A stretch of 64,000 nucleotides of DNA from Paenibacillus solani (lineage in GTDB: Bacteria > Bacillota > Bacilli > Paenibacillales > Paenibacillaceae). Shown piece by piece: positions 1 to 64,000 of the stretch. The stretch covers positions 145,058 through 209,057 of the forward strand of contig NZ_LIUT01000006.1 in assembly GCF_001277345.1 (NCBI RefSeq). The letters are read 5' to 3'. Both the position numbers and the translations under genes were made by a program. The notes under the pieces are model-generated. The model did no database searches. It worked only from the letters and a program-made list of their open reading frames with translations, and was not told the DNA's origin. Every line of letters starts with the position of its first letter. Positions within the stretch are counted from its first letter, which is position 1.

Positions 1-44
1 CTGCCTCCGGTAGAGTTCCGGAAGCAGTTTATAGCCTAGGGTCT
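1..44 (+). terminator. Possible terminator hairpin at window edge
   Basis: Bases 1-10 pair with 18-27 (one mismatch) around a 7-base loop, and a T-rich stretch follows at about 43-49. The T-run is not directly against the stem, so this may be the end of a gene outside the window or a chance hairpin. Confidence 0.3.
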
Positions 45-148
45 TTTTTCAATGTCTATTAAATGGGGTCTTGACCAATCAATCGGGGGGTTATTTTTTT
101 GGAATCGATAGTAATTTATTTACATATATTCCATTGGATTATTGCAAA

Positions 149-177
149 TGAAACCTTTTAGCGATTTATAGGGTATT
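149..177 (+). promoter_or_regulatory. ECF (SigW-like) promoter of the pspA operon
   Basis: TGAAAC at 149-154, a 17-base spacer and GGTATT at 172-177 resemble the SigW consensus (TGAAAC-N16-CGTA). It lies about 35 bases upstream of the pspA start. In Bacillus subtilis the homologous operon is SigW-controlled, which agrees. The -10 element is not perfect. Confidence 0.55.
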
Positions 178-211
178 ATAGGTTAAATGTAAACTTTTCG
201 AGGGGGAACTC

Positions 212-919
212 ATGATGGGAGTCTTATCGAGGTTTAAAGATGTGATGAAGGTGAACATAAACGCATTACTGGAACGGACGGAAGATCCGGAGAAGGCCAT
301 CGACACTTATATGCGGAGCTTGAACAGCGACCTGGGTACAGTGAAGGCAGAGACAGCCTCTGTGCAAGCGGATGAACGAAGATCAAAGCGGGCGCTGGAT
401 GAGTGCCAAGCCGAGATTAAGAAACTGCAGCGATACGCCGAGAAATCGGTGGAAGCAGGAGACGAGGATGCCGCTCGGAAGTTTCTGGAGAAAAAAGCGG
501 TGCAGGCCGAAAAGCTCACCGATCTCCAGACTGAATATGAAGCAGCTGCCGCCAACGCTGATAAGATGAAGCAAATGCAGGATAAGCTGGAGTCGGATAT
601 GAACAAGTTAGAAGCGCGATACACCGAGATTAAAGGGAAAATGGCCGCCGCCAAAACCCAGCAGGAATTAAACTCAGGCGGCTCCTCCATAAGTGGAGCC
701 AATGCGGCTTTTAACACATTGGAGGAGAAGGCGAGCCGCGCGTTGTATGAAGCCGAGGCATTGGCTGAACTACGTGCAGGAGCGAAGGAAGACGATCTGG
801 ATGATCTGATGGCGGAGTTGGAGAAAAACATGGAGAAGAACGGAGCTGCTCAGCCCAAGGCCACCCGTGCGGAGGATGAATTAGCCGCCATAAAAGAAAA
901 GCTGAAGCAGAAGGAGTAA
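212..919 (+). CDS. pspA: PspA/IM30 family phage-shock protein
   Basis: The 235-residue protein begins MMGVLSRFKDVMKVNINALLER, with the amphipathic N-terminal helix typical of PspA/Vipp1/IM30, followed by an almost continuous charged coiled coil to residue about 225. Family members oligomerise on the inner face of the membrane and limit leakage under envelope stress. The start at 212 (or 215, the second ATG) follows AGGGGGAAC with good spacing. It is the first gene of a four-gene run matching B. subtilis ydjFGHI, behind an ECF-type promoter. Length and helix pattern fit the family; identification is secure. Confidence 0.93.
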   Translation: MMGVLSRFKDVMKVNINALLERTEDPEKAIDTYMRSLNSDLGTVKAETASVQADERRSKRALDECQAEIKKLQRYAEKSVEAGDEDAARKFLEKKAVQAEKLTDLQTEYEAAAANADKMKQMQDKLESDMNKLEARYTEIKGKMAAAKTQQELNSGGSSISGANAAFNTLEEKASRALYEAEALAELRAGAKEDDLDDLMAELEKNMEKNGAAQPKATRAEDELAAIKEKLKQKE

Positions 920-955
920 ATAGAGCAGTCCATTCATTGTTAGTGAGGTGATTGA

Positions 956-1987
956 ATGCCGGTTATTGAATATAAATGTCCAAACTGCGGCAGCAGCATG
1001 GTTTTTGACGGGGATACAGGGAAACTGACTTGCCCAAGCTGCGGCAGAACCGATAATATCGAGGAAATTCCAGACCCGCTGAAGCAGCAGGTATTTATAG
1101 AAGACGAAGTGAAGGAGTATCATTGCACCAGCTGCGGGGCCGTTCTCGTGACTGAGCCGGAGACGAGCGCTACAACTTGCAGCTTCTGTGGATCTGCTGT
1201 TGTACTGAGCGATCGGTTAAGCGGAGAACTAGCTCCGGCGATGGTTATCCCTTTTTCGATTACGAAGGAAGAAGCCATACAGGCTTTCAAGAAATGGTGC
1301 AGAAACGGTCTTCTGACACCAAGCGACTTCATGACAGCAGACCGGATCAAGGGAATTACCGGGATGTATGTGCCCTTCTGGCTCTATGATCTACATAATC
1401 GGGTGGAGGTTCATGGTCATGGCACCAAGGTAAGTACCTATACTCGGGGCGATTATGAATATACGGAGACGCAGCACTTTGATATCTACCGCAAGATTCG
1501 TTTAAATTATGTGAAGGTACCGATCGATGCTTCGGAGAAGATGAATGACGAAGTGATGGATAAACTGGAGCCGTTCCCCTACCAGCAGCTGAAGGATTTT
1601 AAAACACCGTATCTAGCCGGTTATATTGCGGAGAAATACAGTTACAATGACGAGCAGCTATACCCACGGGCCAAGGATAAGATTCAATCTTTCATCGATT
1701 CCTATATCTCCTCGGCGGTGTCAGGGTATACGACTGTAAATTTCACGCACAAACAGATCGATACGACCTTAAAACAAGCGGATTATGTTTTGCTCCCGGT
1801 CTGGATGGTCCACTATGATTACAATAAAATGGAGCATACCTTTGCGATGAATGGTCAGACAGGGAAGGTAGTCGGCAAGCCGCCGATCAGCAAAGCGAAG
1901 GTAGCTGCATGGTTTGCAGGCATTTCGGGCGTCTCCTTGCTATCATTGAAGCTGATCTCCTGGACGATGGGGGGAGGATTCCTGTGA
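956..1987 (+). CDS. ydjG: YdjG-like double zinc-ribbon protein
   Basis: The 343-residue protein has two N-terminal zinc ribbons: CPNCG/CPSCG at about residues 9-32 and CTSCG/CSFCG at about 60-82. A conserved middle domain follows, then a hydrophobic C-terminal stretch (about 315-340) that could be a membrane anchor. Size and order match B. subtilis YdjG, a companion of PspA. Its exact role is not known to me; a scaffold or membrane-associated adaptor in the envelope-stress response is an inference. It lies 36 bases after pspA, and its stop overlaps the GTG start of the next gene, so translation is probably coupled. Confidence 0.8.
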   Translation: MPVIEYKCPNCGSSMVFDGDTGKLTCPSCGRTDNIEEIPDPLKQQVFIEDEVKEYHCTSCGAVLVTEPETSATTCSFCGSAVVLSDRLSGELAPAMVIPFSITKEEAIQAFKKWCRNGLLTPSDFMTADRIKGITGMYVPFWLYDLHNRVEVHGHGTKVSTYTRGDYEYTETQHFDIYRKIRLNYVKVPIDASEKMNDEVMDKLEPFPYQQLKDFKTPYLAGYIAEKYSYNDEQLYPRAKDKIQSFIDSYISSAVSGYTTVNFTHKQIDTTLKQADYVLLPVWMVHYDYNKMEHTFAMNGQTGKVVGKPPISKAKVAAWFAGISGVSLLSLKLISWTMGGGFL

Positions 1988-2772
1988 GAAGACGTTATGC
2001 ATTATGGATGGTATTATTCTTACTAACTGTATGCTGGATGATGCCCACCGGGATCGTAAATGCTGATGGCGACAAGCAGCTGATTTTTGATGATGCCAAT
2101 TTGCTCAGTTCGGAAGAACGCAATGAATTGAATGCCATGGCCAATAAGTATGGTGCCGAGCGCGAAACGGATTTTATGATCCTGACGGTTGATCGTGTCG
2201 AGAATGTCAGCGTTAAGCAGTGGACGGAAGATTTCTACGACGAGTATGCGCCCGGGTATGATAAGCCACACGGCAATACCGCTATTCTGACTATTGTAAT
2301 GGACTCTAATGACGTACATTTGGAAGGTTATTATAAAGCAGAGAAGTATCTTGATCCCGGCAGACTGGATAAAATACGCAGCAAGATAACCCCAGCTTTG
2401 TCGAGAGGCGATTATAAACAGGCTTTTGAAAAATACATCAAAACCGCTCATCGCTATATGGGCTTTGAGCCGGACAGGAACCCCGATAATATTCTGTTTA
2501 ATATTTGGTTTCAATTGGGAACTGCCGCAGCCATCGGTGCTGTTGCCATAGGGATTATGGCTTACCGTTCCGGCGGCCGGGTGACGGTGAATAGTCGGAC
2601 CTATGCGGATGACAGCACCTCGGGAATACTGGATCAGCAGGACCGTTACATTCGCACAACGGTAACCAAGCGGAAGATTGAGCGCAATACGGGCAGCGGC
2701 TCGGGCGGCGGCAGCGGTGGCGGAGTCACTAGAGGTGGTCATTCGCACAGCAGCAGCAGCGGTAAATTCTAA
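1984..2772 (+). CDS. ydjH: TPM-domain secreted/membrane protein (YdjH-like)
   Basis: I chose the GTG at 1984 because GGGGAGG (1971-1977) sits 6 bases before it and because it opens a clear signal peptide (hydrophobic residues about 6-22). It gives 262 residues, close to B. subtilis YdjH; an ATG at 1909 lies deep inside the previous gene. A TPM domain spans about residues 30-165, including the typical YYKAEKYLDPGR-type segment. A membrane span at about 178-198 and a Gly/Ser-rich tail (GGGSGGG) follow. The TPM domain faces outside. TPM proteins are linked to photosystem repair in plants and to envelope stress in bacteria; the biochemical role here is unknown. Confidence 0.83.
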   Translation: MRRRYALWMVLFLLTVCWMMPTGIVNADGDKQLIFDDANLLSSEERNELNAMANKYGAERETDFMILTVDRVENVSVKQWTEDFYDEYAPGYDKPHGNTAILTIVMDSNDVHLEGYYKAEKYLDPGRLDKIRSKITPALSRGDYKQAFEKYIKTAHRYMGFEPDRNPDNILFNIWFQLGTAAAIGAVAIGIMAYRSGGRVTVNSRTYADDSTSGILDQQDRYIRTTVTKRKIERNTGSGSGGGSGGGVTRGGHSHSSSSGKF

Positions 2773-2792
2773 CTGAAAGGATGATGGAATAG

Positions 2793-3818
2793 ATGGGATT
2801 TTTCAAGAATCAATTCTCCAATGTAGTGGAATGGGAAGAATTCAGAGATGATATGATTTTTTGGAAGTGGAGCAACCGGGAGATTAAAAAAGGCAGTAAA
2901 TTAATCATCCGCTCCGGGCAAGATGCAATCTTTGTGAACAACGGCAAGATCGAAGGGATCTTTGAGAAGGAAGGAGTTTATAATATCGATTCGGATATTA
3001 TTCCGTTCCTGTCTACGCTTAAGGGCTTCAAGTTCGGCTTTAACAGCGGCATGCGCGTGGAGGTTTTGTTCGTCAACACCAAGGAATTCACCGTGCGCTG
3101 GGGCACGCAGAGTCCGATTTTGATTCCAACACCGCAGCTTCCGGGTGGCATGCCGATTCGCGCCAACGGTACGTTCAATTTTAAAGTAACCGATTATATG
3201 ACGCTGATTGACAAGATTGCCGGGATGAAGGAGAGCTATCTGGTTGAGGACGTGAAGATTCGGATTACTTCGGTCCTCGATCAGCTGCTCATGAAGTGGA
3301 TTAGCCGCGAAGGCAAGGATATGTTCAATCTGCAGGCGAATGCCTCCGATATTGCGAAGGGTATTCAGGAAGATCTGGATATGCAGGTGATGGACAACGG
3401 GATGACGATTACCGGCTTCCAGGTCATGAGCTTTAATTACCCGCAAGAGATCCAGGACATGATCACGAAGACAGCTTCTCATGAAATGATTGGCAATCTG
3501 CAGAAGTACCAGCAGGTGAGCATGACGGACGGCATCGCTTCCGGCAAGGTGAAGGGCGGCGGAGCGGCTTCGGATATGGCCGGCATGATGATGGGAATGA
3601 ACATGGCCAATGAAATGATGAAGAATATGAACCAGAACCAAGGCCAGAATCAGAACAATCAGAATCCAAACCCTAATCCAGAGGCTGGACAGCAGACTTC
3701 AACACCAGCGCCTTCATCCTCTTCCGAAGGAAGCAAGAAGCCTAATTTCTGTCCGAATTGCGGCGCGAAGAATGAAGGGGCGAACTTCTGTCCGAATTGC
3801 GGTTATAAGCTGAGCTGA
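2793..3818 (+). CDS. ydjI: SPFH-domain protein with C-terminal zinc ribbon (YdjI-like)
   Basis: The 341-residue protein starts at an ATG after AAAGGATGATGG. Residues about 30-245 form an SPFH/virion-core-like domain as in B. subtilis YdjI. An Asn/Gln/Pro-rich linker follows (about 280-315), then a zinc ribbon CPNCG...CPNCG in the last 25 residues. YdjI helps bring PspA to the membrane in B. subtilis, and the conserved operon order supports the same role here. It is the last gene of the operon; a hairpin at 3936-3967 lies downstream. Confidence 0.85.
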   Translation: MGFFKNQFSNVVEWEEFRDDMIFWKWSNREIKKGSKLIIRSGQDAIFVNNGKIEGIFEKEGVYNIDSDIIPFLSTLKGFKFGFNSGMRVEVLFVNTKEFTVRWGTQSPILIPTPQLPGGMPIRANGTFNFKVTDYMTLIDKIAGMKESYLVEDVKIRITSVLDQLLMKWISREGKDMFNLQANASDIAKGIQEDLDMQVMDNGMTITGFQVMSFNYPQEIQDMITKTASHEMIGNLQKYQQVSMTDGIASGKVKGGGAASDMAGMMMGMNMANEMMKNMNQNQGQNQNNQNPNPNPEAGQQTSTPAPSSSSEGSKKPNFCPNCGAKNEGANFCPNCGYKLS

Positions 3819-3935
3819 GAGGCATGTACTTATAGATGTTAATCTAGCAGCAAAATATGCATGCGATCTTCTGTAATATATTGATGGCTATTTCAGATCA
3901 CTGTAGATGTGAGATGAGAAAATCCTCAACAATCC

Positions 3936-3975
3936 AGCAACCTTTGCTTCTCAAAGTGAAGGTTGCTGTTCTTTT
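3936..3975 (+). terminator. Terminator after the pspA operon
   Basis: AGCAACCTT (3936-3944) pairs perfectly with AAGGTTGCT (3959-3967), followed by GTTCTTTTA. It sits about 120 bases after the SPFH gene stop. The rest of 3819-4155 shows no coding potential that I can support. Confidence 0.65.
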
Positions 3976-4155
3976 ATAGCCAGCAGTATATCTCTTAACT
4001 GGCAGGGCAGCACACTTTAAAACCCATCTTTTTAAATTTAATCTTTTTAAACCTCATGCAATCAAAGCCTCGCATCTATTACCCACTCTCAACCATCTCA
4101 TTCATCGAATTTTCCTTCAAACAAGTCTCGGTTCTAATATGCTATGATTCTAATA

Positions 4156-4212
4156 ATCATTAATGTAAACGCATTCTTATTCATGGTATAATTCACCTGA
4201 TCATTAATGATC
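4156..4212 (+). promoter_or_regulatory. Promoter framed by repeated ATCATTAATG elements
   Basis: TGTAAA (4164-4169), 17 bases, TATAAT (4187-4192) form a plausible sigma-A promoter for the small gene at 4264. The decamer ATCATTAATG occurs at 4156-4165 and again at 4200-4209. The second copy is the core of a perfect 14-base palindrome (4199-4212) at the expected transcription start. Two copies 44 bases apart, flanking the promoter, suggest a repressor operator pair; the regulator is unknown. Confidence 0.45.
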
Positions 4213-4263
4213 GTATGAAACTATAATCTGGCTATTGTAAACCGGCTTGGAGGTGTTACAAGA

Positions 4264-4452
4264 ATGAGAAGGTATAATATTTGGCGTCCGATTCTATTGG
4301 TAGCGGTGGCCCTGCTTACGAATAATTTGGTTACGACCCTGGCTACCTTGTTTGGCATGTCACCTGATGCGGCAAGCAGCTTGGGGTATATCGCGATGGT
4401 TATTGCCGCACTGATTGCGTTTAATCGCATGAGGAAACCTAACCGCAAGTGA
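4264..4452 (+). CDS. Small two-helix membrane protein, unknown function
   Basis: The 62-residue ORF starts at an ATG 8 bases after a strong GGAGGTG (4249-4255). It has two hydrophobic segments (about residues 8-30 and 38-55) and a basic tail ending RMRKPNRK, so a small inner-membrane hairpin protein is likely. I do not recognise the family. It has its own apparent promoter with a repeated operator and stands alone between the pspA operon and the BMP transporter. The strong RBS and the membrane pattern argue that it is real. Confidence 0.68.
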   Translation: MRRYNIWRPILLVAVALLTNNLVTTLATLFGMSPDAASSLGYIAMVIAALIAFNRMRKPNRK

Positions 4453-4541
4453 ATAATCATTCATCGTGCGGATGATAACGCATGCATAACGTGTTGCGGG
4501 GATAGTATTTTTTATGATGTGAAGAGGATACGAGGTCTTCC

Positions 4542-4566
4542 TGTAAGAGAGGGGTCCTGTCTTACA
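4542..4566. repeat. Inverted repeat between the small membrane gene and the BMP gene
   Basis: TGTAAGA (4542-4548) and TCTTACA (4560-4566) are perfect arms; inner bases add three more pairs after one mismatch. No T-run follows. It lies upstream of the proposed BMP promoter, so it is either a 3' stabilising hairpin of the small-gene transcript or a protein site. Confidence 0.4.
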
Positions 4567-4615
4567 CGGTTCACCGCGGCGAAGATGCAGTTTGACAGAA
4601 TCATCCAAATTTTTG

Positions 4616-4644
4616 TTGAAAAGGGCCTACTTTATTAATATATT
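4616..4644 (+). promoter_or_regulatory. Sigma-A promoter of the BMP lipoprotein gene
   Basis: TTGAAA (4616-4621), a 17-base spacer and TATATT (4639-4644) give a good sigma-A promoter about 55 bases before the ATG at 4701. No purine riboswitch core was found in the leader. Confidence 0.55.
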
Positions 4645-4700
4645 GTAGATATAGCGCGAATCTAGTATTCGGGCATATATACCTAGGAGGGTTATCCTTA

Positions 4701-5813
4701 ATGAAAAAAGGGGTCTTATCTTTAATCAGTCTGGCATTATCTGTCACAATGCTGGCGGGCTGTGGTTCTAAACCAGCTTCAGAACCAAGTGGTGGTGCAG
4801 GCGGAGAAACACCTAAAGCGAACTTTATGGTTGGGATGGTTACAGACGCAGGCACGATCGATGACAAGTCGTTTAACCAAGGGACTTATGAAGGAATCAA
4901 AAAGGCCAATGAGGATTTCAAAATGAAATATAAATACTTGAAGCCAGCCGGTCAGACAGAGGCAGATTATTCAAAAGAAATCACAAACCTGTACGATGCC
5001 GGATACAAGTTCATCGTAACACCTGGCTTTAAGTTTGAAACAGCGGTGTTTAAGGCACAAGACAAATATACAGATGCTAAGTTCGTAATTATCGATGGAA
5101 CACCTAACTCTGGCGAGCCAGATGCACCTCCGGTTGTTAAGGAGAATACGGTCTCGATTTACTTCGCTGAGCAGGAGTCCGGCTTCCTGGCAGGCGTTGC
5201 TACAGCACTTCATGTGAAGGATGGGCAAGCGGGCTTCATCGGTGGTCTGGAGATTCCTCCTGTACAGAAATTTAACTGGGGATTTCAGCAGGGCGTAGCT
5301 TATGCTAATGAAAATCTTGGCACGAAGCTGGTCATCAACAAAGAAAACGTTGTATATCAGGGATCTTTCGACGACGTTGCAGCAGGCAGCCAACTGGCAG
5401 CTCAAATGTATGACCGCGGCGTAAATGTTATTTTTGCGGCAGCAGGCGGTGTTGGCGTTGGTGCGATTAACGAAGCGAAAACTCGTGTACAGAACGGATC
5501 TGATGTATGGGTGGTCGGCGTAGACGTTGACCAATACCAGGATGGTGTTTACGAAGGCGATAAATCTGTAATTCTGACTTCGGCGGTTAAGAAAATTGAC
5601 CATGCAGCTTACGATATGATCAAGGCAGAGATGGAAGGTAAATTCCCGGGCGGACAGACGCTCACGCTAGATGCGACCAACGATGGTATCGGACTTCCTG
5701 AGAACAACCCGAATCTGAGCGATGATGTTCTTAAGCAAGTGGACGAAGTGTTCAACAAGATCAAAGGCGGCGAAATTAAAGTATCAGCAGAGCAAGGCGA
5801 TTTGATTAAGTAA
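4701..5813 (+). CDS. nupN: BMP-family nucleoside-binding lipoprotein
   Basis: The 370-residue protein has a lipoprotein signal with lipobox LAGC at about residues 18-21, then a BMP/Med-type periplasmic-binding fold. Typical features are VGMVTDAGTIDDKSFNQ near the N-terminus, a Gly-rich FAAAGGVGVGA segment, and VVGVDVDQY. Family members bind purine nucleosides, as in B. subtilis YufN/NupN. The start follows TAGGAGGG. It is followed by a terminator-like hairpin and then ATPase and two permease genes in standard order, so it supplies the extracellular receptor of that importer. Exact substrate (guanosine or other nucleoside) is inferred from the family. Confidence 0.88.
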   Translation: MKKGVLSLISLALSVTMLAGCGSKPASEPSGGAGGETPKANFMVGMVTDAGTIDDKSFNQGTYEGIKKANEDFKMKYKYLKPAGQTEADYSKEITNLYDAGYKFIVTPGFKFETAVFKAQDKYTDAKFVIIDGTPNSGEPDAPPVVKENTVSIYFAEQESGFLAGVATALHVKDGQAGFIGGLEIPPVQKFNWGFQQGVAYANENLGTKLVINKENVVYQGSFDDVAAGSQLAAQMYDRGVNVIFAAAGGVGVGAINEAKTRVQNGSDVWVVGVDVDQYQDGVYEGDKSVILTSAVKKIDHAAYDMIKAEMEGKFPGGQTLTLDATNDGIGLPENNPNLSDDVLKQVDEVFNKIKGGEIKVSAEQGDLIK

Positions 5814-5888
5814 TAGCAGCTGGCGCTCGAAAGAGTGTTTGCAATAACGTGGTCATACCTGGCTTTGACAAACAGCGATACCTATAAG

Positions 5889-5918
5889 AAAAAGACGGAT
5901 TTTCTCCGTCTTTTTTTT
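5889..5918 (+). terminator. Terminator or attenuator after the BMP gene
   Basis: GACGGA...TCCGTC stem (5894-5899 with 5905-5910), extended by A/T pairs and followed by eight T. It lies between the binding-protein gene and the ATPase gene. Partial termination here would give more binding protein than membrane components. Confidence 0.75.
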
Positions 5919-6074
5919 AAGGTGAGGATGCATTCCGCTAAAAAGCTGAAGGTACAGAACGGTATCATAGGCGCAAGCGATTGCACTTGTATTGCTTTAT
6001 ACGAATGAATATGGGTTTCGATTTATGTAATAAGGGTAGATATTCAACAAAAAAGAAGGAGAGGACCCTAAACC

Positions 6075-7607
6075 ATGGACTATGTTGTCGAGATGGTGGG
6101 CATCCGCAAGGAATTTCCGGGGATTGTGGCCAATGACGATATTACGATAAGGCTGAAAAAAGGTGAGATTCACGCGCTGCTCGGCGAGAACGGGGCAGGC
6201 AAGTCCACCTTGATGAGTATCCTGTTCGGCATGTACCAGCCTGACCGTGGTGTGATCAAGGTTCACGGCAAGGAAGTACGCATCACGAATCCGAATGTAG
6301 CGAATAAGCTCGGCATCGGAATGGTACACCAGCACTTTAAATTGGTGGAACCGTTTACTGTGACCGAGAATATTATTCTCGGCAGTGAGACACGCAAATT
6401 TTACTTCGGTCTGGATGTGAAATCGGCTGCCAAGCGAGTCGAGGAGCTGTCCAAACAATACGGCCTCAATGTGGATCCCTATGCCAAAATCGAAGATATT
6501 TCGGTAGGCATGCAGCAGCGGGTAGAAATTCTCAAAATGCTGTACCGCGATGCGGAAGTGCTTATATTTGACGAGCCGACCGCCGTGCTGACGCCGCAGG
6601 AAATTGAAGATCTGCAGGGCATTATGAGGAATCTGGTTAACGAAGGCAAATCCATCATTCTGATCACCCATAAATTGAAAGAAATTAAAGCGGTTGCGAA
6701 TCGCTGCACCGTAATCCGCCGCGGAAAGACGATCGGTACCGTAGAGGTAGCTGACACGAGCCGTGAGGCTATGGCCGAAATGATGGTAGGCCGGAGCGTC
6801 TCCTTTAAGGTAGACAAACAGGAGGGCCGTCCGGGTAATGCTGTGCTTGAGATCCAGTCGCTTACGGTCAAAAACAGTAAAAAAGTCGATGCGGTCAAAT
6901 CGTTCAGTCTGAATCTGCATGCCGGTGAAATTGTGGGCATTGCGGGCGTGGATGGAAATGGACAGTCCGAATTAGTGGAAGCCATTACGGGTCTTCTTCC
7001 TATAGAGAGTGGAACCGTGAGCCTGAACGGCAAGGCGCTGAACGGCCTGTCTGTGCGGCAGCGGAATGAGAGCGGCATCAGTCATATTCCTGAAGATCGT
7101 CAAAAAAGAGGATTGGTTCTGGATTACACCATCGAAGAAAATTTGATTCTTGAGGTGTATAACCGCCCTCCTTACTCCAAGAATGGACTGCTGAAGCCTG
7201 AGGCGATCCGCAAGCATGCGGAGCATATCATTCAGAGCTTTGATGTACGGTCTGGAACGGGCGGCCGGTCAATCGTGCGTTCCATGTCAGGCGGAAATCA
7301 GCAGAAGGCGATTATTGGCCGCGAGGTCGAACGCGATCCGGATCTGCTTATTGCTGTCCAGCCAACCCGAGGCCTTGATGTCGGCTCGATTGAATATATT
7401 CACCGCAGACTGATTGAACAGCGCGATAAGGGAAAAGCCGTACTGCTGATTTCCCTGGAGCTTGATGAAGTACTGAACCTGTCGGACCGCATCGCCGTCA
7501 TTAATAACGGTGAGCTGGTAGGAATCGTTAACACCTCCGAAACGAACGAAAGAGAACTTGGCTTGATGATGGCCGGGTATCAGAAAGAGGAGGCGCCACA
7601 TGAATAA
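6075..7607 (+). CDS. nupO: Nucleoside ABC importer, tandem ATP-binding protein
   Basis: The 510-residue protein has two ABC domains. The first carries Walker A GENGAGKST (residues 37-45), signature VGMQQR and Walker B VLIFDEP. The second has the degenerate Walker A GVDGNGQSE, signature MSGGNQQK, and QPTRGLD where the usual catalytic Glu is Gln, as is normal for the RbsA/YufO type. It powers import of the ligand delivered by the BMP lipoprotein. The ATG at 6075 follows AAGGAGAGG. The last 8 bases overlap the next permease start (ATGAATAA), indicating translational coupling. Confidence 0.9.
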   Translation: MDYVVEMVGIRKEFPGIVANDDITIRLKKGEIHALLGENGAGKSTLMSILFGMYQPDRGVIKVHGKEVRITNPNVANKLGIGMVHQHFKLVEPFTVTENIILGSETRKFYFGLDVKSAAKRVEELSKQYGLNVDPYAKIEDISVGMQQRVEILKMLYRDAEVLIFDEPTAVLTPQEIEDLQGIMRNLVNEGKSIILITHKLKEIKAVANRCTVIRRGKTIGTVEVADTSREAMAEMMVGRSVSFKVDKQEGRPGNAVLEIQSLTVKNSKKVDAVKSFSLNLHAGEIVGIAGVDGNGQSELVEAITGLLPIESGTVSLNGKALNGLSVRQRNESGISHIPEDRQKRGLVLDYTIEENLILEVYNRPPYSKNGLLKPEAIRKHAEHIIQSFDVRSGTGGRSIVRSMSGGNQQKAIIGREVERDPDLLIAVQPTRGLDVGSIEYIHRRLIEQRDKGKAVLLISLELDEVLNLSDRIAVINNGELVGIVNTSETNERELGLMMAGYQKEEAPHE

Positions 7608-8655
7608 CAGCGTAAAATCATTGGTTGCTGTCCTATTCGGACTTATTGCGGGGGCGCTGCTTATGGCTCTGACCGGTCATGATCCGGTAGAAGGGTATAA
7701 GTATCTCATCCAGGGCGGACTCAAGAACCCGGAGCGGATTGGAAATACGCTGGCCACGGCTACGCCGCTGATTCTTACCGGTTTGTCGGTGGCTTTTGCC
7801 TTCCGTACTGGCCTGTTTAATATCGGAGCTGCGGGTCAGATGCTGTTTGGTGGCTTTTGTGCAACAGCTGTCGGCTTGTCGCTAGAATTGCCACGCGCAC
7901 TGCTTCTGTTGGTCATGGTACTGGCCGGATTTATCGGCGGCGCACTCTGGGCCGTTGTTCCAGGTTTCTTGAAAGCCAAGTACAACGTGCATGAGGTCGT
8001 GTCCACGATCATGATGAACTGGACGGCTTACTGGACTGTGTATTATGTCATACCAGCTTACTTTAAAGGGACCAGTCTGGAAACCGAGTCGCGCCAGCTG
8101 CCAGCAGATGCGATGCTGCACCAGCAATGGCTCAGCGATATGTTCCAGGGATCTTATATCAATTTTGGATTTTTTATTGCGGTCATCGCTGTTCTGGTTG
8201 TAGCGTTCCTCATTAACAAAACAACGCTCGGATACGAGCTGAAAGCGGTCGGGTTCAACCGGCATGCTTCCGAATATGCGGGCATTGCCGTCAAACGAAG
8301 CATTGTGCTGTCGATGTTCATCTCGGGTGGACTCGCAGGCCTCGCGGGAGTTGCGCAGTATGCAGGTAATGCCTCCAGCTTGCAGATCGGTGTTATGCCG
8401 AGCCAGGGCTTTGACGGAATTGCTGTTGCATTGCTTGGCATCAATGCTCCTGTCGGCGTATTCGTATCGGCCTTGTTCTTCGGGATTCTCTATTCAGGCA
8501 GAGGATTTATGAATGCCATGACGGAGATTCCGCCGGAAATTGCCGATTCGATTATCGCGATCATTATCTATTTCGCGGCAACCAGCATCTTGATTGAACG
8601 TCTCTACCACAAATTGAAGCTGCGCCGCGCGGCAAATAAAAAGCAGGGGGAGTAA
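7600..8655 (+). CDS. nupP: Nucleoside ABC importer permease (YufP type)
   Basis: The 351-residue integral membrane protein has about eight to ten hydrophobic segments. It carries the branched-chain/BMP permease features FRTGLFNIGAAGQM at about residues 68-81 and GFDGIAVALLG at about 267-277. It pairs with the following permease to form the channel of the BMP-type importer. Its start overlaps the ATPase stop, and its stop is 6 bases before the next gene, so the three genes form a tight operon. Confidence 0.88.
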   Translation: MNNSVKSLVAVLFGLIAGALLMALTGHDPVEGYKYLIQGGLKNPERIGNTLATATPLILTGLSVAFAFRTGLFNIGAAGQMLFGGFCATAVGLSLELPRALLLLVMVLAGFIGGALWAVVPGFLKAKYNVHEVVSTIMMNWTAYWTVYYVIPAYFKGTSLETESRQLPADAMLHQQWLSDMFQGSYINFGFFIAVIAVLVVAFLINKTTLGYELKAVGFNRHASEYAGIAVKRSIVLSMFISGGLAGLAGVAQYAGNASSLQIGVMPSQGFDGIAVALLGINAPVGVFVSALFFGILYSGRGFMNAMTEIPPEIADSIIAIIIYFAATSILIERLYHKLKLRRAANKKQGE

Positions 8656-8661
8656 GGACAT

Positions 8662-9612
8662 ATGTGGACAACGATTGAACAGATTTTTCCGTATGCCATC
8701 GCCTATACGATCCCGCTTTTGATTACCGCGTTAGGTGCGTTATTTAGTGAACGAAGCGGGGTCGTGAATATCGGCCTTGACGGCTTGATGATTGTCGGTT
8801 CTTTCATCGGGGCTTTTGTTATCTTCACGATGCGGGCGCAATATCCCGACCAATCGTGGGTATTATGGGTAGGTCTGCTGGCTGCAGCTGTGGCGAGTGC
8901 GTTATTCTCGTTACTTCATGCTTTTGCGAGCATTAACCTCAGTGCAAACCAGATTATAAGCGGTACGGCGATTAATATGATCGCAGGAGCGCTGACGATT
9001 TTCCTTGCCCGCAATATTACGGGTAGTGGCAAAATCAGCATCAACGGATTTAGACCGTTTAATATTCCGTGGCTGTCGGACATTCCGGTCATTGGGGATT
9101 TATTCTTCACCAAAACATATATCACCACATGGCTTGTATTGGTATTGCTCTTGGCTAGTGGTTTTATATTGTACCGTACTCCGTTTGGCTTGCGTCTTCG
9201 GTCCTGCGGTGAGCATCCCCATGCGGCGGAAGCAGCCGGTATCAAAGTTCAATCCATGCGGTATGTCGGCGTCATGATCTCGGGTGCTTTTTCCGGGCTT
9301 GGGGGAGCGATTATCCTGTTGACATACTCCGGAGAATTTACAGGGAATGTGGCAGGTCTTGGTTTCCTCGCGCTGGCCTCCTTGATCTTCGGGCAATGGA
9401 AGCCGCTCGGTATTCTGCTGGCTACTCTATTCTTCGGGTTTGCCACGACCGTGGCTAATGTGTCGCAGGTCATCCCATCGCTGGCGGTTATCCCGCCCGT
9501 CGTTCTAAAGATCTTCCCTTATATTGTCACGCTGATCGCACTCGTGATTTTCTCCAAATCCTCGAATGCGCCGAAAGCCGTAGGGGAGCCGTTCGATTCA
9601 GGCAAACGATAA
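8662..9612 (+). CDS. nupQ: Nucleoside ABC importer permease (YufQ type)
   Basis: The 316-residue membrane protein is shorter than its partner, as usual for YufQ. The N-terminal SERSGVVNIGLDGLMI segment and the later GLGFLALASLIFGQWKP segment are family hallmarks. It starts at an ATG after AGGGGGAGTAAGGAC. It completes the lipoprotein-ATPase-permease-permease importer, and two stacked terminators follow. Confidence 0.88.
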   Translation: MWTTIEQIFPYAIAYTIPLLITALGALFSERSGVVNIGLDGLMIVGSFIGAFVIFTMRAQYPDQSWVLWVGLLAAAVASALFSLLHAFASINLSANQIISGTAINMIAGALTIFLARNITGSGKISINGFRPFNIPWLSDIPVIGDLFFTKTYITTWLVLVLLLASGFILYRTPFGLRLRSCGEHPHAAEAAGIKVQSMRYVGVMISGAFSGLGGAIILLTYSGEFTGNVAGLGFLALASLIFGQWKPLGILLATLFFGFATTVANVSQVIPSLAVIPPVVLKIFPYIVTLIALVIFSKSSNAPKAVGEPFDSGKR

Positions 9613-9639
9613 ATCGCCAATTCTTGCAGTACCCATAGA

Positions 9640-9690
9640 ACCTCTGATATGTTTATCCAGCTTTAGGATAGGCGTATTGGAGGTTTTTTT
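9640..9690 (+). terminator. Branched terminator after the nucleoside importer
   Basis: ACCTC (9640-9644) pairs with GAGGT (9680-9684) around an inner hairpin TATCC...GGATA (9654-9658 with 9666-9670), then T7. The outer stem is short, but the T-run is directly adjacent. Confidence 0.5.
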
Positions 9691-9714
9691 GATTAACGTA
9701 CGTTGACTTCTTCT

Positions 9715-9756
9715 AATGGCGGTGCTAGGGATGATCCCTAGCACCGCCATTTTTTT
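9715..9756 (+). terminator. Long perfect-stem terminator
   Basis: Bases 9715-9731 pair without mismatch with 9735-9751, then a T-run. This very stable GC-rich hairpin insulates the importer operon from the sigma-factor gene downstream. The remainder of 9757-9913 holds no gene I can support. Confidence 0.85.
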
Positions 9757-9913
9757 GCCAACCGTCTGTCTAGCGGAGAGGAGGAAACGATTCCGGGCAA
9801 GCGGCAGCGATGGGAGGAACGATTCGTATACGGAGCGTCTCCTAACAGAAAGAGGGGGTACACCAGATCTGAGAGCTTTTGGGACATCTTCTTCTGCATG
9901 TCGAAAAAAATCC

Positions 9914-9940
9914 GTAAACAAAATGTGACCGATCCACGTC
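9914..9940 (+). promoter_or_regulatory. Candidate autoregulatory ECF promoter
   Basis: GTAAAC (9914-9919), 17 bases, CGTC (9937-9940) resembles the bipartite ECF promoter type TGTAAC-N17-CGTC. It is placed 36 bases before the sigma gene start, as expected if the factor drives its own operon. Confidence 0.45.
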
Positions 9941-9976
9941 CATAACTGTGTTAAAGGTAAAAGGAGGTCACAACCG

Positions 9977-10465
9977 ATGCAGATCGATTCGCTCCGGCCG
10001 GGCGGAGATATTACGGAAACCTATGAATTATATGGCGATATGCTTTTTAAAATAGCGATGGTGTACCTTGGGAATAAACAGGATGTCGAAGAAGCCATTC
10101 AGGAGACGTTCATGAAGCTGATATATAAAGCGCCTGAATTCAGCGATCAGGAGCATAAGAAGGCTTGGCTTATTCGGGTGATTACGAACCACTGCAAGAA
10201 CATGCAAGGGAGCCTGTGGCGCAAGCGGGTAACCAAGATGGAGCATATGAACGATTATTTTGTCGAGCCTTCTGAACAGACGCTGATGGAACACGTCATG
10301 CGTTTGCCGTTCAAGTATAAATCCGTCATCCATTTATTTTATTACGAGGATTATTCCGTTAAGGAAATCGCCGGGATTTTGCAGATTAACGAGTCTGCGG
10401 TCAAGATGCGTCTTCAGCGCGGCAGGAAGCTGCTGCGTATGGACTTGGAAGGAGAGGACGATTGA
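9977..10465 (+). CDS. ECF-type RNA polymerase sigma factor
   Basis: The 162-residue protein has sigma region 2 (about residues 15-85; KQDVEEAIQETFMKL and KAWLIRVITNHCKN) and region 4 (about 105-155; YSVKEIAGILQINESAVKMRLQRGRKLL). It redirects RNA polymerase to a small stress regulon. The start follows AAAGGAGGTCACAACCG. It overlaps the next gene at TGATG, which encodes a single-span membrane protein, the usual layout for a sigma factor and its anti-sigma. I cannot assign it to a named Bacillus ECF factor with confidence. Confidence 0.9.
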   Translation: MQIDSLRPGGDITETYELYGDMLFKIAMVYLGNKQDVEEAIQETFMKLIYKAPEFSDQEHKKAWLIRVITNHCKNMQGSLWRKRVTKMEHMNDYFVEPSEQTLMEHVMRLPFKYKSVIHLFYYEDYSVKEIAGILQINESAVKMRLQRGRKLLRMDLEGEDD

Positions 10466-11448
10466 TGAATCGGAAGGACTATAAATCATTGATAGATCGA
10501 ATAGAACCTGACAAAGGATTGGAGGAGCGGATCATGAGAGGAATGAAACAACATCAGCGTCAGACAACGAGAAGGAATCGATGGGGGATGGTTGGCGTGA
10601 GTATGGCGGTGATGCTAGGGCTAGCCCTGGTCATTTCAATCATATTGGATCGTGAAGAGATTCCCGTTGCCACCTATAATCCGCAAATGCAAGGGATTGA
10701 GGAAAATACGCCGCCGACAGCCAAGGTCGATCATGATCCGGTAACCATTCCGAAGATCGAGCTTCCGGATGATAGCAACGTCAAAGCCGACATGATCGGG
10801 TTGGTCGTATACAAAGGCAATATCTACACCCAAACCGGTACGCAAATCACGCCGGAAACCGCCAAGCAGCTGCGGGGCGACAAGCTCGGACGGTCGAAAT
10901 CGGGAATTACGGAATGGAGCTCCTCCGATGATTACACGGAGCTAGCTTCGACGATTGGCGAAATGGATATTTTCTCGGTCAAAGGGTATGATACCGATTT
11001 TAGAATCATGTCCTATATGGAACATGAGGGTGAGGTCTATGCCGAATTGTATGAGCATTTGAACGGGATTACGGTTACCAAGGGCGAGGATATCATCGGC
11101 AAGCTGAATCTGATGGGGAACATGACTTCGGTCAAATGGCAGGATTTCGACAGCTGGAATATGGGCGAGAACAAGCTGCGCGAGCTTGCTGACGATGCGG
11201 CGGTGCAATCCTTCGTTGAGGCGTTAAATGAGGCGAAGCCGGTTGCAGAGGATGTTTTGCTTGATCAAGGGATCTACGAGACCGGATCGGGCGAGCAGAA
11301 GTTTCTCTATATCCAGCTGCAGGAAGGGACGGAAGTCCAGTTAAGATTGTTTAAAGGCGGTCAATATGTGCGATATGCCAATGCACCGGTGTTCTTCCAA
11401 TTGGAAGCGGACGCGTTCACCACTCTGTGGGATCTGATGGTGGAGTAG
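10465..11448 (+). CDS. Putative membrane anti-sigma factor
   Basis: The 327-residue product starts at the ATG in TGATGAATC, overlapping the sigma stop, with GGAAGGAGAGG 8 bases upstream; a TTG three bases earlier is less likely. A short cytoplasmic N-terminus (about 35 residues) precedes one membrane span (about 36-56, VGVSMAVMLGLALVISII) and a roughly 270-residue extracytoplasmic domain of unrecognised fold. By position and topology it should hold the sigma factor at the membrane and sense an external signal. No zinc-binding ZAS motif (HxxxCxxC) is present, so it is not a classic ZAS anti-sigma. Confidence 0.72.
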   Translation: MNRKDYKSLIDRIEPDKGLEERIMRGMKQHQRQTTRRNRWGMVGVSMAVMLGLALVISIILDREEIPVATYNPQMQGIEENTPPTAKVDHDPVTIPKIELPDDSNVKADMIGLVVYKGNIYTQTGTQITPETAKQLRGDKLGRSKSGITEWSSSDDYTELASTIGEMDIFSVKGYDTDFRIMSYMEHEGEVYAELYEHLNGITVTKGEDIIGKLNLMGNMTSVKWQDFDSWNMGENKLRELADDAAVQSFVEALNEAKPVAEDVLLDQGIYETGSGEQKFLYIQLQEGTEVQLRLFKGGQYVRYANAPVFFQLEADAFTTLWDLMVE

Positions 11449-11483
11449 GTCGTCCTCTTTATAGCAACGAAAAAAGATAATGC

Positions 11484-11521
11484 AAAAAAAACAAGAGGCC
11501 ATTCCTAATCGGATGGCCTCT
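11484..11521 (-). terminator. Terminator for the AraC gene
   Basis: AGAGGCCAT (11494-11502) pairs with ATGGCCTCT (11513-11521). The A-run at 11484-11491 becomes a T-run on the minus strand. It lies between convergent genes, about 130 bases past the AraC stop, and may also end the anti-sigma transcript. Confidence 0.7.
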
Positions 11522-11652
11522 ATTATTAATGCAGGATCTGTACATCGTGCGCACTGCTCCGTGCCTACGATGCGTGGTTCGGGGCATGCTTGGATGGCTG
11601 GTCGGACAGCTCGTGGCGTTTCTTTTTACGTTTATCGTATGGCGATTCCCTG

Positions 11653-12516
11653 TTATTCGCTTACCATCGATGATGAGCGGTTTGCTGTCACGAATGCACT
11701 AGGCGTCATGCCGAAATACCGGGTAAAGGCGCGGGAGAATGTAAATAAATCCGAATAACCCAGGGATAAAGCAGCCTGCGTGATACTGGTCCCTTCAGTG
11801 GATAACAGGCGGGTCGCCTTCTCCATAATTAACTGCTGCATGTAGCGGGACGGAGAGATGCCATATCGGCGGGTAAACGCACGGGTGAAGTGGCTGCGAT
11901 GCACGCCAGCCCAGGAAGCAAGCTCCTCCACAGACAGGTTCTCCGTGCAATGAAGCTTCATATACGCTAGGACGGATTCGAGCCAGTCGGAAGCAGACGA
12001 AACAGCGGAGAGGTGCTGGTCTCGGTTCGGATCGATGCTGTGAATCAACTGGAATCCCAGTGACATCAGCTGAAGGCTGGAGTCCAACTGTGGCTGCCGG
12101 AGCAATCTCTGAATGTCCTTAATGACAGCCAGGGTATCTTCTCCGAAGGCATGCTGCCGATAGGGAAGCTCCGGACATAAATCGACATGCTGCAATATGG
12201 AAGGCACTTGCTCCCCCATAAACGCAGTCCAGGTAATCGTGGTAGACGGCTGGTCGCCGTCCTTAACATAGGTATAGACCGAGCCGGGAAAGAGGCAGAA
12301 CAGATCGCCTTCCGAGAGAGTGGTGCTGCTGCCGTCCCATCCAAATCGCACCTTGCCGCTGGCAACGAAATGTATACTATAAAATTCGACGGACCGGGGG
12401 CCTACTTTTTCGGTGAAGAAGGGGTGTATACCCGATTTGAATATCCATAATCCCAGTTGAGTTTCAAAACGAGCCGGATTGTTAAAGTACTCTTCTCTGG
12501 ATGGCTTTTGATGCAC
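11653..12516 (-). CDS. AraC-family transcriptional regulator
   Basis: The 287-residue protein has an N-terminal cupin-like sensor domain (about residues 20-150, with SEGDLFCLFPGS) and a C-terminal double HTH domain (about 185-285, with LGYSDLFTFSRAFTRYFGMTPSAF). It starts at GTG (12516-12514), 7 bases after GGAGGAAG. It is divergent from the sulfatase gene across about 160 bases and so probably controls it, and possibly the GH20 gene, in response to a sugar. TTCTTGC (12553-12559) and GCAAGAA (12593-12599) form an inverted repeat in the shared intergenic region that could be its site. Confidence 0.86.
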   Translation of the reverse strand: MHQKPSREEYFNNPARFETQLGLWIFKSGIHPFFTEKVGPRSVEFYSIHFVASGKVRFGWDGSSTTLSEGDLFCLFPGSVYTYVKDGDQPSTTITWTAFMGEQVPSILQHVDLCPELPYRQHAFGEDTLAVIKDIQRLLRQPQLDSSLQLMSLGFQLIHSIDPNRDQHLSAVSSASDWLESVLAYMKLHCTENLSVEELASWAGVHRSHFTRAFTRRYGISPSRYMQQLIMEKATRLLSTEGTSITQAALSLGYSDLFTFSRAFTRYFGMTPSAFVTANRSSSMVSE

Positions 12517-12676
12517 TGTTATACTTCCTCCTCCCAGCTGTACCTGTCATTTTTCTTGCTATGGATACTATGCAACATATTGTTTAATAATTGCAAGAAT
12601 TGAGCATTCCGTATTCGTCTGTCTAAGGGTTACGATGATGATGGAACAAGTCGAGCAGGGAGAGGTGAAAAAAGAT

Positions 12677-13999
12677 ATGAAGCAACCAAATTTTATCGTG
12701 ATTTATTGTGATGACCTAGGCTATGGAGATCTTGGTTGTTACGGATCGGACACCGTGAAAACCCCGCATCTGGACGAATTGGCTGAGAAAGGTATTCGTT
12801 TTACGAATTGGTATTCCAATTCTCCGGTTTGCTCTCCTTCGCGTGCCTCATTATTAACTGGCAAGTATCCGTCCCGAGCGGGAGTCGGTGAGATTCTGGG
12901 AGCGAAACGCGGTTCGCATGGACTGCCTGCTGACGAGGTGACTTTGGCGAAGGCGCTCAAGCCTGCCGGGTACAGAACGGCATTGTATGGAAAATGGCAT
13001 CTGGGCATATCTGAGGAGACCAGTCCGAATGCACACGGCTTCGACGAGTTTTTCGGGTTTAAGGCAGGCTGCGTCGATTTCTACTCGCATATTTTTTATT
13101 GGGGACAAGGTCATGGTGTCAATCCGCTGCATGATCTGTGGGAAAATGAAACGGAGGTTTGGGAGAACGGGCGGTATATGACCGAGCTGATTACGGAACG
13201 ATCGGTTGATTTCATTAAACGATCCCGGGAGCAGGACGCTCCTTTCTTCTTATTTGCATCGTATAACGCGCCGCACTACCCGATGCATGCACCGAAGGAA
13301 TATATGGACCGGTTTGCGCATTTGCCTTGGGATCGGCAGGTCATGGCGGCCATGATTGCGGCGGTGGATGACGGCGTCGGTGAGATCGTGAAGGCACTGA
13401 AGGATGCCGGCTGTTACGAGGATACGGTCATTTTCTTCTCCAGCGATAACGGACCATCTTCCGAGAGCCGAAACTGGCTGGACGGGACGGAGGACATTTA
13501 TTACGGCGGGAGCGCGGGAATCTTCCGTGGGCATAAAGCAAGTCTGTTTGAAGGCGGAATCCGTGAACCTGCCATACTGAGCTGGCCGAACGGATTTGAT
13601 GGCGGACAAGTACGCGATGAGGTAGCGGCCATGATGGACATTGTACCGACCTTTCTCGATCTGGCGGGTGTCGATCCCGTGGCGGGAGGTCCGCTTCAAG
13701 GCATAGCGATTGATGGAAGCAGCTTGAAGGAGATGCTCATAAGGGGCGAGCCGTCGCCGCATAAGCAATTGTTCTGGGAGTATCACGGCCAATTGGCTGT
13801 CCGGGAAGGAAATTGGAAGCTGGTGCTGAACGGAAAACTCGACTTTGACCGGGTAGTTCCCGATGAAGTACATCTATCCGATCTGTCGAAGGATCCGGGA
13901 GAACGAACCAACCTGGCGGAACATTACCCTGAGATCGTGGAGCGGCTTAGCCGGGGTGTGCAGGATTGGTATGAAAAAGTGCAACGTCACGGGTCCTGA
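12677..13999 (+). CDS. Sulfatase (arylsulfatase A superfamily, Cys type)
   Basis: The start at 12677 follows GGGAGAGGTG with 8-base spacing and gives 440 residues beginning MKQPNFIVIYCDDLGYGDLG, the usual family start. An in-frame ATG at 12635 has a weak RBS. The active-site motif CSPSRASLLTG (about residues 54-64) provides the Cys that is oxidised to formylglycine. The metal-binding DD near residue 12 and SSDNGP around 255 are present. No signal peptide is seen, so it is probably cytosolic. It hydrolyses sulfate esters of sugars. A radical-SAM maturase (anSME) would be required and is not in this window. The convergent GH20 gene suggests sulfated amino-sugar substrates. Confidence 0.88.
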   Translation: MKQPNFIVIYCDDLGYGDLGCYGSDTVKTPHLDELAEKGIRFTNWYSNSPVCSPSRASLLTGKYPSRAGVGEILGAKRGSHGLPADEVTLAKALKPAGYRTALYGKWHLGISEETSPNAHGFDEFFGFKAGCVDFYSHIFYWGQGHGVNPLHDLWENETEVWENGRYMTELITERSVDFIKRSREQDAPFFLFASYNAPHYPMHAPKEYMDRFAHLPWDRQVMAAMIAAVDDGVGEIVKALKDAGCYEDTVIFFSSDNGPSSESRNWLDGTEDIYYGGSAGIFRGHKASLFEGGIREPAILSWPNGFDGGQVRDEVAAMMDIVPTFLDLAGVDPVAGGPLQGIAIDGSSLKEMLIRGEPSPHKQLFWEYHGQLAVREGNWKLVLNGKLDFDRVVPDEVHLSDLSKDPGERTNLAEHYPEIVERLSRGVQDWYEKVQRHGS

Positions 14000-14043
14000 G
14001 TGTGGACCAGAGCTTATTAGTTAGGCTTATTGGTCATATTAAG

Positions 14044-14068
14044 AAAAGCCCCGATACCGGGGCTTTTT
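14044..14068 (+). terminator. Terminator between sulfatase and GH20 genes
   Basis: AAAAGCCCCG (14044-14053) pairs with CGGGGCTTTT (14058-14067) with a 4-base loop and a T5 tail. The short A-run on the other side may let it serve the convergent GH20 gene as well. Confidence 0.82.
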
Positions 14069-14118
14069 CGTTATGATTGGTGAATGACATAAACTGAAAT
14101 ATGCGACTATCCTTATCC

Positions 14119-16038
14119 TTAAAACGGATTCAGTACATGATAGAATGCGTTAGGAGAAGCCATGCGGTAATAATGACTGCACCAGCCAACGCCTTTGTGA
14201 TTGTCACGGTTTGTCGTGCTGAATACCAACCGCTCTTGCTCAAGCTCATCAATTCGGTCGATGCGTCCCTCTGTATACGCCAGGATACGGAATGAAGCGG
14301 TATCCAGGCGGGTGATGACACCGCCATAACGAATATCGATGACCTCCCAGCCGAACGGCTTGAACATGCGATGCCACTGTGTACGGTGAGCGATGCGCAG
14401 TTCCTGAACCGCTGAAGAGATCGCCGGCAATACATTTTTGGCCATCTGTTTCAGGGTATCTGTATCTTGACGGTCATAGGCTTGCTTCAGCGCAATTCCA
14501 ATCTCGCTCTTCCGTTTGAGGACTGTGCACAGCTTCTCTGGCATTTCAAACAGATAATCCAGCTCCGCGCTCGAATCGCGCTTCTCACGTATGCTTTGCT
14601 CCAGCTCGGCATAGTGGTTGGAGAGGTCCAATCCTTCAATCTGCTTGTCGAACAGCCCAAGGAGTACATCCTGATAGAGCAGGAATTTTGAAGGGTTGCT
14701 CTGCTTGGCATTGTTGGGTTCTTGGCCGGGAATCTCGTCCAAATCCTTCAGCTGCAGGAATGTATCCATATCGATGCCCGTACAGAACTTCACGCGCTCC
14801 GCCAATTGAGCCTGGGAAGGCTTCTGTTCCGAGTAGGCATGCTCGGCATAGAGCTGCAGCCCAAGTAGAGCAGCGAACGGGTTCCCCTCGTTACCGTCAT
14901 CACCCCACATCGTAGCATATACCTCGCGAATTCCTTCCTGCTTGCAGACTTGCAGAGCAACATCCGAAGCGTTCAGGGACAGGCCATAGTTTACTCCGAA
15001 GGTGTTGAAGATCCAGACGGCACCGGCAAACACAAGATTGCAGCCGAGCGGACGGTGATTGGAAATAAGCTTCTCATAGTCCTCGGGCTCCTGATGGCTG
15101 TAATCCCAATACACCATGTCCACGTCTTTCGGAATGCGGCGGGCCATCTCCTCTGGAATGGAAGTTTCTTTATCGTAATACGCCGCATCGCCGCCTCCGC
15201 CGGAGGCGAGCTTCAGGAACATATCGCTCCACATCATCGGCTTCAGGCCACGTTCCCGGACAACAGCCAGAACTCTGTCCAGATGGTCAATCATAATATC
15301 AAAACGGCTAACATAGCCGTTATAATCCAAATATTTACCCCGTCCAAGCTCTTCCGCCTCGTCCATTCCGATATGGATCTTGTTGCTGCGGAATGGGGCG
15401 CTTGCCGTCTCGATCATCCGTTCAATCAGAGAATCGGTCTGCTCGCTACCAACGAGAAGGGCGCCCTTCGTATCGCGGTAATGCCGGATAGGCTCCCATT
15501 TCAAGAACTCTTCTAAGTGCGCTAAGGTCTGAATGCTTGGAAAAGCCTCAATGCCGAATTGGTCGGCATAATCGTCAATTTCTTTCAGTTCTGCTTGTGT
15601 ATAACGGCCCCGCATATAGCCAAAGTACGGCTCGCCTTCGATCTGATAGGTATCTTCCATATATAACATAACGCTGTTCATCCCCATCAGGGCCATCTTA
15701 TTCAGCATGAGCTTGAAGCCATCCACGGTGAGTACGGCATTGCGGGACAGATCGAACATCGGTCCGATTTGGTCAAATTGCTGATTCTCTTGAAGGTGGA
15801 ATGAGTCGCTCTTGCGGCTATGTTGAATAAGTAAGCCAAGTCCCCGGAAAAATTGATGCTTCCTTCCGTATCGTATATAGGCTTGAGATTGATCCCGGCC
15901 AATCTGAAGTTCGCCTTCGATCGACGATTCCACTTTAACAGGAAATCCATCTTCCCCAATTGTTACATTCAGTTCATCCAGCAGCAGTTGTATACCGGGC
16001 ATTACATGTGTAACATCGCCCTCGAAACGAAGTTTCAT
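14119..16038 (-). CDS. GH20 beta-N-acetylhexosaminidase
   Basis: The 639-residue protein has an N-terminal GH20b-like domain, then a TIM barrel from about residue 90. The catalytic Asp-Glu pair is in HIGMDEAEELG (about residues 223-233), which matches the GH20 signature. No signal peptide is seen, so it is likely cytoplasmic and acts on imported oligosaccharides, releasing GlcNAc/GalNAc from non-reducing ends. The ATG at 16038 follows GGGGGAC with 6-base spacing. It is convergent with the sulfatase; together they could process sulfated N-acetylhexosamine glycans, which is inference. An AT-rich palindrome lies just upstream. Confidence 0.84.
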   Translation of the reverse strand: MKLRFEGDVTHVMPGIQLLLDELNVTIGEDGFPVKVESSIEGELQIGRDQSQAYIRYGRKHQFFRGLGLLIQHSRKSDSFHLQENQQFDQIGPMFDLSRNAVLTVDGFKLMLNKMALMGMNSVMLYMEDTYQIEGEPYFGYMRGRYTQAELKEIDDYADQFGIEAFPSIQTLAHLEEFLKWEPIRHYRDTKGALLVGSEQTDSLIERMIETASAPFRSNKIHIGMDEAEELGRGKYLDYNGYVSRFDIMIDHLDRVLAVVRERGLKPMMWSDMFLKLASGGGGDAAYYDKETSIPEEMARRIPKDVDMVYWDYSHQEPEDYEKLISNHRPLGCNLVFAGAVWIFNTFGVNYGLSLNASDVALQVCKQEGIREVYATMWGDDGNEGNPFAALLGLQLYAEHAYSEQKPSQAQLAERVKFCTGIDMDTFLQLKDLDEIPGQEPNNAKQSNPSKFLLYQDVLLGLFDKQIEGLDLSNHYAELEQSIREKRDSSAELDYLFEMPEKLCTVLKRKSEIGIALKQAYDRQDTDTLKQMAKNVLPAISSAVQELRIAHRTQWHRMFKPFGWEVIDIRYGGVITRLDTASFRILAYTEGRIDRIDELEQERLVFSTTNRDNHKGVGWCSHYYRMASPNAFYHVLNPF

Positions 16039-16069
16039 TTAGAAGTCCCCCTGCATCCATGAATTAGAA

Positions 16070-16093
16070 AAACATTATATCATTATAATGTTT
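16070..16093 (-). promoter_or_regulatory. AT-rich palindrome in the GH20 promoter region
   Basis: Ten-base arms AAACATTATA and TATAATGTTT flank TCAT, 32 bases before the GH20 ATG. The arm contains TATAAT in the minus orientation, so this may be an operator overlapping the -10 element. The regulator is unknown. Confidence 0.5.
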
Positions 16094-16189
16094 AATGTTA
16101 GGGTAATCGCCTGGGGAAATCAATAATAAGTTTGGATGAATCCCTCATTCGAGTTAGAAAATCTTTTTGATGAATAAGGCAAAATGTGG

Positions 16190-16218
16190 TTGACGACAAG
16201 ATGCGGCGATACTACAAT
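16190..16218 (+). promoter_or_regulatory. Sigma-A promoter of the amylopullulanase gene
   Basis: TTGACG (16190-16195), exactly 17 bases, TACAAT (16213-16218). The expected start of transcription is near 16225, inside the operator at 16224-16239. The transcript would have a leader of about 195 bases. Confidence 0.72.
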
Positions 16219-16223
16219 AAAAA

Positions 16224-16239
16224 GTGCAAACGTTTACAC
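16224..16239 (+). promoter_or_regulatory. LacI/GalR-type operator at the transcription start
   Basis: GTGCAAACGTTTACAC is palindromic with one mismatched pair and centred on CG, as in MalR and other LacI-family operators. Its position over the start site predicts repression. Confidence 0.65.
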
Positions 16240-16253
16240 TGTAATCGCTTTCA
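16240..16253 (+). promoter_or_regulatory. Perfect cre site (CcpA)
   Basis: TGTAATCGCTTTCA matches the cre consensus TGWAANCGNTNWCA at every fixed position. It lies immediately downstream of the start site, where CcpA would block elongation in the presence of preferred sugars. Confidence 0.72.
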
Positions 16254-16340
16254 AATTATCCACTCTATTTTATAATTCAAACCATTACTCTGCTATTGTC
16301 AGGTATTGTCACGAATTATCGGATGGAGACTCAATCCTAT

Positions 16341-16360
16341 TTGTGCAAGCGTTTGCGCAA
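16341..16360 (+). promoter_or_regulatory. Second LacI-type operator in the leader
   Basis: TTGTGCAAGCGTTTGCGCAA is a 20-base palindrome with two mismatched pairs, centred on CG, 62 bases before the start codon. It resembles the MalR site core GCAAACGTTTGC. Two sites 117-121 bases apart would permit repressor looping. Confidence 0.6.
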
Positions 16361-16422
16361 AAGGTGGTATCGAAATAGCATGAACAGCACGCAATTCAAA
16401 AACAGAAGGAGGCTATTTGTTA

Positions 16423-17094
16423 ATGAGAATGATTGCAGCAAGCAAAAGAGCATGGTCTATCATCATGATTTTTTCTCTAGTTATGTCGATGCTCGGCATT
16501 CCGCCATCGGCGGTCCATGCCAATAGCGCGCCTAAACAGGTCACCTTGGTAGGCGACTTACAGCCTGCGCTGGGGCATAGCTTGGAGTGGGACCCGACAG
16601 CCGCTGTCACCACCATGAAAGATATGGGGAATGGTGCATACTCGCTTACGGGGCTACTACCAGCAGGAACGTATGAATACAAAATCGCCATAGATGGTGA
16701 TTGGACGGAAAATTACGGATCGGCCAATTACACGAAACCTCAGGGTTCTAATCAGGGCGACAATATCGTGATTAAACTGGACCAGGATTCCGAGGTTACT
16801 TTCTATTACAACCACGGGACTCATCGAATCGCAGATTCTACATACTATACACCGCTCGCAGCGGATAAGCTTCCTAGAGTAATCGGCAGCTTTCAATCCG
16901 GTATCGGCGAAGCTGTGAACTGGTCCCCTGCGGATGCGCGGTTGATCATGCAGGATTCCGATTATGACAACATGTATACGGTCACGGCTGATGTGTATGG
17001 CGGTGATCATGAATATCAAATCGCTTTGGGGAGCGATGCGGCAAGCGAGGTATACCCGGCTAATCGGGAAGCGCTGACCTACCGCAAGACGTAA
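16423..17094 (+). pseudogene. Amylopullulanase, N-terminal piece before a frameshift
   Basis: The ATG at 16423 follows AGAAGGAGG and opens a Sec signal peptide (hydrophobic about residues 10-30, then VHANSAP). Two X25-type modules of pullulanases follow (about 35-135 and 145-219). The second module repeats the first but is cut off: the frame ends at TAA 17092-17094. The -1 frame, entered at 17079, restores a segment (DVKVTFSYN) that parallels the end of the first module (DSEVTFYYN). So ACCTACC at 17077-17083 appears to lack one C. This is either a true disabling mutation or a sequencing error. Joined, the protein would be about 2538 residues. Confidence 0.85.
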
Positions 17095-20000
17095 AGGTTA
17101 CATTCAGCTACAATGCCGAGAATCATGGCGTAACAGCTCATTACAACGTACCAACAGATCCCGGAGCCCAAGTCCCCGCTAACCACCTGCGGGTTCACTA
17201 TAACCGGACTGATGCGAATTACAGCAACATGGGGCTTTGGATCTTTGATGACGTTGCTGTTCCGTCTGCAAACTGGCCAACAGGCGCCACGCCATTTCCA
17301 AGTGGACAGCAGGACAGCTATGGCGCTTTTGTTGATATCCCGTTAAAGGATGCGGCCCAAAAAGTCGGCATTGTCGTCGTGGACCGCATTAGCGGTAACA
17401 AAGACGGCGGCGACAAGAAATTTGCACTATCTTCACCAGACATGAAGGAAGTATGGCTCAAGGAAGGGTCTGATACGGTATACAGCTTCGAGCCTGTTGA
17501 CCTCCCGGCAGATACTGTGCGCATCCATTATCAGAGACAGGATCAAAATTATAATTCCTACGGCTTATGGTTATGGGGCGACGATGTCGCGGTGCCTTCG
17601 AAGAATTGGCCGTTAGACGCGACGATGTTCCCGCCAGGTCAAACTGATCGGTACGGGGCCTATGTCGATATCGCAATGAAGCCGAACGCGCAGAAGATCA
17701 ACTTCCTTGTATTGGATCCGTCTAAGGGAGATGCCGGCAAAGACGGCGGTGACAAGGGCTTCACCCTGGTGGACCGATATCAGCATCTGTTTGTCAAAGA
17801 AGGAGACAATACCGTTTATACATCTCCATACGGTGAAGTATCTACGGGGTTAGTTTCGGCAGAAGTGCTGGCTCCGGGTAAAATCCAACTTGGATTTACG
17901 ATGACCGATGGATTGGCAGCGGATACGCTGAAAAATGAGCTTCAGATCAAGGACAAGGCCAGTAATCCGGTAGCGATTCAAAACGTGAAGATCACCGGAA
18001 ACACTACGATCGAAGTATCTGCCTCATTCCAGCTGGATCAGATTCCGCTGAGCGTAACCTACGCGGGAAAAACCGTATCGGCTTCAACTGGCTGGAGAAT
18101 GTTGGATGAGATGTATGCTTACGATGGCGATGACCTTGGGGCGACATACCAAGCTGGAGGAGCGGAGCTTAAACTGTGGGCGCCGACAGCGACCGGTGTT
18201 ACCGTGAACCTGTACAGCAAGGATAATGCAGAGAATTTAATCGGCAATGTCCCCCTGCAAAAAGGCGATAAAGGGGTTTGGTCGGTTCAATTGAAGCCTG
18301 GAGACCTCGGAATTCAGGACTTTAGAGGATATTTTTATCAATATGAAGTGACCAACGATGGCGTGACGAAGACTGTGCTTGATCCGTATGCCAAATCGAT
18401 GGCGCAGTTCAGAGTGAACACCAAGGGTGAAGCAGGACCTGATGGTGATACCGTCGGCAAAGCAGCTATCGTTGACTTGAGTCAAACGAATCCTGCCGGC
18501 TTTGATTTTGCTAACATCCCAGGTTATGAGCAGCGGGAAGACGCTATCATCTGGGAGATTCACGTCCGAGATTTCACCTCGGATCCAACGATCGAAAGCG
18601 ACCTGCATAACGCAACTTGGGGATCGTATGATGCTTTCAAAGAAAAGCTTGAATACATTAAATCCCTGGGCGTCACCCATGTCCAGCTGCTGCCTGTGAT
18701 GGCTTGGTATTACGGGGACGAAGCGGCCATGAAGAATCGGGAGCTGGAATATTCGGCAAAAGATAATGAGTACAACTGGGGGTATGATCCGCACAGCTAT
18801 TTCTCGCCTGACGGTGCTTACTCCGAGGATCCAACGGATCCGGAGCTTCGAATTAAAGAATTGAAGGCGATGATTGATGCCATTCATGAGGCAGGCATGG
18901 GCGTCGTTCTGGACGTGGTGTACACTCATATGGCTAAGGCAGAATTTTTGAATGATATCGTGCCTAATTATTATGCCTTCCAGGACGCCAACGGCAATTT
19001 CATCGGAGGCTTCGGCAACAATCTGGCAACCAACCACAAGATGGCCGAGAAGCTGATGGTGGATTCGGTAAAATATTGGTTCGACGAATACAAAATCGAC
19101 GGCATGCGCTGGGACATGATGGGCGATGCCACGTATGAAGCCGTGCAGAACGCTTATGATGCAGCGGCGGCTATCAACCCGAAAGCCCTGTTTATCGGCG
19201 AAGGATGGGTCACATTCGGCGGCCATCTGTCAGATCCTTCTCTTGCAGGCAAGGGAGCGGACCAGAACTGGATGGATAAGACGGACGACGTCGGCGTCTT
19301 CTCGGATGAGTTCCGCAACGAGCTGAAATCCGGCTTTGGCAACGAAGGCGAGCCTCGATTCATTACGGGCGGCGCACGTGATATCCAGACGATTTTTAAT
19401 AATATCAAGGCACAGCCAAGCAATACGAAGGAAGATGATCCGGGTGACATGGTTCAATACATTGAAGCCCATGACAATCTGCCGCTGTACGATATCATTG
19501 CGCAGTCCATCAAGAAGGATCCTTCGATTGCAGCGAATGACCTGGAGATTCATAAGCGCATTCGCCTGGGCAACCTGCTCACATTGACCTCGCAAGGAAC
19601 CTCGTTCCTTCATGCAGGACAGGAGTACGGACGAACCAAGCAATGGCTCGGTCAAGGGGTACCTGAGCAGAAGTACCATGAGTTAGAGGATGAGAACGGA
19701 CAGAGCTTCGGTTATTTCATTCATGATTCCTATGACTCTTCCGATGCCATCAACATGTTTGATTGGGAAAAGGCAACGAACGAGGTCAAGTACCCGGAGA
19801 ATAACAAGACCCGGGAATATACAACCGGATTAATTGAGCTTAGAAAATCATCTGATGCTTTCCGCCTTGGCGATAAGTCCATGGTAAATTCCAACGTGAC
19901 ACTGCTTCAGATTCCTGAAGTGAAGTCGAAGGATCTGGTCATTGCGTTTAAAAATAAAGCTACCGATGGAACTGGCAACTATTATGTGTTCGTGAATGCG

Positions 20001-23000
20001 GATAGCCAGTCGAGAACGCTTACGCTTAACGAGGATCTGACTTCCGGCATAGTCTTGGTCGATAACGATGAAGCAGGCGTGGCTGGCGTTAAGACGAAGT
20101 CAGGGTTTACGTTAACGTCCGGCTCGATCACGCTGGAGCCTCTGACGGCTGTTGTCATTAAGACGGATGCTGCAGCATCTGTACTGCAAGCGATATCTGT
20201 GGATAAGGACAGCTATTCCTTACAGGCCGGTAAAACACATCAGACCACGCTGTACGCTCAATATGAAGACGGAAGCAAACGGAGCGTAACGCGGCAAGCA
20301 GCCTATACTTCCAGCAACCCGCAGGTTGCTGCAGTAACGACAGCAGGTTTGGTAAAGGGGATCTCTGAAGGAACCGCAGTCATTACTGCTTCTTATGGAG
20401 GGTACCAGAAAGAGATTATCGTCACGGTTACAGCGGACGCCGTCGACAACAAACGGTATGTGCAGATTAACTATATTCGTCGGGATCAGGATTACGAAGG
20501 CTGGAAAATGTGGGTTTGGAATACGGGGGCACAGAACGGCTGGATAAAATTTGATACGATCGAAAACGGTAAGGCTACCGCTATGATTGAAGTCTCTACG
20601 GAATCAACTGGTGTCGGTTTTGTACTTGCTAAAGGAGAGGACTGGAGCAATAACAAGCAGGATATCCCGGATGACCGCATGATTCCGCTTCAGCTTGGCG
20701 AAGCTTTCACGAAGGTCAACGTGACCAGCATGGTTCATAAGATGGACATCTTGCCGAGTATTACGGGGCCGACACTTGCGGACGGTAATATTACGTTCTT
20801 TTATCGAGACGATCAATTGTTTAGGGACGGACGGATGGATACCATCTCGGACGTGAAAGTGAAAATTAATGGGAAGCTGGAGACGATGGTTTATGTTCCT
20901 GACAAGGAATGGTTCAGTTATACGCTGAAGGGTGTTTCTCCGGGAACGTACGAATACACATTTATCGTCAATCATAACGGAACGACGAAGGAAGTCACTG
21001 ATCCGAAAAATACGGTGAACGGGAAATCACAGGTGATCTATCGTGAACCAACCGTAACTGTGGAGGCGGAAGTGAATCCCGGCTCGATCTCTTACAACGA
21101 GAATGCGGTTCTGAAATTAAAGGCAGCCTCGTCAGAGCCCGTCGACTATAACGAAGCCTATATCGACCTGACAGAGCTGGGCGGTCCGGCTAAAGTGAAG
21201 GTCGATACCGAGCTGCTGGAGCAGAGCATTGCTGTTAAAGATACGGTCGCAGCGGGCAGCAAGCGTATTCCGGTTACGCTCGTCGACCAATACGGCAATA
21301 AGCATACAGGCGAAGCTGCAGTGACGGTGAAGTCAAGAACTGCAGGCGGCAAACTCGATTTCGATTGGGACGAGGCGCGCATTTATTTTGTGCTGACCGA
21401 CCGTTTCATGGATGGGGATACTTCCAATAATGAGAATGTCGACAAGGATCACCCGGAAGCCTATCACGGCGGTGATTTCAGAGGGCTGATCGATAAGCTC
21501 GATTACATCGAAGATCTGGGCGTGAACACGCTGTGGATTACGCCGATTGTCGATAATATCGATTTTAATCAGGGTGCAGGATTTGGGGGCAAACAGTATG
21601 GGTACCATGGCTATTGGGCCAAAGACTTTACGAAGATTGACGAGCATTTAGGCGACTTGGACACGTTTAAAGAGCTTATCGACAAGGCCCATGACAGAGG
21701 CATCAAAATTATGGTGGACGTGGTCGTCAACCATACGGGTTATGGCCTGAAACCGGGGGACAACGCGCCTGGCATTACACAGCAGGATAAGGATCGCTTT
21801 AAAGACATGCTCCGTACGGACGACGGTCTTTCGGCAAATACGGATCCGATCAAGGGTGAGCTTGATGGCCTTCCTGATTTCATCACCGAGGATCCGGCTG
21901 TGCGCGAGCAGATCATCGATTGGCAGGCAGGCTGGCTGGAGCGAGCCAAAACCGACCGCGGAGACACGATTGACTACTTCCGGGTAGATACAGTGAAGCA
22001 TGTCGATGAAACGACGTGGAAGGCGTTCAAGAATGCGCTGACCCAGCTTGACCCGAGCTTCAAGATGATCGGAGAATACTTCGGAGCTACAGTGGACAGC
22101 GATGGTGGAACGCTCCAAAGCGGACAGATGGACAGCTTGCTGGACTTTGGCTTCAAGGGAAAAGCCCAAGAGTTCGTGAACGGCAGCGTGGAATCGGTCG
22201 AGGCCTACCTGGCTGACCGTGAAGCCAAGCTGGATAACACCCGCATGATGGGACAATTCTTGAGCAGCCATGATGAGGATGGCTTCCTGTCTCACTTCGT
22301 GGACGGCGACAAGGCGAAATTGATGGCGGCTGCGGCGCTGCAGATTACATCCAAAGGCCAGCCGGTCATCTATTATGGCGAAGAACTCGGGCGCTCGGGC
22401 AAGAATGCCGGGGATATGAGCAAGGGTGAATTCAGTGAGAACCGTGGCGATATGCCATGGGATCAGATGGAAGCGGAGAAGCAGTTGCTCACGCATTACC
22501 AGAAGCTCTTGAACATTCGAGCGGCATATTCAAAAGTATATTCGAAGGGAACACGCACCTCCCTAGTGGCTTCAAATACCGATGGTTATATCGCATTTGA
22601 TAAGGAGTATAAGGGAGAGCATATCGTGACCGCGATTCATGTGAAGAATGAATTGAAAGAAGTGAAATTGCCGGTGCCTTTCAAGGCGGGCAGTAAGGTG
22701 AAGGATCTTTACAGCGGCAGCATTTATAACGTAAATGCTGGTCAGACCGTAACCGTAGCCCTTCCGTCAATGTCAGATGGCGGAACCGTCATTCTGGCAG
22801 CTGTTCCAGGGAGCGGAGGGGACAACGGCACCAATCCTGATGCTGGAGGTGGTGTTGTAAACGAACCGGGTAGTGGAAACGGCAGCGGGGCAGCAGGTGG
22901 GAATTCGCCTGCCGATCCGGCAGTAAAATCGAATCCGGGTCAGCGTTTTGTCAACGAAGAGTCATTGCGCAGCGGACAAGAGAAAGTGACGATTCAGCTT

Positions 23001-24038
23001 GATGCTGCGGATATCGAAGTTCTCTTGCCACTGACGGCAGCGGACATCCTGGGAGCGAAGCCGCTGGAGCTGAAGCGGGATGGCATGAGCATTCAGCTTC
23101 CATCCGCACTGCTTAAAGCGCTGCGCCAGCTCGTACCGGATGATCAGGTTAAGGATGCGGTGATTTCGTTCAAACTGGAATTGGTTGCTTCGCAGACGGC
23201 TGCCTCCCTTGTAACCAAAGCAGCTGCCTTCGAGAAGGCAAAATTGAAGCAAGGCAGCAAGATGTATGATTATGACCTGTCCGTCCGGACGAAAGACGGC
23301 AAGGCATATAAGCTGGAACATTTTGCAGCACCTGTATTGCTCGGTTTTGCAGTCGATAGCAATATTAACGATAAGCTGGCCGGCATCTATTATATCTCGG
23401 ATCAAGGCCAACTGAATTATGCGGGCAGCAGGTTGGTAAATGGTCTGTTGACAGCAGAAGTGAGCCATTTCAGCAAATATGCCGTGCTGGAATACGACAA
23501 ATCGTTTGCCGATTTGACGGGCCATTGGGCAGAGCAGGCGGTCAAAGAGCTTGCCGCCAAACAGGTAGTGAATGGCATGAGCGATACGCTGTTCAGCCCG
23601 AGCCAGCAGCTGACACGGGCCCAGTTTGCGGCGATGCTCGTTCGGGCTCTGGGCCTTGAAGGTACGCAAGGTACGACCTTCACGGATGTGGACAGCAATG
23701 CATGGTATGCATCCGCCGTTGCGGCAGCTTATCAGCATGGACTGGTAAACGGCAGAGGAAAGGACACTTTCGCTCCGAATGCGGCAATCACCCGCGAGGA
23801 GCTGGCTGTGATGCTTTATCGTGCATACCAGAGCACGGGGGAAGCTTCTTCTTCAGCGAAGGCACCAGACCTGAAGGATCAGCAGTTAATTTCTTCATGG
23901 GCTGTCCAAGAGGTGAAGGAAGCCTTGTCCCTTGGTTTGATGAAAGGGCATGCCAATGGCAAGCTGGAGCCTCAGGGCAAGACAACTCGTGCAGAAAGCG
24001 CGCAAGCCGTGCTTAATCTGTTGGAACAGCTGCCATAA
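17079..24038 (+). CDS. Cell-surface amylopullulanase (two GH13 domains, SLH anchor), frameshifted N-terminus
   Basis: The reading frame is open from 17079; the first ATG (17229) has no RBS or signal peptide, so this is the body of the gene starting at 16423. In order: two CBM41 starch-binding modules, an Ig-like spacer, CBM48, and a type I pullulanase GH13 domain with YNWGYDP, DVVYTH, the nucleophile Asp in DGMRWDMMGD, GEGW and EAHDNL. Next come a Big_2 domain, another CBM41-like module, a CBM34/48-like segment, and a second GH13 amylase domain (DVVVNH, FRVDTVKH, GEYFG, SHDEDG). A Gly/Ser/Pro linker, an unassigned domain and three SLH repeats end the protein. It would cut alpha-1,6 and alpha-1,4 bonds in starch and pullulan at the cell surface. 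Both active sites look intact. Confidence 0.9.
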   Translation, partial: LPQDVKVTFSYNAENHGVTAHYNVPTDPGAQVPANHLRVHYNRTDANYSNMGLWIFDDVAVPSANWPTGATPFPSGQQDSYGAFVDIPLKDAAQKVGIVVVDRISGNKDGGDKKFALSSPDMKEVWLKEGSDTVYSFEPVDLPADTVRIHYQRQDQNYNSYGLWLWGDDVAVPSKNWPLDATMFPPGQTDRYGAYVDIAMKPNAQKINFLVLDPSKGDAGKDGGDKGFTLVDRYQHLFVKEGDNTVYTSPYGEVSTGLVSAEVLAPGKIQLGFTMTDGLAADTLKNELQIKDKASNPVAIQNVKITGNTTIEVSASFQLDQIPLSVTYAGKTVSASTGWRMLDEMYAYDGDDLGATYQAGGAELKLWAPTATGVTVNLYSKDNAENLIGNVPLQKGDKGVWSVQLKPGDLGIQDFRGYFYQYEVTNDGVTKTVLDPYAKSMAQFRVNTKGEAGPDGDTVGKAAIVDLSQTNPAGFDFANIPGYEQREDAIIWEIHVRDFTSDPTIESDLHNATWGSYDAFKEKLEYIKSLGVTHVQLLPVMAWYYGDEAAMKNRELEYSAKDNEYNWGYDPHSYFSPDGAYSEDPTDPELRIKELKAMIDAIHEAGMGVVLDVVYTHMAKAEFLNDIVPNYYAFQDANGNFIGGFGNNLATNHKMAEKLMVDSVKYWFDEYKIDGMRWDMMGDATYEAVQNAYDAAAAINPKALFIGEGWVTFGGHLSDPSLAGKGADQNWMDKTDDVGVFSDEFRNELKSGFGNEGEPRFITGGARDIQTIFNNIKAQPSNTKEDDPGDMVQYIEAHDNLPLYDIIAQSIKKDPSIAANDLEIHKRIRLGNLLTLTSQGTSFLHAGQEYGRTKQWLGQGVPEQKYHELEDENGQSFGYFIHDSYDSSDAINMFDWEKATNEVKYPENNKTREYTTGLIELRKSSDAFRLGDKSMVNSNVTLLQIPEVKSKDLVIAFKNKATDGTGNYYVFVNADSQSRTLTLNEDLTSGIVLVDNDEAGVAGVKTKSGFTLTSGSITLEPLTAVVIKTDAAASVLQAISVDKDSYSLQAGKTHQTTLYAQYEDGSKRSVTRQAAYTSSNPQVAAVTTAGLVKGISEGTAVITASYGGYQKEIIVTVTADAVDNKRYVQINYIRRDQDYEGWKMWVWNTGAQNGWIKFDTIENGKATAMIEVSTESTGVGFVLAKGEDWSNNKQDIPDDRMIPLQLGEAFTKVNVTSMVHKMDILPSITGPTLADGNITFFYRDDQLFRDGRMDTISDVKVKINGKLETMVYVPDKEWFSYTLKGVSPGTYEYTFIVNHNGTTKEVTDPKNTVNGKSQVIYREPTVTVEAEVNPGSISYNENAVLKLKAASSEPVDYNEAYIDLTELGGPAKVKVDTELLEQSIAVKDTVAAGSKRIPVTLVDQYGNKHTGEAAVTVKSRTAGGKLDFDWDEARIYFVLTDRFMDGDTSNNENVDKDHPEAYHGGDFRGLIDKLDYIEDLGVNTLWITPIVDNIDFNQGAGFGGKQYGYHGYWAKDFTKIDEHLGDLDTFKELIDKAHDRGIKIMVDVVVNHTGYGLKPGDNAPGITQQDKDRFKDMLRTDDGLSANTDPIKGELDGLPDFITEDPAVREQIIDWQAGWLERAKTDRGDTIDYFRVDTVKHVDETTWKAFKNALTQLDPSFKMIGEYFGATVDSDGGTLQSGQMDSLLDFGFKGKAQEFVNGSVESVEAYLADREAKLDNTRMMGQFLSSHDEDGFLSHFVDGDKAKLMAAAALQITSKGQPVIYYGEELGRSGKNAGDMSKGEFSENRGDMPWDQMEAEKQLLTHYQKLLNIRAAYSKVYSKGTRTSLVASNTDGYIAFDKEYKGEHIVTAIHVKNELKEVKLPVPFKAGSKVKDLYSGSIYNVNAGQTVTVALPSMSDGGTVILAAVPGSGGDNGTNPDAGGGVVNEPGSGNGSGAAGGNSPADPAVKSNPGQRFVNEESLRSGQEKVTIQLDAADIEVLLPLTAADILGAKPLELKRDGMSIQLPSALLKALRQLVPDDQVKDAVISFKLELVASQTAASLVTKAAAFEKAKLKQGSKMYDYDLSVRTKDGKAYKLEHFAAPVLLGFAVDSNINDKLAGIYYISDQGQLNYAGSRLVNGLLTAEVSHFSKYAVLEYDKSFADLTGHWAEQAVKELAAKQVVNGMSDTLFSPSQQLTRAQFAAMLVRALGLEGTQGTTFTDVDSNAWYASAVAAAYQHGLVNGRGKDTFAPNAAITREELAVMLYRAYQSTGEASSSAKAPDLKDQQLISSWAVQEVKEALSLGLMKGHANGKLEPQGKTTRAESAQAVLNLLEQLP

Positions 24039-24180
24039 GCCAGGCCCCGTCTCAATTCGCGTATGGCAAATCCAGATATATGGTCAATGAAGTTTTCATA
24101 CAAATTGGATCGTAATTTGATCATCATATTAATATGACTTCTATGTTTTTTAAGGAAAAGTGAGATTTAATCAATATGTA

Positions 24181-24222
24181 TAAGGCAGCCGATCACAATC
24201 ACCGGCTGCCTTATTGTTTTTT
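24181..24222 (+). terminator. Terminator of the amylopullulanase gene
   Basis: TAAGGCAGCCG (24181-24191) pairs perfectly with CGGCTGCCTTA (24203-24213), followed by TTGTTTTTT. It is about 140 bases after the stop; nothing else is visible between. Confidence 0.85.
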
Positions 24223-24304
24223 ATTGAGTTATCGTTTTCCATTCAAGACCCACCGTCCACCTTTGCTTATCATCATCAAATAACCACTTAGCAAAATTCA
24301 TAAC

Positions 24305-24526
24305 CTACAAGTATTTCTCGGACTGAATATATTCCAACAACTCCGTAATAATGTGTGATAAAGCATCCTCTCTTGGTATACGGATCATCTTACTGATATT
24401 CTCGATATCCCCCTGGAATAACTCAATAATTCGTAGCATTGCCCCCGAGTCTTTTTGTCTAGCTGCTTGTAATAGCATCAAAAATTCGTGATCTGTGATA
24501 ATTGTTGAAGCATTTTTTTCTTCCAT
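24305..24526 (-). CDS. Small sigma-region-2-like protein (RsoA/HTH_16 type)
   Basis: The 73-residue protein reads like a stand-alone sigma region 2 N-terminus or HTH_16 domain: FLMLLQAARQKDSGAMLRII, a helix, then EDALSHIITELLEYI. In B. subtilis, RsoA supplies region 2 to SigO, which supplies region 4. The ATG at 24526 has AGGCGGTG 5 bases upstream. The gene overlaps the end of the region-4-like gene by 49 bases in another frame, so the two are translated from one message. I infer that the pair forms a two-subunit sigma factor. Other options are a phage- or transposon-type regulator. Confidence 0.6.
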   Translation of the reverse strand: MEEKNASTIITDHEFLMLLQAARQKDSGAMLRIIELFQGDIENISKMIRIPREDALSHIITELLEYIQSEKYL

Positions 24527-24816
24527 TTATTCACCGCCTGCTGACTTATATGTAACTGTGCCGCTACCTCGGCTTCTGTTAATTCTTCGATGTAAAGTTT
24601 ATAAATAATAATTCTCCCTTTTTCGGGCAGTTTTAAAAGAAGCTCCTGTACCAAAATTCGGTTGTCGATTCTACTGGGAGCATGCAGTTGTGCAGAGATA
24701 TTATCGAATAATAAAAATTCATGTTGACGTATTCTTCTGTTTCGATATTGCAATCGCCATCCTATACGATAAACCTCTTTGCGATAACGCTCAATCATTA
24801 ATGATTGGCTGTCCAT
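24478..24816 (-). CDS. Sigma-region-4-like DNA-binding protein
   Basis: The 112-residue protein has a C-terminal helix-turn-helix like sigma-70 region 4 (about residues 66-105: LPEKGRIIIYKLYIEELTEAEVAAQLHISQQAVNKWKK). Its N-terminus is basic and helical, with no region 2. The start at 24816 lies after GGGAGGGAG. It precedes and overlaps the region-2-like gene, the same order as sigO-rsoA in B. subtilis. The local sequence is AT-rich relative to the amylopullulanase gene. A nested inverted repeat with a GAAC-N4-GTTC core lies about 65 bases upstream and may control it. Confidence 0.68.
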   Translation of the reverse strand: MDSQSLMIERYRKEVYRIGWRLQYRNRRIRQHEFLLFDNISAQLHAPSRIDNRILVQELLLKLPEKGRIIIYKLYIEELTEAEVAAQLHISQQAVNKWKKKMLQQLSQITNF

Positions 24817-24867
24817 AAATCTCCCTCCCTCTTAAGCGTCTACTATATAGGAGTTTTCAAGACATAA

Positions 24868-24924
24868 TTCACAACCTAAACAGGAACATTTGTTCCTATT
24901 TATTTTACCATATTTAGTTGTGAA
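24868..24924 (-). promoter_or_regulatory. Nested inverted repeat with LexA-like core
   Basis: Inner palindrome AGGAACATTTGTTCCT (24882-24897) has 7-base arms and contains GAAC-N4-GTTC, the core of the Gram-positive LexA/DinR box. Outer arms TTCACAAC (24868-24875) and GTTGTGAA (24917-24924) are also perfect. It is the only striking signal upstream of the split sigma genes. Binding by LexA is a guess; the outermost bases of the box do not fit. Confidence 0.5.
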
Positions 24925-25021
24925 ACTATAGCCGTCTCTTTCTTTTAAGGATGGAAAGTAAATAGAGTATCATTTTCTTTAGTTAAGGAAACTATAAATC
25001 CTTAGATTAGCGGAAAACACC

Positions 25022-25065
25022 AAAAAATCAGCTCGACTCCGTATCAATGGAGTCGAGCTGATTTT
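25022..25065 (-). terminator. Terminator of the DUF4127 gene
   Basis: A perfect 17-base stem (25024-25040 with 25049-25065) and an 8-base loop, with an A-run at 25022-25027 that is a T-run on the minus strand. It lies 12 bases past the DUF4127 stop and separates that gene from the sigma-like genes. Confidence 0.85.
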
Positions 25066-25076
25066 GTTTTGCTTTT

Positions 25077-26780
25077 TTATTGAAGAGTTACGATTGGACT
25101 TAAAGTAACTTCAAATGCACGTCCCCAAATAAAATTGGGGTTACTATATGACAATGTTGCAGCGGCATAACTTGAGAAAAACCAGCTGGAACCGCTAATT
25201 TGCCGTATATTATACGATGCTCCTGAACGATCAATCAAAAATGCATCTTTTGCTGCAAGTGTAGCTGTATGTGTTTGCATTCGATCTCGAAGTAACACGA
25301 GCATGTGTGAATAGTCAGTTGTTGTATTAAAAAGCACCATATTTTGATCAGCGATTGATGAAACGTTTGTATACATGGAATGCTCCCGAGAGTAGGTTCG
25401 AATCTCACCGATGGCGATTTTTTTATAATAGTAATCTTTCAGAAATCTTTTGAAAAGCAGTGAACCGTGTGCATTTACAGCTGCATTCAAAGCAGATGGT
25501 ACGGTTTCGGTTACCAGAAATGCATATCGTGCTTGGCCCATTCCGAGAGCAATGCCAATTTTATTTCCTGGTGTGTTCCAGGCACTGTAGCCCAGAATGC
25601 TCCCAGAATGCTGACAGTCGAGAAGTGCCTCGGTAACTGTGCTGTCTGCTGGGCCCGAGCCTACAAAATCAATAACTATGGTAAGCACTCGATTTGTACT
25701 ATTAGCGACAATCCTGCTAACCGCATTAGAAACTTCGCTTGCTGCCGTGATAGCTAAGATTTCTAACGTTGGAGAATCGGTTACGTTCTGACCACCAATA
25801 ATATCGACGTGGCTTTGAATGTTTTGGTGTACGTTCATATATTCGTATGGACTCGTAATAGTGGAGCCATGAGGCCCATAATATTGCACAGAATAGCTTG
25901 GTTTAGCCCCACCGCGATATAGTTGATTCGCCATTCTAGCCATCAAAGAATGACCAAGTCCATCCGCATCGGGAAGAATAACGGCCCGATCAGGATTTTG
26001 ACCACCACTACCACCAAGTGACTGATTAATAAAATTTTCAATGAATCGTATTTCATTAATCTGTACGCCTTGAGTATTAGCATCATCGACTCCAACAGCC
26101 AAAAAATCAATGTAACCTTGTTTCGCAAGCTGATCCAAAATATAATAATTCGATTTAAATTTGTGTTGACGAGCATTATAGTATTGATCTTTATTGAATT
26201 GATCGGTATTGCCATACTCAGACGATGTTGGTGATAAATTGTATCCTGTTAGTATGTCATTAAAATCAGTCCTTACCAATCGCGGTTGCTGCATGAAGGA
26301 GCGTGATTCGGTATACGCATCAAAAGTTAAACCTCCTGCAAATGTCGTTGTAGCCAAGCGCATGACTGTATCCATCACGAAAATGGGTTTACTCGGGTAA
26401 GACTGTTTAACTGTCCGGATAACATCAAGCAAGTTAGTAGTTACTGGATCAAAGTCTGGATAAGTTCCCCCGCCACTTGTGCGGAGTCGCCTGCTGCCGA
26501 TCAAACCGCCATATGCAAGCATATCAGTCGAGATAATAAAACCATCAGCTGATGCAGCATGATTGAGGATGAATTGACGAATATTCGCGGTATTTCCGTA
26601 TGACGGTGATGATGTGCCTAGCAATGTTGTGCCTGACGTACTCTTTTGCGAATCTAACCGATTTCTAATATCACTACGGGGTGGAGTAATGACATGTATT
26701 CCTGCACTTTTACCTAGCGTTATGACATCATCCAGATTTACTGGTCGATCATCAAGTGGGACATACAATACTTTTTTCAT
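25077..26780 (-). CDS. DUF4127 family protein
   Basis: The 567-residue protein begins MKKVLYVPLDDRPVN, the signature of DUF4127. Family members are uncharacterised; the N-terminal half looks like an alpha/beta domain (VDDANTQGVQ and LPDADGLGHSLMARM segments). There is no signal peptide. The ATG at 26780 follows AAGGGGAG. Base composition is clearly lower in GC than the flanks (for example 23 of 60 bases at 25081-25140 and 15 of 60 at 26101-26160, against 35 of 60 at 22081-22140), which suggests horizontal gain. It is monocistronic by its terminator, but may belong to the island that carries the split sigma pair. Confidence 0.78.
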   Translation of the reverse strand: MKKVLYVPLDDRPVNLDDVITLGKSAGIHVITPPRSDIRNRLDSQKSTSGTTLLGTSSPSYGNTANIRQFILNHAASADGFIISTDMLAYGGLIGSRRLRTSGGGTYPDFDPVTTNLLDVIRTVKQSYPSKPIFVMDTVMRLATTTFAGGLTFDAYTESRSFMQQPRLVRTDFNDILTGYNLSPTSSEYGNTDQFNKDQYYNARQHKFKSNYYILDQLAKQGYIDFLAVGVDDANTQGVQINEIRFIENFINQSLGGSGGQNPDRAVILPDADGLGHSLMARMANQLYRGGAKPSYSVQYYGPHGSTITSPYEYMNVHQNIQSHVDIIGGQNVTDSPTLEILAITAASEVSNAVSRIVANSTNRVLTIVIDFVGSGPADSTVTEALLDCQHSGSILGYSAWNTPGNKIGIALGMGQARYAFLVTETVPSALNAAVNAHGSLLFKRFLKDYYYKKIAIGEIRTYSREHSMYTNVSSIADQNMVLFNTTTDYSHMLVLLRDRMQTHTATLAAKDAFLIDRSGASYNIRQISGSSWFFSSYAAATLSYSNPNFIWGRAFEVTLSPIVTLQ

Positions 26781-26873
26781 ATTATAGAATCTCCCCTTTA
26801 CTTTGATAGGCTAATGCCTTCACTAATAAAGGCGATTTAAGACCACAAATTACAACCAACAATGAATAAAATA

Positions 26874-26912
26874 TTGACATCCATCTAACAATTCCAGTAT
26901 TTTCCGTTTACA
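26874..26912 (+). promoter_or_regulatory. Candidate PhoP-box hexamers and promoter of the pst operon
   Basis: TTGACA (26874-26879), CTAACA (26885-26890) and TTTACA (26907-26912) fall on an 11-base phase, with one position skipped, like the TTNACA direct repeats bound by PhoP-P in B. subtilis. TTGACA could also be a -35 element. They lie 175-213 bases before the first gene of a phosphate operon. Confidence 0.42.
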
Positions 26913-27086
26913 ATCTGCTCCTATAATTACAATCAAGCAAGGTTACTATACTTTGATGGACAATCGGACGTTTGGGGGGATGAGCAAGATACGCTCTCAT
27001 CAATAGAAAGAATAGTAGAGTTTTTAGCAGCAGGTGAACGCAGACGTATACCAATAGAATGATATAAAGAAGGGTGACAAGAGCCA

Positions 27087-28484
27087 ATGTCGATGAAAAA
27101 GACGTTCGTAGTTTCCATGGTTGCCGCAGTGCTGAGTACTTCTGTCGTTAGCGCAGGATCGGCTGCGCCAGCTGTAAAGCCTGCTGCCACTGCACAGGTG
27201 CAAAACTCCACATTTACCATCAATGGCAGCACCGTTGTGATTCGTTCCCTGGTGAAACAAGGGGAGACGCTTGTATCACTCCGCGATGTGGTTAGCGCCA
27301 CCGGTGCGCAAGCAGAAGTACATAACGGTACTACAACCGTGAAGCTGAATGGACATACCCTCGTCCTGAAGTCCAATTCGAAAGAAATTACCGTGGATGG
27401 CGTGAAGTCCACGTTGAAGCAGCCCGTCACAAACGTGGTTGGCACAAGTTATATCGCCTTAAGGCCTTTGGTAACGGGGCTTGGCGGAACGCTTGCCAGC
27501 CGGGCAGGAGTTCTGGAGATCAGCACAGTACCGTTGCTGGAAGGCGCGGAGAATCCTCGTTTTGCCGGTGAAGGCAAGCTGATCCTCTCCAAGAGCGATG
27601 AGCAAGGCAGAGCGGATTATTTGGTTGATACGGCTAGCGGTAAGTTCGAGCTCCTGCTTACGACAAGCGGCGGGTCCGATCTGGTCGTATCGCCAAGCGG
27701 CGACCAAGCAGCCTATACGGACGCAGAAGGTGCAGTGTACGTACTGGACCTGAAGAACAGAGCATCCCGCCTGATTACAAGCGATGCCAGTATTAAACCG
27801 GAGCTTGTGTGGTCAGCCGACAGCAGCGCCATCTTTTTCCTGCAAGGGGATAAGGGTACGGTAATTGCCAAGCTGAGTCTTACCGACGGTTCCATCACGA
27901 AAATCGTGGAGGACAAGGTGGATTACAAGGAGAATCTGAGTGTTTCCAATGACGGGAAGAAGTTCGTTTACACCGTAACCACGCTGGGCACCGTAACCTC
28001 GGACACAACCAATATCGACGAAGACAACGTAAGCATTGATTACTCTTCCAACCAGACGCAAATCTATTCATATAACAGCGAAGAATCGAAACCTGCGGCT
28101 GTGCAGTTGACTGCATCTTCAGATGACAAAGTTTTTGTGCTCTCAAATGATGGGCAGAAGGCCTTCTATGTCAGCATTCCGTCAACAGATGATAAAGCAG
28201 TACTGCTGTCGGTGGATTCTTCCCAAAAAGCCGCCAAGGTGTTTGCCGATTACGATGTAGAGCAAGCGCTGCTATCTGGCGGGGTTCTGTATGTGCTGGC
28301 AGCTCAGGATGACAGCAGCAGTGTGATCTACTCCATTAGCACAATGACAGGCAAACAAACCAAGCTGTACACGGTACCAGCCGACGTAACTTCCATTACG
28401 GTTGCCGGTTCGCAAATCGCGATTGTGCACGATGGTGTGGTCAAAGTGAATGCAGGCGACAGCTGGAGAGCTGTTACGAAGTAA
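27087..28484 (+). CDS. Secreted stalk-domain protein with propeller-like region
   Basis: The 465-residue protein starts at 27087 (or 27093, MKKTF) after GAAGGGTGA and has a Sec signal peptide cleaved near AGSAAPA. Residues about 45-150 are a copper-amine-oxidase N-terminal-like stalk domain (TLVSLRDVVSATGAQAEV, YIALRPLVTGLGG). The rest looks like TolB-type beta-propeller repeats (SPSGDQAAYTD, LVWSADSSAIFF, VSNDGKKFVYT, LSNDGQKAFYV). It is 53 bases before pstS with no terminator between, so it is apparently co-transcribed with the phosphate transporter. A role in extracellular phosphate capture or wall interaction is inference; the function is unknown. Confidence 0.78.
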   Translation: MSMKKTFVVSMVAAVLSTSVVSAGSAAPAVKPAATAQVQNSTFTINGSTVVIRSLVKQGETLVSLRDVVSATGAQAEVHNGTTTVKLNGHTLVLKSNSKEITVDGVKSTLKQPVTNVVGTSYIALRPLVTGLGGTLASRAGVLEISTVPLLEGAENPRFAGEGKLILSKSDEQGRADYLVDTASGKFELLLTTSGGSDLVVSPSGDQAAYTDAEGAVYVLDLKNRASRLITSDASIKPELVWSADSSAIFFLQGDKGTVIAKLSLTDGSITKIVEDKVDYKENLSVSNDGKKFVYTVTTLGTVTSDTTNIDEDNVSIDYSSNQTQIYSYNSEESKPAAVQLTASSDDKVFVLSNDGQKAFYVSIPSTDDKAVLLSVDSSQKAAKVFADYDVEQALLSGGVLYVLAAQDDSSSVIYSISTMTGKQTKLYTVPADVTSITVAGSQIAIVHDGVVKVNAGDSWRAVTK

Positions 28485-28537
28485 TGTTTTCTCAAACGTA
28501 AACAATGATTTTCTAATAGGAGAGGGGTTTATATACG

Positions 28538-29392
28538 ATGAAAAAATGGATGAAATCTTTGACGGCGATTATGGTGGCCGTATCCCTGGTAGGCGGCGCT
28601 TCGTCAGCTGCGGCAGCGAAGAGCAATTTGAAAGGAAATATTGTCATTAACGGTTCATCTGCACTGCTGCCGCTTACGCTGCAAGCTGCAAGTGAATTCA
28701 AGAAGGAGAATCCGAAGGTGAGAATTTCGGCTTCCGCGGCTGGCTCCATTACAGGTCCGCAGTCGGTACGCAAAGGCATTGCCGATATCGGTGCCGTGGA
28801 TTGGGATGCATCCAAGGACGTGCCGGGATTCAACAAATTCGACGGTCTGGTAGCTAATCCGGTAGCGGTAACGGTATTTGCTGCTGTAGTCAATCCGAAC
28901 GTGGGTGTGAACAGCTTGACGACTGAGCAGCTTCAGGATATCTTCTCCGGCAAAGTGACGAACTGGAAAGAGGTCGGCGGCTCGGATGCCAAAATCGTTG
29001 TCGTTAACCGCAAGTTCGGCTCCGGCACGCGCGTTAACTTCCAACAGAAAGCGCTGGGTGGCAAGGAGTTTATGAACAAAGGCGACAACTACAAGGAAGT
29101 CGGCTCCAGCGGCGATATGAAAACGACAATCGAAACGACGCCAAATGCAATCGGCTATATTGACCTTCCTTACGTAACCAGCAAGATGAAGGCACTGTCC
29201 ATTAATGGTGTGGCACCAACTGAGAAAAACGTGTTGAACGGAAACTACAAGGTATGGGGCATCGGGTATTACATGACCAAAGGCCAACCTACCGGCGCAA
29301 CCAAAGCATTCATCGAATATATCCAAAGCAGTAAATTCCAGAACGGTTCCCTGAAAAAACTGAAATTCATTCCGCTTTCCGCTGTTAAATAA
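28538..29392 (+). CDS. pstS: Phosphate-binding protein PstS
   Basis: The 284-residue secreted protein has a signal peptide ending near ASSAAAAK but no lipobox, which is unusual for Gram-positive PstS; retention may depend on other means. The PBP-like-2 fold carries INGSSALLPL, GSITGPQSVRKGIADIG and the phosphate-contact segment FGSGTRVNFQ. It follows TAGGAGAGG. The pstC, pstA and pstB genes follow. The hairpin downstream probably stabilises the pstS message relative to the rest. Confidence 0.92.
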   Translation: MKKWMKSLTAIMVAVSLVGGASSAAAAKSNLKGNIVINGSSALLPLTLQAASEFKKENPKVRISASAAGSITGPQSVRKGIADIGAVDWDASKDVPGFNKFDGLVANPVAVTVFAAVVNPNVGVNSLTTEQLQDIFSGKVTNWKEVGGSDAKIVVVNRKFGSGTRVNFQQKALGGKEFMNKGDNYKEVGSSGDMKTTIETTPNAIGYIDLPYVTSKMKALSINGVAPTEKNVLNGNYKVWGIGYYMTKGQPTGATKAFIEYIQSSKFQNGSLKKLKFIPLSAVK

Positions 29393-29440
29393 ACGAATTT
29401 CTATCGTATTCACATGTACTGCAATTCATAGGAAAGGGTT

Positions 29441-29473
29441 AGCCAGCTTCAGTGCAAGGACGCCAAGCTGGCT
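29441..29473 (+). promoter_or_regulatory. Intercistronic hairpin between pstS and pstC
   Basis: AGCCAGCTT (29441-29449) pairs perfectly with AAGCTGGCT (29465-29473). It is followed by TCTCTATG rather than a T-run, so it fits an mRNA-stabilising or processing element that raises pstS over pstCAB. Confidence 0.6.
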
Positions 29474-29499
29474 TCTCTATGTGAAAGGAAGAACCCTGT

Positions 29500-30462
29500 A
29501 TGATCGATATGAACCCACCTTCAGACAGCAAGGCTCCGTCAGAATTAGGGCAAAGCTTTGCCAAGGTATCCGGTGCCAAGTTTGATCGGAAAATGCGCCT
29601 CCGCTGGTCTAATAAGCTGTTTCGTATAGTCTGCATTGGCAGCGCGCTGTTTGTTTGTCTGGTCTTGTTATGCATATTGGTCCTTATGCTCCGGACAGGT
29701 ATTCTGACTTTTTCCAACGTATCGCTGGCGGAATTCTTTTTCTCTACTAATTGGGACCCGGAGAATGAGCATTATGGAGCGCTGACCTTTATTCTCGGCA
29801 CGCTGGCGCTGACTAGCCTCACGATGCTGATCTCGATCCCGATCTCGGTTGTGGTGGCCGTATTCCTGGCGGAAATGACCCCGCCATGGCTGCGAAATCT
29901 GCTGCGTCCCGTGCTGGATTTGCTGGTAGGGATTCCTTCCGTAGTATACGGCTTTTTAGGATTGACCTTGCTGATCCCATGGCTTCGAACAATTAGCGGG
30001 CATGATCTGGCTGACGGCCTGCTCGCGGCATCCATCGTTCTGACGATCATGGTGCTTCCGACGATCAGCCGAATCAGCGATGATGCAATCTCAGCTGTGC
30101 CGAACAAATACCGCGATGCAGCCTATGCGCTCGGTGCGAATCGTTTCCAAACTGTAATCCGGGTCGTGCTGCCAGCGGCGAAAAACGGCATCATGTATGC
30201 CGTGATCCTGGGTATGGCACGGGCGATTGGCGAGACCATGGCCGTGGTTATGGTCATTGGCAATACGGCCCAGCTTCCGAACAGTCTGTTTACACCAACA
30301 GCGGTGCTGACCAGTAACATTGTTATGCAAATTTCGAGTGTTGAATTTGATTCCACTTGGAATTACGGCTTGTATATGATGGGCTTTATCCTGCTAGCCA
30401 TCTCCTTATTGATGATTGTAGCGGTAAGGATGCTTCAGAAAAAAGGGGGACGCAATTCATGA
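29500..30462 (+). CDS. pstC: Phosphate ABC transporter permease PstC
   Basis: The 320-residue protein has about six membrane spans. The permease EAA-type loop is at DAAYALGANRFQTVIRVVLPAAKNGI (about residues 206-231). The start follows AAAGGAAG; the next in-frame ATG two codons later is also possible. The stop overlaps the pstA start (ATGA). With PstA it forms the phosphate channel. Confidence 0.9.
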   Translation: MIDMNPPSDSKAPSELGQSFAKVSGAKFDRKMRLRWSNKLFRIVCIGSALFVCLVLLCILVLMLRTGILTFSNVSLAEFFFSTNWDPENEHYGALTFILGTLALTSLTMLISIPISVVVAVFLAEMTPPWLRNLLRPVLDLLVGIPSVVYGFLGLTLLIPWLRTISGHDLADGLLAASIVLTIMVLPTISRISDDAISAVPNKYRDAAYALGANRFQTVIRVVLPAAKNGIMYAVILGMARAIGETMAVVMVIGNTAQLPNSLFTPTAVLTSNIVMQISSVEFDSTWNYGLYMMGFILLAISLLMIVAVRMLQKKGGRNS

Positions 30463-31373
30463 GCATGAGCATGAAGAAGCAGGCAAACCCCGTTCCCGCA
30501 TATGCATTTGGCAAACGCAGAGGGGCCTCCGTCCTTATGGATCGGCTGTTTACTGGGCTGGTATGGGGTGTAGGGATTGTTGTCATTTTATTTATTATCG
30601 GGCTTCTGTTTTTGCTTCTGGAAAAGGGGCTGCCACAGCTGAGCTGGGACTTCCTGTACGGACTGCCAAGCGAGATCGAAGAAGGGGGCGGGATCGGCCC
30701 GGCGCTGTTTAATTCGTTCTATGTGCTGTTCATTTCCCTCTTGATCTCCATTCCGATCGGACTGGCTGCGGGGATCTATTTAGCGGAATTTGCTCCAAAC
30801 AACAAACTGATTGAGATCGTGCGTATTTGCGTGGAAGGATTGTCATCTGTTCCATCCATTATTTTTGGCTTGTTTGGCATTGCGCTGTTCGTGGAATTTT
30901 TTGAGATTGGTCTTACCATTCTGGGTGCGGCCGTCAGTCTTGCATTCCTGAATCTGCCCGTGCTGACAAGGGTAACGGAAGAATCAATTCGGGCGGTTCC
31001 GGTTGAACTACGAAATGCTTCATTTGCACTTGGCTCAACCCACCTGCAGACGATTCGCCGTGTACTGCTGCCGGTAGCTATGAACGGGATCATGACGGGT
31101 ATCTGCCTGACAGCTGGCCGCGCATTCGGGGAGAGTGCCGTGATTATTCTGACAGCCGGAGTATCCACTTCCGGGGAGATGTGGGATTTCAATCTGTTTT
31201 CGCCGGGCGGAACGCTTGCCGTTCATTTGTGGTACGTTCAATCCGAAGCTATCGTCCCTGATGCGCAGGAAATCGCGCAGAAGACAACCGCTGTCCTGAT
31301 CTTCTTTGCTCTGCTCATTAATATCGTATTCCGTGTACCGCTGTGGCTGAATACAAGGAAAAACCAGGCATGA
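30459..31373 (+). CDS. pstA: Phosphate ABC transporter permease PstA
   Basis: I place the start at ATG 30459, overlapping the pstC stop by four bases and preceded by AAAGGGGGAC; an upstream ATG (30357) would read through pstC. The 304 residues contain about six spans and the permease loop ASFALGSTHLQTIRRVLLP at about residues 187-205. The partner permease is PstC and the ATPase PstB follows. Confidence 0.9.
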   Translation: MSMSMKKQANPVPAYAFGKRRGASVLMDRLFTGLVWGVGIVVILFIIGLLFLLLEKGLPQLSWDFLYGLPSEIEEGGGIGPALFNSFYVLFISLLISIPIGLAAGIYLAEFAPNNKLIEIVRICVEGLSSVPSIIFGLFGIALFVEFFEIGLTILGAAVSLAFLNLPVLTRVTEESIRAVPVELRNASFALGSTHLQTIRRVLLPVAMNGIMTGICLTAGRAFGESAVIILTAGVSTSGEMWDFNLFSPGGTLAVHLWYVQSEAIVPDAQEIAQKTTAVLIFFALLINIVFRVPLWLNTRKNQA

Positions 31374-31442
31374 CGGTGATGAATCCAACAGATGCTTATG
31401 CAAACGGACACCATTTACAAAAACGCCGGGAGGGACTCACTT

Positions 31443-32198
31443 ATGCAGCCTTTCATTGACATTAACAAACTGAATTTGTATTACGGCGAATACCATGCGC
31501 TAAAAGACGTATCGATCGAGATCCCGGAGCGTGCGATCACTGCTTTTATCGGCCCGTCCGGGTGTGGTAAATCGACGCTGCTGCGGACCCTAAACAGGAT
31601 GAATGACCGGATACCCGGAACGCGGATCGAAGGTAAAGTGGCCATCGGCGGGACGGATATATACCATGATGAGGTTCATGTCGAATCCCTCCGCCAGAAA
31701 ATCGGAATGGTATTTCAGCAGCCCAATCCCTTTCCGAAATCCATCTATGATAATGTAGCTTTTGGCCCAAAGCAGCATGGTGTTCGCGGCAAAAAGAAGC
31801 TGGATGAAATTGTTGAGCAGAGCCTTCGCTCTGCTGTACTGTGGGATGAAGTGAAGGACGATTTGAAGCGGCCAGCTCTCAGTTTGTCCGGAGGACAACA
31901 GCAGCGCCTTTGCATCGCCCGCGCGCTGGCAGTTGAGCCGGACATCCTGCTGATGGATGAGGCAACCTCGGCTCTTGATCCCATCTCTACCTTCAAGATT
32001 GAAGAATTGACCCATGAGCTCAAGAACCGATACACTATCGTCATGGTCACGCATAACATGCAGCAAGCGGCACGCGTGTCGCAGCAGACGGTGTTTTTTC
32101 TGAACGGTGAGGTTGTTGAATATGCACCTACCCAGCGGCTGTTCGCTAATCCAGCCGATTCGCGTACGCAGGATTATATCAGTGGCCGATTCGGATGA
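31443..32198 (+). CDS. pstB: Phosphate ABC transporter ATPase PstB
   Basis: The start at 31443 follows GGGAGGGAC with standard spacing and gives 251 residues, the usual PstB size; the ATG at 31392 lacks an RBS. Walker [10 protein letters not shown] (about residues 38-46), [11 protein letters not shown]-loop, signature LSGGQQQR, Walker [14 protein letters not shown] and the switch His in [10 protein letters not shown] are all present. It energises phosphate uptake. No phoU gene follows, which is also the case in B. subtilis. Confidence 0.92.
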
Positions 32199-32223
32199 TA
32201 GAGCCCCTATCAAAATATAATAG

Positions 32224-32257
32224 AAGTCTTTCAGCCATGTTCTGAAGGACTTTTTTT
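32224..32257 (+). terminator. Terminator of the pst operon
   Basis: AAGTCTTTCAG (32224-32234) pairs with CTGAAGGACTT (32242-32252) with one G-T pair, followed by T7. Confidence 0.82.
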
Positions 32258-32604
32258 GTGCCTTTTGTCGCATAACCATTGGATTATTTATGTAATTTTG
32301 ATATAGTTACCCTACCTCTATATCTTGCTTGCCTCGGCTCGGCTCCTCTGTTATTACAGCGATTCTCTGCATTCCGCCATGGTTTTTCGGAAACAAGAAA
32401 TGATCATGCGCGCCTCATATTAGCCAGGTGATGACCCGAAACAGAAGAATAAAATGTTGAATCGGCAAGCTTAACACAAGAGGAAAATGCATCTAACTTC
32501 GAGATGAAACGTAGTATGTGTTATGTCCTTTGTTTTTTCTGGTATTTATGGATGATTGCCCTACCAATTGTCTAGGACGAATCCGTTTTCGCTCTTTGGG
32601 AGCA
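32258..32604. other. Intergenic region without a supported gene
   Basis: About 350 bases with no convincing ORF, RNA or repeat. A TGAAAC at 32505 lacks a matching ECF -10. The promoter of the following three-gene cluster must lie here, but I could not fix its position. Confidence 0.5.
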
Positions 32605-32620
32605 GGGGAGGTGTTAATTC

Positions 32621-33367
32621 TTGAATGGCTCGAAATTCGTGAAATTATTTCTGCTCATGGTGGTTATCGTGATTATGAATATCGTGCTGCTCTCGCCAGG
32701 ACTGCTTGGATTTCAGATCGGCGGAGACAACGCCTTTCAGACCGCGTCGGTCATCACGGTATGGGTAATCAGCATACTAGCCCTCTTTTATGGCAGCTAT
32801 ATATTGTTATTCAAGTCTCCGGCTGTGAGATCGATTCAAACGATTCAGACTCGGGACGATTATATAGAAGCGCTTCATCATTACCGCAATGTGAAAGTGC
32901 TGAAGAAGGATATTGCTCTGGGACTAGATCAATTGGACCGAATTGAGATCAAGAGGGACGCACTGCTGAATGTTCTGGCCCAACGTTTCGAACAAACTGA
33001 GCTCAGTTACAAGAAATTCATAGCGGTCATCGATGAGGTTGAGAAGCTGTTCTATCTGAATATTAGAGGGATTCTGAACAAGCTTGGCGTCTTCGCCGCA
33101 TCCGATTTTGCCCGTATTGCCGATCAGCCCAAGGATTCTCCTTCATCCTTAAGTAAAGTCGCACAGAAAAAGGCAGCTTTATATCAAGAGTATCTAACCT
33201 ATGTGCGGGGTTATCTGGAGGCCAATGAGGAGATTATGCTCAAGCTCGATCAGCTGCTGCTGGAAATCTCGTTACTCGATAGTACCGACTACCGGGAAGT
33301 TGAGGAGATGCCCTGCATGAAGGAAATCGATAGTCTAATCAAGCAAACTAAATTATACAAGCAATAA
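32621..33367 (+). CDS. Two-span membrane protein with coiled coil (XpaC-like position)
   Basis: The 248-residue protein starts at TTG 32621, 7 bases after a strong GGGGAGGTG. Two hydrophobic spans (about residues 8-30 and 43-65) are followed by a long cytoplasmic helical region rich in charged residues. It sits next to a VWA protein and TelA. In Firmicutes the TelA neighbour is often XpaC (5-bromo-4-chloroindolyl phosphate hydrolysis family), which has the same two-span plus helical layout; I regard this as likely but not proven. Overlapping ORF 32518-32946 in another frame has no RBS and is not real. Confidence 0.62.
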   Translation: MNGSKFVKLFLLMVVIVIMNIVLLSPGLLGFQIGGDNAFQTASVITVWVISILALFYGSYILLFKSPAVRSIQTIQTRDDYIEALHHYRNVKVLKKDIALGLDQLDRIEIKRDALLNVLAQRFEQTELSYKKFIAVIDEVEKLFYLNIRGILNKLGVFAASDFARIADQPKDSPSSLSKVAQKKAALYQEYLTYVRGYLEANEEIMLKLDQLLLEISLLDSTDYREVEEMPCMKEIDSLIKQTKLYKQ

Positions 33368-33382
33368 GAGAGGGAGATGAGC

Positions 33383-35074
33383 ATGCGAAGAAGCAAAGGT
33401 AGTGCCTTTGTTGTATTAGTGGCGATTGCAGTGGTTGTGTTTGTTCTTGTCTACGCGGGGATTACTTTGACCTCGAATCTGGGCAAAAGCCAGACCGAGG
33501 TTAATTCGGAAGATGCAGCGAAGAAATTAAACAAAATTTATAAAAATATTACGGTTACGTCGGCGGACCCCGTCAAAGGTCAAGTTGATCTGGACCCGGT
33601 TGCGGTTGCAGATTCCCTGCCGGATATATCCAAATTCCCGATCTCGGTTGAGAATACAACGGACTTATATGTTGAAATCTTCTCCTCGCCCGAGAAAGCA
33701 GGCACGGGCATTGACGGATGGCTGAACGAGGTGGCAGCTGAGTTTAATAAATCGAATCCGAGTGTGAATGGTAAACCGGTATCCGTGAAGATCCGTAATA
33801 TTGCTTCCGGAACCGCAACCGATTACATAACCTCTGGAAAATATGTGCCGGATGCCTTTACGCCTTCCAACGAGCTATGGGGGGAGATGGTCAAGGTATA
33901 TGGCGTCAAAGCCGAGCTTGTGTCCAAGCGTCTGACCGGAAACGTGACAGGAGTCGTAACGAAAAAGGCGAAATATGACGAACTGGTGCAGAAATATGGT
34001 TCCCTGAATGTCAAAACGCTGACGGATGCTATATCGAATAATGAGTTGGCAATGGGTTACACAGATCCTTTTGCAAGTTCGACGGGCTTGAACTTCCTGA
34101 TTACGGCCCTCGAAACATTTGACAGCCATGATCTGCTTAGTGAAAAAGCGGTGCAGGGTTTTGAGAAATTCCAGGCCAATGTTCCCTTCACGGCTTCCAC
34201 TACGATTCAGATGCGCGATGCGGCTAAGTCAGGCATGCTGGACGCCTTCGTTCTGGAATACCAGACTTACGTCAATGCAGCAGATATGAAGAGCGGCTAC
34301 GTCTTTACGCCGTTTGGCGTAAGACATGACAGCCCGCTGTATGCGCTTGGAAAATTGCCGCAGGAGAAGCTGGACATTATCAAACAATTCGCAGCGTTTG
34401 TGGAGCAGGATAAATACCAGAAGTTAGCTGAGAAAAAAGGGTTTAACGGCCTAAATGATTATCAGTCCGAGGTTGGCATGGTGGACAGCAGTCTGCTGCC
34501 GTCCGCACAGAAGCTGTGGAAAGAGAAGAAGGACAGCAATAAGCCGGTTACAGCTGTGTTTGTAGCGGACGTGTCAGGAAGCATGGACGGTGAGCCGTTA
34601 AGCCGTCTCAAAGAATCGCTGCTGACGGGACAGAAATACTTAGGCAGGGAGAACAGCATCGGTTTTGTATCGTATTCCACGGATGTTACGATCCATCTTC
34701 CTATCGGGAAGTACGATTTGAATCAGCAGTCAATGTTTGTCGGAGCGATTAACAGTCTCAACGCCAGCGGGCATACCGCAACCTTTGACGGCATCGTGGT
34801 GGCACTGAAGATGCTTCAGGATGAGATGGATGTAAATCCGGATGTTAAGCCGCTCATATTCGTGCTGAGTGATGGTGAGACGAATGTGGGACATTCCCTT
34901 GATGAGGTCAGGGGATTGATCGAAGCCTATAAGATTCCGGTATATACCATTGGCTATAATGCCGATATCCAGGCGCTCCAAAGCATTTCCAGCATCAATG
35001 AAGCAGCCAGCATTAATGCGGATACCGATGATGTTGTCTACAAAATCGGCCAGCTGCTGAATGTGCAGATGTAG
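33383..35074 (+). CDS. Membrane-anchored VWA protein with solute-binding-like domain
   Basis: The ATG at 33383 has AGAGGGAG at normal spacing; the ATG at 33377 is too close. The 563 residues start with one membrane span (about 7-27), so the rest is outside. Residues about 80-355 resemble a periplasmic binding protein fold (substrate-binding-like segment AGTGIDGWLNEVAAEFNKSN; PSNELWGEMV). Residues about 385-560 form a von Willebrand A domain with an intact MIDAS: DVSGSMDG, a Thr in HTATFDG, and SDGETNVG. VWA domains bind protein partners through a metal ion. The order membrane protein, VWA, TelA suggests a stress-sensing complex; function is not established. Confidence 0.78.
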   Translation: MRRSKGSAFVVLVAIAVVVFVLVYAGITLTSNLGKSQTEVNSEDAAKKLNKIYKNITVTSADPVKGQVDLDPVAVADSLPDISKFPISVENTTDLYVEIFSSPEKAGTGIDGWLNEVAAEFNKSNPSVNGKPVSVKIRNIASGTATDYITSGKYVPDAFTPSNELWGEMVKVYGVKAELVSKRLTGNVTGVVTKKAKYDELVQKYGSLNVKTLTDAISNNELAMGYTDPFASSTGLNFLITALETFDSHDLLSEKAVQGFEKFQANVPFTASTTIQMRDAAKSGMLDAFVLEYQTYVNAADMKSGYVFTPFGVRHDSPLYALGKLPQEKLDIIKQFAAFVEQDKYQKLAEKKGFNGLNDYQSEVGMVDSSLLPSAQKLWKEKKDSNKPVTAVFVADVSGSMDGEPLSRLKESLLTGQKYLGRENSIGFVSYSTDVTIHLPIGKYDLNQQSMFVGAINSLNASGHTATFDGIVVALKMLQDEMDVNPDVKPLIFVLSDGETNVGHSLDEVRGLIEAYKIPVYTIGYNADIQALQSISSINEAASINADTDDVVYKIGQLLNVQM

Positions 35075-35141
35075 CATCATCTTGGGCATTTTTCTATATA
35101 GATACGGTTAATTTCAATAGAATCTGGTAGGAGGGGTTATA

Positions 35142-36281
35142 TTGTCATTTACGATGGAAGTTATTAGTCCTGAAGAGATTAAGACTGCGATTGAGGAGCA
35201 GGTGAAGCCGGAGCCGGAGGAAGTCACACAGCTGAAGGAGCTGGCGGCGAACAATGTGCAGGCGATCATGGAGCTGGATATCGAATCGCTCGAGAAGCGA
35301 AGACAGGTGCTCCAATCCATTGACAATTTTGGCATTAACACGATGAGATCCTCCTCGGAGAAGAATGCGCTCCTGCAGGTGCAGGTGGGAAGATTATCAA
35401 AAACCGGAGACGAGGGCGGTCAAGTCGCCAAAGGGTTAACGGAGCTGCAGCTGCAGCTGAAGGACCTGGATCCAAGCGTTATGGATTTTGCGAAAAGTGG
35501 GCTGCTGGGCATGGTGTTTAACCCGCTGCGCCGATATTTTGCCAAGTTCCAGAAGGCGGATGCCGTCATTTCGGATATCATTGTTTCTTTGGATAAGGGA
35601 AAAACCGTATTAAGAAACGACAACACGACGCTGGAGATTGAGCAGCAAGCCCTCCGTGAGCTCACCAAAAAGTTGCAAAAAGAAATACAGCTAGGTATGC
35701 TGATGGACTCCGAAATCGAGTCCCAGGTTGAAGCCGCCAAAATCCGTCAGGAGTCGGAGGACAAAGTCCGGTTTATTACCGAAGAGGTGCTGTTTCCGCT
35801 GCGTCAGCGGGTGATGGATCTGCAGCAGATGCTGGTCGTGAACCAGCAGGGAATCATGGCGATTGAAGTGGTCATCCGGAACAACAAGGAGCTGATTCGC
35901 GGTGTGGATCGGGCGAGAAACGTAACCGTCACAGCGCTGAAAATCTCGGTTACGGTGGCCAGTGCTCTCTACAACCAGAAGATTGTCCTGAAGAAAATTG
36001 AGCTGCTGAATGAAACCACGAACAATCTGATCAGTGCTACCTCCAAAATGCTGAAGGATCAAGGAGCAGCTATTCACAAGCAGGCGCTGGAAACGAGCAT
36101 TTCTGTCGACACTATGAAGCAAGCGTTCACGGATGTGCTGTCCGCTCTGGATTCCATCAGCACCTACAAGCAGGAGGCACTTCCGCGGATGCGTGAGACG
36201 ATTAATCAGTTCAGTGAGCTGGCGGTAACGGGTGAGGAGCAGATTCAGCGCCTGGAGCGCGGGCAGAAGCTGGGACTGTAA
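35142..36281 (+). CDS. TelA/KlaA toxic-anion-resistance family protein
   Basis: The start is TTG 35142, 5 bases after GGAGGGG; the ATG at 35154 would be too far. The 379-residue, highly helical cytoplasmic protein matches TelA (B. subtilis YaaN/YceH): KRRQVLQSIDNFG early, NPLRRYFAKFQKADAVIS in the middle, and ALKISVTVASALYNQKIVLK near residue 270. TelA proteins are linked to tellurite and antibiotic tolerance, but their mechanism is unknown. It is the third gene of a cluster with a membrane protein and a VWA protein, closed by a terminator. Confidence 0.85.
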   Translation: MSFTMEVISPEEIKTAIEEQVKPEPEEVTQLKELAANNVQAIMELDIESLEKRRQVLQSIDNFGINTMRSSSEKNALLQVQVGRLSKTGDEGGQVAKGLTELQLQLKDLDPSVMDFAKSGLLGMVFNPLRRYFAKFQKADAVISDIIVSLDKGKTVLRNDNTTLEIEQQALRELTKKLQKEIQLGMLMDSEIESQVEAAKIRQESEDKVRFITEEVLFPLRQRVMDLQQMLVVNQQGIMAIEVVIRNNKELIRGVDRARNVTVTALKISVTVASALYNQKIVLKKIELLNETTNNLISATSKMLKDQGAAIHKQALETSISVDTMKQAFTDVLSALDSISTYKQEALPRMRETINQFSELAVTGEEQIQRLERGQKLGL

Positions 36282-36291
36282 GAGAAGAGAT

Positions 36292-36327
36292 AAGAGTGTG
36301 CGGTTATCATACCGTACACTCTTTTTT
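36292..36327 (+). terminator. Terminator of the VWA-TelA cluster
   Basis: AAGAGTGTGCGGT (36292-36304) pairs with ACCGTACACTCTT (36311-36323), one mismatch, followed by T4ATT. Confidence 0.82.
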
Positions 36328-36435
36328 ATTTGGCTCAAGAATGAAAGCTTCGTTTGTAATAAGCAGTGTAGGAATGTGTCGAAAAAAATCGTTTTCTCAA
36401 ACAGGAAATTAATGCTAACACGATCAAATATTGCA

Positions 36436-36464
36436 TTGACAGCCCCAAACGAATCCATTAGTAT
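36436..36464 (+). promoter_or_regulatory. Sigma-A promoter of the oligopeptide/nickel-type transporter operon
   Basis: TTGACA (36436-36441), 17 bases, TAGTAT (36459-36464), about 120 bases before the lipoprotein start. Confidence 0.6.
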
Positions 36465-36587
36465 GTTCATAACTTATTAAACCTACCAAATAACTAAGAT
36501 TTTAAGAGAGTGGTCGTTTCACAGTTTGGGACAGGACATGATGTATGAAGTTCCTTATGCATTTGTCTACTACATGGGGGGATACCA

Positions 36588-38186
36588 ATGAATGCTAGAA
36601 AGCTAGGTTTGTTCTTATCGTCGATCGTGCTAATGATGTTGATCGTGGCATGCGGCAATGACGCCGGAAAGGCGAAAGAAGGTGCAGCAGAAAATACAGG
36701 AAGTGAGAAACAGGCCGAGCAAAAGGAGTATAAAGACGAGCTGAACATTGCGCTTACGGCCCAGCCGCCTACATTGGATACCGCTTTGACGGTATCGGCC
36801 GTTGCGCTGGATACGGCAGGAAATATATTCGAGCAGTTATATACACTGAATGCAAACTATGAGCCTGTACCGGCTCTCGCTGAATCTGTAGAAATAAGCG
36901 AGGATGGTTTAACGTATACATTCAACCTTCGCCAAGGCGTGAAGTTCCATAACGGGAAAGAGATGACATCCGAGGATGTTGTAGCTTCGATGAACCGCTG
37001 GCTGGTAACTTCGTCCCGTGCGAAGGTGCTGCTGACGAATGCCAAATTCGAAGCCGTCGATCCGTATACCGTGAAGCTGACCACCGAGAAGCCGACATCG
37101 GATGTGTTGATTCTTATTGCATCACAAGCGCAGTTCGGTTCGATCATGCCTAAAGAGATTGTAGAATCTGCACCGGCTGACGGAGTCAAGGAGTACATCG
37201 GCACAGGGCCTTACAAATTCCAGGAATGGAAGCAGGATCAATACATACATTTGGTGCGAAATGACGACTATCACCAATTGATAGATACGGAGCCAAGCGG
37301 ATTTGACGGGCGTAAAGAAGCTCCTGCCAAGGATCTATATTTCCATTTTGTCACGGACCATTCCACGCGTATTGCTGGCGTCAAGACCGGACAGTATGAT
37401 GTCGCGGACAGCATTCCGATCGAAAGCTATGATGAGTTGGCAGCCGACAAGAACATTAATCTGCTGTCATTCCCAGGCGGCGCGCTGACGGCTTTCTTCA
37501 ATACCAGCGAGGGCTTGCTGAAGGACGTGAAGATTCGCCAAGCCATTCTTGCTGCGTTTAACAATGAGGAGATTATGTTGGCCAGCTTTGCCAAACCCGA
37601 GTTATATTCTTTGGCGCCAGGTTACCTGAATACGAACCAAGTTCAATGGTCAACCGACGCCGGAGCGGAGTATTACAACCAGTCGAATCCCGAGAAGGCC
37701 AAGCAGCTCTTGCAAGAGGCTGGTTATAACGGTGAAGAAATCACGCTGCTGACAACCAAGGATTATAACGAGATGTACACCGCTACATTGGTTATTCAGG
37801 AGCAGCTTCGTCAGATCGGCATGAATGTAAAAGTGGAAAACTTCGATTTCCCAACATTCCTGGAAGCGAAGAACGACCGCTCCAAGTGGGATATCTTTGT
37901 AGCCAGCACAGGGTACCAGCTTACGCCGCCTCAGCTGCTCGCGGTAAATCCTGATTGGGCTGGACTCGATAATGAAACGGTCAAGCAAGCGCTGATCGAT
38001 ATTCGCGGCGCATCTACGCCGGAAGCCGCCAAGCAGGAATGGGAGAAGCTGCAGGGCTTCCTGTATGAATATGCTTCCTCCACCGTAATCGGCCATTACA
38101 ATGGCGTTATTGCTACCACGAAGAAGCTCGAAGGCTTTGAGCTGTTCGAAGCGCCGGTCGTGTGGAATGCGAAAGTAGCGAAGTAA
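36588..38186 (+). CDS. ABC transporter substrate-binding lipoprotein (SBP family 5)
   Basis: The 532-residue protein has a lipoprotein signal with lipobox IVAC (Cys about residue 22) and the family-5 features EISEDGLTYTFNLRQGVKFHNG and YIGTGPYKF. Family members bind di- or oligopeptides, nickel or glutathione-like ligands; the ligand cannot be fixed from sequence. Start ATG 36588 follows a G-rich RBS (GGGGGGA). It heads a complete importer operon (binding protein, two permeases, two ATPases). Confidence 0.88.
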   Translation: MNARKLGLFLSSIVLMMLIVACGNDAGKAKEGAAENTGSEKQAEQKEYKDELNIALTAQPPTLDTALTVSAVALDTAGNIFEQLYTLNANYEPVPALAESVEISEDGLTYTFNLRQGVKFHNGKEMTSEDVVASMNRWLVTSSRAKVLLTNAKFEAVDPYTVKLTTEKPTSDVLILIASQAQFGSIMPKEIVESAPADGVKEYIGTGPYKFQEWKQDQYIHLVRNDDYHQLIDTEPSGFDGRKEAPAKDLYFHFVTDHSTRIAGVKTGQYDVADSIPIESYDELAADKNINLLSFPGGALTAFFNTSEGLLKDVKIRQAILAAFNNEEIMLASFAKPELYSLAPGYLNTNQVQWSTDAGAEYYNQSNPEKAKQLLQEAGYNGEEITLLTTKDYNEMYTATLVIQEQLRQIGMNVKVENFDFPTFLEAKNDRSKWDIFVASTGYQLTPPQLLAVNPDWAGLDNETVKQALIDIRGASTPEAAKQEWEKLQGFLYEYASSTVIGHYNGVIATTKKLEGFELFEAPVVWNAKVAK

Positions 38187-38194
38187 GCCTATGT

Positions 38195-38243
38195 GGAGGG
38201 TGTTGCAAGTTACCGATGTAACTTCGATAACACCCTCCTTTCT
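38195..38243 (+). promoter_or_regulatory. Intercistronic two-part hairpin after the binding-protein gene
   Basis: GGAGGGTGTT (38195-38204) pairs with AACACCCTCC (38229-38238), and inside it AAGTTAC (38208-38214) pairs with GTAACTT (38218-38224). TTTCTTG follows. It can act as a partial terminator or message stabiliser, raising binding protein over permeases. Confidence 0.65.
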
Positions 38244-38287
38244 TGAAATTCGATTCATAGACCATGTACAAAAATGAGGGGTTTGTC

Positions 38288-39238
38288 GTGCTGGCTTATA
38301 TTATCAAAAGAATATTGTCGCTGATTCCCGTATTGGCTGTTGTTACGATCGCTATTTTTCTGATCATCCACATAACGCCAGGGAATCCGGCGGCTGCGAT
38401 ACTCGGTATCGAAGCATCGCAGGAGGAAATAGAGCAGCTGAATCAGGACCTTGGCTTGGATCGACCGTTACTCGAACAATATACAAGCTGGGTAGCCCAT
38501 GTATTCAAGGGGGATCTGGGAGATTCAATCTTCATGGATCAGCCGGTTAGCGAAGCCATTGCAGAGCATATCAGCCCCACGCTATCACTGGCTATTCTGG
38601 CGCAGGTGATCGCGATTATATTGGCGATTCCCTTCGGGATGATCGCAGCCTACAAGAGAGGGTCCGTGGCGGATTATTCGTTAATGGGGCTATCCTTGCT
38701 GGGCATGGCAGTGCCAAGCTTTCTGCTGGGGTTATTCCTGATGCTGTTTGTTGGCGTTAAGCTGCAGTGGCTGCCTGTGGCGGGATATGAGCCGCTAAGC
38801 AGCGGTCTCTGGGAACATATGAAGTATCTTATCCTTCCGGGCATATCGCTTGGGACGATCCAAGCGGCGCTTATCACGAGGATGACCCGTTCATCGATGC
38901 TCGAAGTACTGAATTTGAATTTTATCAAAACAGCCAGATCCAAAGGCTTGCACGAGATGAAAGTGCTGTTCAAGCATGCTTTTCGCAGCGCATTTTTGCC
39001 CATTCTGACCGTCATTGGCCAAACGTTCGGCACATTGGTGACGGGGGCGGTAGTCGTGGAGGCGATTTTCAATATTCCCGGCCTCGGTCAATTGATATTG
39101 AATTCCATCGCCAGAAGAGATTTCGCAGTGATCCAAGGGGTCGTGCTTGTCGTCACACTCATGTACGTCACCATCAACCTGGTCATTGACTTGCTATATG
39201 GTGCGGTTGATCCGCGTGTTCGTTTGGAACGCAAATAA
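38288..39238 (+). CDS. ABC transporter permease (DppB/NikB type)
   Basis: I prefer GTG 38288, 6 bases after GAGGGG, which gives 316 residues beginning with the usual family start (LAYIIKRILSLIPVLAVV); ATG 38264 is also in frame. About six spans are visible, with the permease loop TARSKGLHEMKVLFKHAFRSAFLP at about residues 214-237. It forms the membrane channel with the next gene product. Confidence 0.88.
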   Translation: MLAYIIKRILSLIPVLAVVTIAIFLIIHITPGNPAAAILGIEASQEEIEQLNQDLGLDRPLLEQYTSWVAHVFKGDLGDSIFMDQPVSEAIAEHISPTLSLAILAQVIAIILAIPFGMIAAYKRGSVADYSLMGLSLLGMAVPSFLLGLFLMLFVGVKLQWLPVAGYEPLSSGLWEHMKYLILPGISLGTIQAALITRMTRSSMLEVLNLNFIKTARSKGLHEMKVLFKHAFRSAFLPILTVIGQTFGTLVTGAVVVEAIFNIPGLGQLILNSIARRDFAVIQGVVLVVTLMYVTINLVIDLLYGAVDPRVRLERK

Positions 39239-39254
39239 GAAGAGGTGTAACAGG

Positions 39255-40160
39255 ATGGCTACTGTTCAGGAAAAAGAATATGTCGCACAAATCAGCAAGA
39301 AGCTGAAAAAGGAACAGCGTGCGTTAGGCTACCGCCGCCTGAGATCCAACTATGGGCTGTTGATCGGAGCGACCATCTTTGCAATCTTAGTACTGCTGGC
39401 GCTAATCGGACCGCTTTTCACAAGCTATGGTCCGTATGACATGAAGGTGGTGGATCGGTTAACTGCGCCAGGGGCCCAGCATTGGCTGGGAACCGACGAA
39501 TTTGGCCGGGATTTGTTAACCCGGCTTCTGTATGGTGCCAGGGTGTCGATCAGCGTCGGACTTGCCGTTGCCCTGCTGTCCTCAGCCTTGGGACTTATTA
39601 TCGGCGTTTATGCCACATACTTCAAAACACTGGATCATATTCTCATGCGCATTTGTGACGGATTGATTGCGATTCCGGGCATCTTGCTCGCCATCGCCTT
39701 AATGGCCGCGCTCGGCGCATCCGCCCTGAACGTCATCATGGCGTTGACGATTGTATTCACGCCGAATATTGCCCGGGTTGTCCGCTCCGCGGCGCTGGTG
39801 GTGCGCGAGCAGACCTACATTGAGGCGATGCATGTGCAAGGAGCAAGCGCAACGCGCATTATATGGCAGCACATCGTGCCCAATACGCTGTCTCCTCTGT
39901 TGGTGCAGGCGACATTCGTATTTGCTGAAGCGATTATCTCAGAGGCTGCACTTAGCTTTTTGGGTGCAGGGATTCCCGCACCGGAAGCCAGCTGGGGGAA
40001 TATTTTGCAAGCTAGCAAGCTTGTGATTTACAAAGCATGGTGGATGGTCGTATTCCCCGGCACTGCGCTTGTTCTGTCCGTCCTAAGCTTAAATCTGATG
40101 GGGGACGGGCTGCGCGACTTGCTGGATCCCCGCGTGAAGCATAAGTCGAGAAAGTCTTAA
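39255..40160 (+). CDS. ABC transporter permease (DppC/NikC type)
   Basis: The start is ATG 39255 behind GAAGAGGTG, right after the first permease; an ATG at 39147 lies inside that gene. The 301 residues show the long N-terminal cytoplasmic segment, LGTDEFGRDLLTRLLYGARVS (a DppC/NikC hallmark), and the loop EAMHVQGASATRIIWQHIVPN. It pairs with the preceding permease. Confidence 0.88.
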   Translation: MATVQEKEYVAQISKKLKKEQRALGYRRLRSNYGLLIGATIFAILVLLALIGPLFTSYGPYDMKVVDRLTAPGAQHWLGTDEFGRDLLTRLLYGARVSISVGLAVALLSSALGLIIGVYATYFKTLDHILMRICDGLIAIPGILLAIALMAALGASALNVIMALTIVFTPNIARVVRSAALVVREQTYIEAMHVQGASATRIIWQHIVPNTLSPLLVQATFVFAEAIISEAALSFLGAGIPAPEASWGNILQASKLVIYKAWWMVVFPGTALVLSVLSLNLMGDGLRDLLDPRVKHKSRKS

Positions 40161-40180
40161 GAAAGGCTGGAGGGTGTTCC

Positions 40181-41203
40181 ATGAGTAAAGAGCCTCTACT
40201 GAAAGTGAACAATCTAAAAACGCATTTTCACACCGAGCGAGGAGTAGTGACGGCCGTGAACGGCGTCAGCTTCTCCATGAACAGCGGTGATATTATCGGT
40301 ATTGTCGGGGAATCGGGCAGCGGTAAGAGCGTAATGTCGCAATCCATCATGCGATTGCTGGATCATACGGATGCGGTCGAATACGAGGGCGAGGTTATTT
40401 TTGAGAAGGAGAACCTGCTCTCCCTCTCACAGTCTCGATTACGAGCGATCCGCGGAGACCAAATCTCCATGATATTTCAGGACCCGCTTACCTCCCTGAG
40501 TCCTGTATATACGATTGGAAACCAAATTGGCGAAGCCATACGGCTCCATCAGAAGAAGTCCAAGAAGGAAGCCCATCAGCAAGCTGTCGAGATTCTGCGG
40601 TTGACCGGCATTCCCTCCCCGGAAGTGAGGGTGAACGAATATCCTCATCAGCTGTCCGGAGGAATGCAGCAGCGGGCGATGATCGCCATGGCGCTTTCCT
40701 GTGAGCCGCGATTGCTGATTGCGGATGAGCCGACAACCGCGCTAGATGTTACGATTCAGGCGCAGATTTTAGAATTGATTGCTGACCTGAACCGCAAAAT
40801 GGGTATGGGCGTGCTGTTTATTACGCATGACCTGGGCGTTGTCTCCGAAATCTGTACAGGCGTGAAGGTGATGTATCTGGGACAGATCGTCGAGGAGGCT
40901 CCTACGGATCAGCTGTTTCAAACGCCGCTGCATCCATACACGCAAGGGCTGATCCAATCCATCCCCAAGCTGGAAGGGGACAGGAATGAGCCGCTTCATG
41001 TCATTGAGGGAACGGTGCCGTCTCTGACGGATATTCCGCAGGGCTGCGGCTTTTCTACACGATGCCCTTATGCCGATGAGCTATGCCGTACCTCAGAGCC
41101 ACCCATGCGAATAGCTACTACAGAGCATCGCGTGAAGTGCTGGCATTACGAAGCCATAAACGAGCTGGAAGGGAGGGAGACGACCGTTGGAACAAGCAAA
41201 TGA
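40181..41203 (+). CDS. ABC transporter ATPase (OppD/DppD type)
   Basis: The 340-residue ATPase has Walker A GESGSGKS (about residues 43-50), signature LSGGMQQR, Walker B LLIADEPTTALD, and the OppD C-terminal motif with GCGFSTRCPYA and further Cys (CRTSEPP) typical of the oligopeptide family. ATG 40181 follows GGAGGGTG. The last 17 bases overlap the next ATPase gene, so the two ATPases are coupled. Confidence 0.9.
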   Translation: MSKEPLLKVNNLKTHFHTERGVVTAVNGVSFSMNSGDIIGIVGESGSGKSVMSQSIMRLLDHTDAVEYEGEVIFEKENLLSLSQSRLRAIRGDQISMIFQDPLTSLSPVYTIGNQIGEAIRLHQKKSKKEAHQQAVEILRLTGIPSPEVRVNEYPHQLSGGMQQRAMIAMALSCEPRLLIADEPTTALDVTIQAQILELIADLNRKMGMGVLFITHDLGVVSEICTGVKVMYLGQIVEEAPTDQLFQTPLHPYTQGLIQSIPKLEGDRNEPLHVIEGTVPSLTDIPQGCGFSTRCPYADELCRTSEPPMRIATTEHRVKCWHYEAINELEGRETTVGTSK

Positions 41204-42173
41204 GCAATCCATCTTAACAGTAAGCTCCCTTCACAAGCAGTTTCCGGTGTATGGATCATTCGGCAAGCTATGGGGTGCAAAGGCGTACGTGAACGCCGTA
41301 ACGGATGTTTCGATCCAATTGTACGAAGGAGAAACCTACGGCCTGGTCGGCGAATCAGGTTCGGGCAAAAGCACGACAGGACGCGCCATCCTCGGGTTAA
41401 CCCCGGCAAGCCAAGGGAACGTCTTATATCGGAATCGCGATGTGGCGGCCATGTCGAGGGAGGAGATGCGGAAATTCCGCAAGGATGTTCAGCTTGTTTT
41501 CCAAGATCCGTTCTCTTCCCTCAATCCAAGGAAAAGGATCGGCCGGATGCTGGAGGAGCCCTTGATCATTCATAAGATGGGGGACAAGGCGGAGCGTCAG
41601 GAACAAGTATTTCGTATCCTGAAGACGGTAGGATTGCAGCCGGAGCATGCTTTTCGGTTTCCCCATGAATTCTCAGGCGGTCAGCGCCAGCGGCTGGGAT
41701 TGGCGCGCGCACTGATCATGAATCCAAAGATTATCGTGTGTGACGAGCCAGTCTCCGCCCTGGACGTATCCATCCAGTCGCAAATTCTGAACATGCTCAA
41801 GCGGCTCCAGCAGGAACTGAAACTAACCTTGCTGTTCATTACGCATGATATCAGCGTGGTCCGGTATATATCGGATCGGATCGGCATTATGTATCTAGGG
41901 AAAATCATGGAGGAAGCATTGACGGATGATCTATTCCATGAGCCCCTGCATCCTTATACGAAAGCACTGTTCTCGGCTGTACCTGATTTCAATCGCAGCC
42001 GATTGAAAGAACGGATTATACTGCGGGGAGAGATCCCGTCGCCGATATCGCCGCCTAGCGGCTGCGTGTTCCATACGCGCTGCCCATATGCAACGGATGT
42101 CTGCAAGACAGACATACCGGCTGTGAGGGAAGTAAGGCCGGGTCATAAAGTAGCCTGTCATCTTGTTGATTAG
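41187..42173 (+). CDS. ABC transporter ATPase (OppF/DppF type)
   Basis: The start is TTG 41187, 7 bases after GGAGGGAG inside the end of the previous gene. The 328 residues contain Walker A GESGSGKST, the signature FSGGQRQR, Walker B IIVCDEPVSALD and the C-terminal FHTRCPYATDVC family motif. It forms the heterodimer with the OppD-type ATPase that drives the permeases. The OsmC gene follows 31 bases later. Confidence 0.9.
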   Translation: MEQANEQSILTVSSLHKQFPVYGSFGKLWGAKAYVNAVTDVSIQLYEGETYGLVGESGSGKSTTGRAILGLTPASQGNVLYRNRDVAAMSREEMRKFRKDVQLVFQDPFSSLNPRKRIGRMLEEPLIIHKMGDKAERQEQVFRILKTVGLQPEHAFRFPHEFSGGQRQRLGLARALIMNPKIIVCDEPVSALDVSIQSQILNMLKRLQQELKLTLLFITHDISVVRYISDRIGIMYLGKIMEEALTDDLFHEPLHPYTKALFSAVPDFNRSRLKERIILRGEIPSPISPPSGCVFHTRCPYATDVCKTDIPAVREVRPGHKVACHLVD

Positions 42174-42210
42174 AGTTGCACCATCTTAAACCATAAAGGA
42201 GAGCATGACC

Positions 42211-42621
42211 ATGACAACGTTAAAAATCGTAGCGGGCCAGGATCAAATATTCAATGAGGCTGGGTTTCAGATCGCTGGAAATCATGACCCGAATCTGGAA
42301 GGCGGCCTGTCTCCGAGAGAGCTGCTGGAAGCGTCCTTGGCGCTGTGTGTGTCCATCTCACTCCAAAAAATAATGGCGTACGACGGCGTGGATTATGATA
42401 AGTCTTCCATACATATTGAAGTGTCATCGGTAAAGGCAGAGGATAAAACGAATAAATTCTCGCATTTCAACGTGCTTGTTACACTGCCGTCATCGCTGGA
42501 GCCCGCTTACAAGGAGAAGCTGAAATCGGTTGTAGAGCGTGCATGCACTATCGGCAATACACTGAGAAACGGAGCCGTCGTTGAACTGACAGAAGCGAAT
42601 GAGCCCGTTGAAAACGAATAA
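42211..42621 (+). CDS. OsmC-family thiol peroxidase-like protein
   Basis: The start at 42211 has AAAGGAGAG at 7-base spacing; the ATG at 42205 is too close. The 136-residue protein carries the two conserved Cys of the OsmC/Ohr fold: LALCVS (about residue 46) and RACTIGN (about residue 111). These reduce organic or fatty-acid hydroperoxides in the family. It is last in the transporter operon, suggesting a link between the imported ligand and oxidative stress, or simply read-through. Confidence 0.8.
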   Translation: MTTLKIVAGQDQIFNEAGFQIAGNHDPNLEGGLSPRELLEASLALCVSISLQKIMAYDGVDYDKSSIHIEVSSVKAEDKTNKFSHFNVLVTLPSSLEPAYKEKLKSVVERACTIGNTLRNGAVVELTEANEPVENE

Positions 42622-42687
42622 TTAAGCGTAATAGCAGACTCAAACTTATTTGATAGTTAGTATGGTGATCCTACACGTCAATAAATG

Positions 42688-42735
42688 AACAACAGCCTTA
42701 GTCCCGCTTGGACCCGCGGAGCTAAGGCTGTTGTT
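42688..42735. repeat. 14-base inverted repeat between convergent genes
   Basis: AACAACAGCCTTAG (42688-42701) and CTAAGGCTGTTGTT (42722-42735) pair perfectly around a 20-base loop. No T-run on either side. It may stop or stabilise the transporter-OsmC message. Confidence 0.6.
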
Positions 42736-42801
42736 CTTAAGAGATCATGCCGTGTATGCGGAGTACGTGCGCAGCCACATGGATTCTCTGTTAAGGGATG
42801 G

Positions 42802-43215
42802 TTACAATGGCTGCTGCATTTCCCGCTCAAAGGCGACAATCCAATCCCCTTGAATGGCGGCATAGCCGGTGTCTCCCTCTACCACCAGACCGTATAGATT
42901 CTTGACATCGAGGAACTCTTTTCGCTCTCCATTATCAAATTCGAGCGTAATGTAGTAATACGTGCGGGATGAATTGCTGGAATGCATCATACCATTGTTG
43001 TCGTTGTGATGATTGGTATTGTGCCGGACGTCCATGCGTTTGGAGACAACCCGGGCATACTCGGACGTGCGCGGTGATTTGGCATTCTTAACATAGCGGG
43101 CGCCATTGAAGATCAAGCCTCCAATCACAACCACGAATCCGATTCCAATTATAATGGGGACCAGCGTGAACATAAAATCAAAACCTCCGCCAAAAGACGG
43201 CCCCTGGGGCATCAT
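42802..43215 (-). CDS. DUF2500 membrane protein
   Basis: ATG 43215 is 9 bases after GGAGGAG and gives 137 residues; a GTG at 43224 touches the RBS. The N-terminal Gly/Phe-rich segment and one membrane span (about residues 13-37, FTLVPIIIGIGFVVVIGGLIF) precede a compact beta-rich domain with TYYYITLEFDNGERKEFLD and GDTGYAAIQGDWIVAFER. This is the DUF2500 pattern; function unknown. It faces the cytoplasm or the wall depending on orientation, which I cannot settle. Confidence 0.75.
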   Translation of the reverse strand: MMPQGPSFGGGFDFMFTLVPIIIGIGFVVVIGGLIFNGARYVKNAKSPRTSEYARVVSKRMDVRHNTNHHNDNNGMMHSSNSSRTYYYITLEFDNGERKEFLDVKNLYGLVVEGDTGYAAIQGDWIVAFEREMQQPL

Positions 43216-43405
43216 GGAAGGCACTCCTCCTGTCCGTTATTCTTTTATTGCTTATATACGGCAAAGATCATCAAAATGTTTCAAATTTTGGAATATCTCT
43301 ATGATTTAAGTATTATTTGTATTACAATGAATAATACTTAATACATGAACATAAAGAGAAGGATACGTATTCATAAACATTATGGGGAGAGGAGCGGATC
43401 TTACG

Positions 43406-43795
43406 ATGATTATTTCATTGCAATTGGATAGTGATGTCTCTCTGTATGAGCAGCTTCGCAACCAGATTGTTATCGGTATTGCTACAGGTGACCTTGCACC
43501 GGAGGAAAGGCTTCCCACAGTTCGCCAGCTGGCAGATGATTTGGGAATCAATACGATGACGGTAAACAAAGCGTACTCGCTGCTTAAACAGGAGGGCTAT
43601 ATTGTGATTGATCGCCGTCACGGTGCTAAGGTAAGCCCGCTTCCACATCATCGTTCCGAACCTTCGCGGGAAATGATGGAAGAGCTTCAATTGATCATTG
43701 CCCAGGCATCGATTCAAGGAATCGGCCTTGCCCGTTTCCAGGAGCTGTGCTCCAGCATTTTCTCCACGATGGCTTATCCGCAGTCTGAATCATGA
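43406..43795 (+). CDS. GntR-family regulator, YtrA type
   Basis: The 129-residue protein begins MIISLQLDSDVSLYEQLRNQI, the usual start for YtrA-type GntR regulators; the ATG at 43382 lies inside the RBS region. The winged HTH covers about residues 10-75 (LPTVRQLADDLGINTMTVNKAYSLLKQEGYI). The short C-terminus lacks a large sensor domain, as in YtrA, which typically autoregulates an operon with membrane proteins. The membrane protein 18 bases downstream fits that. Confidence 0.87.
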   Translation: MIISLQLDSDVSLYEQLRNQIVIGIATGDLAPEERLPTVRQLADDLGINTMTVNKAYSLLKQEGYIVIDRRHGAKVSPLPHHRSEPSREMMEELQLIIAQASIQGIGLARFQELCSSIFSTMAYPQSES

Positions 43796-43813
43796 GAAAG
43801 AGAGGGGATTGAC

Positions 43814-45196
43814 TTGCTAACCGTAATTCTAACCATTAACGCCATCATCTGTTACGTAGCCTTGCTTGCGACGTATAAACCGCAGGCTAAATACAAGAAT
43901 GGCATGTTATTCTCGGTTACCTTGCCGGAGCATGCGATGGAGCATGAGGGGATTCGTAACATACAAACACAATTTAATAAAAGAATGAACCAGACGAGTT
44001 TAGGAGTGCTGCTCACATATATCCCATTCTTCGTTCTCCGTCCATGGTTTGCGTATCAGACGATCTATTTTTTGCTATGGCTCATGGTCTTTATGGTCAT
44101 GATGGTCCTCCCGTTCCGGAAAGCATTCCGGCAGACGATGGCGTTAAAACGTGAGGAAGATTGGTTTGTCGGGTCCAAGCGGATGATTCTGGGAGACCTG
44201 CGCGTTGCGCAGATGAAGAATCAGCGCTCTGCCTCGCCATGGCTGTTTCTCATTCCTGCAGTGATGTCGATTGCGCTGATGCGTTGGGCCGTGTCCAAAG
44301 ACTCCCAGCTGTGGGGCCTAGCGGTTGCCGGCATGGCGATGACGGTCCTTTTCTTCCTCATTTTACTTGCGATGCGGAGGACGAAAGCTAAAGTATACAG
44401 CATGGACAGCGAAGTCAATCTCGTATTAAATCAGGCAAAACGCCGGGCTGTCTCTTACCTATGGCTATTCATGGCTATCCTTGAGAATGTCTTTTTCCTG
44501 CTTGTGTTTCTATCCATAATGAACGAGAATCCATCCATGAATGGGGTCTGGCTTACGATCACACTCTTGTTTACAGCCATTCCGGTAGGGCTGGTGATTG
44601 CGGTCTATCACCGAATACAATCCCGGGAGCGGGAGATCCTGGAAAGTGACGGCAAAACCATTTATACGGACGAAGATGAGTATTGGGCAAGCGGTATTAC
44701 CTACCATAATCCGAACGACAAGAGCATTTTGGTAACGAAGCGGGTGGGCATCGGAGAGACCATAAATACAGGAACCCTCGTTGGAAAAATAATCGCATGG
44801 GGGACAGTTGCGCTATTGGCGGCAGTCATCTTTGGGACTTCGTTCTTAATGATTCGTTCGGAGTTAACTTCGCCTGAGTTAACCGTTAATACGGACCATC
44901 AGGTTGAGATTCAATACCCGATGTATTCCTACAGCTTCGATATGGTGGACATTCGGCAGCTGTCACTCGTGGATAGCGTGCCCTCCGGCTCCAAAACCAA
45001 TGGCGAGTCCACCAATAAGTACGCCCGCGGACATTTTCGTCTGAAGGATATCGGTAAATCGAGACTGTATCTGTACAAGAATAATCCTCCCTATATCCAG
45101 TTCAAGCTGGATGACGGGTATATTTTTTATAACGAAGAGGACCCTGCGAAGACCAAAGAGTTGTACGAGGAGCTGCGAGAGATGACAGGGGAGTAA
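43814..45196 (+). CDS. Multi-span membrane protein with DUF5808-like and PH-like segments
   Basis: The start is TTG 43814, 6 bases after GAGGGG. The 460 residues hold about eight membrane spans. Around residues 290-325 a segment DEDEYWASGITYHNPNDK...RVGIG resembles DUF5808. After one more span the last 100 residues look like a small PH-like beta domain (SYSFDMVDIRQLSLVD, GHFRLKDIGKSRLYLYK). It is co-transcribed with the YtrA-type regulator. Such pairs often respond to envelope-active compounds; the role here is not known. Confidence 0.75.
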   Translation: MLTVILTINAIICYVALLATYKPQAKYKNGMLFSVTLPEHAMEHEGIRNIQTQFNKRMNQTSLGVLLTYIPFFVLRPWFAYQTIYFLLWLMVFMVMMVLPFRKAFRQTMALKREEDWFVGSKRMILGDLRVAQMKNQRSASPWLFLIPAVMSIALMRWAVSKDSQLWGLAVAGMAMTVLFFLILLAMRRTKAKVYSMDSEVNLVLNQAKRRAVSYLWLFMAILENVFFLLVFLSIMNENPSMNGVWLTITLLFTAIPVGLVIAVYHRIQSREREILESDGKTIYTDEDEYWASGITYHNPNDKSILVTKRVGIGETINTGTLVGKIIAWGTVALLAAVIFGTSFLMIRSELTSPELTVNTDHQVEIQYPMYSYSFDMVDIRQLSLVDSVPSGSKTNGESTNKYARGHFRLKDIGKSRLYLYKNNPPYIQFKLDDGYIFYNEEDPAKTKELYEELREMTGE

Positions 45197-45252
45197 TTTC
45201 TTCATATAATAACCGCCTGTTCAACTTGAGAAGAGCAATTATAATGATGTAT

Positions 45253-45288
45253 AGCTGCAGATCCTGCATTTAGGGTCGCAGCTTTTTT
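45253..45288 (+). terminator. Terminator of the GntR-membrane protein operon
   Basis: AGCTGCAGATCC (45253-45264) pairs with GGGTCGCAGCT (45273-45283) with an internal bulge, followed by T5 and GTAAT. Confidence 0.75.
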
Positions 45289-45476
45289 GTAATAACGGTA
45301 AGGACTTTTTACTGCGAGAAAGAACGGTTCAGCCGTCGATAGATTATATGGTTCTCAAGCCCTATTTCCGCTTCGTTGGCACGTCTTAAGATAAAGATTG
45401 TTGAGAAATTGACTAGTTTGCTGACGTATAATATGAAAAAACCTTCATTTTTGAACCGTTAACAGATAGAAAACGT

Positions 45477-47570
45477 ATGAACTTAATAGGACCTAAGAAT
45501 GACAGACAAAAGGGAGTGGACACAGCTCAGATGGATGGCACTTATAACTTATATATCGTTGCGCTTTCGGTCGTGATTGCAATTCTTGCATCATACTCTG
45601 CATTGAATATTACGTCTCAAATCTGGGAGGCGAACGGAAAGTCCAAGTTCTTCTGGCTGTTAGGCGGTGCCTTGGTCATGGGAAGCGGCATTTGGTCCAT
45701 GCATTTTGTCGGTATGCTGGCAATGCACATGAATATGGAAGTGAAGTACGATGTTCCTCTGACCATCATATCGATGCTGGCTAGCGTTATCTCCTCCTTT
45801 ATCGCATTTTATATTACGATGCCCAAGGATATTAATTGGTTCAAAATTGCTATTGGCGGGCTCGTGATGGGAAGCGGTATTGTGACCATGCATTACATAG
45901 GAATGAATGCGATGATCATGTCCGCAGACATCCGGTATGATCCCGGTCTTTGGGTGTTGTCCGCCATCATCGCCTTGGTTGCTTCCTACGCAGCATTATT
46001 ATTGTTTCTGCGTTTTCGGCATCGCGGCAAGACCAGTTTTGGTAAGTGGGGATCGGCCGTCATTATGGGTTTTGCTGTCTGCGGAATGCATTATACAGGC
46101 ATGAAGGCCGCGAGATTTGAATCTCATGCCGGAATGATCATGGAACAGTCACAGTCAATGGAATTCTTTCTTTTGTACAGTGTGACTGTAACGATTTTTG
46201 TTATTTTGCTGGTCTCTTGGGGGGCTATGTTCTTCGATCGGCATGTGCTGGAGAAGCTGGCCTTTCAGGATACGATTACGGGATTACCCAATAGAAATGA
46301 GATGAATCGATTCTTTGAGACCCATTCCGGAACGGAAGAGATCAGTATCTTATTCGTGGATTTGGACCAATTTAAGGCGATTAATGATACGCTGGGGCAT
46401 AATGTGGGGGATTTGCTGGTCCAGGAAGTAGGTAAGCGTCTGAGCCGCTTCATTCACAACGGGCAGCAGGTCTTTCGTATTGGAGGGGATGAGTTCCTGA
46501 TCATTCTCCAGCAGAGCGATCCCGTGTATGCCCAGCAAGTAGCCGAGGACGTACTCGAGAAAATAAAAAACGTATATCATATCGACGGTAACGAACTATA
46601 TGTGACGGCCAGCATCGGAGTCAGCATTGGCTGCGTTCATAGTTCTGACCGTACTACCCTGCTCAAGAATGCGGATACTGCCATGTACAAAGCAAAAAGG
46701 CTTGGCAAGAACCAGCAATGCCTCTACAGCGAGGAGATGGGGATTCAAGAGGTTCGTAAGATGGAGTTGGAGAAGGATCTGCAAAGAGCGCTGGAGTTAA
46801 GGGAGTTCTTCATTGTATACCAGCCCAAATGGAATGTGCGGACGGATCGCTTGGTTGGGTTTGAGGCATTGATCCGCTGGAGGCACCCGCGATTAGGTGT
46901 GGTATCTCCGCTTGAGTTCATTCCGATTGCCGAGGAAACCGGACTCATCATCCCGATAACCCGATGGATGCTGGAGGAAGCGTGCAAACAGTCCAAAGCT
47001 TGGCAGGAGAGAGGTATCATTCAGCCGGTCTCGGTCAATTTATCGATCCGGTTATTTCAAAGCGATAATCTGATCGAGCTCGTACAGCATGTGCTGGAAA
47101 TGGCGAATCTGAAGCCGCATCTGTTAGAGCTTGAGATTACAGAGTCCATGGTACTGCATGATGTGAATGAAGTCATCCGTCAGCTTGGTAGCATCCGTGC
47201 CTTGGGGGTCAAGGTTTCCATGGACGATTTTGGCACAGGCTATTCTTCGATAGGACTCCTTGATCGGATCCCGATTGATGCGTTAAAGCTGGATCGTCTG
47301 TTCACGAATGATTTGGATACACCCAGTAAGCGTGCGATCATCAACGCCATTGTGCTCATGGCAGAGAACCTGAACCTCGACGTCATTGCTGAAGGTGTGG
47401 AGAACAAGGAGCATATCGATTTTTTAACCGAACTGGGGTGCCATGTTATGCAAGGGTACTTTTATGGCAAGCCAATGGATATTCATGAGATCGATATCTG
47501 GATATACGAGCATGAACATAAGGTAGAAGAGACAGGATTCTTTGAGGACAAAAAAGTGGAAGTGACATAA
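45477..47570 (+). CDS. MHYT-GGDEF-EAL cyclic-di-GMP enzyme
   Basis: The 697-residue protein has a seven-span MHYT sensor (about residues 20-255; repeats SMHFVGM, TMHYIGM and GMHYTGM, with metal-binding Met/His). A GGDEF domain with intact RIGGDEFLI follows (about 334-342), then an EAL domain with FEALIRW, DDFGTGYSS and AEGVENK. Both active sites look intact, so it may make or break cyclic-di-GMP under control of the MHYT domain, thought to sense O2, CO or NO. No I-site RxxD is visible before GGDEF. No strong RBS precedes ATG 45477; ATG 45531 is an alternative. TATAAT at 45427-45432 may be the -10 box. Confidence 0.88.
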   Translation: MNLIGPKNDRQKGVDTAQMDGTYNLYIVALSVVIAILASYSALNITSQIWEANGKSKFFWLLGGALVMGSGIWSMHFVGMLAMHMNMEVKYDVPLTIISMLASVISSFIAFYITMPKDINWFKIAIGGLVMGSGIVTMHYIGMNAMIMSADIRYDPGLWVLSAIIALVASYAALLLFLRFRHRGKTSFGKWGSAVIMGFAVCGMHYTGMKAARFESHAGMIMEQSQSMEFFLLYSVTVTIFVILLVSWGAMFFDRHVLEKLAFQDTITGLPNRNEMNRFFETHSGTEEISILFVDLDQFKAINDTLGHNVGDLLVQEVGKRLSRFIHNGQQVFRIGGDEFLIILQQSDPVYAQQVAEDVLEKIKNVYHIDGNELYVTASIGVSIGCVHSSDRTTLLKNADTAMYKAKRLGKNQQCLYSEEMGIQEVRKMELEKDLQRALELREFFIVYQPKWNVRTDRLVGFEALIRWRHPRLGVVSPLEFIPIAEETGLIIPITRWMLEEACKQSKAWQERGIIQPVSVNLSIRLFQSDNLIELVQHVLEMANLKPHLLELEITESMVLHDVNEVIRQLGSIRALGVKVSMDDFGTGYSSIGLLDRIPIDALKLDRLFTNDLDTPSKRAIINAIVLMAENLNLDVIAEGVENKEHIDFLTELGCHVMQGYFYGKPMDIHEIDIWIYEHEHKVEETGFFEDKKVEVT

Positions 47571-47764
47571 CGAATTTAAGCGATAGCGGGCACGTGAGGT
47601 GTCCGCTGTGCTTATGCCGACAGAAGATGATGCGTTCTGATAGGACAAAACGATGTATTCGCTGCAGCTTGTGATGAAACGGGGTAGATGATGACAAATT
47701 CTGATGTTTCCTGGGTTAAAATTACGTTTAAGATAGAAAAAGATAGGTCTCATAACATTGAACG

Positions 47765-47791
47765 TGAAACATAATCTTAAGAGGGTCCGTC
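47765..47791 (+). promoter_or_regulatory. ECF-type promoter in the intergenic region
   Basis: TGAAAC (47765-47770), 17 bases, CGTC (47788-47791). It matches both halves of the common ECF promoter of Bacillus-type SigW/SigX factors and lies 31 bases before a 40-codon ORF. Confidence 0.48.
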
Positions 47792-47821
47792 TGAGGAAAG
47801 GATATCGGCATGAGGTGATGT

Positions 47822-47944
47822 ATGTCTATTCGTCTGGAAATAGAAGTCGTGTGTGTTCAGCTTGGAATTGACATCAATAAATTTTTAAGGGAAGCTCCCA
47901 AAGACAAGGACAAACCCGAAAGTCCTCCCAAGTCTTCTTCGTAA
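47822..47944 (+). CDS. Candidate 40-residue protein
   Basis: The ORF runs from ATG 47822 to TAA 47942-47944. GAGGTG lies 4 bases before it and an ECF-type promoter further upstream. The product starts MSIRLEIEVV and ends with a charged, Pro-rich tail (PKDKDKPESPPKSSS). I do not recognise it. The rest of 47570-48140 holds no other gene I can support; the minus-strand ORF at 47874-48062 has no RBS. Confidence 0.38.
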   Translation: MSIRLEIEVVCVQLGIDINKFLREAPKDKDKPESPPKSSS

Positions 47945-48140
47945 TTTCAGGTACCACCTCTACTGTTACTTCAAAAATATTTAGGTTCCAGGACAACATG
48001 GCTATTTGCTGAAGACTCCTCCATTCCACGAGATGTAGGATCATTTCAATAAGGATAATCATCGCTAAATAGAAGCGGAAGAGGGAAAGTGTGGCAAGGC
48101 ACTCTTAGAAACTGAGCCATGCTTGCTTGTGGTGCCCTAT

Positions 48141-48171
48141 AACAGATCTTCGCCCTGAAGGTCTGTTTTTT
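48141..48171 (+). terminator. Terminator in the large intergenic region
   Basis: ACAGATCTTC pairs with GAAGGTCTGT (48142-48151 with 48157-48166, one G-T pair), followed by six T. It indicates a plus-strand transcript ending here, which fits the candidate small ORF at 47822 with a roughly 200-base 3' region. Confidence 0.7.
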
Positions 48172-48523
48172 CCCATTTTCATTATTGATAATTTAAGCAT
48201 TCTATCAATGTCCTACTTCCATTGTATACAGAGCCCCTAGCAGCTCATTGTTAGAATGAGTTTTCAGTATATAAATACTTACATATAATCATCGATTACC
48301 GTCTAAATAACGTGTCATTATTTCTCGGGAAATAGCTGATCTCAGCGAATTGTCTGAAGTATTTAGTTATTTGCGCTAAATAATTCCATTTAAATAGGGA
48401 TGTTATATTAACATCCTAAGGGATATCAAACAGATGAGTACAGTAAAACTGCAAGATGGTGATGGGAATGCCGATCATGTTCGTAATTCTATCGCCTGCT
48501 TTTTTAATAGGAGCGGGCATGAG
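48172..48523. other. AT-rich intergenic region with palindromes
   Basis: No supported gene. TTATTTGCGCTAAATAA (about 48367-48383) is a near-palindrome, and GGATGTTA-TAT-TAACATCC (48398-48416) is a perfect inverted repeat. No T-runs follow, so these may be protein sites. A plus-strand ORF from 48456 is antisense to the symporter and has no RBS. Confidence 0.4.
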
Positions 48524-48568
48524 AAAAAGGCAATCCCAACCGTCTCCGTGTGACGATGGGATTGCCTT
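48524..48568 (-). terminator. Terminator of the NSS symporter gene
   Basis: AAGGCAATCCC (48527-48537) pairs perfectly with GGGATTGCCTT (48558-48568); A-run 48524-48528 gives the T-run on the minus strand. It starts 8 bases past the symporter stop. Confidence 0.82.
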
Positions 48569-48575
48569 GCTCAGG

Positions 48576-49931
48576 TTATTCGAACTTGATTACACCTGTG
48601 GTATGGAGCAGCACCAGCACTACGAGAACTGGTGCAACATAACGGAGCATGAACAGCCAGATCCGGAACCAGCCGGCTTTCAGGCCAGCCGAGTCTGCTG
48701 CCTTTTTCCAGAAGTAGCCTGCGAAGATGGTAGTGATGAGACCACCGATCGGAAGCAGAATGTTAGATGTGATGAAATCCAGCCAATCGAAGAAGCTCTT
48801 GCCGCCGATATCCTCAAGACCAGGTACAATGCCGAAGGACAGCACGGAGGGCAGACCGACGAGTAAAGTCAGCACGCTGATGAACATCACTGATTTTGTT
48901 CGCCCCCAATGCCAGCGGTCCATAATATACGAGGTAGGGACCTCTAATATGGAGACTGCAGAAGTTAAGGCAGCGATGGCTAGCAGTACGAAGAACAAAC
49001 CTCCGAACAGAGCACCCAGCGGCATGGCCGAGAAGGCAGCTGGCAGAGCTATGAAGACCAAGCTTGGACCAGCATCCGGCTGAATGCCGAAGGAAGCTGT
49101 TGTCGGGAAGATGATAAGTCCGGCAATAAATGCATAGATCAGATCACCTGCTCCAATGGCGATAGTTGCCTGACCTAGCGATTGCCGCTTATCTACATAA
49201 GCGCCGTAGGTCAATAGAATACCCATTCCCAGCGAGAGTGAGAAGAAGGCATGCCCCAGCGCTACTAACGCCGCTTCCGGACTGAGCTTGGAAAAGTCAG
49301 GATTCAAGAAGAAGGAGACGCCTTCGCCGGCTCCTGGCAAGGTTACCGCACGAATCATTAACACGATCAGCAGAACAATCAGACTCGGAATTAACACCTT
49401 GTTGAACTTCTCGATGCCTCCCGAGATGCCTTTGGCTACCACCCATCCTGTAATCGCAATCGCGACGACTTGCCATATGACAGGCATGTACCCGTCCGTA
49501 AATGTCGTGAATTGACCGTTAAAATCGGTGTTGTTGTACAGATTTCCGCTAAACGACAGGACCGCGTAATGAAGCGTCCAGCCTGCCACAATGACATAGA
49601 AAGTCAGAATGAGAAACGGTGCGATAACCTGGAGTAACCCAAGATGACCAAACACTTTGGGCCCGCCCGCTTTAACGAAGGAAGTCGCTGCGCTTCCCCG
49701 TCCAGCTCGTCCAATGGCCAGTTCTGCTAGTAGTAAGGGCAAACCGATCACAATGAGACAGATGATAAAAAGTAGAAAGAAAGCTGCTCCGCCATTTTCC
49801 CCCGTAATATAAGGGAATTTCCACATATTTCCGAGACCGACGGAGCTGCCGATCGCAGCCAGAATAAAACCGGCTGAGGAGAAACGGTCCTGTTTCCCCG
49901 GTGAAGCTGTGTTGCTGTTCTGAGACTTCAT
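48576..49931 (-). CDS. Sodium-dependent neurotransmitter-type (NSS/SNF) symporter
   Basis: The 451-residue protein has 11-12 membrane spans and the NSS signature near the start (AAIGSSVGLGNMWKFP, ENGGAAF). It co-transports Na+ with an amino acid or amine; the substrate is unknown. ATG 49931 follows GGGGGAAC at 6-base spacing. Bacterial members sometimes come with a tiny MetS subunit downstream; none is seen here on the same strand. Confidence 0.88.
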   Translation of the reverse strand: MKSQNSNTASPGKQDRFSSAGFILAAIGSSVGLGNMWKFPYITGENGGAAFFLLFIICLIVIGLPLLLAELAIGRAGRGSAATSFVKAGGPKVFGHLGLLQVIAPFLILTFYVIVAGWTLHYAVLSFSGNLYNNTDFNGQFTTFTDGYMPVIWQVVAIAITGWVVAKGISGGIEKFNKVLIPSLIVLLIVLMIRAVTLPGAGEGVSFFLNPDFSKLSPEAALVALGHAFFSLSLGMGILLTYGAYVDKRQSLGQATIAIGAGDLIYAFIAGLIIFPTTASFGIQPDAGPSLVFIALPAAFSAMPLGALFGGLFFVLLAIAALTSAVSILEVPTSYIMDRWHWGRTKSVMFISVLTLLVGLPSVLSFGIVPGLEDIGGKSFFDWLDFITSNILLPIGGLITTIFAGYFWKKAADSAGLKAGWFRIWLFMLRYVAPVLVVLVLLHTTGVIKFE

Positions 49932-50186
49932 AGATGTTCCCCCAGTTGCGTTTAAAGTTAAGTTCCTATATTATATTTCAAGTTCTGTCAGAAAGGCATA
50001 AGTATTTTTTCCTAAGGGAGGAAGAACTGCATTATTATTATGCTGTAAATACAAGGTTTTCCATACTTACATTAACCAAGATTTGCAAACCAATAAACCA
50101 TAAATGCTAAGTTTAAAGAAATGAAGAGACTTTAGATAGGGCAAATCTCACAAATTCATCCTGCGGGAGATGAAATTTGGCGAGTA
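49932..50186. other. Intergenic region between divergent genes
   Basis: About 250 bases with no supported gene. It should hold the promoter of the symporter on the minus strand, which I could not fix. Confidence 0.5.
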
Positions 50187-50215
50187 TTGACAAATATCTT
50201 AGATTGTTGTATCTT
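50187..50215 (+). promoter_or_regulatory. Sigma-A promoter of the DUF896 gene
   Basis: TTGACA (50187-50192), 17 bases, TATCTT (50210-50215), about 50 bases before the ATG. Confidence 0.6.
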
Positions 50216-50263
50216 TATATTAAGATAAAATTCCACAACAGGAATAATGAAAAGAGGGATATC

Positions 50264-50512
50264 ATGATCAACAGCTTGACCCGAATTAATGAATTGGCCC
50301 AGAAACAGCGGGATGGAGCCCTCACTGCTGCGGAAAAAGAAGAACAACAAGCGTTGCGCAAGGAATATCTCCGTGAGATTCGCGGACAGGTACTGAGCAC
50401 CTTTTCCGGATTAAGCATCGTCGATCCTGACGGGAACGATGTAACACCTGAGAAACTTCGTCTTGAGCAGAAGAAGCTGAGAGAAGATGAAGCAAGGAAT
50501 GCAGATATTTAG
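50264..50512 (+). CDS. DUF896 (YnzC-like) small protein
   Basis: ATG 50264 follows AAAAGAGGGATATC and starts an 82-residue protein with the DUF896 pattern: INSLTRINELAQKQRDGALTAAEKEEQQALRKEYLREIRGQV, where the helical hairpin and LTAAEKEEQ turn are typical. The upstream ATG at 50177 overlaps the promoter. YnzC in B. subtilis lies in the SOS-linked yneA operon; here the gene is alone with its own promoter and terminator, and no LexA box was found. Confidence 0.88.
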   Translation: MINSLTRINELAQKQRDGALTAAEKEEQQALRKEYLREIRGQVLSTFSGLSIVDPDGNDVTPEKLRLEQKKLREDEARNADI

Positions 50513-50596
50513 TGACGGCAGTGGATGCCTGAAGCTAAGGATAAACGCAATCATATTAGGCAGGGTATCTCACCCTAAATATAGATCCAAACAATT

Positions 50597-50637
50597 AACT
50601 CCCGTAAGTTCTTACGAACTTGCGGGAGTTTTTTTAT
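50597..50637 (+). terminator. Terminator of the DUF896 gene
   Basis: AACTCCCGTAAGTT (50597-50610) pairs with AACTTGCGGGAGTT (50617-50630), one G-T pair, followed by T7. Confidence 0.85.
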
Positions 50638-50662
50638 ATAGCCCGTTATAATACATACAGTT

Positions 50663-50689
50663 TGTAACCTTTTGGAAGTCATGGATATC
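50663..50689 (+). promoter_or_regulatory. Candidate autoregulatory ECF promoter
   Basis: TGTAAC (50663-50668) is an ECF-type -35 box; TATC (50686-50689) at 17-base spacing is a weak match to CGTC. It lies about 55 bases before the sigma gene start. Confidence 0.38.
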
Positions 50690-50742
50690 TAATTAGTGAG
50701 ATTGATTTTATAAGAAAGCGCGGCGTGAAGGGAGGTTATTCT

Positions 50743-51282
50743 TTGGCACCGGAGACAGAGCAAGAATTAGAGGTTAAGCTCGCCAAGAAAGGAAACCATG
50801 AAGCATTCATCAATTTGATCAGGCCATTGGAATTGCAAATGTACAACATAGCGAAGGCCATCCTAAGACATGATGAGGATTGCGCAGATGCCTTGCAGGA
50901 AGCCATATTACAAGCATATAAATCACTTCCGAGCTTAAGAGAGGCATCGTTCTTCAAAACATGGCTGTTTCGCATCCTGATTAATGAATGCAACAGGATC
51001 CTCCGCAAAAAGAGCAACGTGGTCCCGTTACATAATCAGGAGGAAGCCAGGCACGTTACACCGAGCATCGATGTCCATATCGATTTACGGGAAGCGGTGT
51101 ATAGATTGGAGGAAGTGTCCCGTACCATTGTGATTTTGCATTATTTTCGAGACTTGCCATTGCGGCAGATTGCGGAAATGCTTGATTTGAACGAAGGTGC
51201 CGTAAAGACGCGTCTTCACCGGGCCAGGGTCACGCTGTCGGAATGGCTGGCCAATCACAGGGAAAGGAAGGTTAACCTATGA
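50743..51282 (+). CDS. ECF-type sigma factor
   Basis: I prefer TTG 50743, 7 bases after AAGGGAGG; a GTG at 50725 precedes the RBS. The 179 residues have region 2 (about 10-80: ALRHDEDCADALQEAILQAYKSL-like, KTWLFRILINECNRIL) and region 4 (about 115-165: LPLRQIAEMLDLNEGAVKTRLHRARVTL). The stop overlaps the next gene (ATGA). It directs polymerase to a small regulon with the co-encoded membrane partner as its likely inhibitor. Confidence 0.9.
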   Translation: MAPETEQELEVKLAKKGNHEAFINLIRPLELQMYNIAKAILRHDEDCADALQEAILQAYKSLPSLREASFFKTWLFRILINECNRILRKKSNVVPLHNQEEARHVTPSIDVHIDLREAVYRLEEVSRTIVILHYFRDLPLRQIAEMLDLNEGAVKTRLHRARVTLSEWLANHRERKVNL

Positions 51283-52355
51283 AACATGACCTTAATTATG
51301 AACTTGAACAGGCCAAGGACGAAGTGGAGGAAGCGAAGCAATTGCCGAATACGATTCGAACGCGATTAGATCTTACGTATGAGTTTCTGGAGAACACGCC
51401 TCCCGTTCGGAAGAAGCTGCGTTTACCTGCTGCATTGATCGCGGTCGTGGCCTCGGTCTTGCTGATTATCGGTTCAGGTTACATTTCCCCCGTCATGGCG
51501 GAGGCTTTAAAAAATATACCGTTTATAGGAAGCATCTTCTTAAATAGCGGGGATGAGGGCCTCAAAACAGCCAGCCGACAGGGTATGACCATGGACATTG
51601 ATCAGAGCGTGACGCTGAATAAAACAACGCTGAGCATCTCCGAGTTAATGTATGACGGAAGCCGTTTATCCATGGTGTTGTCCCTGGAAACGAAGGATGG
51701 CAAGAGTAAAGCCTTTCGAAGCTGGTGGGACCAGATGGGCAAGAACAATGAGGTGAATACCATTCGTTTCTATGCGGACGGCGAAGAGCTGAATTTTGGT
51801 TATGGAATGTCCAGAGCCATGGGAGAAGAGAAGAATTCGGTTATCTTGACCTTCTCTCCGCAAGGCTTGCCAGATGCATTCGATTTAGGTGTTGTTGTGT
51901 GGCATATAGAGGAGCAGGAGCCGTTCACCTTCAACATTCCGGTCAAGATCAGTGCCGCAGATCGTGTGAGTTTAAAGTCTGAAGAATCTAAAATCCATGA
52001 TAATATCCATATGAACATTGACAGCTTAACCATCACTCCGGCTACCATGCAAATAATCGTAAGCATCTCAGGTAAAGCAGGACAGGACCTTAAAGAGTTC
52101 GAGCAATCCGTTCCTGATAAATATAAAATAACCGGGTTTCTTAACATCGATTACGAGGTGGTGAATGAAAAAGGAGACTTGGCTCAATCACTCGGTGGAA
52201 GCGGCTACGGATCGGATGGCGTGCTTAGAAATACCTACATGTACGAACCTTTCCCAACCAAGCCGAAGTCGATTACCATTAAACCTTATGTGCAGAATTC
52301 TGGAGATAAAATGTATATACCGGAACTAGAATTCCATATAACTGTAGAAGAATAA
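51279..52355 (+). CDS. DUF4179-type membrane anti-sigma partner
   Basis: The 358-residue protein has a cytoplasmic N-terminus (about 45 residues), one span at about 48-68 (LIAVVASVLLIIGSGYI) and a large outside domain. The segment ISPVMAEALKNIPFIGSIF just after the span is typical of DUF4179 proteins found beside ECF sigma factors. It overlaps the sigma stop by four bases. Its role as anti-sigma is inferred from this arrangement. Confidence 0.75.
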   Translation: MKHDLNYELEQAKDEVEEAKQLPNTIRTRLDLTYEFLENTPPVRKKLRLPAALIAVVASVLLIIGSGYISPVMAEALKNIPFIGSIFLNSGDEGLKTASRQGMTMDIDQSVTLNKTTLSISELMYDGSRLSMVLSLETKDGKSKAFRSWWDQMGKNNEVNTIRFYADGEELNFGYGMSRAMGEEKNSVILTFSPQGLPDAFDLGVVVWHIEEQEPFTFNIPVKISAADRVSLKSEESKIHDNIHMNIDSLTITPATMQIIVSISGKAGQDLKEFEQSVPDKYKITGFLNIDYEVVNEKGDLAQSLGGSGYGSDGVLRNTYMYEPFPTKPKSITIKPYVQNSGDKMYIPELEFHITVEE

Positions 52356-52378
52356 GCAGGTCATAGGTAAATATGCAT

Positions 52379-52435
52379 GAAAAAAAGAGCGAGTTGTGAT
52401 GGTGGCCGCATGGCTGACCAATCCTGCTCGCTCTT
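52379..52435 (-). terminator. Terminator of the glycosyltransferase operon
   Basis: AAGAGCGAG (52385-52393) pairs with CTCGCTCTT (52427-52435); the A-run at 52379-52386 supplies the T-run on the minus strand. It may also limit the convergent anti-sigma transcript. Confidence 0.72.
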
Positions 52436-52466
52436 AATCGCTATTCAATCAAAATGCACAGCTCTT

Positions 52467-53762
52467 CTATCCAAACCGCTCCGTCTTATACCATTTGGAT
52501 TCCCTGCCTGTAATCTTGTCCATAATCATGGAGTAGAAGGCCTTAACGGATATGACAAGGAACAGCTGGGCGTAGGTGAAGTAGGATACGCAGGATAGAA
52601 TAAAATTGCGGGTGTTGCTCTGGCCAATATCGGTCGCAAGCGCCAGATTAATCTGCAGCACGTAAATGTAATACATGAGTGCCCAAGCAATAATAAGATA
52701 CACATACACATCGCCTTGAAATTGAAAAGGGGAGACGACTGCCGGATTAAACAGCGCGATGATTTGATATACAATATTGGCGATAAAGATAATATCTGAA
52801 ATAATGATAGCAATCATGAACCAGAAATAACTGGCCGCGTAATACAGCACATGCAGCTTGATCCGCCAGCTTGAATGGTCAAACAGATGGTGAATATTAT
52901 CGGTAACGACGCTGTAGTTTCCTTTGGCCCAACGCTCTCGCTGCTTCATATATACCTTCAAGTCCTCGGGCTCCTGCTGATATGCCTCGGCTTGCGGTGC
53001 CAGGGCAATAAGCTGTCCCCGCGTCAGAATTTCGAATGAAATCGCGGTATCCTCCGTGATCGCCTGCTCGTCCCAGCCTCCGATATCCCGAATGAGTGCG
53101 GTTTTCACGATGAAATTCGTGCCCGGTATGGTGCCCAGCTTAAATAGCTGCCACAAACCGGTATGGTGCACACGCTGGATGGTCACCAGCTCCAGATTGA
53201 TACATTGGGAGAGGAAGTTTCGCCCACGGTTACGGGCTTTGTTGCGTCCGAAGACCGCTCCGTAGCGCTCAGGCTCCTCCATGGCTTTCTGGGTCAAAAA
53301 CAGCAGTGCATTCTTCTCCGGGGCGGCATCAGCATCGTAGACACAGATCCATTCCCCCGTTGCCTGCTTGAGCGCGTCATTCAGCGCGCCCGACTTACCG
53401 CCAGTTCCCGTTCGCTCCAGAATAAGAAAATCGCGGCCCTGGTAACGTTCATTGGCTTTTAGTGCTCGCAGACGCTCGGCGGTACGATCCTTGCAATTGT
53501 CAGCGATGACAATCACCTGCATTTTGTGATGCGGGTAGTTCATCTGCAGAATGTGCTCGACCGTTGCCTGAATAACCAATTCCTCGTTATGAGCAGGAAC
53601 CATGACCGTTACGGTGGGGAAATCCTCCAGATTGCTGGGATTCACCAGCTTCTGACGGTTTTGTTTATGAATGAACAGAATGGCGCCTGCCATAATAATG
53701 ATCGATTCCAGGACGGCAATCCATATACTGACGATGGAGACAACCAACAGAAAGTCAGTCAC
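52467..53762 (-). CDS. GT2 glycosyltransferase (exopolysaccharide synthase, YdaM-like)
   Basis: GTG 53762 follows GGGGGAG at 5-base spacing; an ATG/GTG further upstream lies within the small gene. The 431 residues have one N-terminal span, a GT2 catalytic domain with VMVPAHNEE, DADA (about 141), ITEDTAISFE (about 237) and QRERW (about 272), and three to four C-terminal spans. This is the pattern of processive synthases that polymerise and export a polysaccharide. It overlaps the 47-residue membrane protein gene by 8 bases and follows a degenerate-GGDEF receptor, similar in logic to B. subtilis ydaKLMN. The sugar is unknown. Confidence 0.87.
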   Translation of the reverse strand: MTDFLLVVSIVSIWIAVLESIIIMAGAILFIHKQNRQKLVNPSNLEDFPTVTVMVPAHNEELVIQATVEHILQMNYPHHKMQVIVIADNCKDRTAERLRALKANERYQGRDFLILERTGTGGKSGALNDALKQATGEWICVYDADAAPEKNALLFLTQKAMEEPERYGAVFGRNKARNRGRNFLSQCINLELVTIQRVHHTGLWQLFKLGTIPGTNFIVKTALIRDIGGWDEQAITEDTAISFEILTRGQLIALAPQAEAYQQEPEDLKVYMKQRERWAKGNYSVVTDNIHHLFDHSSWRIKLHVLYYAASYFWFMIAIIISDIIFIANIVYQIIALFNPAVVSPFQFQGDVYVYLIIAWALMYYIYVLQINLALATDIGQSNTRNFILSCVSYFTYAQLFLVISVKAFYSMIMDKITGRESKWYKTERFG

Positions 53763-53898
53763 TGAATCTCCCCCGATCATATTTTTGTTTGACTTTCGCA
53801 CGGAAGCTTAGGGTGGAAGCCGTCAGAATAATAATAACGATGAAGAAAACGATACTAACCCCGATGCATAAAGGGATAAACCAAGTGGTGTACGACAT
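53755..53898 (-). CDS. 47-residue single-span membrane protein in the polysaccharide operon
   Basis: ATG 53898 follows AAGGGGG (10-base spacing) and the frame ends with TGA at 53755-53757, overlapping the GT2 start by 8 bases. One hydrophobic span covers about residues 7-29 (FIPLCIGVSIVFFIVIIIL), followed by a basic tail (FRAKVKQKYDRGRF). I do not recognise a family. Its tight packing between the c-di-GMP receptor and the glycosyltransferase suggests a small subunit or assembly factor of the synthase. Confidence 0.65.
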   Translation of the reverse strand: MSYTTWFIPLCIGVSIVFFIVIIILTASTLSFRAKVKQKYDRGRFSD

Positions 53899-53938
53899 AG
53901 GATAGCAGCCCCCTTGTGTAATCATGATGTTTCATGGG

Positions 53939-54814
53939 TTAAATATACTCCCCGATCAGGTCGGTTTCGGTATTCCGTTCTAATGCCGAGATAACATCAT
54001 CGATATTTTCGTATCGGCTGAATTGTTCCTTTTGGAACACAAGACCGCCGGCGCGGACGACAAGCTTGAGGGACATGCCCCTTTTATCGCGGAAGGGGAC
54101 ATTCATCATGGCGACTTTGATGCGATCCATCAGGCTTTTGAGATATTCCGGCTTGGTGAGTGGGCATAGAATGATGAAGCGTCCTTCTCCAATAGAAAAT
54201 TTATAATCTTCATAACGAATCTGCTTCTGAATCGTGTTAGACAATTCCATAATTAGCTTGGCAAAACGGTGGGAGCCGACAGATTCTCTGGTCAGTGGAA
54301 GAAAATCGAGCTTAAACATCATGATGCAGAAGCTGTACTGATCGGAATAACGATTGGCCAGATTGGCTTGTTTGGTCAGCGTATCTTCGAATGCGTCTTT
54401 GCTGCCTAGCGAGGTATCGATGTCGATATCCGGGTTGGTTTTCCTTAATTGCTCAAGACGACGAATGAATCTTCGACTTCGCACGAGTGCCAGCTTAATG
54501 AAGATGGAAACGGCGGTATTGGCGGGCAGCAGCAGAATCCAGGACAGCGTGAGCGCGTTGATCGGAGCCAGCGTGGATAACCATACGAAATAAGTGACCA
54601 GGTACACAAAAATGGCAACCGTCGAAACGCCTACCGGAAGAAAAAAGCCGATCAATAACGCGGCCAGCGTACCAACGCTGAACAACAATTCCGTGAAGCT
54701 AAAATGTTGGTTTACATAGATGTTCCAAAATATAAACAGCTGCTGGAACATGGCGAGAGCAATCAGCAGAAAATAACCGAGTTCGACGCGACGTAAAGGG
54801 GTGGGTTTTTTCAT
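53939..54814 (-). CDS. Degenerate-GGDEF c-di-GMP receptor (YdaK-like)
   Basis: ATG 54814 is preceded by GTAGGGAAAAC; the ATG at 54865 has no RBS. The 291 residues have about four membrane spans (about 10-110) and a GGDEF-like domain (about 135-290). The catalytic signature is replaced: GEGRF at 209-213 stands where GGDEF should be. RYED at 200-203 keeps the I-site RxxD exactly five residues upstream. So it should bind c-di-GMP but not make it, like YdaK. It is the first gene of an operon with a small membrane protein and a GT2 synthase, which it probably activates. Confidence 0.83.
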   Translation of the reverse strand: MKKPTPLRRVELGYFLLIALAMFQQLFIFWNIYVNQHFSFTELLFSVGTLAALLIGFFLPVGVSTVAIFVYLVTYFVWLSTLAPINALTLSWILLLPANTAVSIFIKLALVRSRRFIRRLEQLRKTNPDIDIDTSLGSKDAFEDTLTKQANLANRYSDQYSFCIMMFKLDFLPLTRESVGSHRFAKLIMELSNTIQKQIRYEDYKFSIGEGRFIILCPLTKPEYLKSLMDRIKVAMMNVPFRDKRGMSLKLVVRAGGLVFQKEQFSRYENIDDVISALERNTETDLIGEYI

Positions 54815-55031
54815 GTTTTCCCTACTTTCTAAGCTCGTAAACCTATTATGCTGTAGTGAGGACATTCCATATGTTATTTAAAAATTACCCAATTGTCGAT
54901 AGATTTATCGAACGTTGTCAAATTTTGTCTAGTGAATAACAAATTTTATGTTCTTTAACCCTGGTATTTCCCTTTTAAGGGGGTTTTGGGGAACGGAGAT
55001 ATGGTAGATAGTAGAGATTAACAACTTTAGA

Positions 55032-55058
55032 TGTCACAGTAGATATTGTTCGTTTGTC
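55032..55058 (+). promoter_or_regulatory. ECF41 promoter of the sigma gene
   Basis: TGTCACA (55032-55038), exactly 16 bases, TGTC (55055-55058). The described ECF41 consensus is TGTCACA-N16-CGTC. The same motif precedes the convergent AhpD-like gene. Confidence 0.82.
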
Positions 55059-55113
55059 TTATAAGTGGCGCAGCTTTCATGCCGAAAATATACAGAGCAA
55101 GAAGGTGTATCTG

Positions 55114-56013
55114 ATGCGATTGGATCAAATGTATAGCAAATATAAGCCGATGATGTTCGGGCTGGCCTACCGGATGCTGGGAATTGCAGCGGATGCGGAG
55201 GACATTGTGCAGGATGTATTTTCTCAATACTTGCAGAAGGATCGGGGAGAAGTTTTGAACGAGAAAGCATATTTGGTCAAAATGACAACGAACCGCTGCA
55301 TCAACCTGTTGAAATCGTCCAGACGTCAGCGCGAAACATACACCGGTCCCTGGCTCCCGGAGCCATTGCCGGATGTTGAAATGTTGTCGCGGTCCGATCC
55401 TGCGGAACGCCGCGAAACGATTGGTTATGCCTATCTGGTGCTGCTTCAACGGCTAACGCCGCTGGAGCGCGCTATTTATATCGCCAAGGATACGCTTGGT
55501 CTTGAATATCAGGCCATAGCAGAGATGCTTGGTAAGACAGAGATCAGCTGCCGCAAGACTTTCAGCCGTGCTAAGCAGAAAATGGGCCATCATTCGGAGA
55601 GGCCAGTGGGGGAAGGGACCCGGACGGAACAGCAGGAACGCTTTGTTGAAGCTTTCCTGCGGGCGTCCGATATGGGTAATTTCAAGCCGCTGCTGTCTTT
55701 CTTGAAGGAAGAGGTTACGCTGCTATCGGATGGCGGCGGCAAAGTGAGAGCGGCCATCAACCCGATCCTGGGCGTAGAGCGGGTACGTGCTTTCTTTGAA
55801 GGATTGTCTGCTAAAGGCTCGTTTCGAGAAGGCTTTGAACCTGTATCCGTAAACGGAGAGCCCGGTTTATTACTGAAGCGGGACGGCAGGGTTTCGAAAG
55901 TGCTGACGGTGGAGTGGGAACCTGACTTATCCCGTATCCGACATATTTATCTTGTAGTGAATCCGGATAAATTGCAGATGTTTAATCGAAACAGCCAGGG
56001 AACATCCCTGTAG
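55114..56013 (+). CDS. ECF41-family sigma factor with C-terminal SnoaL-like domain
   Basis: The start is ATG 55114, 6 bases after AAGGTG. The upstream in-frame ATG (55054) lies on the promoter -10 element, so it cannot be used. The 299 residues hold region 2 (about 5-70), linker motif WLPEP (about 79), region 4 (about 115-160) and a SnoaL-like C-terminal domain with DGGGK (about 206) and NPDKL (about 283). These three motifs define ECF41, whose C-terminal domain replaces a separate anti-sigma. Its partner is the convergent AhpD-like gene. It probably controls itself and that gene. Confidence 0.93.
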   Translation: MRLDQMYSKYKPMMFGLAYRMLGIAADAEDIVQDVFSQYLQKDRGEVLNEKAYLVKMTTNRCINLLKSSRRQRETYTGPWLPEPLPDVEMLSRSDPAERRETIGYAYLVLLQRLTPLERAIYIAKDTLGLEYQAIAEMLGKTEISCRKTFSRAKQKMGHHSERPVGEGTRTEQQERFVEAFLRASDMGNFKPLLSFLKEEVTLLSDGGGKVRAAINPILGVERVRAFFEGLSAKGSFREGFEPVSVNGEPGLLLKRDGRVSKVLTVEWEPDLSRIRHIYLVVNPDKLQMFNRNSQGTSL

Positions 56014-56428
56014 CGACGGCGATCCGGTTCCAGGCATTGATCGTCGTGATGGCCAAGATCAGATCGACGAATTGCTTCTCGTCAAAATGCTTGCGCACAC
56101 GTTCGTATACCTCTGCAGGAACGCCGGCTTCGGACAACTTGGTCACATGCTCTGTCAGTTCGATAACGGCCCTTTCCTCGTCCGAATAGATCGGGACTTC
56201 CCGCCACATTGGCAGCAGGAGGAGGCGGTCCACACTCTCGCCGATGGAGAGCAAGTCCTTGGAATGCATATCTGCGCAGAAGGAGCAGCCGTTAATCTGT
56301 GATGCCCTGAGCTTAATGATCTCGTATAGCTTGTGGTCGAGTCCGCTTTTCTGGGCCGCTTGCTCTAAGGCAAGTAGCGTTTTGAAGGCATCGGGATTGG
56401 CCGACCGGTAATTCATTCGAAGTTTCAT
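55982..56428 (-). CDS. AhpD-like carboxymuconolactone decarboxylase-family protein
   Basis: ATG 56428 has AAGGGG at 8-base spacing; ATG 56434 is too close. The 148 residues hold the CxxC-His redox motif CSFCADMH (about residues 48-55), as in AhpD-type peroxidases. Proteins of this kind are the standard partners of ECF41 factors. The 3' end overlaps the sigma gene by 32 bases tail-to-tail. The substrate is unknown; peroxide or another small oxidant is possible. Confidence 0.9.
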   Translation of the reverse strand: MKLRMNYRSANPDAFKTLLALEQAAQKSGLDHKLYEIIKLRASQINGCSFCADMHSKDLLSIGESVDRLLLLPMWREVPIYSDEERAVIELTEHVTKLSEAGVPAEVYERVRKHFDEKQFVDLILAITTINAWNRIAVATGMFPGCFD

Positions 56429-56471
56429 GTTCATTGCCCCTTTACGGTGAGTTTTTGAAGTTCACCCATAT

Positions 56472-56498
56472 GACAGTCTGCCATACAGAATTGTGACA
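56472..56498 (-). promoter_or_regulatory. ECF41 promoter of the AhpD-like gene
   Basis: On the minus strand TGTCACA (56498-56492), exactly 16 bases, TGTC (56475-56472), 44 bases before the ATG. It is the same as the sigma-gene promoter in both boxes and in spacing. Confidence 0.85.
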
Positions 56499-56552
56499 TG
56501 TTTCAGAGAAAAAAAGAAAGAAACCCTTAAAAGGAGGGGGAGGAAAGGCTAA

Positions 56553-56585
56553 AAAAAGAAACGGCGCTTCTTGGTAGAAGCGCCG
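56553..56585 (-). terminator. Terminator of the DUF4179 gene
   Basis: CGGCGCTTC (56562-56570) pairs with GAAGCGCCG (56577-56585); the A-rich stretch at 56551-56561 is the T-tract on the minus strand. It is about 60 bases past the gene stop. Confidence 0.82.
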
Positions 56586-56646
56586 CTCCGGGTTACCGTT
56601 CATGTCCATCGTGAGGGTTTCTTTGTCGTTTATTACGCGTTATATG

Positions 56647-58293
56647 TTATTGTCCAGCCTTAAGCGGAACGCGCAGGATATCGTCTCGCTTATGGGTGGT
56701 ATATTTCGAAATATACACCTCAAGTTCAGTCTTGTCGAAATTTTCATACACGTCCATACGTTTATTGTTGTCATCGCCAAGCATACCCATCATGGCAGGC
56801 TTCCCATAGTTACGTTCTTGATCGTTAAGATAGTAGGTTCGGTTAACCCCGCCAAATTTGTTGTCCGAGCTCGAAGATTCCACATAGAGATTGTTGTCCT
56901 TCATATAATAGGTCCATGTGATCGGATAACCCGCAATGCTGGACGTTACGCTTTGATGCTCAGCCGAAATGCCGGTTAAGCGGATCGGATTGTTGTCTCC
57001 TTCATAGTCATCAACACGATGCTTGGCGACCAGGGACACCGGCTGGTTCAACAGGGAGGCTGCATTCAGTCCGGCCACTTCAAAGCGCAGTTCCGTTTTA
57101 TTGTGTTGTCCCTGAACATACCCTATATTTCCGCCCAGTAGTGTTCCACCTATATCCAGTTGGTATTCCATGTAAGGAACCTGTGTGTATTTTTCTTCAT
57201 GGTTCAGGATCAGCCGGACTTGGGTTGGCGTAATGATCATTTCATGGATCTTCGTTCCACCAGGCAGCTGATCAACAGGGATATTCAGCGTTTCCTTAAA
57301 CGTTCCATTGTCCATTTGTTTCTTGGACAGGGCCATATTTAAGCTCCAAGTACCCTCTGCGGTTTCAAGTGTGCGATCATAAGTAAGCTGGAAGGCAGTT
57401 CCTTTTGCAAGCAAATGGTCGGACTTGAATTTTTGCTGATTTATAAATTCTCCGGCTGCACCTGGGGCTCCATTAAAGGAAGGCTCGGTTTCCTTGATAC
57501 TCTCACCCTTGTCATTGATGGCCTGTACTCGCACCCAGCCTTTACTGCTCATCTCAGGATCCGTATACGTAATGGCCGTTCGGAGCAGGACATTTCCATC
57601 GGATTGATCGAATGACTGCAGGCTCACGCTGTCAATGCCATCTTTCTGGATAGGGAATACCTGTGTATTGGAGTTACTAGGGTCGTAGTTGAGGGACTGT
57701 GTGCCATTGCCGGTAAAATGGATATTCTCCATGGCAAACTCAATATCCGCTATCTGGCCGTCAGCGACCCAATCGGTTTCAAAATACCCTTGGAACACGC
57801 CCAGTTTCTCGTTCCACTGATGGGAGTCACGGCCCTCAATGGTACGGCCATCCTTATCTTTAAGCCCAATATGATCAAAGGCGACTTGCTCACCAGCCCG
57901 TGATCCAGGATCGAGACTGTAAAGCAGGACCGTCCGGTTCTCATCGATAAACGCCGTATGGACCGTTAAGGTTATGCCATCCTTTGTCACGGTTTGCTCA
58001 ATCGTCTGGCCAAGCCCCTGTTCCAATGCGGTCTGGATACCAGCTCTGTAAGTTAGAAGATTGGACCAGTCATAGTTCAGAGCTGCATAGACCGGCGTTG
58101 CCATCAAGGCGACGGATATCCCCGTGATGATCGCAATACGTTTATGTTTGCGTGGACGAAGCGGAACAGGATCACCAGCGGCGATCTTCATTTCGTTCTG
58201 CTGGATACTGCTCCACATCCGATCAAAATCTGGATATGATACGTTATTCGCCGTTTTCATCTGGTCCTTCAGATTGTTCTCAAAACGATCCAT
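56647..58293 (-). CDS. DUF4179 membrane protein, probable anti-sigma
   Basis: The 548-residue protein has a cytoplasmic N-terminus (about 50 residues), one span at about 52-70 (AIITGISVALMATPVYA), a DUF4179 domain just after it, and a long Ig-like extracytoplasmic region (to 548). It follows GGGAGAGAAC. It overlaps the sigma gene by 14 bases and is translated after it. By position it should inhibit that sigma factor until an outside signal is sensed. Confidence 0.77.
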   Translation of the reverse strand: MDRFENNLKDQMKTANNVSYPDFDRMWSSIQQNEMKIAAGDPVPLRPRKHKRIAIITGISVALMATPVYAALNYDWSNLLTYRAGIQTALEQGLGQTIEQTVTKDGITLTVHTAFIDENRTVLLYSLDPGSRAGEQVAFDHIGLKDKDGRTIEGRDSHQWNEKLGVFQGYFETDWVADGQIADIEFAMENIHFTGNGTQSLNYDPSNSNTQVFPIQKDGIDSVSLQSFDQSDGNVLLRTAITYTDPEMSSKGWVRVQAINDKGESIKETEPSFNGAPGAAGEFINQQKFKSDHLLAKGTAFQLTYDRTLETAEGTWSLNMALSKKQMDNGTFKETLNIPVDQLPGGTKIHEMIITPTQVRLILNHEEKYTQVPYMEYQLDIGGTLLGGNIGYVQGQHNKTELRFEVAGLNAASLLNQPVSLVAKHRVDDYEGDNNPIRLTGISAEHQSVTSSIAGYPITWTYYMKDNNLYVESSSSDNKFGGVNRTYYLNDQERNYGKPAMMGMLGDDNNKRMDVYENFDKTELEVYISKYTTHKRDDILRVPLKAGQ

Positions 58294-58813
58294 ATTGGTT
58301 CTCTCCCTTCAGCCAGAAGCTGTGATTATGTTCAAGTTTCTTGCGCATGATTTTCAATGCTTTGTGGAGCCTTGATTTAACCGTCCCTACAGGGATCTTC
58401 AGTGTTTCGGCGATTTCCGCCATCGACATCTCACCGATATAGCGGAGCGTGACAACGGCCATCAGCTTATCCGGAAGCTGCCGCAGTAATTTCCCCCATT
58501 CCGCCGCCGCTGCCTTTTCCAATACGATGGTGTCTACGGATTTAACCGATGCGGTGGTCTGCTCGTGGAGCCACTCGACCTGGCTTTGCTTGTCCCGCTG
58601 GGTCTGATTCCTTCTAAGCAGGTTCAAGCAATGGTTCATTGCGATGCGCATAATCCAGGCGCGTGTATGCTCAACGTTTCTCCAATCTTGACGAAATACG
58701 GTGACAAAAACGTCGTGGCAGAGATCTTCCGCATCTTGCGCGTTCCGCAGCATGTAGTAGCAGGTGCGGTACACATCCTTGTTGTAAGCATCGAATAACT
58801 CGCGTTCCGTCAA
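58280..58813 (-). CDS. ECF-type sigma factor
   Basis: TTG 58813 lies about 9 bases after AAGGAG and begins LTERELFDAYNKDVYRTCYYML; an ATG at 58927 would add 38 residues of no known sigma character. The 177 residues carry region 2 (QDAEDLCHDVFVTVF; TRAWIMRIAMNHCLNLL) and region 4 (MSMAEIAETLKIPVGTVKSRLHKALKIM). It is coupled to the DUF4179 gene. The promoter was not fixed; GGTTCA on the plus strand near 58869 reads TGAACC in the gene direction but has no good -10. Confidence 0.9.
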   Translation of the reverse strand: MTERELFDAYNKDVYRTCYYMLRNAQDAEDLCHDVFVTVFRQDWRNVEHTRAWIMRIAMNHCLNLLRRNQTQRDKQSQVEWLHEQTTASVKSVDTIVLEKAAAAEWGKLLRQLPDKLMAVVTLRYIGEMSMAEIAETLKIPVGTVKSRLHKALKIMRKKLEHNHSFWLKGENQYGSF

Positions 58814-58948
58814 TCCAAGGCACTCCTTTCTTCTTGTTATGTCTAATAAACAAATGACCCTTGAAAAGGGTTCATCTTTTTTGCAGTTTTTACCTAAATA
58901 CAGGGAAGGGCTAAAGTCCGTGTCCAATTACTGTTGATTTCATTTTAA

Positions 58949-58994
58949 CAAAAAAGAACATCTGACCCCGCTATAAAAGAAGGGCAGATGTTCT
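58949..58994 (-). terminator. Terminator of the GH3 gene
   Basis: AGAACATCTG (58955-58964) pairs with CAGATGTTCT (58985-58994); the A-run at 58950-58955 is the T-tract on the minus strand. It lies about 90 bases past the GH3 stop. Confidence 0.82.
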
Positions 58995-59081
58995 ATGAAT
59001 ATCTACAAAGTTTGAAGCTGCTGACAGCTCAATTGCACACGCATATTAAAAGCATGTCCATAGTGGGGTACTACCGATGGC

Positions 59082-61886
59082 TTAAACGATGCGGAGCCAG
59101 CTGATTTGCACTTCGCCTTTCATAATAAGGAAGACGTCGGCTCGTTCCGTTAATCCCGTCAGCTCCGCTTGGACCGTTGTCCAAGCTTGGCGTCCGCCGG
59201 TCGGCAGAATGTTGCAGCTTCCAGCTGCAGGACCATCCGGGCTGCCGGTCCTAATGACGACCTCACCGCCTTGGATATGCCCGCTTACTCTGGCTTCGAA
59301 CATTCTCGAAGCATCGCCCAGATCCACGTCATGAAAAGCGATCCATCCGGAATCGCCGGTTATACGAATGCTCTCGCCGCCTTCCCGGCACTCATCCAGG
59401 AAGACATCCTGATAGTCATCATAATTCACCGCTCGGACAGGCTCATGCAGTATGCGTGGAGGGATCGTTTCACCATCGACTTGAAGGACTGCGGTTTCCT
59501 GAAGTTGGCTGGAGGACGGCCCCGCCATGAGCGTATAAGTTCCCTTTTCAACGCAATAGCGGTCCCGGGTGACATCCCAGAACGCCAGTTCCTCCGCTTT
59601 AAGCTCAAAGCTGACCGTTTCCGAAGCGCCAGGGGCCAGATGGATACGCTGGAAGCCTTTTAACGTTTTAAGAGGACGGACGACACGGGAGGAGTTGGCT
59701 TTTACGTAGAGCTGAACCACCTCATCGCCGGCCAGCGGCCCCTCATTCCTCACGTCAACAGTGACGATGACACTGCCATCAGCAGATATTTCCGGCTGAC
59801 TTAGCGACAGACCGCTGTAGTGGAAGCAGGAGTAGCTGAGGCCGTGACCGAACGGATACAGCACGTCTCCGTCAAAATATTGATAGGTCCGTTTCCCTTT
59901 GATGATGTCATAATCCATGAGGTCCGGAAGCTGCTCAGTTGACTTATACCACGTCATGTTTAAACGGCCGCCCGGATTGTAATCTCCGTACAGCACATCG
60001 GCTACCGCATGGCCCAGCTCCTGCCCGGCGTGGGATGTATAGAGAATGGATGGCACGTGCTCCTGTTCCCAGTTCACGGCGAACGGATACCCGCCTACGA
60101 TGACAACCACGGTATGGGGATTGGCTTCGTACACCGCCTGAATTAAGGCTTGCTGAGCAGGAGGAAGGGTAATGTCAGGACGGTCGATCGTTTCCTTGCC
60201 GTTAATGAACGGACTGTTTCCAACGAAGATTAGGACAGTTTCAGCTGATGCTGCCGCAGCGGATGCCTCATCGATGCCATTCTGAACCGTTTCAATGGTA
60301 AATGGCGTTCCTGCCTCCCCGGTACGGCCAACCACCAGTTGTCCATCCTCGTTCACTAGGATCGGCTTGCCCTCCCAGTTTGTCATGATGAAGTTTCCAT
60401 CCGGCAGCGCTTCAAAGCCGAAGGCCTCCTTCACGAACCAGCCGCGAGCTTCATCGGCTGCTGCGTGTAGTCCCGTCTCCGTTTCCGTTACGAATTTGCT
60501 GTTATCGACAAGTCGAAGCGTCACTGAGCCCCAGCCCCAGTCATTTCGCTCGAACACAGTTGCTTCGGAAGCTTCTGCCGTGCTTATAAGCGGTCCGCCA
60601 TTCTCAGTTGAAGATAAGGACACATACTTACCGCTAACAGCAGAACGAAGACGTATCTGATCTAATCCCGTATGAAAATGGACGCTGCGATTCTGCATTT
60701 TCTCCTGCACGCCCTGCAGCGGCGTAATCCGGTATGGAGGCGTGCCGCTGTACCAATCTGTATATGCTTCGTTAGCCAGCGGTCCGATGACGGCAACGGA
60801 TTTCAGCTGATCACGCTTAAGGGGCAGCAATCCGTCGTTTTTCAGGAGTACGATCGACTCCCGGGCTGCTCGCAGAGATAATTCGGCATGCTCGGGTGCG
60901 CATAGCTTCGACTCGGGCACATGGCTGTAAGGGTTCCGCTGCTCAAGATCGAATTCCCCTAGACGGAAGCGGACGCGAAAAGTATTACGCAGGGCATGAT
61001 CCAGATCCTGCTCCTCAAGTAATCCTTGCTCTAATGCGTCGCGAAGAGCACGGAAGGAGATGTCCTGATCATCGGTAATACTGTCGATACCGGCTTTGAC
61101 GGAGCCGGCAACAGCCTCTGCATAAGAAGACATATACTGATGATCCATAACAGTGCCGAGCACGTCGCCCGCGTCTCCGACAACGAAGCCGTCCATGCCC
61201 CATTCCTGTTTGACGATGGTGTTCACTTCCTGGTTTAGGTTGCAGGGGATGCCATTGATGCCGTTATACGCGGTCATCATGGAACCGGCTTTGCCTACGC
61301 GGAATGGTGCTTCGAATGCCTTCAGATAATACTCGCGCTTGTTTCGCGGATCAATGCTTACCGATGCGCTGCCGCGGTCAACTTCATTATTATTGCCGTA
61401 GAAATGCTTCAGGGTGGCCACCGTTTTATAGTAGAAGGGGTGATCTCCCTGCATACCTTTCACAAGTCCGGTAGAAAGTTCTCCAGTCAGATGGGGATCC
61501 TCGCCATAGGCTTCCTCCGTAAGCCCCCAGCGAGGGTCACGCTCCATATCCACCGTGGGTGCCCAGATGGTGAGTCCATGGATGGCCCGGTCACGCTGGT
61601 AGTATACGCGGGCTTCATCCGCGATGACCGATCCGATCTTCCGCATCAGCTCAGGGTTCCAGGTACATGCAAGGCCGGTATTTTGCGGGAACACCGTCGC
61701 TTCGCCAAGCCATGCCACACCGTGTGTGCCCTCGGTGCCATGTTTATATTTGTGCACACCTAGGCGGGGGATTTCCGCCTGGTATTGGCACATTAATTCG
61801 ATTTTCTCGTCCAGTGTCAAACGGGATACAAGATCGCTAACCCGCTGTTCCAGCGGGAGATCCGGATTCTGGAATGGAAAATTCAT
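59082..61886 (-). CDS. GH3 glycosidase with inserted beta-trefoil-like and C-terminal CBM6-like domains
   Basis: ATG 61886 follows AAAGAGGTC at 8-base spacing and gives 934 residues starting MNFPFQNPDLPLEQR; no signal peptide, so it is probably intracellular. The GH3 N-domain contains the nucleophile region GFVVGDAGDV (about 225-235). The GH3 C-domain is interrupted around residues 390-510 by a beta-trefoil/fascin-like insert (RLRSAVSGKYVSL, KFVTETETGLHA). A fibronectin-III-like domain is followed by a CBM6-like domain (SIRITGDSGWIAFHDVDLG). Family activities include beta-glucosidase and beta-xylosidase. A cre-like site lies in its leader. Confidence 0.85.
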   Translation of the reverse strand: MNFPFQNPDLPLEQRVSDLVSRLTLDEKIELMCQYQAEIPRLGVHKYKHGTEGTHGVAWLGEATVFPQNTGLACTWNPELMRKIGSVIADEARVYYQRDRAIHGLTIWAPTVDMERDPRWGLTEEAYGEDPHLTGELSTGLVKGMQGDHPFYYKTVATLKHFYGNNNEVDRGSASVSIDPRNKREYYLKAFEAPFRVGKAGSMMTAYNGINGIPCNLNQEVNTIVKQEWGMDGFVVGDAGDVLGTVMDHQYMSSYAEAVAGSVKAGIDSITDDQDISFRALRDALEQGLLEEQDLDHALRNTFRVRFRLGEFDLEQRNPYSHVPESKLCAPEHAELSLRAARESIVLLKNDGLLPLKRDQLKSVAVIGPLANEAYTDWYSGTPPYRITPLQGVQEKMQNRSVHFHTGLDQIRLRSAVSGKYVSLSSTENGGPLISTAEASEATVFERNDWGWGSVTLRLVDNSKFVTETETGLHAAADEARGWFVKEAFGFEALPDGNFIMTNWEGKPILVNEDGQLVVGRTGEAGTPFTIETVQNGIDEASAAAASAETVLIFVGNSPFINGKETIDRPDITLPPAQQALIQAVYEANPHTVVVIVGGYPFAVNWEQEHVPSILYTSHAGQELGHAVADVLYGDYNPGGRLNMTWYKSTEQLPDLMDYDIIKGKRTYQYFDGDVLYPFGHGLSYSCFHYSGLSLSQPEISADGSVIVTVDVRNEGPLAGDEVVQLYVKANSSRVVRPLKTLKGFQRIHLAPGASETVSFELKAEELAFWDVTRDRYCVEKGTYTLMAGPSSSQLQETAVLQVDGETIPPRILHEPVRAVNYDDYQDVFLDECREGGESIRITGDSGWIAFHDVDLGDASRMFEARVSGHIQGGEVVIRTGSPDGPAAGSCNILPTGGRQAWTTVQAELTGLTERADVFLIMKGEVQISWLRIV

Positions 61887-61919
61887 CAGCAGGACCTCTT
61901 TTCTGTGTATGATTTGGTA

Positions 61920-61933
61920 TGGAAACGCTCTCA
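61920..61933 (-). promoter_or_regulatory. cre-like site before the GH3 gene
   Basis: TGGAAACGCTCTCA matches the cre consensus TGWAANCGNTNWCA with one mismatch (third base), 34 bases upstream of the GH3 start. Catabolite repression by CcpA is likely. Confidence 0.55.
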
Positions 61934-62153
61934 GATATCCGTGCAGCCAAAACATCAGTGCAGGCAGATGCTGCGGAGGACAATTCTATCATAACGTTCA
62001 AACCGGGGTCATAATACACTAGAAATTAGCGTTTTTTTCATGTGATTATTGGACGAGAGCGATAGAGTCGGTGCCTGAAATCGGTGAGCATAAACATGAG
62101 GTAGGCGCAGGAGGGGCGGGCTTGGCAGAAGATCCTGTGGCGTGAAGCTCCTA

Positions 62154-62903
62154 TTACATTCGGCAAATTTCTTTGGGACAAGACTCACAATGGCAAATGT
62201 TGCGTAAATAGTCCGGATCATTGAGTATAATGCGTCCTCGTTCAGTTGAAATCACGCCATTATCCTTAAGCTCGTTCAATATACGATTTACGCTTTCCCG
62301 GGTAGAGCCGATCATTTCTGCCATTTCCAGATTCGTTATTCGCTTACCAATCATGGACCTTGCGTCCTTGCCTGTTCCATTTGTGCCGTACATATTGTGA
62401 AGCCGCAGCAATAGAGAGCACAGGGCACCAGATTTGCCATGCAGCAGCAGATCGCGCAATTTACTCTGTGTCGTGCGCTGCATTAGCGCCATCCAACTCA
62501 TATATTCCACAGCGAAATCTCCGTTGCTGCGTATGATTGTATCCAGTTTTTCCTGGGGGATGACCCCAATCTCACTATCTTCCAAAGCTTTAGCTTCGAA
62601 TTGATGGACGGCTCCTCTCAAAGAGTTGGGTTCTCCGAACAAATCGCCGGGAATGTGTAGCGAGAGGGTGGCAGACATGCCCCCCTCTAGCAGCTTGGAT
62701 ACTTTCAAGCTTCCCCGGTTTACCAAATACAATTGATCCGCACGATCGTTTTCCTCGTATAGATAATCACCGGTAAACAATAGAACAGGCTCGGCCATTT
62801 CCCGGATTAAGGCAAGGTTCGCCGGTGAATAGACAGAGGAAGTGGCTGCCGGATACAGCCCTCCGTTCCTTGAATTGGACCTTGTACTCCTGCTCTGTTT
62901 CAT
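62154..62903 (-). CDS. fnr: Fnr-type oxygen-sensing regulator
   Basis: The 249-residue protein has a cyclic-nucleotide-binding-like domain (about 35-150), a long helix, and a winged HTH (about 185-235; MAEMIGSTRESVNRILNELKDNGVI). The C-terminus carries C239-x2-C242-x4-C247 (plus C237). This is the cysteine spacing that binds the [4Fe-4S] cluster of B. subtilis Fnr, unlike the N-terminal cluster of E. coli FNR. So it should switch genes for anaerobic life. ATG 62903 follows AAAGGAG at 9-base spacing. It follows apbE by 26 bases and is probably co-transcribed with it. Confidence 0.87.
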   Translation of the reverse strand: MKQSRSTRSNSRNGGLYPAATSSVYSPANLALIREMAEPVLLFTGDYLYEENDRADQLYLVNRGSLKVSKLLEGGMSATLSLHIPGDLFGEPNSLRGAVHQFEAKALEDSEIGVIPQEKLDTIIRSNGDFAVEYMSWMALMQRTTQSKLRDLLLHGKSGALCSLLLRLHNMYGTNGTGKDARSMIGKRITNLEMAEMIGSTRESVNRILNELKDNGVISTERGRIILNDPDYLRNICHCESCPKEICRM

Positions 62904-62929
62904 ACAATCTACTCCTTTTTGTAAGTTTA

Positions 62930-63994
62930 TTATTCCGCATGCTGATAGTCCTCATTGGTCAATTTGAACGTATCGGTCAGACCTGAGGTAAGGTAGATTT
63001 GATGGTCAGTGGTGACGAAAATAGCCTCGGCATCGCCCCGGCTTGCGATGAATCGTCGTCCTTCATCGAGCCCAAGTGAGAATACGGACGTCGACATGGC
63101 ATCAGCATCCATGGATGTGTCAGTCACAATCGTGACGCTCAGCAGGTCATTATCGACCGGATACCCGCTAAAGGGGTTCAGAATATGGTGATACAATTTC
63201 CCATCTGCTTCGAAGAAACGTTCATATACGCCTGAAGTCACGATGGTCTTGTTGACGACTTTCAGTGTGCCCAGGTGCTGGCCTCGCTTTTCCCCCGGGT
63301 CTTGAATGCCGATATTCCAGGGTGAACCATCCGGTTTCGCGCCCATGGCAAGGATATTGCCTCCGAGGTCGATGATGGCTGAGTGGAAGTCCTGCTGCTG
63401 TAAGTAATCAGCGATAACATCCGCCGCATACCCTTTGGCGATGGCTCCCAGATCCAGCGACATTCCTTCTTTCTTCAACAGAATGGAATGCGTTTGCGGA
63501 TTCAAGACCACATCCTTGTAGCTCATTCGCTGCATAGCGGCACTTAACTCATCCTCTGCCGGTACGGCAGGGTTCTCGCTGCCGATTCCCCAGAGGTCTA
63601 CAAGCGGACCGATGGTTGGTTCGAAATGCCCGCCGGAGGCTGCAGCGTAATCAATGGCAGTCTGGATGACCTTGAATGTATCGTCAGATACGCTTTCTTC
63701 CTTTTTCCCTGCGGCTTGGTTCACTCGGTCAATCTCGCTGCCTGCCAGCTGCCGGTTCATTCGTTGATCGATCCTCTCGAGCTGTGTGCCTATTTCTTCG
63801 AAATGCTGTGAGGTCATCCGATCATCGTACACACGGACGCTTACAATGGTATCGAATATAAAATAACGTTCGGTTGCCGGTTCAATGGTGGCGGCAGTCT
63901 TCTGATCCGCTGTGGATGCACAGCCCATAGGACCAACCAGCAGCAGGGTAAGCATGGTGAATAGGCTGATGTAGGAAAGCAGCTTCCTGTGCAT
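62930..63994 (-). CDS. apbE: FAD:protein FMN transferase ApbE, lipoprotein
   Basis: The 354-residue protein has a lipoprotein signal with lipobox MGC (Cys about residue 25). ApbE motifs are GGHFEPTIGPLVDLWGIG (about 118-135), HHILNPFSGYPVDN (about 257-270) and DADAMSTSVFSLG. ApbE attaches FMN from FAD to a Thr of electron-transfer proteins outside the cytoplasm, such as NQR/RNF subunits or extracellular respiratory flavoproteins. The start at 63994 is six bases from the window edge, so its RBS cannot be seen. It precedes fnr, suggesting a link to anaerobic respiration. Confidence 0.9.
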   Translation of the reverse strand: MHRKLLSYISLFTMLTLLLVGPMGCASTADQKTAATIEPATERYFIFDTIVSVRVYDDRMTSQHFEEIGTQLERIDQRMNRQLAGSEIDRVNQAAGKKEESVSDDTFKVIQTAIDYAAASGGHFEPTIGPLVDLWGIGSENPAVPAEDELSAAMQRMSYKDVVLNPQTHSILLKKEGMSLDLGAIAKGYAADVIADYLQQQDFHSAIIDLGGNILAMGAKPDGSPWNIGIQDPGEKRGQHLGTLKVVNKTIVTSGVYERFFEADGKLYHHILNPFSGYPVDNDLLSVTIVTDTSMDADAMSTSVFSLGLDEGRRFIASRGDAEAIFVTTDHQIYLTSGLTDTFKLTNEDYQHAE

Positions 63995-64000
63995 GACAGT

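Follow-up and report, generated by a model that had tools for sequence, protein, structure and literature searches.

The window analyzed here is a 64,000-nucleotide stretch of the Paenibacillus solani genome. On its minus strand it carries two short genes, A (24478-24816, 112 aa) and B (24305-24526, 73 aa), that share 49 bases (24478-24526) in different frames. The two ORFs, their sizes and the overlap had been reported by the original prediction, and their coordinates were confirmed. Protein A has an N-terminal helix (residues 3-32) followed by a sigma region 4 (residues ca. 40-112), while protein B is similar to sigma regions 2.1-2.2 and homologous to RsoA. Sigma factors direct RNA polymerase to promoters. 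Gene A is preceded by a ribosome-binding site, GGGAGGGAG (24821-24829, minus strand). In tandem with the pair and upstream of it lies a candidate target gene (25077-26780, minus strand), whose product of 567 aa contains the DUF4127 domain (PF13552, E 6.4e-70).

The AT-rich island in which the genes had been placed is apparent: the GC content of the kilobase 24001-25000 is 36.4%, compared to 39.4 to 54.7% in the other kilobases of the window. A hairpin 3' of B (24179-24214) has its T-run on the plus strand, and hence probably terminates the convergent gene at 17229-24038 (plus strand). Another hairpin, perfect-looking and with A/T runs on both sides (25023-25066), is situated between the DUF4127 gene and the pair and is, by its sequence, likely a terminator. 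No Rfam elements were found at gathering thresholds in the region 23900-27100.

A paralogue search found a single A gene in the genome, the next-best matches being longer sigma-type proteins. The general sigma model, TIGR02937, matches 51 places of the genome above its cutoff, and the A/B pair itself falls below it. Four more sigma-type ORFs above the TIGR02937 cutoff are located in the window at ca. 10016-10438 (plus), 50803-51243 (plus), 55120-55584 (plus), and 58334-58804 (minus).

Homology and predicted folds of the two proteins

SigO-RsoA, or YvrI-YvrHa, is the system of Bacillus subtilis that also includes RsiO/YvrL and YvrJ. HMM searches, suggested along with the original prediction, and structure prediction of the single chains assign A to sigma region 4 and B to sigma region 2. 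In A, the expected helix-turn-helix of the region 4 type is matched by Pfam Sigma70_r4_2 above the cutoff (36.6 bits, E 3.5e-9), and the predicted fold (AlphaFold model) matches sigma region 4 in PDB. This region begins at about residue 40-55 and aligns with SigO-like proteins (hhalign 98.0%, E 1.7e-13; reversed control 1.2%). The first 41 residues taken alone have no significant profile match (17% for ECF, in another region, and 0.1% for SigO-like proteins). As the helix alone matches neither ECF nor SigO-like profiles significantly, we say only that it probably completes region 2 (2.3/2.4).

We also considered whether A could be a terminase, and rejected this, as matches to PHROG terminases are weak and confined to the HTH. 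A phage origin was likewise rejected, no phage record matching A by tblastn at E 1e-5. The homologues are not terminases, and homologues that are all terminases or unrelated HTH regulators would have spoken against the original prediction; weak terminase and other HTH matches exist for the HTH of A.

For B, isolated region 2 or HTH_16 had been suggested, and region 2 holds. The predicted fold retrieves sigma region 2, with sigma factors in all of the top nine Foldseek and top 20 VIA rows, at modest scores. In profile comparisons, B aligns over 61 columns with RsoA-like proteins (hhalign 96.3%, E 1.9e-9; reversed control 4.9%). Moreover, B and A tile the ECF sigma profile side by side, B covering columns 29-94 and A columns 96-206 (for this comparison, 19 of 30 sigma loci passed the length and match filter). 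The HTH_16 assignment of B falls short: its sole Pfam match, to HTH_16 (PF12645), scores 17.3 bits, below the gathering score of 22, with the same model matching 75 of 80 B family members at E 1 or better (best 1.1e-8). The NCBIfam equivalog model of RsoA, NF041489, has a cutoff of 100 bits and matches one of the 80 B members (E 0.022); the B protein of the window has no NCBIfam match. The identity of A and B as two sigma halves is well supported. A candidate role of B as a colicin-immunity protein was rejected, since the matches are at E 0.2 and worse and structure searches give no support.

The nested start of gene B and the distribution of the pair

To find relatives, we scanned a genome collection with the A alignment; 136 relatives were confirmed and the best 80 were kept, while the B model was built from B's own homologues. 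Alignments A3 and A4, of 80 and 77 sequences, respectively, were picked from larger sets. Among the best 80 of the 136 relatives, a B gene directly follows A in 77, and it overlaps A in 76 of these 77, the exception being L078. In a second set of family genomes, 30 of 30 loci returned contain both genes, which share 49 or 52 bases. Together with near-identical homologues (97% for B and 95% for A), these counts mean that the pairing of A and B is more than chance. Homologues come mostly from Paenibacillus and its family, where a threshold of E 1e-15 yields A in 114 of 295 genomes; these represent 11 of 19 genera and have at most four matches each. A relative is found on six plasmid records. In the exceptional locus L078 (ca. 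4001-4511), A ends early and B can be read only from a later start, so that it looks like a broken pair.

The ribosome-binding site of B, AGGCGGTGA (24531-24539, minus strand), lies within the coding sequence of A, four bases before the B start. The start codon ATG takes its A from the end of the Lys codon AAA and its TG from the Trp codon TGG in the SQQAVNKW motif of A. In the family, a Lys, Gln or Arg codon contributes its last base to the start, and a Trp or Cys codon its first two, within the motif (S/T)QQ(A/G)V(N/S)KW. We analyzed 82 A genes (the 80 loci, the window's own gene and a second copy in L024), leaving out L088, which has no motif. In all 81 motif-bearing genes, the B start codon falls inside this recognition-helix motif (ATG in 79, GTG in 2). 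The codons of the motif are also biased. Val is encoded by GTG in 78 of 81 cases, Ala by GCG in 52 of 52, and Lys by AAA in 76 of 78; outside the motif, these genes use GTG for 139 of 468 Val, GCG for 94 of 447 Ala, and AAA for 478 of 809 Lys residues. As the A genes are related, neither the start-codon nor the codon-bias counts are independent. In the window, the bases of these codons make up AGGCGGTGA. Codon usage in relatives points to B's ribosome-binding site and indicates that the A/B overlap is under constraint.

Elements upstream of the pair and candidate targets

Three elements precede A. Closest to the gene is GGTTGT-N19-CCTATATAG (24843-24876, minus strand), a candidate self-promoter common to relatives. 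It is followed upstream by a GAAC-N4-GTTC palindrome, the SOS/LexA-type box GAACAAATGTTC (24884-24895), and by an extended -10-like sequence, TGGTAAAATA (24901-24910, minus strand), which adjoins the box and presumably belongs to a housekeeping promoter. A TATAAT-like sequence occurs at the same place in many relatives. The SOS-type box, the candidate self-promoter and the neighboring DUF4127 gene come in addition to what the original prediction described.

Within the window, the SOS palindrome pattern has two matches at 0.81 expected; since it is not rare there, the weight rests on the relatives. In 47 of the best 80 of 136 relatives, the palindrome precedes A at a distance of up to ca. 250 bases, whereas eleven other palindromes obtained by permuting the half-sites are each found in 0-2 of the same 80. 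By sequence, the promoter carries an operator of the LexA type, as expected for a member of the LexA (SOS) regulon. One could argue that GAAC-N4-GTTC is the operator of another palindrome-binding repressor and that the pair is not an SOS gene, and it is true that, in the loci read around other genome copies of the palindrome, no evident SOS gene was seen, the pair and the lexA region excepted. We regard this as quite unlikely, given that the intergenic region beside this genome's lexA contains the identical 12-mer, GAACAAATGTTC, along with similar boxes. LexA control of the A/B operon, and with it LexA binding at the box, is what we infer.

The candidate self-promoter, GTTGT-N19-(C)CCTA, stands between the SOS box and A. 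It occurs once in the window, with 0.05 expected. A loose form, GTTGT plus CCCTA, is present in 62 of 81 upstream regions, and many relatives without an exact SOS box retain it. In the 57 strict cases the spacer is 19 bases in 52 and 18 bases in 5. When 49 sites, selected by the boxes themselves, were thinned to 31 dissimilar ones, conservation was seen in the flanks (T runs before both boxes and TA after the second), with the middle of the spacer not conserved.

The box pair bears on an alternative in which A acts alone, as a region-4-type regulator (ArpU/positive-control-factor-like) binding GGTTGT, and B is a co-regulator or an anti-sigma factor rather than the core-binding half. Weak matches of A to ArpU (NCBIfam E 3.3e-4) and phage regulators would agree with this, as would the modest fold scores of B and the three loci, L077, L084, and L088, in which A has no adjacent B. 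However, a -10-like box is conserved at a fixed spacing from the -35-like site, B shows homology to RsoA-like proteins and ECF regions 2.1-2.2, with structural matches to sigma region 2, and the genomes of L077 and L084 also hold complete pairs (L052 and L049, respectively). On this evidence, action of A alone is unlikely, and the two-subunit sigma factor is preferred. The A genes of L077 and L084 (4001-4345) are second copies, in P. oralis and P. macerans, which have kept the nested start and lack B; the complete pairs lie on the same contigs at a distance of 12 to 24 kb.

We also searched for the element before other genes. The motif gave 80 matches, of which 58 are at the pairs' own promoters and two entries represent the site of the window itself; among the remaining 20, two, both in L025, seem to be chance matches. 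A stricter form, GGTTGT-N-CC(Y)WWT-N-TGAR, occurs 38 times in the loci of the best 80 of 136 relatives and not once in the backward control. Away from the pair's own promoter there are 31 of these occurrences, and 27 of the 31 precede an ORF with a ribosome-site-like sequence, a few of the ORFs being doubtful. Genome-wide, GTTGTN18-20YCCTA is not specific in P. solani (31 forward matches vs. 80 in the backward control). The stricter GGTTGTN26-31TGAAGGC yields three matches and none in the control, and the CCTTTA part is present only in the one before DUF4127.

That site is the candidate DUF4127 promoter, GGTTGT-N19-CCTTTATTAGTGAAGGC (26816-26857, minus strand), a diverged copy of the element. 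Among the best 80 of 136 relatives, a DUF4127 gene is found beside the pair in 14 loci, divergent in 12 and in the same direction in two. The strict element lies upstream of DUF4127 in 13 of the 14; in L051, a variant is found. In relatives, the element also precedes genes for YvrJ-like small proteins, for a protein with an Amidase_3 match (E 9.7e-13), and for uncharacterized proteins of ca. 146-210 aa. The YvrJ-like proteins (59-74 aa) are divergent from the pair and were seen in L024, L029, L039, L065, L068, and L069 (minus strand, near 3860-3890); the one compared with the YvrJ Pfam model scored E 0.015, below the cutoff. A family of ca. 146-155 aa with an MA-SREYA- type start follows the element in L014, L024, L029 (twice in tandem), L065, and L082; the stretch tested has no Pfam match.

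An alternative explanation accepts a true two-subunit sigma factor and takes GGTTGT/CCCTA for an operator or leader element, the pair being driven by the SOS promoter only. Since the element is downstream of the SOS promoter, it would indeed sit in the leader of that transcript. We derived a promoter matrix from 57 training sites, representing 51 distinct promoters of relatives. Within the window, its top-ranking match is the site of the pair; in the genome, an unrelated site (in L128) outscores it. At threshold 6 this 51-site matrix does not find the window's DUF4127 site, a further point in favor of the leader. However, the same bipartite element stands before DUF4127 and other genes as well as before pairs without an exact SOS box, and its spacer lacks conservation in the middle, which makes an operator or leader rather unlikely. 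We prefer the element as a candidate promoter for the pair. The regulon in P. solani may comprise just the pair and DUF4127, or the link to DUF4127 may be weak. If it is real, this would be the first regulatory handle on DUF4127, for which no paper was found in the open-licence literature.

The matrix also detects, with a score of 6.5, a degenerate second GTTGT element at 24917 (plus strand), pointing away from the pair. It is perhaps a relic of a divergent promoter, DUF4127 being divergent in 12 relatives.

The proposed circuit and its relation to SigO-RsoA

We consider it probable that A and B are two subunits of one sigma factor, an SOS-primed, self-amplifying miniature relative of the SigO-RsoA kind. 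The regulatory part, the SOS priming and the self-amplification, is a putative circuit, strongly suggested by the sequence. In this circuit, LexA would repress the housekeeping promoter at the SOS box; DNA damage would lead to cleavage of LexA and to a first burst of A, and B would be translated from the ribosome-binding site and the start codon nested in the 3' part of A. B, as regions 2.1-2.2, would bind the beta' coiled coil, while region 4 of A would recognize the -35 element and attach to the beta flap. The presumed A-B contact would give a holoenzyme firing the GGTTGT/CCTATA promoter before its own operon, that is, positive feedback, and also the related promoter before the DUF4127 gene.

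PMC8103513 describes SigO and RsoA as carrying sigma-4 and sigma-2, respectively, and lists oxdC-yvrL, yvrJ, and the operon of the two proteins as the units whose transcription they start. Similarly, A and B have sigma-4 and sigma-2 on separate polypeptides, with the sigma-4 gene directly upstream, and we propose for them, too, a regulon that would include their own operon. PMC10141391 lists acid stress for SigO-RsoA, and PMC10028694 reports a SigO-RsoA AND gate.

To compare the two systems, we ran the NCBI RsoA model NF041489 over 398 Bacilli genomes, of which 50 matched, 4 of them above the cutoff; in 14 control genomes it matched B. subtilis only. The B model matches the RsoA-like ORF in 28 of 30 RsoA-model loci (E 4e-11 to 0.62, 19 of them below 0.001), and the A model matches region 4 of the SigO-like ORF in 29 of 30. 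As L154 has no A match, and L145 and L154 have no B match, 28 SigO-like pairs are listed, in all of which the SigO-like gene comes first. Gene order and homology in the other Bacilli pairs (L147-L172) agree with those of A/B, and their A subunit is longer. The SigO-like ORFs span 120-299 aa (192 in L143), compared to 112 aa in A, though some of these lengths, as well as some of the overlaps below, may be off because first-start ORFs were used. That A and B are a miniature relative, smaller than SigO, is thus borne out both by the hhalign homology of the two halves and by A being shorter than all 28.

The pairs differ in further respects. A has no counterpart of the N-terminal part of SigO-like proteins, in which region 4 starts at about residue 125, and B stops short of the GFWEF-like tail that RsoA-like proteins have. 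Of the 28 SigO-like pairs, ten share between 1 and 53 bases (4 in L143) and 18 have gaps; hence, an overlap as such is not unique to A/B, the difference being the position of the B start in A's recognition-helix motif. Compared to single-chain ECF sigma factors, B and A together cover regions 2.1 to 4, but as two ORFs in different frames and in the reverse order, the region 4 gene coming first. Another sigma tied to DNA damage, according to PMC10601692, is SigN of the B. subtilis plasmid pBS32; it is described there as one sigma factor, and we liken it to A/B by description.

A box like that upstream of A is absent from L143-L146, the four loci above the RsoA cutoff. Among the RsoA-model loci as a whole, GAAC-N4-GTTC precedes 13 of 29 SigO-like genes (L147, L148, L152, L155, L156, L158, L160, L163, L164, L165, L170, L171, and L172), with permuted controls at 0 or 1. 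LexA control, read from such boxes, may be common for two-subunit sigma factors. In L158 and L165, the SOS box is followed by GTTGT ... CTCTTTATA or a similar element, and L166 has GGTTGT ... CCTTTATTAG with the exact SOS box absent.

A wider proposal, which we hold tentatively and would not call probable, is that in Bacilli at large two-subunit sigma factors act as a switch responding to DNA damage, SigO of B. subtilis being the exception: release from LexA would start a self-amplifying split sigma that serves a small local regulon, and the Paenibacillaceae pair would be a compressed version, with the start of one half in the DNA-reading helix of the other. If so, the regulon would be DUF4127 in P. 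solani, and YvrJ-like proteins and a cell-wall amidase in relatives, perhaps for lysis or release. The SOS link would offer a physiological role for a two-subunit sigma factor. In the open-licence literature covered here, SigO-RsoA is the only natural two-subunit bacterial sigma found, and no report of the A/B family of Paenibacillus was found, which is not proof of absence. Given a compact family, present in 114 of 295 genomes, candidate promoters and a candidate inducer, the mechanism is testable; in particular, one can ask where a sigma factor can be cut, how the halves meet, and why the split is kept. Finally, the RsoA-model protein of L143 scores 21.9 bits against HTH_16. As PF12645, named a helix-turn-helix, matches the sigma-2 halves of the RsoA type, database names hide a class of two-subunit sigma factors.
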